Positions 1-29,204 of a DNA stretch of 29,204 bases are shown in pieces. Within the stretch, counting starts at the first letter, position 1. Each line of letters opens with the position of its first letter. A program made the translations under genes and the position numbers. Under the pieces are notes generated by a model, which saw only the letters and a list, made by a program, of their open reading frames with translations, ran no database searches and was not told the origin of the DNA. The DNA is from a virus: positions 1 to 29,204 of IMG/VR virus record IMGVR_UViG_3300009537_000122; one strand, given 5' to 3'.

Positions 1-2
1 GG

Positions 3-1448
3 CTGCTGGACTACAAGATCAACCAGCGGGGAGTTAGAGTGGATAGAAAAGCCATCACTTCCGCACAAGTGGTGGTGGCCGAGGAACAAGACCGTTTGAA
101 CCTGAGGATTCGGAAAGTTACGGGCAATACGGTGAGCTTCACAACCGAAGTGGCCCAGCTCACGAAATGGATCAGGAACCAAGGGGTCGAGATTCCGGGC
201 GTGGCTAAGGCCGCGGTGATTGATGCGCTTGCCATCGACACGTTGCCAGAACGTGTACGCGAAGCCTTGTTAATTCGACAGGAAGCCGGCCGGTCGTCCA
301 CGGCCAAGTTAGGAAAGATGTTGGAATTGGCCTCGGCGGATGGGAAAGTCCGGAACACCAAACAATACCACGGAGCCAGTACCGGAAGGTGGGCGGGCCG
401 TGGCATGCAGACGGACAACTTTCCGCGCCCCTCATTCGAGCAGGCGGACATCGATGCCGCCATCCCCCATATCGGGGACGCCGCTTATCTGGAAAACTTT
501 ATCGGGAAACCGGTAGACGTAATCGTCAGTTGTCTGCGCGGGATGATCACCGCTTCGCCCGGAAAAGATTTTGTAGTGGGGGACTTCGCCAACATCGAAG
601 GGCGCATGCTGGCGTGGTTGGCCGGAGAGGACTGGAAGCTACAGGCGTTCCACAATTTCGATGCTGGCAAGGGTCCCGACATTTACAAACTGACCTACGC
701 AAAATCGTTCGGCGTTCCAATTTCCTCGGTCACAAAAGAACTTCGGCAAATAGGCAAAGTCGAAGAATTGGCCCTGGGCTATGGTGGTGGAATCGGCGCC
801 TTCCAACAGATGGCCAAAGGATATAATGTCAAAATGTCCGATGAGCGGGCCGACGAAATAAAGCATGGGTGGCGGGCCGCGCATCCGGCCACCGTGTCGT
901 ACTGGTATGACGTGGAAGCCGCCGCCATAAACGCCGTGTTGAATCCAGGTGTGTTCGCCGCGGGGCCGAAAGGCCGGGAAGTTAAGTTCCGGAAAGACGG
1001 TTCGTTCCTGTGGTGCCGACTGCCCTCCGGGCGCGCGCTGTGCTACCCGTACCCCAAGATCATGTCGGTGACAACCCCGTGGGGGGCGCAGAAGGACGCA
1101 CTCACATACTTCACGGTTATCAGCCCGACCGCCATGAAGAAAGCCAAGATTATCGAGGACAAGAATTCCCTCGGCACATGGCAGCGGATCTCCACCTACG
1201 GCGGTAGCTTGGTCGAGAACATCACCCAGGGCGCGGCGCGCGACGTTTTAGCCGGAGCCATGATCCGGTTAGATCCAAAATTCCCGATCGTCATGCACGT
1301 GCACGATGAGGTGGTCAGCGAGATAGACGAAAATTCGCCGGAGCTTGCATTAAAAGAATTTTCTGGTACACTGTCAAAGGTACCAAACTGGTGTAAAGAC
1401 CTCCCCATCGCCGTCGAATGCTGGCGCGGGAAACGCTACCGCAAATAG
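3..1448 (+). CDS. DNA polymerase, family A (3' part of gene, 5' end outside window)
   Basis: Template-directed DNA synthesis in phage replication. The reading frame is open to the window edge, and the residues before the first GTG (position 39) already look like the conserved 'INQRGVRVD' segment of phage PolA proteins, so the true start lies upstream and the 3'-5' exonuclease domain is not visible. Family A palm and fingers motifs are in order: a GRWAGRGMQ segment near 390; motif A 'VGDFANIEGR' with the catalytic Asp codon at 582; motif B R-x3-K-x7-YG with Lys at 756; motif C 'HVHDEVV' with His-Asp-Glu at 1302-1310. The C-terminal half is complete, so the enzyme is probably active. It is followed by the zinc-finger-like gene and the PrimPol on the same strand, forming a replication block. 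The family assignment is secure; the processivity partner is unknown. Confidence 0.93.
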   Translation: MLDYKINQRGVRVDRKAITSAQVVVAEEQDRLNLRIRKVTGNTVSFTTEVAQLTKWIRNQGVEIPGVAKAAVIDALAIDTLPERVREALLIRQEAGRSSTAKLGKMLELASADGKVRNTKQYHGASTGRWAGRGMQTDNFPRPSFEQADIDAAIPHIGDAAYLENFIGKPVDVIVSCLRGMITASPGKDFVVGDFANIEGRMLAWLAGEDWKLQAFHNFDAGKGPDIYKLTYAKSFGVPISSVTKELRQIGKVEELALGYGGGIGAFQQMAKGYNVKMSDERADEIKHGWRAAHPATVSYWYDVEAAAINAVLNPGVFAAGPKGREVKFRKDGSFLWCRLPSGRALCYPYPKIMSVTTPWGAQKDALTYFTVISPTAMKKAKIIEDKNSLGTWQRISTYGGSLVENITQGAARDVLAGAMIRLDPKFPIVMHVHDEVVSEIDENSPELALKEFSGTLSKVPNWCKDLPIAVECWRGKRYRK

Positions 1449-1459
1449 GAGACAAAAAA

Positions 1460-1687
1460 GTGGCTGACGAAATTGATAAGGCACAAGATCGCGAGGCCGA
1501 ACTGCTGGCGGACGCCCTGGCGGTACGTAAGCCGATTGGCCCGCCGCCGTGTGGGTTTTGCTACAACTGCGAAGAGCCCGTCCATCCCGGCGCACGTTGG
1601 TGTGACCTGGAATGCAAGGCGGACTGGGAGCGAATTCAGGTCGTAAAGCGGGACAACGCCGGGCGCTATTATGACTGGGAAGAGTAA
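1460..1687 (+). CDS. Small Cys-rich, probable zinc-binding protein
   Basis: About 75 residues. I chose the GTG at 1460 over the upstream ATG at 1418 because an AGGAG box at 1448-1452 sits 7 bases before it and the upstream ATG lies inside the polymerase gene. The middle of the protein holds CGFCYNC followed by WCDLEC and an acidic 'ADWE', a four-Cys arrangement like the small zinc fingers of the DksA/TraR type and many phage mini-proteins. The N-terminus is acidic and likely helical. Its last 17 bases overlap the start of the PrimPol gene, suggesting translational coupling and a role tied to replication or transcription. Zinc binding is inferred from cysteine spacing; the biological role is unknown. 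Confidence 0.72.
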   Translation: MADEIDKAQDREAELLADALAVRKPIGPPPCGFCYNCEEPVHPGARWCDLECKADWERIQVVKRDNAGRYYDWEE

Positions 1688-2612
1688 ACTCGATTGGGCG
1701 TTGGCCTTGGCAGACCTGGGGTTCCACGTGTTTCCAATCGAGGCCGGAGTGAAGTCCCCGCCCCACATTGATGACTTCCCCGGCAAAGCCTCCAGGGATC
1801 CGGTCCAAATTCAGCGGTGGTGGACTGATCCGGTTATGGGTTGGGATCAAGATTACAACGTCGGGATTTCCACATCCCGATTTGGCAGCGACGAGGCCCT
1901 GCTGGTTGTCGATGTGGACAATAAAGGTGACAAACATGGCGACGAAACTTTGTCTCGGCTACAGGCTGAAGGCCGCGTATTTCCTGATACGCTCGAAGTT
2001 GGCACTCCGACGGGCGGCCGCCATCTCATCTATCGCACGCCGGTTGCCGTTCGGCAAAGTACGGGCCAGATTGGCGATGGCATCGACATTCGCTCATTCG
2101 GCGGCTATTGCGTGGGCGCTGGCAGCGAACTCCCAACGGGCTCGTATCATATTAGAGAAGACCGCGAGGTTGTACCGGCCCCGGACTGGCTCGTTGCCGC
2201 CTGTGGATTACGTGATCGTGGCGGAGTGCGACCTGTACCAGGCTCACCGGGGAAACGGCACCAAACACTGATCGACCCGGCTAGAGCCGCCAAGAGAGCC
2301 ATTGAATACCTTACCGGCCTTCCCGAGGTAACAGAAGGGGAACGGAATCATGCGTGTTTTAAGACGGCCAATTATCTGAAAGATTTAGGGGTGCCGGAGG
2401 ACGACTGTCTACCGCTGTTACGAGATTTCTGGGATTGCACCCCCATGCTGGATGACGCGGAAATGGCAGTCGTCATTGCCAGTGCGTACCGATCCACCCG
2501 CACCTTGCCCGGGTCGGCTTCTCCGGAAGTCCAATTTTCCAAGGTGTACACAAATGGTGGACACAGGAAAAGCGGGATCGCCAAGTTGCTTGACTTATGC
2601 CGAATTTGGTAG
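1671..2612 (+). CDS. Stand-alone primase-polymerase (PrimPol, AEP superfamily)
   Basis: 313 residues. Probably makes primers, and possibly extends DNA, for phage replication. The N-terminal half matches the bifunctional primase/polymerase fold of archaeo-eukaryotic primases: a 'hVFPI..GxKsP' start at residues 19-30; the metal-binding pair D81-V-D83; 'TGGRH' at 114-118 with the conserved His; and a third acidic residue in 'GIDIRSFGGYCVG' (D139). The C-terminal part (about 220-290) resembles a primase C-terminal helical domain. There is no helicase domain, unlike many phage and plasmid PrimPol fusions, so a helicase must be encoded elsewhere or supplied by the host. It starts inside the preceding zinc-finger gene. 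A strong promoter for the lysis operon lies across its last codons. Confidence 0.85.
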   Translation: MTGKSKLDWALALADLGFHVFPIEAGVKSPPHIDDFPGKASRDPVQIQRWWTDPVMGWDQDYNVGISTSRFGSDEALLVVDVDNKGDKHGDETLSRLQAEGRVFPDTLEVGTPTGGRHLIYRTPVAVRQSTGQIGDGIDIRSFGGYCVGAGSELPTGSYHIREDREVVPAPDWLVAACGLRDRGGVRPVPGSPGKRHQTLIDPARAAKRAIEYLTGLPEVTEGERNHACFKTANYLKDLGVPEDDCLPLLRDFWDCTPMLDDAEMAVVIASAYRSTRTLPGSASPEVQFSKVYTNGGHRKSGIAKLLDLCRIW

Positions 2613-2618
2613 TATATT
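2590..2618 (+). promoter_or_regulatory. Sigma70-type promoter for the lysis/integrase operon
   Basis: TTGACT (2590-2595), a 17-base spacer and TATATT (2613-2618), five of six matches to each consensus box. It overlaps the stop codon of the PrimPol gene and lies 27 bases before the next ATG, which has a perfect AGGAGG at 2634-2639. Expected start of transcription is near 2625. Confidence 0.82.
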
Positions 2619-2645
2619 ACACGACAGCAAAACAGGAGGTACGCA

Positions 2646-3389
2646 ATGCAAGACGATCTACGTTTTTGGACCAAGGCGCTGTTCCTGATAGTGTTGTGGC
2701 TTTCGCTATTGGTGGTATTCAACGGGGACACTGAGGCCTCGGTTTCTAAAGCCGAACTCGTTGCCCACGCGGAACGAATGGAACAAAAATACGATTTGCA
2801 GCCTGGATTACTGCGCGCCATCTGTGAACAGGAAACGCGCTGGCGCAATGTCTCCGGGGCGCACGGCGAGATTGGTGTGTGCCAGGTACAAGCCGCGACC
2901 GTGCGGATGATATGTCCCAGTTGTGCAGGGAACGTCCACGGGACCGTGTTCCAGATTGGGTCGCGGGGGTATGAAGTTCTGGCGATACAGACGGAACTCC
3001 GGGACCGCGGCTTGTACGCCGGTCGGCTAGACAGCGTGTTCGGCCCAATCACAAAACGCGCCGTCGCCCTATACCAACACAAAACAGGCCTATCTGTGGA
3101 CGGTGTGGTGGGTAAAAAGACTTGGACGGCCCTGGTAGGCACGACGTATCCGGGCCGCACTATAGCTGAGGCGTTGTGGAACCCCAAAGAGAACATCGAG
3201 TGGGCTGCCCGATTTTTGGTGTGGCTCACCGACAACGTATCCGGGGAACCGATAATCCTTATGGCCGCATACAACGGCGGGCCGGCCAACCAAAGCGTAC
3301 GGTACATGGTGGGCGTCAGCCAACGGCTGTTGGGGATTTTGGTCCAACCCGAGGACCGCGATTCCACGAACAGACGGGGTGAAATGTGA
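2646..3389 (+). CDS. Endolysin: lytic transglycosylase with nested peptidoglycan-binding domain
   Basis: 247 residues. Expected to cleave the glycan strands of peptidoglycan at lysis or entry. Residues 11-26 are a hydrophobic segment after a Lys, i.e. a signal anchor or export signal. The SLT-type catalytic fold begins at about residue 35, with E63 in 'CEQETRW' as the likely catalytic glutamate and 'GEIGVCQVQ' at 74-82. The fold is then interrupted by a peptidoglycan-binding type 1 domain (about 106-164, 'VLAIQTELRDRGLY...DGVVGKKTW'). It resumes with 'LWNPKENIEWAARFL' (177-191) and the 'AAYNGG' motif (207-212). The start codon has AGGAGG seven bases upstream and follows a strong promoter. The gene overlaps the next by four bases. 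The fold assignment is strong; whether the anchor is released (SAR type) or cleaved is unclear. Confidence 0.88.
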   Translation: MQDDLRFWTKALFLIVLWLSLLVVFNGDTEASVSKAELVAHAERMEQKYDLQPGLLRAICEQETRWRNVSGAHGEIGVCQVQAATVRMICPSCAGNVHGTVFQIGSRGYEVLAIQTELRDRGLYAGRLDSVFGPITKRAVALYQHKTGLSVDGVVGKKTWTALVGTTYPGRTIAEALWNPKENIEWAARFLVWLTDNVSGEPIILMAAYNGGPANQSVRYMVGVSQRLLGILVQPEDRDSTNRRGEM

Positions 3390-3577
3390 ACTGTTACTTG
3401 AAGCGCCTCAGCTTCGTGGCCGGCATTGTGGCGGGGGCTTTCTGTTTTGTGTCCTTGGTCCTTGTTACCCAGGGCTGGGCCCTGCTTGCGATTGCGGGAG
3501 CCATGCTGTTCTCGGTAAGCGTGGCCGGCCTGTGGACTGAAGCCTGCCGTATATTCCCCAAGGATAAACGTAAATGA
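3386..3577 (+). CDS. Small two-helix membrane protein, holin candidate
   Basis: 63 residues from a GTG that overlaps the endolysin stop (ATGTGA). Two hydrophobic stretches (about residues 9-28 and 31-49) are joined by a short polar turn, with a basic N-terminus (KR) and a strongly basic C-terminal tail (KDKRK). This resembles a two-TM (class II) holin, and its place directly after the endolysin supports a role in lysis. I see no sequence signature that names a holin family, so the function is inferred from topology and position. A separate 3TM holin gene is encoded on the opposite strand at 4409-4924, so this could instead be an antiholin or spanin-like helper. Confidence 0.6.
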   Translation: MNCYLKRLSFVAGIVAGAFCFVSLVLVTQGWALLAIAGAMLFSVSVAGLWTEACRIFPKDKRK

Positions 3578-4422
3578 CCCGCGTGTTTGAGCTGTGTGAC
3601 AAGTATTATACCGTGTACGCCGCCAACAAGAAGTGGCGATCGCAAGGGGAGGATTTGCGGCAGATCCGCAAGTACATTGTGCCACACTTCGGGCAACGAG
3701 ATGTCGCGGGCATTCAGTACGAGGACATAGAGACTCTGCACGCCGACTTGAAAGCTACCCCCTATCAAGCCAATCGCGTGCTCGCCCTGTTGTCCAAGAT
3801 TTTCGACTTGGCTGAGAAGTGGCGCATGCGCCCGCACGGTTCAAACCCGTGCCGTGGAATTCAGCGATACCGAGAATTAAGGCGCAGCCGGTATATCACG
3901 CCAGAAGAGGCTCCAAAGGTGGCCGAGGCTTTGGATCGATATGAAGTGACCTGGCCCAAAGAGGTCGCATTTATATACTTGCTTATGCTGTCCGGGGCGA
4001 GGCCGGAAGAGATCGCGCGGGCCCAATGGGACTGGCTTGAACTATCAAAGGCCGGCGGGGTTCTCCGCTTGCCGGATTCCAAGACCGGCGCCCGTTCTGT
4101 ATACTTGTCCCCTCGGCTCGTAAGCCTGTTGGGGGCGCTGGAGAATAAAGGTGGGGTGATATTGAAGGGTGCCCGCCCTGCGGTGCTCTGGCGGCTTCTG
4201 CGGGATCAGCTTGGACTATCTGGTCTCAGGCTTTATGATCTTCGGCATTCGTTCGCGAGTGCCGCATTGGCCGCCGGGTACAGCCTGGACCAAATAGGGG
4301 AACTTCTGGGCCACCGAAGCGCTCAAACCACCAAAAGATACGCCCACCTCATGGAGGATAAGGCGCACGAGGTGGCCGCGGGAACGTCCGCGCACTTGGA
4401 GCGCATGCTTAACCCTTCTTGA
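3574..4422 (+). CDS. int: Tyrosine recombinase (phage integrase)
   Basis: 282 residues. Expected to recombine the phage attP with a host attB. The N-terminal part (about 1-90) looks like a SAM-like core-binding domain. The catalytic domain carries R143 (SGARPEE), K170 (DSKTG), R224 and H225 (YDLRHSFAS), H247 (LGHRS) and the nucleophile Y256 (TTKRYAHL). The first residue of the box II His-x-x-Arg is Tyr (Y221), a substitution common in proteobacterial prophage integrases. It starts within a four-base ATGA overlap with the preceding membrane protein gene and its end overlaps the convergent holin gene by 14 bases. It is therefore co-transcribed with the endolysin and has no adjacent intergenic space for attP, which is unusual. 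Confidence 0.93.
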   Translation: MTRVFELCDKYYTVYAANKKWRSQGEDLRQIRKYIVPHFGQRDVAGIQYEDIETLHADLKATPYQANRVLALLSKIFDLAEKWRMRPHGSNPCRGIQRYRELRRSRYITPEEAPKVAEALDRYEVTWPKEVAFIYLLMLSGARPEEIARAQWDWLELSKAGGVLRLPDSKTGARSVYLSPRLVSLLGALENKGGVILKGARPAVLWRLLRDQLGLSGLRLYDLRHSFASAALAAGYSLDQIGELLGHRSAQTTKRYAHLMEDKAHEVAAGTSAHLERMLNPS

Positions 4423-4924
4423 TGTCAGCCAACAGGCCGTTTTTCTGCGCCGAGCCAGAGCTGGAGCCAAAGTAGTAGTTCATTATCTGAGCCTGGGCCG
4501 CGGTTAAAACCCCCAAGAGAACCATGACGATGTTCTGCATCTGCTCGTTTACGCCGGTCTTCATCATAACCGCAAAGATCGCGAAGTACCCGATGGTGTA
4601 GGCGTAAGCCAGTATTTTGGTGGTACGGTCCCCGGTTTTAACTTCCCGAGAACGCGCGCTGTCTCGATCCAGGGCGGCGATTTCTTCCAGCTTCACGCCG
4701 GACGCGGCCAAGCCGAGCTTCAAGTCCTTGTCGGCTTCCTTGATTTTCAGAATGATCTCGGGACTGGCGTTCTGGATCAGGGGCGCCAGTTCATCTTCCG
4801 TTGCGGTGTCTTTCCCAAGCAGGGCCTTAGAGAGCACGCCCACTGCGGTGCCGGCCAGTGGGCCACCCAGTACGGTTGCAATGGTGGGAGCGATCGTTCC
4901 CAATATGGTTTTCCAGGTAGACAT
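4409..4924 (-). CDS. Holin, GTA-type 3TM family
   Basis: 171 residues. The N-terminal pattern 'TIAPTIATVLGGPLAGTAVGVLSKALLG' followed by an acidic helix and 'LDRDSARSREVKTGD' matches the 'holin of 3TMs for gene-transfer release' family. Hydrophobic segments are at about residues 7-35, 104-121 and 131-150. The protein would form the membrane lesion that releases the endolysin or starts lysis. The start overlaps the stop of the DUF5675-like gene by one base (TAATG), so translation is coupled. It is the last gene of the minus-strand late block and runs 14 bases into the convergent integrase gene, with no clear terminator between them. Confidence 0.82.
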   Translation of the reverse strand: MSTWKTILGTIAPTIATVLGGPLAGTAVGVLSKALLGKDTATEDELAPLIQNASPEIILKIKEADKDLKLGLAASGVKLEEIAALDRDSARSREVKTGDRTTKILAYAYTIGYFAIFAVMMKTGVNEQMQNIVMVLLGVLTAAQAQIMNYYFGSSSGSAQKNGLLADIKKG

Positions 4925-5343
4925 TACAGTTCCCCCTGATGTTCGTCGTTTCGGATATGAAGTTCCAACCGGTCTTGCCCGGCGTGATCAGCCATAAACC
5001 GCTTCAAGGCGATGCCGGATTCGAATACCGCCCACTTGCCGTTTAGGCAGCCCAACCGCTCTCCCGGTCCAATACAGCCTTCAATGTCGTCAATGGTGTT
5101 GGCGGCATGGATGAGAATGGCGGATCGGCCGGGAACCCCCATCACTTCAAATGCGTTTCCGAATCGCGGGAAATTGTCTCTCTGCAGCAGGTAGTTCCCG
5201 ATCGGGATACAAGACACGTTGGGCCGGTTTCCCAGCCATGGGCGTTCTACGGTCAGGCACTGTTCGGTCCCGCCATCCCAGCGGAGGATACCAAACACCC
5301 CCATGGGAGAATAGCAAAAACGGGTCAAGGTTATTAGCTGCAT
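4924..5343 (-). CDS. DUF5675-like phage protein
   Basis: 139 residues from the ATG at 5343, which has AGGGGG four bases upstream; a longer in-frame reading to 5445 would run into the neighbouring metallophosphoesterase gene and is not needed. The sequence has the order 'LxRFCYSPMGVFG', 'LTVERPWLGN', 'SCIPIGNYLLQR', 'ILIHAANTIDDIEGCIGPG', which I recognise as the DUF5675 family found next to lysis or tail genes in many phages. The conserved Cys, His and Gly residues suggest an enzymatic or L,D-transpeptidase-like fold, but the function is not established. It is coupled to the holin gene by a one-base overlap, which favours a lysis-related role. Confidence 0.75.
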   Translation of the reverse strand: MQLITLTRFCYSPMGVFGILRWDGGTEQCLTVERPWLGNRPNVSCIPIGNYLLQRDNFPRFGNAFEVMGVPGRSAILIHAANTIDDIEGCIGPGERLGCLNGKWAVFESGIALKRFMADHAGQDRLELHIRNDEHQGEL

Positions 5344-5351
5344 GGAACCCC

Positions 5352-6146
5352 CTATTGCCAGTTGGCAAGTAGATACTGCATGGACAATTCTAGCAGGCAG
5401 TAATTGCCGTCTTTCACCTCGTGTTTCATTATACATCCGCGCCACTCATTGTTCGCTTGGGGGCCGCGGTACTCTTCCTGATGCTGGTAGAACGACCCGG
5501 CCACCAGCCCGCGTATGGTCTTGCCATTGCCTAATTCTTTCACCGCCACGTCCAGCCCCTGCTGGTGGCCCATCGTGAAGCTGAAGCCGATGGTATTCAG
5601 GCGGGTATGTACCCGGCCGCCATACGGCTTGCCTGTGTTTCGATTGTAGAAATAGTGGGCATACCAGACGCCATCGATCTCTACCGGTTTCCGGAATTCG
5701 TGTACTTCAAAGCCGTGTTTAGAAAACGCCAGATGATCCAGGGACACGGCCCCGTCCAGGCGCGGCTCGATCTCCAGGAGGCGCTCGATTCGGTTTTCGT
5801 GATTGCCAAGGGTGACAATTTTGCGCGGCTTGTACGGGCGCAAGCCCTTCTTCTTTCGTTTCACGTTCATCGCGTTGACGGGGGCCATAAGAAGGTCAAG
5901 CCCGTGATGGCCGGCTTCCAAGTCCGCGGTGTACGTCCGGCCTTCGAATGACTTCTTGCCTTTGTCGTAAGAAGACAGGGACGGCATGTCGTAGTGGTCC
6001 CCGATATTTACTATGACGTTCGGCTTATGTTCGGCAATGTAGTTGCCGGCCGCGGTTAAGTGGTTAAGCGGAACCCCCGGCTTGCACTGGGGGTCTGGTA
6101 TCACGAAATGGCTTTTAACTTTGGTGCTCCAACGCGTGGGTTTCAT
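5352..6146 (-). CDS. Calcineurin-like metallophosphoesterase
   Basis: 264 residues. Predicted two-metal phosphoesterase; the substrate is unknown. Motifs in order: 'VIPDPQ' (D18), 'NIGDHYDMPS' (G49-D50-H51), 'TLGNHENR' (N115-H116) and 'MGHQQG' with further His residues ('YAHYFYN', 'VHTRLN') near the C-terminus. The usual D-x-H of motif I is D-P-Q here, a variant common in phage members of the family. The start has GGAGG five bases upstream and no better alternative. It follows the small membrane protein gene and precedes the DUF5675-like gene on the same transcript, so it is expressed late with the tail fibre. Possible roles include processing of nucleic acid ends or countering host signalling; neither can be seen in the sequence. 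Confidence 0.85.
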   Translation of the reverse strand: MKPTRWSTKVKSHFVIPDPQCKPGVPLNHLTAAGNYIAEHKPNVIVNIGDHYDMPSLSSYDKGKKSFEGRTYTADLEAGHHGLDLLMAPVNAMNVKRKKKGLRPYKPRKIVTLGNHENRIERLLEIEPRLDGAVSLDHLAFSKHGFEVHEFRKPVEIDGVWYAHYFYNRNTGKPYGGRVHTRLNTIGFSFTMGHQQGLDVAVKELGNGKTIRGLVAGSFYQHQEEYRGPQANNEWRGCIMKHEVKDGNYCLLELSMQYLLANWQ

Positions 6147-6156
6147 GGGCCTCCAA

Positions 6157-6336
6157 TTATTTAGTGAATATGGCGGTAGCTACCAAAGATATTAACGCAG
6201 ACACGGCCAATCCGAGAATCCAGAGTGCCCGGGTCCGCACGGTCTTGCCGATCCGAGCGTCCAGCTTTTCCACGGCTCGGTCGGCTATCGCCTCCAGTTG
6301 GGCGTCGGTCAAGTTGATATGATTGGGTCTTAGCAT
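6157..6336 (-). CDS. 59-residue single-TM protein
   Basis: A short gene fills the gap between fibre and phosphoesterase. It starts at ATG 6336, with AGGA eight bases upstream, and ends in TAA at 6157-6159. The product begins MLRPNHINLTDAQLEAIADR, continues with an amphipathic charged helix (about 10-36), then one hydrophobic segment (about 38-57) and a Lys end. The overlapping ORF from ATG 6343 in another frame encodes only low-complexity Arg/Gly/Asp sequence and its ATG is too close to the same ribosome site. A one-helix membrane protein next to DUF5675 and holin genes suggests a lysis accessory (antiholin or pinholin-like), but no family is recognised. Confidence 0.7.
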   Translation of the reverse strand: MLRPNHINLTDAQLEAIADRAVEKLDARIGKTVRTRALWILGLAVSALISLVATAIFTK

Positions 6337-6353
6337 TTTTCATGTCCTAACCC

Positions 6354-8120
6354 CTACGGGTAAACAACTACTTCCACTTTTCCATCGGCGCCGTTGGCCC
6401 CGACTCCTGAAGACCCGGCATTTCCGCCGCCTCCCCCACCCGGTTGTGTTCCGACCGTACCGGTTGCCCCTCCGGCACCCCCGAATACACTGGAACCCGG
6501 GGTACTTCCACCGCCTCCGGCCGCCGCCCCTCCGCCGCCTCCGAAAACAGCCGACTCGGCCGCCACAGCACTTCCCGAAGAAACACTGCTGCCGTGCCCT
6601 CCGGACCACAAGTTACTCAAACCAGGCGCCCCATTAACCCCCAGAGAACCGGCACCCCCGACGTTTCCGCCGCCACCATATAAAGCGGAGGTAGAGGCGG
6701 TTCCATCACCGCCACCGCCGCTATACCCAGTGGCGTGTGACCCGAATGTTGTGCTGTCGCCCGCCGCCCCATCGGTGTTGTTTGAAGTGGCCCCGAGACC
6801 CCCAGTACCTACATTTACGGCCTCTGTGGCCCCCAAATCCGAGAGAACTTTCCAAATTTCCTGGAACCCGCCGCCGCCTCCGCCGCCCGACGCCGAGCCA
6901 AACCCCGAATCCCCACCACCGCCTCCCGGACCCCACACTCTTATGCGAACGCGGGAATTTGTCGGGTATCCAGCGGGTTTTGTCCACGTGTCGGCTCCGG
7001 CCGTTGTGAACGTCTGGGTGTTGGGAGCTAAAGAGGATAGCTGGGTGCCATCCCCTCGGATGAATATCACCTTGTACGAGGAAGCCGACCGCGCGTATAC
7101 CAAAGCAAAATCCCCGGCCGCTGCAACCACATCTGCGGCGCTGGTGATGTCGTTTGTAGTAGCGTGGTACGTCAGCGGGGTGGCTGCATCAAATATAAGA
7201 AACATCCATGCGCCGGCTTGGGGAGCGGTCCCCCAATCGGTAATGGCGGTGGTACCGGTGATGTGCACTAAATTACCGTCCGCCGCCCAGATATTGCAAT
7301 CGGTTGCCGAGGCGACGGCGGCGCCTTCAGCCAACCAAAGAGACTTGGCCACCACGGTGACAACGCCTTGAAAAGCGGACGTGCCTTGGAAAATTAGATT
7401 CGCGGTGAAAGTCCGCGCGGAATTCAGAACAGCCTTTATAAAATTGGCCACCGTGATTTTCACGCCGCCCGTGGCGCTTGTGTCGCGCAGGATTAATTCA
7501 TCGTCGTCTGCCGGTTGTGCTCCCAGGGATGATAAATTCCCGTCGAGAGTTTCCACCATGGTCGCTGCATCGGGATCGTCTAGGACCGTAGCCGCAAACG
7601 CCGACACCGCGGTCAGATCGACATCTGCCGGAAGTTTATTCACAAGCGCCGTTCCCGCAGCATCCCACCCGATAAGTGTACTGGCAACAGGAACGGGTAA
7701 CACGGGATCGGCGCCAGAGGTGTCGGCGTCATTAAACCGCAGCGATCGATCCGATAAATCCCGCAATCGCTGAATTTGGAGTGTCGCCCGATCAAAAGAC
7801 CGTTCAACGCCCACTTCCACATCCAGAGGGTCTCCGTTCACCAGGTCTGTCAACTGAGTGAGGGCCGAGTCTCTGTAAATCACCAGAGTTTCCCCGGTAG
7901 CCGGGGGTGTGGCCATCGTTACCGTGCCACCGCCAGCGTCCCCCGCCCCGGCCACTGTATAGTCTGTATCAAGAACTTGCGTCACCGCGACGCCTGTCGC
8001 GTCATTGACGATGAGAACCACAAGATCCGAGTTCAACAGAAATTTGTTCGGGAACGCAAAATCTGTGGACACGTCATTTCCGGCAGCGGACGTGCGGTTA
8101 TTCGTTGTGGAAACTGTCAT
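6354..8120 (-). CDS. Tail fibre protein, T7 gp17-like N-terminus and glycine-rich tip
   Basis: 588 residues. Receptor-binding fibre. Residues 1-130 follow the T7 fibre attachment-domain pattern: an early 'FPNKFLLNSDLVVLI', 'DYTVAGAGDAGGGTVTMATPPATGETLVIYRD', then 'SFDRATLQIQRLRDLSDRSLRF'. The middle (about 150-370) is a beta-rich shaft of mostly small and polar residues. Residues 391-588 are a very glycine-rich tip (runs such as GGGGGDSG and SGGGGGGGF alternating with Ser/Ala/Thr loops), as in adhesin tips built from polyglycine helices. The start has an AGAGGTGA site and a sigma70 promoter lies directly upstream. It is the last virion gene in T7 order; downstream come a small membrane protein, phosphoesterase, DUF5675 and holin. 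Confidence 0.9.
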   Translation of the reverse strand: MTVSTTNNRTSAAGNDVSTDFAFPNKFLLNSDLVVLIVNDATGVAVTQVLDTDYTVAGAGDAGGGTVTMATPPATGETLVIYRDSALTQLTDLVNGDPLDVEVGVERSFDRATLQIQRLRDLSDRSLRFNDADTSGADPVLPVPVASTLIGWDAAGTALVNKLPADVDLTAVSAFAATVLDDPDAATMVETLDGNLSSLGAQPADDDELILRDTSATGGVKITVANFIKAVLNSARTFTANLIFQGTSAFQGVVTVVAKSLWLAEGAAVASATDCNIWAADGNLVHITGTTAITDWGTAPQAGAWMFLIFDAATPLTYHATTNDITSAADVVAAAGDFALVYARSASSYKVIFIRGDGTQLSSLAPNTQTFTTAGADTWTKPAGYPTNSRVRIRVWGPGGGGGDSGFGSASGGGGGGGFQEIWKVLSDLGATEAVNVGTGGLGATSNNTDGAAGDSTTFGSHATGYSGGGGDGTASTSALYGGGGNVGGAGSLGVNGAPGLSNLWSGGHGSSVSSGSAVAAESAVFGGGGGAAAGGGGSTPGSSVFGGAGGATGTVGTQPGGGGGGNAGSSGVGANGADGKVEVVVYP

Positions 8121-8143
8121 CGTGTCACCTCTGTGGTCCTTTC

Positions 8144-8172
8144 ATTGTACCAATGCTGCAAACTAAGTGCAA
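8144..8172 (-). promoter_or_regulatory. Sigma70-type promoter for fibre and downstream genes
   Basis: Read on the minus strand: TTGCAC (8172-8167), a 17-base spacer, TACAAT (8149-8144). It lies entirely in the 56-base gap between the large internal protein and the fibre gene, with the ATG about 24 bases after the -10 box. No terminator precedes it, so it adds to read-through from upstream. Confidence 0.8.
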
Positions 8173-8176
8173 GTTG

Positions 8177-11100
8177 TTATTTTTCCAGCTCCGCCGCCAC
8201 TTCGTGCGCGATTCTGTATATCTCCAATTCCCTGGCTTCTGGAGGAAGCGCGATCATTATGGCGTGCCTGCGGGCTGCCGTGAGAACCTTGGAGTATAAG
8301 ATTCGCTTTAGAAAATCCGGCCGTTCGTCCCACGTTGGGGCATTAACCACTTCAGACATGATCCTGTGCGCGAATTCGCCTTGCGCCTTCACGTACTCGT
8401 TGCGCGCCTTATCTTCAATGTCCACGGTTCCGATCTTACCGGTGCGCGCCCCAATGTGGACACTGCGCGGGGCCGAGGAAATAGGGATTTCCAGCCGGGC
8501 GGCTTCGGATAAAACTTTATCGGAAGACTCGATTGTCACCTTGATGGGGGAGAGCGGCCATGATTTTTCCGGCAAGATTGGTTCCCCAGTTATCGGATTC
8601 CGGACCGCCAAAAGTTCCTCGCGCCAAATCGGAATTCGCGCTTGCACTGCGTCGGCGATTGAATTGATTTCGCGGGAATGCGGGTCCATGGCCGCCGCGG
8701 TTTGTCCGATCAGCCCCGGCACCAGTGACGCGGCGTATTGGTCCATGAATCGACCTCCATACCGCCCGGGATCAGATATTGCGTTCACTAAATTCGACAA
8801 TCCTTGCAGGTATTGCTGTGAAATCAGGGCGTTTCCGGTCGCGGCCACTACCGAACCGACCATCTCCAAGTCCCGTTTGCCGCCCGCAAACGCGTGTGAT
8901 AATTCCTGATAATCAGCAGCCACTCCCACTACCGTGGCGATCGGTTGGATACGTGCGTAACTGTACCACTTTCCGTTCAACTTAATCGAGTAATCCTGGA
9001 GACCGGCGGCCCGTCGGGCTGCTCGGCTTGCTTCGTCCAAATGGTACCCGCCCCCGGTCATATTCCCATTCGCAACCGCCGTCGTCACTGCGGACACAAT
9101 GGCACCGCCAATTATCAGGCGCGCCATAACTTGATCCCGCGCTACCCCGCCGGAGCGAAGCGCCGCCCGATCCGCCGCCAGGAACAAGTTTACTCCGGGA
9201 AGGTAACTGGCCGACCACTTCATTAAGTTTATCGGAGTCCGAATGAATGGGACGACAAATTCCAACGGCGTGTTCTTCACCAATTCTTGCAGCGCCCGCC
9301 CCTTTGGCCCCAATTTAGTCGTGTATACGCCGCGGTGTCCGGCCGCCTGAATTACCGTAATCCGCTCAGGACTTGGATCCAAGAGTATATCGTTTACCCT
9401 GGTATTGAATTCTTTGGTGCCGTGCTGGAACCCTTCCGCCAAGGCGTCGCGGGTGGCCAGGGCGTGTGCTTCGCCTTGCTCGGCCATCGTACGGAACAAG
9501 GCGTCTGTGGCGGACAGCACCCGAAACGGAGTTTGTACGACGTGCATCGCGGTGCCTGGCTCGGCGGGCGGGGCGTGTTCGATCTTATCCTGAAGAGACT
9601 GCACTTTAGCCTCAAATTCCTGAAGTTTCACGGCCGTTGTGGCGTCTGGTTTTTCCACCAATTCGGTAACGCGCGCTTCTAATTCCGGCGTTCCAATTTC
9701 TTTCCCTTCAGCGCGCGCCTGAATGGTGGCTAAACGTAATGATTCTGCTTTAACCTGGGCGGCTCGTTCTTTAGCGCGGCTGCGGATTACAGCCCCGGCC
9801 ATTTTCAAACCGGCTAAAGAACCCCCTATCATACCGTTGGCTACCGCGGCGGCTTCATAAAAACTGGCGCGTGTTTCCGGAACGTACTCTTTTCCAGTCG
9901 CATTGGCCCAGGCTTTCCCGGCCATGTCGGAAATTTTCCCGACGGCCGCTGTGACGGCGCGTTCGGGGATGGACATGGCCATGTTCATGTTGCCAAGCAA
10001 ATTGGCCTCAAATGTCGTCAACCCAGATAAGACGCTGGCTTTCCATACTTCCACGACGGTCTGAAATTTCGTCCGCTTTACGTGGCGTTTCACGGCACGC
10101 AACGCCGAAGCCGGGCTATCTGCTTCCGACAGCACTCGGGCCAGATCGGTCAAGCCGGCGCGCCCACCCCCTGTCTCTAAGACCTTGGCCATTTGGTCCA
10201 GATTGATGTCGACGCGCGAACGGTCTTTCAGACTATTCTGGGCTCGGGCTACTTCCGCACGCAAGCCGAGAAAATCGGAGATCAGCATAGAGGTCCGGTT
10301 GGTAGCATCCAGCATATCTGCCACTTGCAATTCGCTGGCCCGTTCCCCGAGGGCAGCCAATTCGCGCCCTTTTATCACCAAGGCCTCCGCCGCCCCGCGG
10401 GCTAGATGCAGCCGCACTTTAAGTTGCACGGCCAATTCTTCGGGCGGTATCGCCTTATCGACGTTTACCTTTTCCACCCCTACATTCAGGACTCGCGCTA
10501 ACTCGGCGCGCGTTTCGTTATTGGTTTGTTCCCACGAAACAGTACTGCGGCGAGAGGCTACGATCTTATCCCGGTTTAATTGGGACAGCCGGGCAATGGC
10601 ACCCGCCGCATCTTGCGTGCTGTTTATGTAGTTGTAGTTCACCTCGTTGGGAAGGGTTTTCTCGCCGGGGGCGTTGCCGGGCTCCGCAAACGGATCCTGC
10701 ACAAACTTCGCGGCGCGTTCCCGCTCGGCTTTCGTCATGGGGACCGGATCCGGCACGGCCAGTTTGGCGTTCTCGCGGGCCACCAGATCGGCATATTTTT
10801 CCGGGATAACGTCTGCCTTCGGGTCAAGTAATTCCCTACTGAGTTTGGCATCGAACGACGCGTCATAGGCCACGCGCGCTGGTTCCAATCCCGACTTGGC
10901 GTAGATGTCCTGTAGTTTGGCCTGGACTACCGGAACGGCCCGGAATCCACCAATCAAGAGAGCGTTATCCTGAAATTCGCGTAAAGTCGGCATGCGCTGT
11001 TCTAATGCGGCGGCTGTCGAGGTCATCCCTAACACTTCCGCTAAGGGGACCGCTGCTGCCCTCACAGCCACGTTGGTGAGCTTAGAGGCTACCATGCCAG

Positions 11101-11614
11101 GCCCGGCTGTTCCCAGGCCCATGGTGACGCCCTCAACGGTTCCGTGGGCAAACGCCTTGGAGGCTTCCCACAGATCTCCAAACGATCTAACCCCACCCGT
11201 TTTATACGCCTGCATTAAGTACGCCCGCATGGCACTGGGGACGGCGAAACCGCCTGCGGCCGCTCCGGCTACCGTTCCTACCGGACCGAGCGCAGCCGTC
11301 CCGGCGGCCATACCGCCCGCCGCTCCGAATAAAATTTGTGGGAGATCCACCACGATGCCGGAAACCCCCGCCGCCAAGCGTTCCGCCGTGGTGCTGTCCG
11401 GCGGAAGTTCCTGCGAAGGAAGTTCCCCGCGTAACGCTAAGCCGGTGGCGCTACTCTGCACCCCGGACCAAATGGCGTTGAATATGCCGTGGGGCGCGTT
11501 AACACTTGGCCGCGACAATTCGTCGAAATTAATGGCCGGAGCCGATACTGCGTCGAACGGATCATCGAGCGTTGCCGGCACCCCTTGGGACACCGCATCA
11601 AACGGGTCAGCCAT
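8177..11614 (-). CDS. Large internal virion / DNA ejection protein (T7 gp16 position)
   Basis: 1145 residues, the largest gene in the window. Its place after two smaller core proteins and before the fibre matches T7 gp16, the ejected core protein that spans the host envelope. The N-terminus carries two copies of DPFDAVS (residues 3-9 and 18-24). An Ala/Gly-rich hydrophobic region (about 85-130) and a hydrophobic segment near 833-852 ('LIIGGAIVSAVTTAVANG') could insert into membrane. Long helical charged stretches (about 350-520, 620-690) are typical of these proteins, as is 'PFIRTPINLM'. I do not see a lytic transglycosylase domain like that of T7 gp16, so peptidoglycan cleavage may be left to another protein. 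Start overlaps the previous stop by one base (TAATG). Confidence 0.78.
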   Translation of the reverse strand: MADPFDAVSQGVPATLDDPFDAVSAPAINFDELSRPSVNAPHGIFNAIWSGVQSSATGLALRGELPSQELPPDSTTAERLAAGVSGIVVDLPQILFGAAGGMAAGTAALGPVGTVAGAAAGGFAVPSAMRAYLMQAYKTGGVRSFGDLWEASKAFAHGTVEGVTMGLGTAGPGMVASKLTNVAVRAAAVPLAEVLGMTSTAAALEQRMPTLREFQDNALLIGGFRAVPVVQAKLQDIYAKSGLEPARVAYDASFDAKLSRELLDPKADVIPEKYADLVARENAKLAVPDPVPMTKAERERAAKFVQDPFAEPGNAPGEKTLPNEVNYNYINSTQDAAGAIARLSQLNRDKIVASRRSTVSWEQTNNETRAELARVLNVGVEKVNVDKAIPPEELAVQLKVRLHLARGAAEALVIKGRELAALGERASELQVADMLDATNRTSMLISDFLGLRAEVARAQNSLKDRSRVDINLDQMAKVLETGGGRAGLTDLARVLSEADSPASALRAVKRHVKRTKFQTVVEVWKASVLSGLTTFEANLLGNMNMAMSIPERAVTAAVGKISDMAGKAWANATGKEYVPETRASFYEAAAVANGMIGGSLAGLKMAGAVIRSRAKERAAQVKAESLRLATIQARAEGKEIGTPELEARVTELVEKPDATTAVKLQEFEAKVQSLQDKIEHAPPAEPGTAMHVVQTPFRVLSATDALFRTMAEQGEAHALATRDALAEGFQHGTKEFNTRVNDILLDPSPERITVIQAAGHRGVYTTKLGPKGRALQELVKNTPLEFVVPFIRTPINLMKWSASYLPGVNLFLAADRAALRSGGVARDQVMARLIIGGAIVSAVTTAVANGNMTGGGYHLDEASRAARRAAGLQDYSIKLNGKWYSYARIQPIATVVGVAADYQELSHAFAGGKRDLEMVGSVVAATGNALISQQYLQGLSNLVNAISDPGRYGGRFMDQYAASLVPGLIGQTAAAMDPHSREINSIADAVQARIPIWREELLAVRNPITGEPILPEKSWPLSPIKVTIESSDKVLSEAARLEIPISSAPRSVHIGARTGKIGTVDIEDKARNEYVKAQGEFAHRIMSEVVNAPTWDERPDFLKRILYSKVLTAARRHAIMIALPPEARELEIYRIAHEVAAELEK

Positions 11615-13149
11615 TAGCGGATCCTCAGCTCAGGCGGCCGCCCTGGGGCCACTATTACGAAGTAGGTTCCTGGTTGGAGAGCTTGAGCCTCTGCAACCGT
11701 TTGTATGTTGGGGAGATTCCCAAATTTCGGTTTCCCAAACTCTGCTTGTGCGGCTTCGAAGCCCGCCTTTTTCGCGGCGTACGCTTCGGTGGAGGCCTCT
11801 TTGTTGCTCCGCAAATAGCTCATAACCTGCCCGCGCTCCAACAAGTTGTCCTTGTGGCCCGGCGTGATGAGGTCCATCGGATTCTCTTTGTCCTGAATTT
11901 TTTTCTGCCAAGCGGCGTTGAACGTGAGACGCCAGCGATGCAAGGCTTCCGCCGATTTTCCAGGCTCCAACGCACCCTCTAAAGAACGGGTGAGCATAGT
12001 CCGGGCCGTATCTTGGGCGCTATTCATTACCACGCCAAATGGGTCGTGCTTCAATTCGGACCGCAAAGCATTGAGAGACGGATGATCAACCCCGTTTCCA
12101 AAATACCGGTATAACTGTTCCTCGGTCGTTATTTTGTTTGGATCCCCTTCCGGCAAATGGATGCGGCGAAAAAGGGCGTTTACCGTGGTTGGATCAGCGG
12201 AAGCTGCACCGATTTTTATACGCCCCAACCACGCCAGTTTTTTGTCAGAACTGATGTCCGCTTTTTGGATTTGTTTGGCAGTAAGATTCTTGGCCTGAAA
12301 CAAATCCACGAATTCCGATTCGACAACTTCCTCGGAGATGCGCCGGTCTTCCTTTTGCTTGGCGACAATGCGAGCTTGATCGGCTTCCCGGCCCAAGAAG
12401 GCGGTGCGGGACTCCCCCCGCAACTGTTTTTGCTGATCGGCGGATAGGTACTGCGCCGGCCCGGTTCCGTTGTCCATCATTTCATCTGCCAATTCCGGCC
12501 CGGCGGTCAAAATGACGCCGCGCACCGCGGCAACGGCCAACCTTTGTCGCATCTCCAAGTCTAATTCCGCCACTTTTTGCGCCGGGAGATCACGCGCGTA
12601 GGCTCCATTCGGATCGTGAAGGGCAGAAATCGAGGCGTCAAGGACGCTCTGGAATTGCATCGGGTCGTCCACCAAAGTCTGTTCATTGGTCTCCAAAGCT
12701 ATCTTGAGACCGAGCGCGGCCTGTTGGCCAACAGCGACGGCTTGGTAGTGGTTCGCCTGGACCCGGAATTCAGAAGTCAACGCGGCGGAACTTTCGGCGG
12801 CCAATTGAGACCCCGCGCCGGTATGGTACCCCTTTTGATCTTGGGCCAAACGCGCGGCCATTCTGTCGTCCCAGCGTTTGGTGAAATCCGGGGTGGCGGC
12901 GTCCCCGGATTTGATGGCCTCTTGCATCTCGATCGTTAAATCTGCCCGAGCTTGGGCGGTGTTCATCTGAACTTTTGAACGATCAATACGTTCGCCGGTC
13001 GCGTATATCTCGCCCGCCACATCGGACAGGGCCGAACCCAGTGCCCGGCCCCCGGCCGCTTTCGCACCCGCAATCGAAAGGGGAATGTTTTGAACGGCCC
13101 CCGGGCCTGCAGGGCTTTGAGTGGCCTGATATTCCCGAATGTTGGGCAT
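11614..13149 (-). CDS. Putative internal virion protein (T7 gp15 position)
   Basis: 511 residues, strongly helical and charged, with no hydrophobic segment. The first 45 residues are a Gly/Ala/Pro-rich leader ('SPAGPGAVQNIPLSIAGAKAAGG'), then long Gln/Ala/Glu helices to about residue 480. Size and place between a small core protein and a gp16-sized protein match T7 gp15, which forms a tube for DNA ejection. No enzymatic motif is seen. The start has AGGTAG five bases upstream and the stop overlaps the next start by one base, so core proteins are made in a coupled way. The assignment rests on order, size and composition rather than direct similarity. Confidence 0.65.
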   Translation of the reverse strand: MPNIREYQATQSPAGPGAVQNIPLSIAGAKAAGGRALGSALSDVAGEIYATGERIDRSKVQMNTAQARADLTIEMQEAIKSGDAATPDFTKRWDDRMAARLAQDQKGYHTGAGSQLAAESSAALTSEFRVQANHYQAVAVGQQAALGLKIALETNEQTLVDDPMQFQSVLDASISALHDPNGAYARDLPAQKVAELDLEMRQRLAVAAVRGVILTAGPELADEMMDNGTGPAQYLSADQQKQLRGESRTAFLGREADQARIVAKQKEDRRISEEVVESEFVDLFQAKNLTAKQIQKADISSDKKLAWLGRIKIGAASADPTTVNALFRRIHLPEGDPNKITTEEQLYRYFGNGVDHPSLNALRSELKHDPFGVVMNSAQDTARTMLTRSLEGALEPGKSAEALHRWRLTFNAAWQKKIQDKENPMDLITPGHKDNLLERGQVMSYLRSNKEASTEAYAAKKAGFEAAQAEFGKPKFGNLPNIQTVAEAQALQPGTYFVIVAPGRPPELRIR

Positions 13150-13151
13150 GG

Positions 13152-13682
13152 CTACCTCGTTTGTTTAAGAGTTGTGGCCGGAGTCGTAGGGGGCCTGGCG
13201 GTCGGAGTGGGCGTCAATGCCTTCAGTCCGTACTGCGCCGCCTGGCCAGCCCCGGAAGCGACGGCTGAAGCCCCCGCAATTTTCGATGCGCTGATCTCGG
13301 CACTGGCCGTTAAATCCCCGACTTTCGCCGCATAGCGTAAGTCTTCAGCTTGCCGCGCACCCGCTTCCGCCCGGCGCCGACGGTCATTAATGCTGGCCGT
13401 TACGCTGGCGGACAGCACATCCAGGGCGCTCCCGCTGTCGCCGCTCAAGCCGCTGGCACCCCAACCGGCCCGTTGTTCCCCGACAACGCGCGTAAGCTGT
13501 TGCCGCAACAGAACCAAATCTTCCTCAGTTTGCTGCTCAACGTCTTGAGCCTGTTTTTCCAGGCGTTGGGCATTTACGGCGTTAATCTGCCGGATCCCTT
13601 TTCGCTTGCTGGCTTCACCCACCCCCGTCGCGACCCCGCCGACCAGGGCAACAATGCCCGATCCAACCGCTACCCACGTCAT
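13152..13682 (-). CDS. Putative internal core protein (T7 gp14-like)
   Basis: 176 residues. The N-terminal 'WVAVGSGIVALVGGVATGVGEA' is a hydrophobic Gly/Ala segment (about 3-24), followed by a coiled-coil-like helix rich in Gln/Glu (about 30-70) and a middle 'GWGASGLSGDSGSALDVL' that resembles the flexible loop of T7 gp14 and its relatives. The tail is Pro/Thr-rich. In T7 this protein is ejected first and forms the pore in the outer membrane. It starts in a four-base ATGA overlap with the cupin-like gene and is followed three bases later by the gp15-position gene. Function is inferred from order and hydrophobic pattern. Confidence 0.68.
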   Translation of the reverse strand: MTWVAVGSGIVALVGGVATGVGEASKRKGIRQINAVNAQRLEKQAQDVEQQTEEDLVLLRQQLTRVVGEQRAGWGASGLSGDSGSALDVLSASVTASINDRRRRAEAGARQAEDLRYAAKVGDLTASAEISASKIAGASAVASGAGQAAQYGLKALTPTPTARPPTTPATTLKQTR

Positions 13683-14152
13683 GCCGCCACCTCGTGACCT
13701 ACAATTTGCAACATTTCTTTGTCCACGGAGTCGTAGTCCGGGGAAATAATACGTTCTTCCAATTTTCCTAAATCCCGTTCATTCGTGGGATTGGCGTGAA
13801 TCGTGGTCCACACGGTATCCTCGTGGGCGTACAGGGCGCGCTTGGTGCCGGCGCTGGACACCATTGTGCACGGGCCCCGAACTTCCTGCAACCCGGCTTT
13901 GGTTAAGACGGTGACGTGGCCTTTGGATATAAAATTCAAATGTTCGTGCCGATGGATCTTCCCAACAATCACCGATCCTTTTGGGATGAAAATTTCCCGG
14001 CAGTATACCCCATCCGTGAAGGTGTGCTTCAGGGAGAAGTCCATCTGGGGCGCCCTGGAAATGGCCGCCTCCAATTGGGCTATCCGCTTGCGAACATCGA
14101 GCTCCCGCGAAGCGAGGGCCTGTCCGGTGGGAAGCCGCGCTATATCGTTCAA
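13679..14152 (-). CDS. Cupin-like protein within the tail/core operon
   Basis: 157 residues. Residues 1-35 form a charged helix. From about 45 to 120 there is a cupin-type beta pattern: 'GKIHRHEHLNFISKG' (H67, H69, H71), then 'VRGPCTMVSSAGTKRALYAHEDTVWTTIH' (P94, G102, H110). This resembles the metal-binding cupin motifs 1 and 2, but the usual Glu of motif 1 is missing. Both ends overlap their neighbours by four bases (ATGA), so it is embedded between the tail nozzle and the core protein genes and made in step with them. It may be a virion component that binds metal or sugar, or a small assembly factor. The T7 equivalent position holds gene 13, which is unrelated in sequence as far as I can tell. 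Confidence 0.65.
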   Translation of the reverse strand: MNDIARLPTGQALASRELDVRKRIAQLEAAISRAPQMDFSLKHTFTDGVYCREIFIPKGSVIVGKIHRHEHLNFISKGHVTVLTKAGLQEVRGPCTMVSSAGTKRALYAHEDTVWTTIHANPTNERDLGKLEERIISPDYDSVDKEMLQIVGHEVAA

Positions 14153-17082
14153 TTTCTATCCTCCGTCGTAAGTTGTGGAAAGACGGCCAACAAAGTAAGA
14201 GGCATGGGCTTGTCGCGTACAAAACAAATGCGTTCATCGGTCCCATATCCCGAATCCCAATTCGGGACTTCCGCATCTCCGGTGTACGGAGGGATGGCCG
14301 TATCGGTGGGATCAGAACTGGTCCTGAAAATGTATTCGTCCAGAAAATCAAAGCTCGGTCCAGTAGACATCGCGGCGGTGCTATGAACCCGGAACGCCAC
14401 CCGGTGAATGCGCTGCGTTTTTCCTTGGGATGTGCCGTTCTGAGCACCCATATCAAAACGCATCGATTGGCCTTGCGCCAAAAACGCAAGCCCGACTTGT
14501 ACCACGGAGGCCTCTCTATCAAGCGTAATCTGTCCAGATGCCACCGTCTTATCCGGGTGGGCGGAGCCATCGGCTAAAACAGACACAACTTCTCCCTCCA
14601 AATGATCTAAACCAGACACGGTGGTCGTGGCCGCTCCGTCGTACGTTACCCCACAATCTACGAAAAACGAGTCTTCAACGTCGTCCCCGTCATCGAATAT
14701 CTTCTTCATGTACTCTATGGTCCTCAACGTCGCGCCGTTCACTGTGCGTTTCACGACCATCCACAGTTGATCACGCGTTCCGTCCGTCGACGGGATTACC
14801 GCTACCGATTCAACAACCGCGTGTCCGGCCCCAAACGCCCCGCCGCGGATGTGCCGGTGCCAACCGACGGCAACTTTTCCTGAATCGTCGGTAGGAACAA
14901 AAGTCATGCCAACCAACACGCCGTCCCCACGCACCATCCACAATATCGGCTGCGGCGACATTTGTACGGCCATGTCGGTAATGCCGCCACGCGTGATGTG
15001 CTCGGCCGACAGGGTCAGATCCGGCGTGCTGAAACCGTCCAAACTCGTCGAGCCATAATTGATGGCGCGCAATTTCCGCCCGCCCCGTTGCACGTACGTT
15101 ACTGAATCCCCCAGATGGACCGCAGGTACATTTGCGCTGCCATAACTTTTCAGCCGCTTGCCAGAAGCGTTCGTCGGAGATAAGGCCTCGCCGGCCGTTG
15201 ACGGTCGTATCAACCACGGGCCGCCAGGTGTGCCGACTACCAAAGCCTTTTCGTCGTCCATCAGCCACAGGATCGCGTTGATTTCCCGGGAGCCGAGAGT
15301 GAACGAAACGGCGTTACTGCTTATGACCGTGTCGTCTGTTTCACTCGGAGCAAAATTCTGGTAATCACCGGAATTCGACCCATCCAATCGTTGGGGATAA
15401 TTTGGCACTCCCGCAAAAATCAAGCGGTCTTCGTAGAAGCCGACCGTGCGGGGGTAGCCGGTCGTTTCAGACCAAACGCCCAACCGCCAGAAGGTGCTGG
15501 CCGTGGTGGCCCCAAAAGCCGAGCCAACTTTCACGTTGACGACCCAAGGGGAAACAAATTCCGAAATAATGGCGGAACCCCACGTCGAGGCGTGCTTTAT
15601 GCGGACATGCCGACCCACATCCGTGGCCGAGAAAATAGCCCTGGACGCCGTCAGGGTGACGCGCTCCGCTCCCACCATGTAGGCGTTGGTGCCGTCGGCC
15701 GCCCCCACCGCAATGGCGTCGGCTCCGGACCACACGATGCCATACAACGCGAAGTTCTTCGGATTCGTGTTTTCCGTCCAAGTAATGGCGTCGCTGCTGC
15801 TCAGAATATATGCGTCGGTGCCGTCCGCGGCGCCTACGGCTATCCATTTATTGCTGGCCCACACGATCCCGTAGAGCGTGAAATTTTTTGGATTTGCCTG
15901 CTCGGCCCAAGCAAGACCGTCGGCGCTGGTAATGATGTATGCGTCGGTTCCGTCGGCGCCCCCGACCGCAGTAAAAAAGTATCCAGACCACGCTATTCCG
16001 TACAACGTGAAATTCTTGGGGTTAGCGCGCTCTGTCCACGCGATGCCGTCCGGGCTGGTAGCGATGTACGCATCAGTTCCGTCAGCCCCGCCGACAGCCA
16101 CCAAGAGAAGGCCGTTCCAACTTACAGCGCGCAGCGCGAAGTTCTTGGGGTTGGCTCGCTCGGCCCAGGTAATGCCGTCCGCGCTGGTAACGATGTACGC
16201 ATCGGTTCCGTCGGCCGCTCCGACCGCCACAAATTGGTCCCCGGTCCACGTTATTCCGTACAACGTGAAATTCTTGGGGTTAGCGCGCTCTGTCCACGCG
16301 ATGCCGTCCGGGCTGGTAACGATGTATGCATCGGTTCCGTCAGCCCCGCCGACAGCCACAAATTGAGAACCGTCCCACGTAATGGCGTGCAAGGCAAAAT
16401 TCTTTGGGTTGGCTTGCAGCGTCCAATTTGCGCCGTCCGGGCTAGTGGCAATGTAGGCGCCGGATCCTGTCACGGCACCAACGGCGCAATACAGCGCGCC
16501 GGAATGGGCAACAGCATTTAGACCCAGATTGGACGGATTGTCTATTTCGTCGTAAGCCGCCGTCGCTGGAGTGATGGTGTCCAGGGTGCTGTTGGTTGGC
16601 AAATATGGCCCATCCAGAAACGCCATAATTTCCAAAATCCATTCGGTATGAGACAGCCGAATGAGGCGGCGCTGTGCGTGGCTTACGTGCGTTATGTATA
16701 AAACGTCCGCTGATTGGGTGAACTGCAAATCGAAAATCTGGGCGGCGGTGTACGGAGTTTCAATTTCAACAGCCGTCCCCGGGGGGTTTTCAATGCGCGC
16801 ATCGTCTTTGTAGAACCGGCAGTATAGATTACCAAATTCTATGATGTACGCCTGCTCAGTTGAAAACTCGAAGCGAACTACCCTGGTGGCCGAGGTGCTA
16901 TCTTTCGCCGCCGCCACGTGTGCCGTTCCGGGGGCCGCGGTTACGCCGCCTTGCGCCAACGGGATGAACCCCAGACACACACCCAATCCCTGTTTGTACT
17001 CATCGGTTTCAACGCGGCCGGCCACGAGCGGGGATAGTTCCCCGCTGAAAAACGAAGTTTGGCTTGGGGCTGCGCGCGCCAT
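14149..17082 (-). CDS. Tail tubular protein B / nozzle (T7 gp12-like) with inserted propeller repeats
   Basis: 977 residues. Forms the distal tail tube. The N-terminus 'SQTSFFSGELSPLVAGRVETDEYKQGLGVCLGFIPLAQGGVTAAPGT' split over residues 7-53 and the following 'VVRFEFSTEQAYIIEFG' are the family signature, as is 'YPRTVGFYEDRLIFAGVPNYPQRLDGS' after residue 530. Between them, residues 181-471 are seven units of a 43-residue repeat with an Asp-box-like 'SxDGxxW' and 'ANPKNFxL' (listed separately), predicted to form a seven-bladed propeller. T7 gp12 is about 800 residues, so the extra length is largely explained by the insert. The start overlaps the tail tubular A stop by one base and its stop overlaps the cupin gene start by four. 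Confidence 0.87.
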   Translation of the reverse strand: MARAAPSQTSFFSGELSPLVAGRVETDEYKQGLGVCLGFIPLAQGGVTAAPGTAHVAAAKDSTSATRVVRFEFSTEQAYIIEFGNLYCRFYKDDARIENPPGTAVEIETPYTAAQIFDLQFTQSADVLYITHVSHAQRRLIRLSHTEWILEIMAFLDGPYLPTNSTLDTITPATAAYDEIDNPSNLGLNAVAHSGALYCAVGAVTGSGAYIATSPDGANWTLQANPKNFALHAITWDGSQFVAVGGADGTDAYIVTSPDGIAWTERANPKNFTLYGITWTGDQFVAVGAADGTDAYIVTSADGITWAERANPKNFALRAVSWNGLLLVAVGGADGTDAYIATSPDGIAWTERANPKNFTLYGIAWSGYFFTAVGGADGTDAYIITSADGLAWAEQANPKNFTLYGIVWASNKWIAVGAADGTDAYILSSSDAITWTENTNPKNFALYGIVWSGADAIAVGAADGTNAYMVGAERVTLTASRAIFSATDVGRHVRIKHASTWGSAIISEFVSPWVVNVKVGSAFGATTASTFWRLGVWSETTGYPRTVGFYEDRLIFAGVPNYPQRLDGSNSGDYQNFAPSETDDTVISSNAVSFTLGSREINAILWLMDDEKALVVGTPGGPWLIRPSTAGEALSPTNASGKRLKSYGSANVPAVHLGDSVTYVQRGGRKLRAINYGSTSLDGFSTPDLTLSAEHITRGGITDMAVQMSPQPILWMVRGDGVLVGMTFVPTDDSGKVAVGWHRHIRGGAFGAGHAVVESVAVIPSTDGTRDQLWMVVKRTVNGATLRTIEYMKKIFDDGDDVEDSFFVDCGVTYDGAATTTVSGLDHLEGEVVSVLADGSAHPDKTVASGQITLDREASVVQVGLAFLAQGQSMRFDMGAQNGTSQGKTQRIHRVAFRVHSTAAMSTGPSFDFLDEYIFRTSSDPTDTAIPPYTGDAEVPNWDSGYGTDERICFVRDKPMPLTLLAVFPQLTTEDRN
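15670..16542 (-). repeat. In-frame 129-bp tandem repeat array (43-residue units, beta-propeller-like)
   Basis: Six full units of exactly 129 bases (16443-16315, 16314-16186, 16185-16057, 16056-15928, 15927-15799, 15798-15670) and a diverged partial unit before them (16542-16444). Each encodes S-x-D-G-x-x-W, then A-N-P-K-N-F-x-L, then a Trp and 'VAVGxADGTDAYI'. Units 2 and 4 are nearly identical over about 100 bases (for example the segment starting at 16021 recurs at 16279, exactly 258 bases away), so two-unit blocks appear to have been duplicated. No frameshift or stop interrupts the array. Confidence 0.93.
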
Positions 17083-17642
17083 TAATCCCGCACCGTAATC
17101 CAGGCCGATTCTTCGGCTTCAACGGAGAGAGTTTCCAGCGCCCCAACCCGGCGGGCTTCCGCGATGGCGAGGCCGAAATCCCGCAATTGTGTTGTGCGTT
17201 TTGTGTTCGAGCCCGTAAGGGCCTCGCACATCTTATATGCCATATCGGCCGCCACCGCTTCCCGGAATAGCGGGTCCATGGTGTTTGGGTCAGTTATCGC
17301 CTTGACATACCGCACGTCCAAGGGCGCCGGCCAATCCGTTAGAATTTTCCGGCCTTCGATGATCCAATCGAGATCTGAATCAATCGGCAGAATGACGCGC
17401 AAGGCGTCAACCGGTAGGGTGTACTGGTTCGCGGGCCCAAAAACTGGGGCCACGCTGTCGGCGGCCAATTGCTTCCGGGCTTTCGAAAAGCCCCACGTAT
17501 GCGACCGCAATAGCGAGTCGCGCGCGACCGGGTATGCCACGGCACATTCCCGCGATTCTTTGTTGTTGCCGGACAGGGATATGATGCGCCCAGCCCCGAG
17601 GCGCTGCAACGCGCTGTTACAGATCTCAATTTCACTGGACAT
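17082..17642 (-). CDS. Tail tubular protein A / adaptor (T7 gp11-like)
   Basis: 186 residues, close to T7 gp11 (about 196). Forms the ring joining portal to tail nozzle. The sequence follows the family pattern: 'IEICNSALQRLGAGRIISL', 'CAVAYPVARDSLLRSHTWGFSKARKQLA', 'YTLPVDALRVI' and a late 'DPLFREAVAADMAYKMCEALTGS' helix. The stop overlaps the start of the nozzle gene by one base. It begins a tail sub-operon: a terminator and a possible sigma70 promoter lie in the 147-base gap upstream, giving a leader of about 100 bases with a modest GGTGG ribosome site near the ATG. Confidence 0.9.
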   Translation of the reverse strand: MSSEIEICNSALQRLGAGRIISLSGNNKESRECAVAYPVARDSLLRSHTWGFSKARKQLAADSVAPVFGPANQYTLPVDALRVILPIDSDLDWIIEGRKILTDWPAPLDVRYVKAITDPNTMDPLFREAVAADMAYKMCEALTGSNTKRTTQLRDFGLAIAEARRVGALETLSVEAEESAWITVRD

Positions 17643-17752
17643 TTAGGCCACCAAGCTGTACGTGAGTTCCACGAGATGTGGGGCAAAAACTACAAACGCG
17701 GCCCAAAAAGCCATTGCGTAATACATGCGCTTTCCCGGAGTTGCTTACCACT

Positions 17753-17781
17753 AGTATATCTGAAAGCAAACCGGCCCGCAA
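17753..17781 (-). promoter_or_regulatory. Possible sigma70 promoter for the tail sub-operon
   Basis: Minus strand: TTGCGG (17781-17776), a 17-base spacer, TATACT (17758-17753). The -10 is good (five of six) but the -35 matches only three. The -35 lies inside the hairpin of the preceding terminator, so the two elements share sequence. Confidence 0.5.
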
Positions 17782-17790
17782 TGGGCCGTT
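17762..17790 (-). terminator. Rho-independent terminator after the 17790-18212 gene
   Basis: On the minus strand the stop codon is followed by GGCCC-ATTGC-GGGCC (17787-17773), extendable outward by AAC/GTT with one bulge, then the T-rich GGTTTGCTTTC. The stem is short but GC-rich and sits directly after the stop. Confidence 0.68.
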
Positions 17791-18212
17791 TATTGTTTCT
17801 GTTCCAGCACTACCAACGCGCGCAACTCCATGTGGTCGTTTGGGTCCGAATTGGTCTCATCATATATTGAAAATTCCCACCCTTCCAACATTACCGGAAC
17901 GGCCGGGAGTGGCATGTATATGGTGCTGCCCATGTGCTCCCCAGGAGTTGTGGCCCCGCCGGGGAACAGCTGATACCGGTGGATGGTGTTCGGGGATTGA
18001 ACTTCACTGGCCCAAGTTCGGGCAAGGGGCCGGGGGTCTCCCGGAAGTTTCGCGCGCATCACGATCATGCGCGAACCCGGAGTGGCTGTTGACGTGAATT
18101 TTACGTGGCCCCACACCACTGTCCAAATTCTATTGGCTGGAACTACTCCGCCTTTTGAATTCCCCGGAGACAAATCCCTTACGAGAATGTATTTGAGCGG
18201 TTTTACGGCCAC
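17790..18212 (-). CDS. Putative virion surface/decoration protein, paralogue of its neighbour
   Basis: 140 residues if started at the GTG at 18212, which has a strong AAGGGGGGG site six bases upstream; reading from farther upstream (18428) would cross the preceding gene and is improbable. The product shares a pattern with the adjacent 136-residue protein: 'VPAxxxxxxxxGHVxxT' (residues 26-42) and a late 'LxGWxF' with an acidic loop. It is rich in beta-type residues and ends in 'LRALVVLEQKQ'. The position between capsid and tail adaptor suggests a head fibre, decoration or head-tail joining role, but no family is recognised. It is followed by a terminator. Confidence 0.65.
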   Translation of the reverse strand: MAVKPLKYILVRDLSPGNSKGGVVPANRIWTVVWGHVKFTSTATPGSRMIVMRAKLPGDPRPLARTWASEVQSPNTIHRYQLFPGGATTPGEHMGSTIYMPLPAVPVMLEGWEFSIYDETNSDPNDHMELRALVVLEQKQ

Positions 18213-18231
18213 GTATGGCCCCCCCTTTTTT

Positions 18232-18642
18232 TTAGTCTCCGAATACCACGGTGGGCACAAACGAGTCCCCGGCCGCACCTGCTTGAACAGAAATCCGGAA
18301 CGTCCACCCAGGCAACAGATACAAATCTTTCGGAAGCGCCAGTTGAACGGCCCCGCCAACGAAAGAAGTCTCCCGAAAAATTCCTTGAACCAAAGATATG
18401 TGCTGGTTTGTTTGGCTGGCCGGCACAACGGCCCCAGCCACTTCGTCGTAGATCAAGACCGGAGTGCCGTCGTTGTTGTATACCGCCACTGAAACCCGCC
18501 GATTCGCCACCGTCACGTCCGTGGTGAGCCGCACATGGCCGTACAGGAATTTCAGCGGTTTCCCGGCCGGAACCGTATAGGTGGATACCGCGTTACCGGC
18601 GGTGGCTCCCGGGTTATGCAAAAAGATTCCGCTTTGGTTCAT
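18232..18642 (-). CDS. Putative virion surface/decoration protein (first paralogue)
   Basis: 136 residues with AGGGAAG before the ATG. Beta-rich, with 'STYTVPAGKPLKFLYGHVRLTTDVTVANRRVSV' split over residues 20-52 and 'LLPGWTFRISVQAGAAGDSFVPTVVFGD' at the end. The spacing of 'VPA', 'GHV' and 'GWxF' matches the next gene, so the pair looks like an old tandem duplication. An A8-G7 tract follows the TAA stop and provides the ribosome site of the next gene. Located between the capsid and tail adaptor genes. No family recognised; virion role inferred from location. Confidence 0.7.
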   Translation of the reverse strand: MNQSGIFLHNPGATAGNAVSTYTVPAGKPLKFLYGHVRLTTDVTVANRRVSVAVYNNDGTPVLIYDEVAGAVVPASQTNQHISLVQGIFRETSFVGGAVQLALPKDLYLLPGWTFRISVQAGAAGDSFVPTVVFGD

Positions 18643-18650
18643 GGTCTTCC

Positions 18651-18845
18651 CTATGCCGGCGCGTCGGCTTCGACGATGTAATCTTTGATGGTCGCCAGCG
18701 CCTTGAGCAATTCCTTCTTGTTCATGCCGGTCACGCCGTCCGTCACGCGCAGTTCAATTGCCGTACTGCCGGTGGACGTGCCGAACGTGACCGCCGAGGA
18801 ATCAGCCCCGTGGCCCACTGCGACTCCGTAAAAATGGTCTGCCAT
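18651..18845 (-). CDS. Small conserved-type structural-region protein
   Basis: 64 residues. Starts with 'MADHFYGVAVGHGADSSAVTFGTSTGSTAIELRV', split by a Ser/Thr/Gly-rich middle, then 'GMNKKELLKALATIKDYI', a predicted helix, and an acidic end. GGAG lies eight bases before the ATG, just after the U-tract of a terminator. Comparable short proteins with 'FGTST..IELR' and a C-terminal helix occur between capsid and tail genes of other podoviruses, in my recollection; function is not known. Confidence 0.68.
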   Translation of the reverse strand: MADHFYGVAVGHGADSSAVTFGTSTGSTAIELRVTDGVTGMNKKELLKALATIKDYIVEADAPA

Positions 18846-18859
18846 GTTCTGGTCTCCGA

Positions 18860-18887
18860 GAAAAAGAAGGGGCGGCGAACCGCCCCA
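18860..18887 (-). terminator. Rho-independent terminator with UUCG loop after the 18897-19400 gene
   Basis: On the minus strand: GGGGCGG (18887-18881), loop TTCG (18880-18877), CCGCCCC (18876-18870), then TTCTTTTTC (18869-18861). A perfect 7-bp GC stem plus U-tract. Downstream genes have no visible promoter of their own, so it probably works as a partial terminator. Confidence 0.8.
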
Positions 18888-18896
18888 TGATGCCTC

Positions 18897-19400
18897 TTAC
18901 TGGGTGTATTCCACCAAGAGGGCCACATCGGCTGCGGCAGTCTGATTGGCAGCGGTCAGCGTGATGGCTACGTCGTAATCGATCTGGGGATCTGCGGACA
19001 GGCCCAGGGCCTCCCAAAGGGGCTTCTCTTTGTCGTTCACACCGTAGACGCCCGACTCGTGGGTGACTTCGGTGTTCGGCAGAGCCGTGGTGAGCAACTG
19101 CGCCGACGCGAAGAAATCGGCATCAACCACCGCGCCGCCGTTGGCAGCAGTCTGGTATATGCCGATGTCGCCAGCTCCGGTCGTGGTGAACGCGGTATTC
19201 GATAGAATCACGCGGAGACCAAAAGCGTTGCTGGGGACACGGGCCAGGCGGTAAGTCGAGCCAATGCTGGCGACTGCATCCGCAATCGCGTAGCCAAGGG
19301 CACGTTGGACTGGGGCCCGAGCTACCCGACCGTTATTGAAAACAGTTGGGGTGGCGTCGGCGTTCGTGAGGGCTAAGGACTTCAGAGCTTCTACTGCCAT
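18897..19400 (-). CDS. Putative head protein following the capsid gene
   Basis: 167 residues, strong AGGAGAAGG site before the ATG. Ala/Thr/Asp-rich and beta-prone, with no membrane segment. It begins 'MAVEALKSLALTNADATPTVFNNGRVARAP' and ends 'DYDVAITLTAANQTAAADVALLVEYTQ' in segments typical of small beta-sandwich virion proteins. Located directly after the major capsid gene and bounded by a hairpin on each side, so its output can be set separately. A head decoration or minor capsid role is likely but not shown. No homologous family is recognised with certainty. Confidence 0.7.
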   Translation of the reverse strand: MAVEALKSLALTNADATPTVFNNGRVARAPVQRALGYAIADAVASIGSTYRLARVPSNAFGLRVILSNTAFTTTGAGDIGIYQTAANGGAVVDADFFASAQLLTTALPNTEVTHESGVYGVNDKEKPLWEALGLSADPQIDYDVAITLTAANQTAAADVALLVEYTQ

Positions 19401-19430
19401 TTTCCTTCTCCTAAATCAGATGTTAAGGAT

Positions 19431-19450
19431 TCCCGCCCCGAAGGGCGGGA
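19431..19450 (-). terminator. UUCG hairpin directly after the capsid gene (attenuator or mRNA stabiliser)
   Basis: On the minus strand TCCCGCCC-TTCG-GGGCGGGA, a perfect 8-bp stem with a C(UUCG)G loop, seven bases after the capsid stop. It is followed by ATCCTTAACATC, not a U-tract, so it is not a standard terminator. It may protect the capsid mRNA 3' end or cause partial termination. Confidence 0.65.
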
Positions 19451-19456
19451 TCCCAA

Positions 19457-20347
19457 TTACGCGCGGTAGGACTCGATGGCGTAGACCTTGTTTTCCTCCA
19501 AGCGGGTTGCACCGATCGTCTCGATGCAATACGCCTGCCAGGGCTCGCTCGTCAAGTCATTGCGCTTGGAAACACTGGTCTGAATGTCGTTCCACAGGCC
19601 GAGATACAAGCCGCTCTTGACCCAGACCGGCAACGTAACTTCGTTGGTGCCGGCCAAAACAGACTCGATCAGCTCGCAGTGGATGAACTTGAAGCCGAGG
19701 ATACCCTTCAGCTTGCCGCTCTCCAGAACCAACTGGCTCGAATAGTCGCGGGAAATAACTTCCGGCTCATTCAGGAGGCTGTCGTAGTCCGCCGCGGTGA
19801 GGCCAACATACACCTCTTCCATGTCGAAATCGACATGATTGGCCATCATCAGTTTCTTGACGGCCCGGAGCTTGGCAACATTCAGGAGGCTGTTGGTGCC
19901 ACCTACCGCAACGTCTACCTCGTTGGCCGCGGTAAAGATGGTGCTGGTGCCACCCTGTTCGCCGGTCTTGGCCGTGCCAAGTACGGCGCTCAGGATCTCC
20001 GCGTCCTGCTTGCGGCCCATCGCCATGACGGCATTGGTCACGTACTGGCTGGTCGGATCCGTGATGAGACGGAGCTTGTCGAAGCTGTCGATGAGCTGCG
20101 GCAGATCATAATCCACCGGATAAACCCAACGGCGATCGGTCGGCGCATCAACGCGACTCATCGGGGCAAAACGGGTCGTTACCTTCTGCGCTTCCACCGC
20201 GCCGATCTGATCGACGGGGCTGGCGGCTTTGCCGGTGTGCGTGCCGGTCGTTACAGCCTGGCGCAGCTTGGAGCCTTTCTGCTGAAGCAGAAGCTCGATG
20301 TTTGTGCTGTACTGCTGTACAAAATGATTGGGGATATTGATGGACAT
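19457..20347 (-). CDS. Major capsid protein
   Basis: 296 residues. Forms the icosahedral shell, HK97-like fold expected. Recognisable stretches of the podovirus capsid family: 'LLLQQKGSKLRQAV' (19-32), 'GKAASPVDQIGAVEAQKVTTRFAPM' (39-63), 'RRWVYPVDYDLPQLIDSFDKLRLITDPTSQYV' (72-103) and 'AMGRKQDAEILSAVLG'. Starts with GGAGAG before the ATG. It has its own promoter and sits after the terminator that closes the scaffold gene, so high expression is expected. A UUCG hairpin follows its stop. The 5' leader is about 140 bases. Confidence 0.9.
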   Translation of the reverse strand: MSINIPNHFVQQYSTNIELLLQQKGSKLRQAVTTGTHTGKAASPVDQIGAVEAQKVTTRFAPMSRVDAPTDRRWVYPVDYDLPQLIDSFDKLRLITDPTSQYVTNAVMAMGRKQDAEILSAVLGTAKTGEQGGTSTIFTAANEVDVAVGGTNSLLNVAKLRAVKKLMMANHVDFDMEEVYVGLTAADYDSLLNEPEVISRDYSSQLVLESGKLKGILGFKFIHCELIESVLAGTNEVTLPVWVKSGLYLGLWNDIQTSVSKRNDLTSEPWQAYCIETIGATRLEENKVYAIESYRA

Positions 20348-20492
20348 AGCGTCTCTCCAAAAAAGCGTTGGACTACACGGGTTTTTTCGAAGAGGTTATC
20401 CTTGCGGGCCTTGCCTTCTGGTCTGTTACGCGGACTGGGCGACCCGATTACGGGCGTTTGGCGGGGCAACAATGCTTGTCCGCTTATTTATA

Positions 20493-20521
20493 ATAATCTC
20501 ACACCGGGCGCCTGTTGTCAA
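20493..20521 (-). promoter_or_regulatory. Strong promoter for the capsid gene
   Basis: Minus strand: perfect TTGACA (20521-20516), 17-base spacer, GATTAT (20498-20493) with TG one base before the -10 (extended -10). It begins immediately after the U-tract of the scaffold terminator. Transcription should start near 20486. Confidence 0.78.
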
Positions 20522-20522
20522 C

Positions 20523-20573
20523 TAAAAAGAAAAGGCGCCCCGGTTGCTATATGCATACAGCAAACGGGGCGCC
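20523..20573 (-). terminator. Rho-independent terminator after the scaffold gene
   Basis: On the minus strand, a 15-bp stem with one mismatch: arm 20573-20559 (GGCGCCCCGTTTGCT), 10-base loop, arm 20548-20534, then TTTTCTTTTTA (20533-20523). This is the strongest terminator in the window. Confidence 0.88.
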
Positions 20574-20590
20574 CCAAAACCTACACCGTG

Positions 20591-21424
20591 CTATTCTTCG
20601 GGGTACGCCATTTTCTGGAGATTTTCCATTTCCGCCCGGGCTCCAACATCGCCCGCCAGATATTTCGCGGACCAACCGGAGTCCTTTTTCAGGGCAGAAA
20701 TGCGAGCTTGTGCCTGCGCCGGCTCCATCAATCCGGCAAATTTTCCGCCGTGGCCGGGGGATTCGAACGAATCTTCACCCAAACTGGAACCCAGTTTGTG
20801 CAAGAACACCATGGTGGCCTTAAACCCCATGGAATCTTCCAGGTTGTCGATGATGTCGTCCGTGATACCAAATTTCCGGGCAGCGGCTTGCGTGATCTGC
20901 ACGTTCTTGTCGTACGCCACACCCCATTCCTTTGTCAGCTCGGTATGCTCCAGCGTCGTCTTGGTCTTGCGCGCCTCCGTTTGCTCGGCCACTTTGCCCG
21001 CCACGTACTCGGCCTGGCCCTTCGCTACTTTCGTAGCCTGCGCTTTCGTCAGGCCGTTTTCGTGCATGATCTTGGCGATGTGCTTGGAATACGAATCGTC
21101 CGCACCGGCCGGAACTTCCAGGCCGTATTCGTCGGGAGTCTTGGGGCGGCCGAGCTGATCGTAGACCGGGTTCCAATCTTCCGGAGTAGCGTCGGCTTTG
21201 GGAAGCCGAATAAGCTGCTCCTTCGGGACACCGATCAGCTTCTCCAGTTCGAGATTGCTGCGAACCGCGTCCTCGGGGGTTGCCCAACCTTTCGTTGTGG
21301 CGTGGTCGAGAACCGACTTGTCCGCGAACTTACCGTACCACGGGCCGGAAGGCGTTGCCGGAGGGGCGGCTGGGGGTGTTGCCGGGGGAGTAGCTGGGGG
21401 TACTGCTGGTGTGGCGTCTGTCAT
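20591..21424 (-). CDS. Capsid scaffolding protein
   Basis: 277 residues. Expected to guide procapsid assembly and leave before maturation. Position between portal-linked genes and the major capsid is the usual scaffold position. The first 28 residues are a Pro/Ala/Thr-rich leader (repeats of TPPA), followed by 'GPWYGKFADKSVLDHATTKGWATPEDAVRSNLELEKLIG', a pattern common in phage scaffold proteins, then highly charged helices (about 110-240) and an acidic C-terminus 'MENLQKMAYPEE'. AGAGG precedes the ATG. A terminator follows its stop. No protease motif is seen. Confidence 0.82.
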   Translation of the reverse strand: MTDATPAVPPATPPATPPAAPPATPSGPWYGKFADKSVLDHATTKGWATPEDAVRSNLELEKLIGVPKEQLIRLPKADATPEDWNPVYDQLGRPKTPDEYGLEVPAGADDSYSKHIAKIMHENGLTKAQATKVAKGQAEYVAGKVAEQTEARKTKTTLEHTELTKEWGVAYDKNVQITQAAARKFGITDDIIDNLEDSMGFKATMVFLHKLGSSLGEDSFESPGHGGKFAGLMEPAQAQARISALKKDSGWSAKYLAGDVGARAEMENLQKMAYPEE

Positions 21425-21481
21425 TGTGTGGCCTCTGCTGGGGTTGCCCTCGGCGGGATGCCGCGGACCTCGTAAAAGCGG

Positions 21482-21745
21482 TTATTTCTTGCCGTTGTAC
21501 AACTCCCAAAGTTGATCTTGGGATAGATTTAAGTGCCCTACAACGCGCAGCCACACTTCACGCCGGCCATCAAGACGGGCAGCGATGTGGGGGTCGGGAT
21601 TGAACGTCGAGTCGTGCGCCCGGCAAAATTTCGCCAGATCAACGAGAACTTTTTCCCCGACAGGATTTAGAAACGTAGACCTATAGGCCGTTTGCCTGGC
21701 AAATAGAAATTGCCGGGCGGTTTCATACGTCTCGGCAAATGTCAT
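21482..21745 (-). CDS. Bbp19-like small phage protein
   Basis: 87 residues with the family pattern 'ARQTAYRSTFLNPVGEKVLVDLAKFCRAHDSTFNPDP' (17-53) followed by 'LDGRREVWLRVVGHLNLSQDQLWELYNG'. This matches the Bbp19 family named from Bordetella phage BPP-1, found between portal and scaffold genes of podoviruses; its function is not established. Start overlaps the previous stop by one base (TAATG), so it is coupled to the 69-residue gene. No catalytic motif evident. Confidence 0.82.
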   Translation of the reverse strand: MTFAETYETARQFLFARQTAYRSTFLNPVGEKVLVDLAKFCRAHDSTFNPDPHIAARLDGRREVWLRVVGHLNLSQDQLWELYNGKK

Positions 21746-21954
21746 TAGCGGCGTTCCACAACGTGACCGGCGTCGTTCAACTCATATCCGCTTTCGCGCA
21801 CGAAATCCGGCCACGAAATATCGCGCTCGGCCTTTGCTTGCTCTTCCCGGTGCGCTTTCTTGAGCTTCACGGTCAAGCCTGCAGGCACAGACCCGGCGAG
21901 ATCTTTGGCGGACGGAGCGGACGGCGGGTTGACAACTTTGGAAGCGCGGGGCAT
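21745..21954 (-). CDS. Small hypothetical protein between portal and Bbp19-like gene
   Basis: 69 residues. Basic N-terminus with Pro/Ser (MPRASKVVNPPSAPSAKDLAG), central 'VKLKKAHREEQAKAERD' charged helix, and a C-terminal 'WPDFVRESGYELNDAGHVVERR'. GGAG is present before the ATG (on the minus strand at about 21961-21965). The stop overlaps the start of the Bbp19-like gene by one base. Not recognised; the compact coupling supports it being a real gene. Confidence 0.7.
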   Translation of the reverse strand: MPRASKVVNPPSAPSAKDLAGSVPAGLTVKLKKAHREEQAKAERDISWPDFVRESGYELNDAGHVVERR

Positions 21955-21966
21955 GTCGGTCTCCTG

Positions 21967-23598
21967 TTACTGTTGAATGGCGGAAGGGATGTTCTTAGCG
22001 ACCGCGGCCATGGCCGGCGCAGCTTGGATGGCGCGGTCTATCTCCTGCTGCTGGGACCGGGCTTCGCGAATCGCCGTTACCTGTTCCAAGGTGCGAACAA
22101 ACCGCGCCGGAACGGCCTGCATGTCCGCCAATTCCGGATACGCGGTATCGATGTCGATCCAATCGATGATAGACGGGTCTTGGGTCTCGGTGGAAATCTT
22201 CAGCCCCATCTCAGACCAGCGCAGGAATCCTGTAGCTTCTTCTGCGCGCTGGGCCCGAGAGAGCGGGGAATCATATTCAACTTTATAGCCGCCGCCCGCT
22301 TCGCGCAGGGCGGGCGGCATCGGCGGCAAAAGGCCTTGCGCGGACAACACGTCCAATTCGCGGTCGATCATCGGGCCGAGGTACTCAGTTTGCTGCCGCC
22401 CCATCGCGGGGGACAGGAGAACGCCTTTCTCGCGGACGCGCTCCAAAACTTCGGTCGCTGTCATCTGCGGGTTCTCGGTCAAGATCTGAAAGAGCGTCAC
22501 CAAGAAGGCGTCATTGATCGTGACCCGCTCCATTTCCATCATCTTTTCGCCGGCCAATATGTTCCCGGTCGGCAATGTGTGGACCAAGGGCTGGCCGTTG
22601 GCGGCGACACCGCCGGGGTTAATCGCGCCGTTTTTCAGATTTATCAGGATGCCGTCATCGTGCGTCAACAGGACCGGATCTAGAGCCCGATGGCCCTGGC
22701 GCAGCATGGTCTTCTTCTCTTCGTTGATCGTCTTGATGGACGGCAACGCTTCCATGGCGACACTGCGGCCGTACACTTCCCCGGGCGCCATGGTGTGGCG
22801 GCCTATGGCGTACGGAAAGGTCTGATACCCGCCCTCTCGCAGAAGAATTTTTTGGGAGAGAGAGATGTAGTAGGAGGCAAATTCCATCCCGCGGTAATCG
22901 GCCTTAGAGGTGTCACGATCGGTCCGCGGCATGATGCAGTGCAAGTACATCTCTTTGTCTTCTTGCTGCGGCGTACCCAACTTGACGCGCACAGTGGCCG
23001 GCAAAGCGGCAGTGCCAAACTTCTGGGCAGCTTGGCGGGCGGTCAGCTCGAATCGCCGTGTCGCTTTATCGATGATACCTTGATGGTTCTCGAAGAAATA
23101 AATTTCCCCGAGATGGATGGATTTATACCGAAGTCCAGGAGACTTGTCGAGCTGATCGATGAACATGGTGCCGGTGCCGAAGGCGCCCATGGCCAGAAAA
23201 TTCTGATTGTTTTGTCCGGCAAAATTCGCGGAGGGGGAATACCTGTACCGGAACAAGATGTCCGTCACCTCATCCATCCACAAGCGCGTTGCCCGGTCCT
23301 TCATCAGGGCGGCTTCCAACGGCGCCACGCGATGCCATTTAGTCCCGCGCGGGGTCAACATGGATTCCATGACGGCCGCAAAACGTGGCAAAGCGATCAA
23401 CGCCGTCGAATCGTAAATGGCCTGATTCTTCTTGCTGTACGGCGCGCTGCTTAACCCTTCCGACGTGAACGTCCCCTGGTACGACGGGAGCACATACCGG
23501 GCCACTTCCTCGCAATGGTTATCGAGAACGCCGCGATCCTTGGAGGCCACGGCGAATTCGGCAAGGCAGTCTTCAACAATACTGGATTGTAAGGCCAT
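21967..23598 (-). CDS. Portal protein (head-tail connector)
   Basis: 543 residues, close to T7 gp8 (536). Forms the dodecameric ring through which DNA is packaged and ejected. Recognisable family stretches: 'VLDNHCEEVARYVLPSYQGTF' (24-44), 'QNFLAMGAFGTGTMFIDQL' (about 132-150), 'QMTATEVLERVREKGVLLSPAMGRQQTEYLGPMIDRELDVL' (about 378-418) and a Gln-rich C-terminus. The start overlaps the upstream stop by one base (TAATG). It follows the terminase genes and one basic protein. Confidence 0.9.
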   Translation of the reverse strand: MALQSSIVEDCLAEFAVASKDRGVLDNHCEEVARYVLPSYQGTFTSEGLSSAPYSKKNQAIYDSTALIALPRFAAVMESMLTPRGTKWHRVAPLEAALMKDRATRLWMDEVTDILFRYRYSPSANFAGQNNQNFLAMGAFGTGTMFIDQLDKSPGLRYKSIHLGEIYFFENHQGIIDKATRRFELTARQAAQKFGTAALPATVRVKLGTPQQEDKEMYLHCIMPRTDRDTSKADYRGMEFASYYISLSQKILLREGGYQTFPYAIGRHTMAPGEVYGRSVAMEALPSIKTINEEKKTMLRQGHRALDPVLLTHDDGILINLKNGAINPGGVAANGQPLVHTLPTGNILAGEKMMEMERVTINDAFLVTLFQILTENPQMTATEVLERVREKGVLLSPAMGRQQTEYLGPMIDRELDVLSAQGLLPPMPPALREAGGGYKVEYDSPLSRAQRAEEATGFLRWSEMGLKISTETQDPSIIDWIDIDTAYPELADMQAVPARFVRTLEQVTAIREARSQQQEIDRAIQAAPAMAAVAKNIPSAIQQ

Positions 23599-24056
23599 TA
23601 CAGTTTTCTACGCGGAGGGGTTTTCATGTATTCCGCCACGGTGGCGGGCCGGCCTTCTTCGATCAGCCGCTTCTTGACCGATGCTTTTGTCTCGAACGCT
23701 TCGGGAACCAAGGGGGCCGCCTGGGCCTGTGTACCAACCAATTGGCTGGCATACGATTTGTTCGGATCTCCGGCGGCCCCGCCCAGATTGAGAATCGTGG
23801 ACGCCAAACCGCCACGCTGCGAGCCGATCAAAGCCCCGCGGTATTCCGTGTCAGCAGCGTATTGCTCCGCGGCAGCGGCCCGACGTTTCTTGACCGCGCG
23901 ACGACCGCTGGCCACGCGTGCACCGAGGCGATACAGATCGGCCTTACGCTGTTTGTGGGCCGCCTCTTTCGCCATATAGGCGTTTGTGAGAAGCCGCTGC
24001 TCGGCCCCGAGCGGGTTTAGCAGCGAAGCCGCCGTTAAGTCTGCTGGGATTGCCAA
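23598..24056 (-). CDS. Basic hypothetical protein between terminase and portal
   Basis: 152 residues from a TTG start at 24056 that has GAGG seven bases upstream; the next in-frame ATG would remove 27 residues. Very basic middle ('YRLGARVASGRRAVKKRRAAAAEQYAAD', residues about 42-70) then a Gly/Ser stretch and 'VPEAFETKASVKKRLIEEGRPATVAEYMKTPPRRKL'. The stop overlaps the portal start by one base. The charge suggests nucleic-acid contact or a head component, but I recognise no family. Confidence 0.68.
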   Translation of the reverse strand: MAIPADLTAASLLNPLGAEQRLLTNAYMAKEAAHKQRKADLYRLGARVASGRRAVKKRRAAAAEQYAADTEYRGALIGSQRGGLASTILNLGGAAGDPNKSYASQLVGTQAQAAPLVPEAFETKASVKKRLIEEGRPATVAEYMKTPPRRKL

Positions 24057-24089
24057 TGCGGTGCCTCGCGGAAACTGTTACCGATACAA

Positions 24090-25691
24090 CTAGAATACAC
24101 TATCGCCCACCCCCAAAGCAATACCCTGCTTCTTTTTGGTGAAACTTTCGCGCCATTCCTGCATCGTCTTTTCGTTCGTGTACGTGACAGAGGGCACGAA
24201 ATCCCGCCCATCCGAGAATGGATCCTGGCCGACTCCGGAAGCCAGCATTGGCCCGCGCGGCTTGTCCCGCGCCATTTTTCCCAGCGTTACCTCGTACTCA
24301 CCCCCACCCAGGAACAGGTACTGCCCTGCGTCGTGTATGTGGGAGTAGCTGTTCTTCACCGGGGTTTCGTGAAGCGTCACGTTGTTCGACGACGCTACAA
24401 ATTTGTAGTGGTATCCAGATATGAACCCCTTCCGGTACACCGGGCACGCCGGAGATACGCTGACCGCCGGCTTCCCATCCACCAACCGATTGAGCGGCAA
24501 CGTGACAGCTTCGATGCGTAGCGCCGGATCGTTCGACGGTGCCGGCCGGAACTTCCACCCCGTCACGTTGTTGAGAATCGTAAAGACGTTCTCTTCGTCC
24601 GGGCCCCGGGCAGTGCCGGCCGGATCACCCCATGCCCCGCCAATCTCGTTGTCGGGGTAGTTCAGAGCCTTGTGCGCCAGTAACAATTCCCCGAACCGGG
24701 TAATGCCGCAATCTGAAGTTACCAGTTCGCTGAGAATCCGCCACCGGCCGTCTGGAAGGCGTTGCCCGAACAAGGCGGCGGGTGTCAGGCCGAAGTCGGC
24801 TCCGACCAGAATCGGCAATCCAGGCACGGCTTGAAGAGACTCTTGCGCGGTGTGCAAGCTGTCCCGATAATTTGGGTACACCGGTTTGCCTTCAATGATA
24901 AACCCGTATTCTCCGCGCACAAACACCTTGATCCAGTCTTCGGTCTTACCGGCGCTGGCAAACTGATAATAACCCGGGCGGAGATTCTGTAGGTTCTCGG
25001 CATCCGGACCCGTCCCAGATGGCTGCTTGAAAAACTCCATGAGCTTTTGATTTGGGCCTATCAACCCGTCAAGCTGCATCTTTTTTTCCAACTTGGTAGT
25101 TTCCGCGACCATATCGACATCTACGCCTTCCGCCAGGCGATACAGCCAAGACTCCGTGTCGGGCGGGTTGCTGTCGAGAATTATTCCTGCGAAGCTGCAT
25201 CCGCCGTCCTTCACGGCGGGATAACGTCCGACGCGGCCGGTGGCGGCATCCAGAATGGCCTTCGGCACGAACTTGGATTCATTGATCCAAAGCCCTGTCA
25301 GCTCCAGGGAGAGCAACTTGCGTACGTCTTCGTCCCGGTCCAAGGCCAGGAAAATCATTTCCAAGTCGAGGTCGTCAGTGACAATTCGGTGCGTGATGGG
25401 CGAGGCCATGGTTAGCTTGCCATAGGACGCGGGGCACCAGTCCAGCCAAGTTTTCAAGGTTGTGTTCTTGAGATCGGGGAACGTGTTACGGGTGGCGACC
25501 CAACGGGAGTGGCGCTTGCCGTCCGGGCCCACTTTCTGAAGTCCGGCCCGGCGCAGGATCTCAATACAGCACGCCGCCGACTTGCCGGAACCAATCGGCC
25601 CGATTATAGACCGAATGAACGCCTCCGACTCCAAGAAAGCCTTGGCTACAGGGCCGGGCGGGTCATAGGCCACTGTTCGGTTGTCAGTCAT
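24090..25691 (-). CDS. Terminase large subunit
   Basis: 533 residues from the ATG at 25691, which gives an eight-base overlap with the small terminase gene; the ATG at 25733 would extend far into it. Packages DNA into the procapsid. Walker A is GPIGSGKS (31-38). The Walker B region is 'ELTGLWINES' (about 137-146). The nuclease domain starts at 'LVGADFGLTPAALFG' (about 300) with the metal-binding Asp, and 'GDPAGTARGPDEENVF' is a further acidic site. This arrangement matches podovirus terminases. The next gene begins 33 bases after its stop. Confidence 0.92.
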   Translation of the reverse strand: MTDNRTVAYDPPGPVAKAFLESEAFIRSIIGPIGSGKSAACCIEILRRAGLQKVGPDGKRHSRWVATRNTFPDLKNTTLKTWLDWCPASYGKLTMASPITHRIVTDDLDLEMIFLALDRDEDVRKLLSLELTGLWINESKFVPKAILDAATGRVGRYPAVKDGGCSFAGIILDSNPPDTESWLYRLAEGVDVDMVAETTKLEKKMQLDGLIGPNQKLMEFFKQPSGTGPDAENLQNLRPGYYQFASAGKTEDWIKVFVRGEYGFIIEGKPVYPNYRDSLHTAQESLQAVPGLPILVGADFGLTPAALFGQRLPDGRWRILSELVTSDCGITRFGELLLAHKALNYPDNEIGGAWGDPAGTARGPDEENVFTILNNVTGWKFRPAPSNDPALRIEAVTLPLNRLVDGKPAVSVSPACPVYRKGFISGYHYKFVASSNNVTLHETPVKNSYSHIHDAGQYLFLGGGEYEVTLGKMARDKPRGPMLASGVGQDPFSDGRDFVPSVTYTNEKTMQEWRESFTKKKQGIALGVGDSVF

Positions 25692-26298
25692 CGATTCGTT
25701 CCGCCGTCGCAAGGGGACTGTCAATGCCACCAATGACCAGAGTGAATCCGCCGGAGCCGCCAGCTTGGGGCTTGTCCGCTAAATGCCCGGTAGATTTCCC
25801 GCGAAGTTCGACGGCGCGCACGTACGCTGTGGCGTTCCGGGTCTGCTTGGCGAACACCATGGCCTGGTCCATTTCCCGCATGAAGCGATTGAAATCGTAC
25901 GCCACGTTCAAAGCCAACGCCGCTTTGACAGCCGCGATGGCTTTGGCGATTTCGGGACGTGCCGCATACCGCGGACCCGCGGTGCTGACACTGGCGTCTG
26001 ATACTTCCGGGCGCGCCCGTTTGTACGCGGCCGCCAGGGTCTGCCCGGAGCACACCGCGGTCACAAAAGTCGTGGCCTGCAAGTCCAGCCCGACACAGGC
26101 TTTCAGGATTGCCGCCTGGAGGTCCGTCGTCTCCGGCAGGACCGGATCGGGCTCGATCTCCGGAAGGGGGGTTGTCAGCTTGGCGAGCCGGTGCTTTTCC
26201 TTGGCCCGCTTCAAGCCTTCTTTGCGCTGTTCCTCGGTGTGGTACTTCCGGGGGCGACCGCCGCGATTGATTGTTGTTACGACGGGTTCATCGGACAT
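25684..26298 (-). CDS. Terminase small subunit
   Basis: 204 residues. Recognises the phage DNA for packaging. An AT-hook-like 'NRGGRPRKYHTEEQRKEGLKRAKEK' basic segment (about 11-35) is followed by a Pro-rich linker, an HTH-like region ('SGQTLAAAYKRARPEVSDASVSTAGPRYAARPEIAKAI', about 84-120) and a helical oligomerisation part with 'AYVRAVELRGKSTGHLADK'. No ribosome site precedes the ATG, and a -10 box sits six bases upstream, so the mRNA may be leaderless. First gene of the late minus-strand block. Confidence 0.85.
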   Translation of the reverse strand: MSDEPVVTTINRGGRPRKYHTEEQRKEGLKRAKEKHRLAKLTTPLPEIEPDPVLPETTDLQAAILKACVGLDLQATTFVTAVCSGQTLAAAYKRARPEVSDASVSTAGPRYAARPEIAKAIAAVKAALALNVAYDFNRFMREMDQAMVFAKQTRNATAYVRAVELRGKSTGHLADKPQAGGSGGFTLVIGGIDSPLATAERIDD

Positions 26299-26304
26299 AA
26301 GACC

Positions 26305-26333
26305 AGTATACGGGGTTTTTTCCTAAACAGCAA
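26305..26333 (-). promoter_or_regulatory. Promoter at the head of the late (terminase) block
   Basis: Minus strand: TTGCTG (26333-26328), 17-base spacer, TATACT (26310-26305). The -10 ends only six bases before the ATG, so transcription would start at or next to the start codon. A second, weaker candidate lies farther back: TTGTGT (26403-26398), 18 bases, TATAGA (26379-26374), which would give a leader of about 70 bases. Confidence 0.5.
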
Positions 26334-26463
26334 GAGATAATATCCCCCTATAGGCTGAAAAATTTTTTTCCGCTCTATACGGTAATTTTTCTTTTATACA
26401 CAACGGTCTAGCGTGTGTTCGATTGACCCCCGTATTCCTACGGGCGGATCGTTTTTTGGGGGT

Positions 26464-26490
26464 ACCCCCCGCCCCCAGGGGGGTGTTTTT
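26464..26490 (+). terminator. GC hairpin with T-tract (plus-strand terminator candidate)
   Basis: ACCCCCC (26464-26470), loop GCCCCCA, GGGGGGT (26478-26484), then GTTTTT. It would stop rightward transcripts, although no gene lies to its left on that strand. It may insulate the control region from antisense transcription through the terminase gene. Confidence 0.55.
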
Positions 26491-26509
26491 CCTCCGCCGG
26501 CAGGAAAAA
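26486..26509. terminator. Symmetrical T/A hairpin, possible bidirectional terminator
   Basis: TTTTTCCT (26486-26493), loop CCGCCGGC, AGGAAAAA (26502-26509). A stem that starts in T and ends in A can act on both strands. The T-run overlaps the tail of the previous hairpin. The stem is AU-rich and weak. Confidence 0.4.
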
Positions 26510-26526
26510 ACTGATTAACAATCAGT
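26510..26526. promoter_or_regulatory. 17-bp inverted repeat, operator candidate
   Basis: ACTGATT-AAC-AATCAGT, perfect 7-bp arms around a three-base centre. The form is typical of a dimeric HTH repressor site. A second short palindrome, AGCATG-G-CATGCT, lies at 26555-26567. No cognate regulator is visible in the window. Confidence 0.5.
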
Positions 26527-26591
26527 GCACGAGCGGCGGAAACACGCCAATTTTAGCATGGCATGCTGCCTACTGCGCGCCCTGGCGGACA

Positions 26592-26652
26592 TTTGTTGCG
26601 TGGACGCAACACTTTGTTGCGTGGACGCAACACTTTGTTGCGCACGCGCAAC
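26592..26652. repeat. Three palindromes at 21-bp spacing (operator or iteron array)
   Basis: GTTGCGTGGACGCAAC at 26595-26610 and 26616-26631, and the variant GTTGCGCACGCGCAAC at 26637-26652. Each is a 16-bp inverted repeat with 7-bp arms. The first two are separated by an identical ACTTT linker, as are the second and third. The exact 21-bp pitch places sites on the same face of the helix. Confidence 0.9.
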
Positions 26653-26715
26653 AACGAGCTCGCGGGTTAAACCATAAATAAAAGCTTATGGTAGCGTTTG
26701 CTAATATACGCCTAG

Positions 26716-26731
26716 CTTATGCGGGCATAAG
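26716..26731. promoter_or_regulatory. 16-bp palindrome next to the early promoter
   Basis: CTTATGC-GG-GCATAAG, a 7-GG-7 form like the GTTGCG palindromes but with a different arm sequence. It ends 10 bases before the -35 box of the rightward promoter. The half-sequence GCTTATG also occurs at 26684-26690. Confidence 0.55.
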
Positions 26732-26741
26732 AATAATCGTA

Positions 26742-26769
26742 TTGACACTGGCGACAAACGCCCTAGTAT
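26742..26769 (+). promoter_or_regulatory. Early rightward promoter
   Basis: Perfect TTGACA (26742-26747), 16-base spacer, TAGTAT (26764-26769). The first gene with a ribosome site (AGAGG at about 26797) starts 40 bases on. Flanked upstream by palindromes that could regulate it. Confidence 0.68.
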
Positions 26770-26809
26770 TCAGCGCGTAGAATCAATTCACTAAAAAGAG
26801 GTGCACAAA

Positions 26810-26923
26810 ATGATCGAATTTATCATATACGAAGAGATAGCCACTAGAATTCGTAGCTGGATTTATTACCGCAACCATAGGCTGTTGCGCCTGGCAGTGC
26901 ATGCCGCGCGGAGGGTGTGCTAA
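26810..26923 (+). CDS. 37-residue early peptide
   Basis: ATG at 26810 preceded by AGAGGTG. The product MIEFIIYEEIATRIRSWIYY and a further 17 residues is basic in its second half (RNHRLLRL...HAARRVC). First gene after the early promoter. The stop overlaps the next start by one base (TAATG), which supports translation. It is too short for family assignment; small basic early phage peptides often bind host proteins, but that is only a general expectation. Confidence 0.6.
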   Translation: MIEFIIYEEIATRIRSWIYYRNHRLLRLAVHAARRVC

Positions 26924-27054
26924 TGACAGTATCCAGGATATTCCCGAGTGGCGCCATCCGCATTTCTGCAGTTGTCGGAGGCTATCTGGTACAACGCACC
27001 TACTGCGGATACACAATTCGCCAGGCAATCGCACTATTCAAACAGGAGACATAA
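26923..27054 (+). CDS. 43-residue early protein
   Basis: Starts in the TAATG overlap with the preceding stop. 'ISAVVGGYLVQRTYCGYTIRQAIALFKQET' split after residue 13 shows the pattern 'GGYxVxxxYxGYTxxxAIxxFK', which I recall from several short phage early proteins of unknown function. Its own end contains the AGGAG that serves the next gene. Not longer than 50 residues, so only the pattern, overlap and position support it. Confidence 0.62.
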   Translation: MTVSRIFPSGAIRISAVVGGYLVQRTYCGYTIRQAIALFKQET

Positions 27055-27056
27055 TT

Positions 27057-27395
27057 ATGCACTACATCGAAAAAGACTGCAGTGTGTCGCACGACGGCCA
27101 CGAATTTTCAGCCGGCGGCGCGATTGTAACGCCTGACTACGTCGCGGCCTATGTCGGCAAGAAAATAGGCGACGGAGTTGGTTGTGACCGATTTAGCAGC
27201 ACGTCACGCCGCGAATTGACCGATTGGCACGGGAAAGTTATCGGAACCTGCTACATATCGAGCACGTGGAAAACCCCGCGTTCGTATGTCTCAAGCACAA
27301 TGCACCAGATATACGCCCTGGTTGACGGGATCAAGTACACTGGCCGCGGTGCGGGTGAAGGTATGCTTTTTCGCGGTAAGAAGGTGAAGTCATGA
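27057..27395 (+). CDS. Hypothetical early protein, 112 residues
   Basis: ATG at 27057 with AGGAG about 10 bases upstream; the in-frame reading from 26901 would run through the previous gene and is not used. The protein starts 'MHYIEKDCSVSHDGHEFSAGGAIVTPDYVAAYVGKK' in two blocks and has several aromatic-rich beta segments. It ends with a basic tail 'FRGKKVKS'. No known domain is recognised. The stop overlaps the next start by four bases. Confidence 0.75.
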   Translation: MHYIEKDCSVSHDGHEFSAGGAIVTPDYVAAYVGKKIGDGVGCDRFSSTSRRELTDWHGKVIGTCYISSTWKTPRSYVSSTMHQIYALVDGIKYTGRGAGEGMLFRGKKVKS

Positions 27396-27517
27396 AAACA
27401 ATACAATTCAAACGATACGCATACACGGCCGCACTAATCCGCCTTGGCATCGCGCTGCATAAGCGCATGTTGAACGGCCGCAAGGCTAACCATACTCAAC
27501 CAGGGAAAACGACATGA
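27392..27517 (+). CDS. 41-residue basic early peptide
   Basis: Starts in an ATGA overlap with the preceding stop and ends in a second ATGA overlap with the next gene. The product MKTIQFKRYAYTAALIRLGI and a further 21 residues is strongly basic and contains an amphipathic helix (about residues 10-28). It has no recognised family. The double overlap and position in a tight operon are the evidence for it. Confidence 0.6.
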   Translation: MKTIQFKRYAYTAALIRLGIALHKRMLNGRKANHTQPGKTT

Positions 27518-27795
27518 GCAATAGAATCACAGAACGAGACCTGCAGGCCCTTGTGGACCGCATCAACCGGGCCACGAACTCGCCGATGGAATCGTGGGCG
27601 CGCACCAAAGCCGGCAAATACTCGGCCAACATCGGGAATTATCATCTCAGCGGCGCATACGGTGGCTACGAACTACACCGGATGTTTAATGCCGGCGGCG
27701 GGGTTACTAATCCCTTGAATACGGGACACATTCCAAAACGGGAGCTCTACTACATCTTGCGCGCGTTCCTTACCGGCATAGGGGCTGACGGTTAA
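27514..27795 (+). CDS. Hypothetical early protein, 93 residues
   Basis: Starts in an ATGA overlap with AGGG upstream. The N-terminal helix 'ERDLQALVDRINRATNSPMESW' is followed by 'GNYHLSGAYGGYELHRMFNAGGGVTNPL' and 'PKRELYYILRAFLTGIGAD'. This helix, tyrosine-rich beta strand and helix layout resembles small early proteins seen in other phages, with 'GGY.L' and 'KREL' as recurrent points. The function is unknown. It is followed by a 79-base gap with a hairpin. Confidence 0.74.
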   Translation: MSNRITERDLQALVDRINRATNSPMESWARTKAGKYSANIGNYHLSGAYGGYELHRMFNAGGGVTNPLNTGHIPKRELYYILRAFLTGIGADG

Positions 27796-27811
27796 CCAGG
27801 CGCCTAGCCGT

Positions 27812-27838
27812 ATTGTCTCTTCCCAAAGAAGGGACAAT
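27812..27838 (+). promoter_or_regulatory. Hairpin in the leader of the clamp-like gene
   Basis: ATTGTCTCTTC (27812-27822), loop CCAAA, GAAGGGACAAT (27828-27838): an 11-bp stem with one G-U pair. It is not followed by T residues, so it is more likely a processing or mRNA stability site than a terminator. The ATG of the next gene is 36 bases on. Confidence 0.5.
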
Positions 27839-27874
27839 GCGACGATCGAGCCAAAAAACAGGAGAATATACCAG

Positions 27875-28480
27875 ATGAACGCAATCACAGTTAGACCTGC
27901 CGTACTAAAATCGCTGTTATTGTTCGCGGCGATCAAAGACGTGCGTTATTACCTAAAAGGCGTACACCTTGAAACGGGCCCAAATGGCGCCTGCCTTGTG
28001 GCTTTGGACGGCCATAGATTGGGCGCTGTGCACTGTCCTGGCGCGTTAGATGCCACGTCGGGAATCATTCCGCGCGAACTAATCGAAAAGGTTGTGAAGG
28101 TGTACGGAAAAGCTGATTCGCTGGAAATCACAATTTCTGGCGAATACCCGCACCAATACGACATCAGGGGACTGTCTGCTCGCGGTATAGATGCTGAATT
28201 CCCAGATTGGCGGAGAATACTGCCGACTGAAAAACCTAACGGGAAAGGCGGACAATTCAACGCTAGCTATCTGTTCGATTTCGCCAAGGCTATAAAATTG
28301 CTCGGGGCCCCAATTGACAGCATGCTGGTGTCGTATAACGGACCGACAACGGCCGCCCTAATCACTGCCCCGAAACTTCCGGAATTTATGGGCGTGATTA
28401 TGCCGGTGCGTTATTTCACTGAAAACGATACATTGCCGGAAGTCCCTGCATGGGCGCTACACACCACGGCTACCAGGTAA
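27875..28480 (+). CDS. DnaN-like sliding clamp protein lacking domain I
   Basis: 201 residues with AGGAGA 10 bases before the ATG. The first 50 residues ('VRPAVLKSLLLFAAIKDVRYYLKGVHLE', then 'LVALDGHRLGAVHCPG') align with the start of domain II of the bacterial beta clamp ('DVRYYLNG', 'TDGHRLA'). Further matches are 'IPRELIEKVVKVY', 'DAEFPDWRRILP' (bacterial 'GRFPDYRRVLP'), 'FNASYLFDFAKAI' and the C-terminal 'GVIMPVRYF' (bacterial 'VVMPMRL'). Domain I and apparently the first half of domain III are missing; the bacterial protein has about 366 residues. It may be a processivity factor for the phage polymerase or an interfering mimic of the host clamp. Which of these is not shown. Confidence 0.82.
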   Translation: MNAITVRPAVLKSLLLFAAIKDVRYYLKGVHLETGPNGACLVALDGHRLGAVHCPGALDATSGIIPRELIEKVVKVYGKADSLEITISGEYPHQYDIRGLSARGIDAEFPDWRRILPTEKPNGKGGQFNASYLFDFAKAIKLLGAPIDSMLVSYNGPTTAALITAPKLPEFMGVIMPVRYFTENDTLPEVPAWALHTTATR

Positions 28481-28528
28481 AAGCAGGTCCACGTCAAGAC
28501 TTGCCTAATTTTTCACCACGTCGAACGC

Positions 28529-28574
28529 CTAGGGTGCCCGTAGGGCGGCGCTACGAAGTACCCCGGTACCCTAG
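28529..28574 (+). ncRNA. Nested hairpin structure between clamp-like gene and small operon
   Basis: Outer stem CTAGGGTGCC (28529-28538) with GGTACCCTAG (28565-28574), 10 bp with one G-U pair. Inside it CGTAG-GGCGGCG-CTACG (28539-28555) forms a second hairpin, leaving a nine-base bulge on the 3' side. It sits in a 121-base gap without ORFs, 27 bases before the next ATG. It could be an mRNA leader element or a small RNA. No known family is recognised. Confidence 0.4.
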
Positions 28575-28601
28575 CATCCCCTTAAAACGAAGAGGACAAC
28601 C

Positions 28602-28742
28602 ATGAGCCTAGATGACGACGACACAGCCGACCTGGCAGATGTATACCAGCCACTGATAGACTCGGGCGAAATATGGGCCCGTCCTATCAGTGACCAGCAA
28701 GCCGCGCTTGCATTGATCGCAACGGGAGAATGCCACCGATGA
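28602..28742 (+). CDS. 46-residue acidic protein
   Basis: AGAGGA at 28590-28595 precedes the ATG. The product begins MSLDDDDTADLADVYQPLID, is strongly acidic, has 'SGEIWARPISDQQAALALIATGECHR' in its second part and no membrane segment. It overlaps the next gene by four bases (ATGA). Not recognised. An acidic, DNA-mimic type role is possible on charge alone but is speculation. Confidence 0.6.
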   Translation: MSLDDDDTADLADVYQPLIDSGEIWARPISDQQAALALIATGECHR

Positions 28743-28816
28743 GCCCATATGTTGTCGGCTGGATCGCCTTTGCTTGCCTTTTAACCCTGTACCTATCGAG
28801 AGGATCCCGACCATGA
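28739..28816 (+). CDS. 25-residue membrane peptide
   Basis: Starts in the ATGA overlap with GGGAG about 10 bases upstream. MSPYVVGWIAFACLLTLYLS followed by RGSRP: one hydrophobic segment (about 4-19) and a basic tail, so it would sit in the membrane with the C-terminus inside. Its stop overlaps the next start by four bases. It is very short, and coupling on both sides is the main support. Confidence 0.5.
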   Translation: MSPYVVGWIAFACLLTLYLSRGSRP

Positions 28817-28983
28817 ATGACCTGGACTTATGGCGCATACTTGGCAACGTGGCGCGCGGTAATGACCCGCGCGACCCTGAACCCCCACAAGCCTCGCCCT
28901 GGCTCAGCCTCTTCCCGTGGCTGGCGTACGTTAAAGCTGGAGCTCCATTGGCGCTGTTCCTGCTGTTCTGTTTTTTGGTCTAG
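28813..28983 (+). CDS. 56-residue protein with C-terminal membrane segment
   Basis: ATG at 28813 with GAGAGGA 10 bases upstream, in an ATGA overlap with the 25-residue gene. N-terminal 'MNDLDLWRILGNVARGNDPRDPEPPQ' in two blocks is soluble; the final stretch (about 32-56, 'LFPWLAYVKAGAPLALFLLFCFLV') is hydrophobic and likely a tail anchor. The same DNA also holds a longer ORF in another frame, which I rejected. Last gene of the early operon, followed by a terminator-like hairpin. Function unknown. Confidence 0.6.
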   Translation: MNDLDLWRILGNVARGNDPRDPEPPQASPWLSLFPWLAYVKAGAPLALFLLFCFLV

Positions 28984-29014
28984 CCGAGGCACACAGCCTA
29001 ACTCCTTCCCACCT

Positions 29015-29056
29015 CAACGCTCCAGGGCGTTACCCTGGGGCGTTGTTCGTTCTGTC
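29015..29056 (+). terminator. Terminator at the end of the early operon
   Basis: CAACGCTCCAGGG (29015-29027), loop CGTTA, CCCTGGGGCGTTG (29033-29045): 13 bp with one G-U pair, followed by TTCGTTCTG. The T-tract is interrupted, so strength is uncertain. Confidence 0.65.
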
Positions 29057-29059
29057 ATG

Positions 29060-29119
29060 GACTCGGTCGGCGCCGCCGGCGTTGACTCGGTCGGCGCCGC
29101 CGGCGTTGACTCGGTCGCC
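29060..29119 (+). repeat. 24-bp tandem repeat, 2.5 copies
   Basis: Two identical 24-base units at 29060-29083 and 29084-29107, beginning GACTCGGTCGGCGCC, and a third that keeps the first 10 bases (29108-29117) and then passes into the next repeat type. The period is a multiple of three, but no gene with a ribosome site reads through it. Confidence 0.9.
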
Positions 29120-29204
29120 GGCGGCCACGGGGTAGACCCTTAACCGGCGGCCACGGGGTAGACCCTTAACCGGCGGCCACGGGGTAGACCCTTAACCGGC
29201 GGCC
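29118..29204 (+). repeat. 26-bp tandem repeat, 3.3 copies, reaching the window edge
   Basis: Identical units at 29118-29143, 29144-29169 and 29170-29195, and nine bases of a fourth at 29196-29204. Each begins CCGGCGGCCACGGGG and ends CCCTTAA. The array continues past the window edge and its copy number is unknown. The 26-base period is not a multiple of three. Confidence 0.92.

Follow-up and report, generated by a model that had tools for sequence, protein, structure and literature searches.

The tail nozzle is usually regarded as a conserved conduit or gate, and host range is assigned to the fibres. The canonical nozzle already has the form of a seven-blade propeller, and its tip domain emerges from within one of the blades (T7, PMC6702177; SU10, PMC9509320; P-SCSP1u, PMC10575957). 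A nozzle gene in the viral contig studied here (IMG/VR record IMGVR_UViG_3300009537_000122, whose 29,204 nucleotides are referred to as the window) raises the question of whether a second propeller has been added to this tip and, if so, what it could do there. An earlier note on this DNA had described seven units of a 43-residue repeat inserted in the nozzle protein, and had proposed that they form a closed propeller that binds sugars or acts as a secondary receptor-binding device.

The nozzle gene and its neighbours

The array lies in a 977-aa open reading frame (ORF) at 14149..17082 on the minus strand, which matches the phrog_376 tail protein family (T7 gp12-like tail nozzle; E 2.4e-195) and the Carin-1 tail nozzle 8ck1 (E 7.7e-84). 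An AF2 model spanning residues 1-977 aligned with 8ck1 over 655 residues (Z 41.1, 34% identity, rmsd 2.0) and with T7 gp12 at Z 27-28, and its pLDDT was mostly >85 outside the insert. By sequence and predicted fold, this ORF is a podovirus tail nozzle with the canonical propeller, platform and tip. No match to the Pfam family Phage_nozzle (PF25675) was reported for the window nozzle; the family matched its homologues, above the cut-off in L010 and just below it in L111 and L116.

The normal nozzle sequence that had been noted on both sides of the array was borne out by the phrog_376 and 8ck1 matches and by the high pLDDT of the flanks. On the minus strand, residues 1-174 (16561..17082) carry the platform strands, the first canonical blades and the entry to the tip domain, as judged from the alignment of relatives and a pLDDT mostly >85, while residues 472-540 (15463..15669; TLTAS..F..TDVGRHVRI...), which are conserved in propeller-less relatives, supply the rest of the tip domain. 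Residues 541-977 (14149..15462) hold the remaining canonical blades, the fibre dock and the platform, as indicated by the phrog_376 match, fold comparison and the T7 alignment.

The gene for the adaptor (T7 gp11-like, tail tubular protein A; 17082..17642, minus strand; phrog_394, E 4.3e-47) is directly upstream of the nozzle gene, and alignment of the adaptors showed it to be without an insert. A tail fibre whose N-terminal anchor is T7-like is encoded separately at 6354..8120 on the minus strand (phrog_1640 and phrog_13893, residues 1-129), so a conventional adhesin is also present in this phage. The contig belongs to a podovirus of the broad HTVC010P-like group and contains DNA polymerase, integrase, terminase, portal and capsid genes. 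Within the minus-strand region 8177-13149, a 511-aa ORF (11614-13149) without a PHROG match lies between two internal virion proteins.

The repeat array

When the nozzle protein was compared with itself at a lag of 43 residues, identity reached 0.65 across residues 187-471, against a maximum of 0.16 in 1000 shuffles at any lag from 20 to 79, and no period was seen in the rest of the nozzle outside 187-471. The repeat reported at residues 181-471 is real and maps exactly to 15670-16542. Its description as seven 43-residue units needs correction, as unit alignment gives six full units (residues 187-444) followed by a partial unit of 27 residues (445-471). On the minus strand, the full units, or blades, occupy 16396..16524 (blade 1, residues 187-229), 16267..16395 (blade 2, 230-272), 16138..16266 (blade 3, 273-315), 16009..16137 (blade 4, 316-358), 15880..16008 (blade 5, 359-401) and 15751..15879 (blade 6, 402-444), and blade 7, consisting of strands A-C only, occupies 15670..15750 (445-471). 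The two motifs that had been named for the repeat, SxDGxxW and ANPKNF, also hold in part: SxDGxxW is present in units 1-5 and degenerate in unit 6 (SSDAITW), and NPKNF ends units 1-6.

The strand that blade 7 lacks appears to be supplied from the other end of the array. Residues 175-186 (AAYDEIDNPSNL; 16525..16560, minus strand) match the fourth blade strand (IAWTERANPKNF) in register, are the best match to the D strand outside the units and stand immediately before unit 1; the same entry strand is found in the nozzles of L107 (YAERANPKNF) and L111. The array thus reads, from its sequence, as a seven-blade propeller that is closed by a velcro arrangement, and the count of seven put forward earlier stands if the split blade closes in this way. 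Since the chain enters on strand D and exits after strand C of one and the same blade, the two ends of the module would lie side by side, which is what insertion into a loop requires.

The blades of the window share 42-81% protein identity. Nucleotide comparison revealed an exact repeat of 67 nt on the minus strand, with one copy at the junction of blades 2 and 3 (16252..16318) and the other at that of blades 4 and 5 (15994..16060), which shows that two blades were recently duplicated or converted. As the window is a metagenomic contig, the number of blades depends on assembly; the count is made more trustworthy by the fact that 67 nt is the longest exact repeat between blades. Between blades, pN/pS was 0.65 in the A-B hairpin, 0.17 elsewhere and 0.30 overall, and the A-B hairpin is the variable part. 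A 376-aa open frame on the plus strand (15391-16521) runs antisense to the array and is most likely a by-product of repetitive GC-rich codons.

Propeller family and structure prediction

A profile built from 18 viral homologues retrieved kelch, WD40 and Nup214 propeller chains among solved structures. The Pfam family DUF6242 was matched by 14/18 of these homologues, with further matches to BNR_2, Sortilin-Vps10, PSII_BNR and BNR; the window segment alone gave a weak DUF6242 match below the cut-off. The window array has the hallmark of Asp-box propellers, tandem blades of 40-50 residues that bear SxDGxxW in their third hairpin, and by its sequence is classed as an Asp-box (BNR/Ycf48-like) propeller. 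The length of the blades and the position of SxDGxxW in the C-D hairpin are shared with the Asp-box/BNR families (Ycf48/PSII_BNR, Sortilin-Vps10, BNR_2 and DUF6242), whereas the NPKNF and ADGTDAY motifs set the window blades apart from them and are typical of a viral subset without a characterised member.

When the propeller alone was folded by AlphaFold from its single sequence, the ring was not closed and the pLDDT was 47.6. Within the model of the full nozzle, computed from a 39-row alignment without propeller homologues, the propeller region had a pLDDT of 35-60; these low values reflect folding without homologues. Foldseek lent weak support, in that nearly all matches to the low-confidence propeller model were propellers, fucose-binding propeller lectins among them. 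Reading of residues 175-471 revealed no [FY]RIP motif, and sialidase activity of the insert was rejected on this ground; profile searches with the window segment gave no significant match to any enzyme family.

Position of the insert in the nozzle

The earlier note had also stated that normal gp12 proteins lack such an array. This is correct for the extra array and needs qualification for propellers in general, as nozzles have a degenerate seven-blade propeller of their own (PMC6702177, PMC9509320); the novelty therefore lies in the tip domain, which holds a second propeller. The window nozzle would then have two propellers, the degenerate one of the core and a highly regular one in the tip domain. 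Compared with the nozzles of T7 (gp12) and Carin-1 (8ck1), which it resembles in its gene position after the adaptor, its sequence family and the fold of its flanks, the window nozzle adds a propeller of 297 residues to the tip, whereas those nozzles have only the canonical propeller and a compact tip domain.

The proposed position on the tip side is supported by homology, through the T7 alignment and the published topology of the T7 tip (PMC6702177). Residue 539 of the window nozzle aligns with T7 residue 336 in the profile alignment, and residues 123-132 (QSADVLYITH) resemble, by reading, the T7 stretch just before residue 146; residues 175-471 accordingly fall within the T7 tip interval. 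In T7, blade 3 is where the tip domain emerges and returns, near Y146/Y281/W297; the domain is directed towards the outer membrane (PMC6702177), and its residues Q184/R205 face the host (PMC12798971). Homology thus supports a position of the insert within the nozzle-tip domain, in the distal part facing the host. The SU10 nozzle offers a parallel in that domains inserted through the opening of a propeller blade form the tail tip; the SU10 tip consists of four Ig-like domains that rearrange on infection, whereas the insert of the window tip is a putative propeller (PMC9509320).

Distribution of the propeller among nozzles

About 130 nozzle relatives were screened for the propeller. The repeat was present in 0/82 nozzles from viral contigs that had been found by nozzle sequence and in 0/14 isolate or metagenomic phage nozzles, and a clade-directed scan of ~40 further nozzles yielded only the already-known sister contig. 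The idea that the repeats belong to the standard nozzle fold of all relatives can thus be set aside, because nearly all of the nozzle relatives screened lack them.

A search of viral contigs with the aligned blades recovered 28 loci, six of which were nozzles and most of which were other tail proteins or unknown proteins. The window segment itself found nothing when used as the query against the viral contigs, a null that is explained by the choice of unusual stretches as patterns, and the blade profile had no match among cellular genome contigs. As the patterns used for retrieval, ADGTDAY and WTERANP, came from the motifs of the blades, the conservation of these motifs across loci is partly a matter of ascertainment.

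All propeller-bearing nozzles are metagenomic. Two partial contigs from one metagenome, L105 and L107, have the insert at the same site as the window, and L105 is the sister of the window in the nozzle tree (SH-aLRT 96%). The nozzle of L111, remote from that of the window, has six blades at the tip site. A loop near residue 60 is used in L108, with four blades, and in L116 (4056-7445), where seven blades are followed by an F5/8 type C (galactose-binding-like) domain, and at least 11 blades are found near residue 100 of the L115 nozzle, which also has a segment that looks, in its sequence, like a LamG-type lectin. Four changes are needed to place the trait on the nozzle tree, two of which are forced by strongly supported branches. 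Independent acquisition of the propeller by separate nozzles appears to be the simpler reading, since the insertion sites differ.

In five loci (L114, L121, L123, L126 and L148), neighbouring ORFs of the tail region both have Asp-box blades, one member of each pair being of the NPKN/DGxDAY type and the other of a shorter type. No paper on Asp-box or BNR propellers of phage tails was found in the open-access literature searched. The type of propeller is known from other phage adhesins, and no earlier report was found for a nozzle protein.

Adaptor propellers and other inserts

Propellers also occur in the adaptor encoded upstream of the nozzle in L115, L140 and L141, which represent one phage population, with six blades in each of the L140 and L141 adaptors. 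The gp11-like adaptor genes L141:3497-5083, L140:3761-5341 and L144:3845-4453 have the propeller inserted after the first 60-odd residues, and the nozzles beside them have blades too. These three loci have identical flanks and different blade arrays, which may represent real heterogeneity or misassembly; we rejected them as proof of blade shuffling, because misassembly of short reads gives the same pattern.

Other domains were found in the nozzles of propeller-less relatives, where E1_FCCH domains are located near residues 100 and 815-845. Inserts of this type were seen in the nozzle ORFs of L004, L005, L156, L159 and L161-L166, repeated and sometimes two in tandem. The nozzle tip of L020 (1014-3218), a close relative, has in place of the propeller a weak match to CBM_5_12 (E 0.008, below the cut-off), and similar tip inserts without a family assignment are found in Carin-1, TL-2011b and BcepC6B. 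From these sequences, insertion seems to recur at fixed hot spots of the nozzle, which has the look of a platform on which surface domains can be exchanged.

Discussion

Taken together, the data make it reasonably probable that the insert is an independently folding Asp-box propeller in the nozzle tip, the rings of which give multivalent adhesion to the host envelope. The chain would leave the tip domain at residue 174, provide the last blade with its fourth strand, run through six complete blades and return after the third strand of blade 7; the module would thus be suspended from the tip as a closed ring whose two ends meet at one blade. Should the nozzle form a hexamer, as it does in its relatives, six such rings would surround the mouth of the DNA channel and face the cell, where they could bind the host envelope (glycan or surface polymer) multivalently, either following attachment by the fibre or alongside it, and the rings might diversify as blades are duplicated and A-B loops vary. 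These roles in adhesion and diversification are what we infer for the rings.

The array is probably a mobile adhesin module that contacts host glycans or the envelope, and the sugar-binding or secondary-receptor role suggested earlier is plausible by analogy. In phi11 and PRD1, receptor binding is carried out by propeller domains, and that of phi11 has a candidate GlcNAc site (PMC4901313). The phi11 RBP (five blades), PRD1 P2 and PhiKZ gp131C (seven blades) resemble the window, by their descriptions, in bearing propellers on attachment organelles, although theirs are on dedicated receptor-binding or baseplate proteins and that of the window is on the nozzle (PMC4901313). In Vibrio phage OWB, the adaptor and nozzle (TTPA/TTPB; receptor Vp0980) bind the host beside the fibre and, added free, block adsorption; unlike the case proposed here, no propeller insert is described for OWB and the receptor is a protein (PMC7241545).

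A variable A-B hairpin against a conserved remainder is what would be expected if one face of the ring were a diversified surface; the variation could also come from relaxed constraint rather than selection, the overall pN/pS of 0.30 being below neutrality. One face of a propeller is made up of the A-B and C-D hairpins and the other of the B-C and D-A loops. This would place the near-invariant ADGTDAY and NPKNF loops opposite the variable hairpin, on a face that might either bind a repeated ligand or be structural.

Propellers of phages may also act as structural or capping elements, which counts against the adhesin reading, as does the tail fibre that this phage already has. It is conceivable, though rather unlikely, that the propeller is genuine and has no specific ligand, serving as a stabilising collar or cap at the tip of the ejection channel or as a spacer that sets the distance to the membrane. 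The strong conservation of the blades outside the A-B hairpin would suit such a role, as would the precedents of the canonical nozzle propeller, which is itself structural and gates DNA (PMC6702177), and of the SU10 nozzle domains, which rearrange to extend the tail (PMC9509320). However, most close relatives lack the module although their nozzles are otherwise similar, the use of several loops and the adaptor as sites does not fit one shared mechanical role, and the same loops are occupied by FCCH and possible CBM-like modules.

We consider it very improbable that the array is open or has a different number of blades, or that it results from an assembly error. Blade counts do vary by locus (four in L108, six in L111 and in the L140 and L141 adaptors), different arrays between the same flanks in L140, L141 and L144 are what heterogeneity or misassembly would give, and the ring was left unclosed by AlphaFold, in a model made without propeller homologues. 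Nevertheless, entry on strand D and exit after strand C, the classic velcro arrangement, are in register in the window, L107/L105, L108, L111 and L141, and the longest exact repeat between the blades of the window, which are distinguishable from one another, is short compared with typical reads. Asp-box propellers include sialidases and other glycosidases, and BNR_2, a sialidase-type Pfam repeat family, matches 2/18 of the viral homologues, but an enzyme that degrades surface polysaccharide at the tail tip, whether sialidase-like or otherwise glycan-cleaving, is just as hard to credit, given that propeller glycosidases depend on a single asymmetric active site, in contrast to the near-identical blades seen here, and that the segment lacks both [FY]RIP and a significant enzyme-family match.

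The putative adhesive propeller of the nozzle tip may also be part of a wider pattern. We suggest, more tentatively, that a mobile, self-closing phage propeller cassette could have been plugged repeatedly into loops of the ejection apparatus (the nozzle tip, two nozzle blade loops and the adaptor), providing exchangeable receptor binding that is independent of the fibre and evolves by duplication and shuffling of blades.

What is new here is the second propeller in the nozzle tip; propeller adhesins and exchangeable tail modules were already known. If a multivalent adhesin module does occupy the distal tip of the nozzle, the ejection tube would itself be a site of host adaptation, and the tail-tube receptor observation made in OWB would become testable as a general principle, the module recurring in unrelated nozzles and one adaptor. 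The nozzle and adaptor genes would then be worth inspecting in the prediction of phage host range.

The isolates nearest to the window by nozzle are HTVC010P-type pelagiphages, and a related nozzle sits in an alphaproteobacterial genome bin (L193). The phage may be temperate, given the integrase encoded at 3574-4422 on the plus strand (phrog_1, 1.7e-46).
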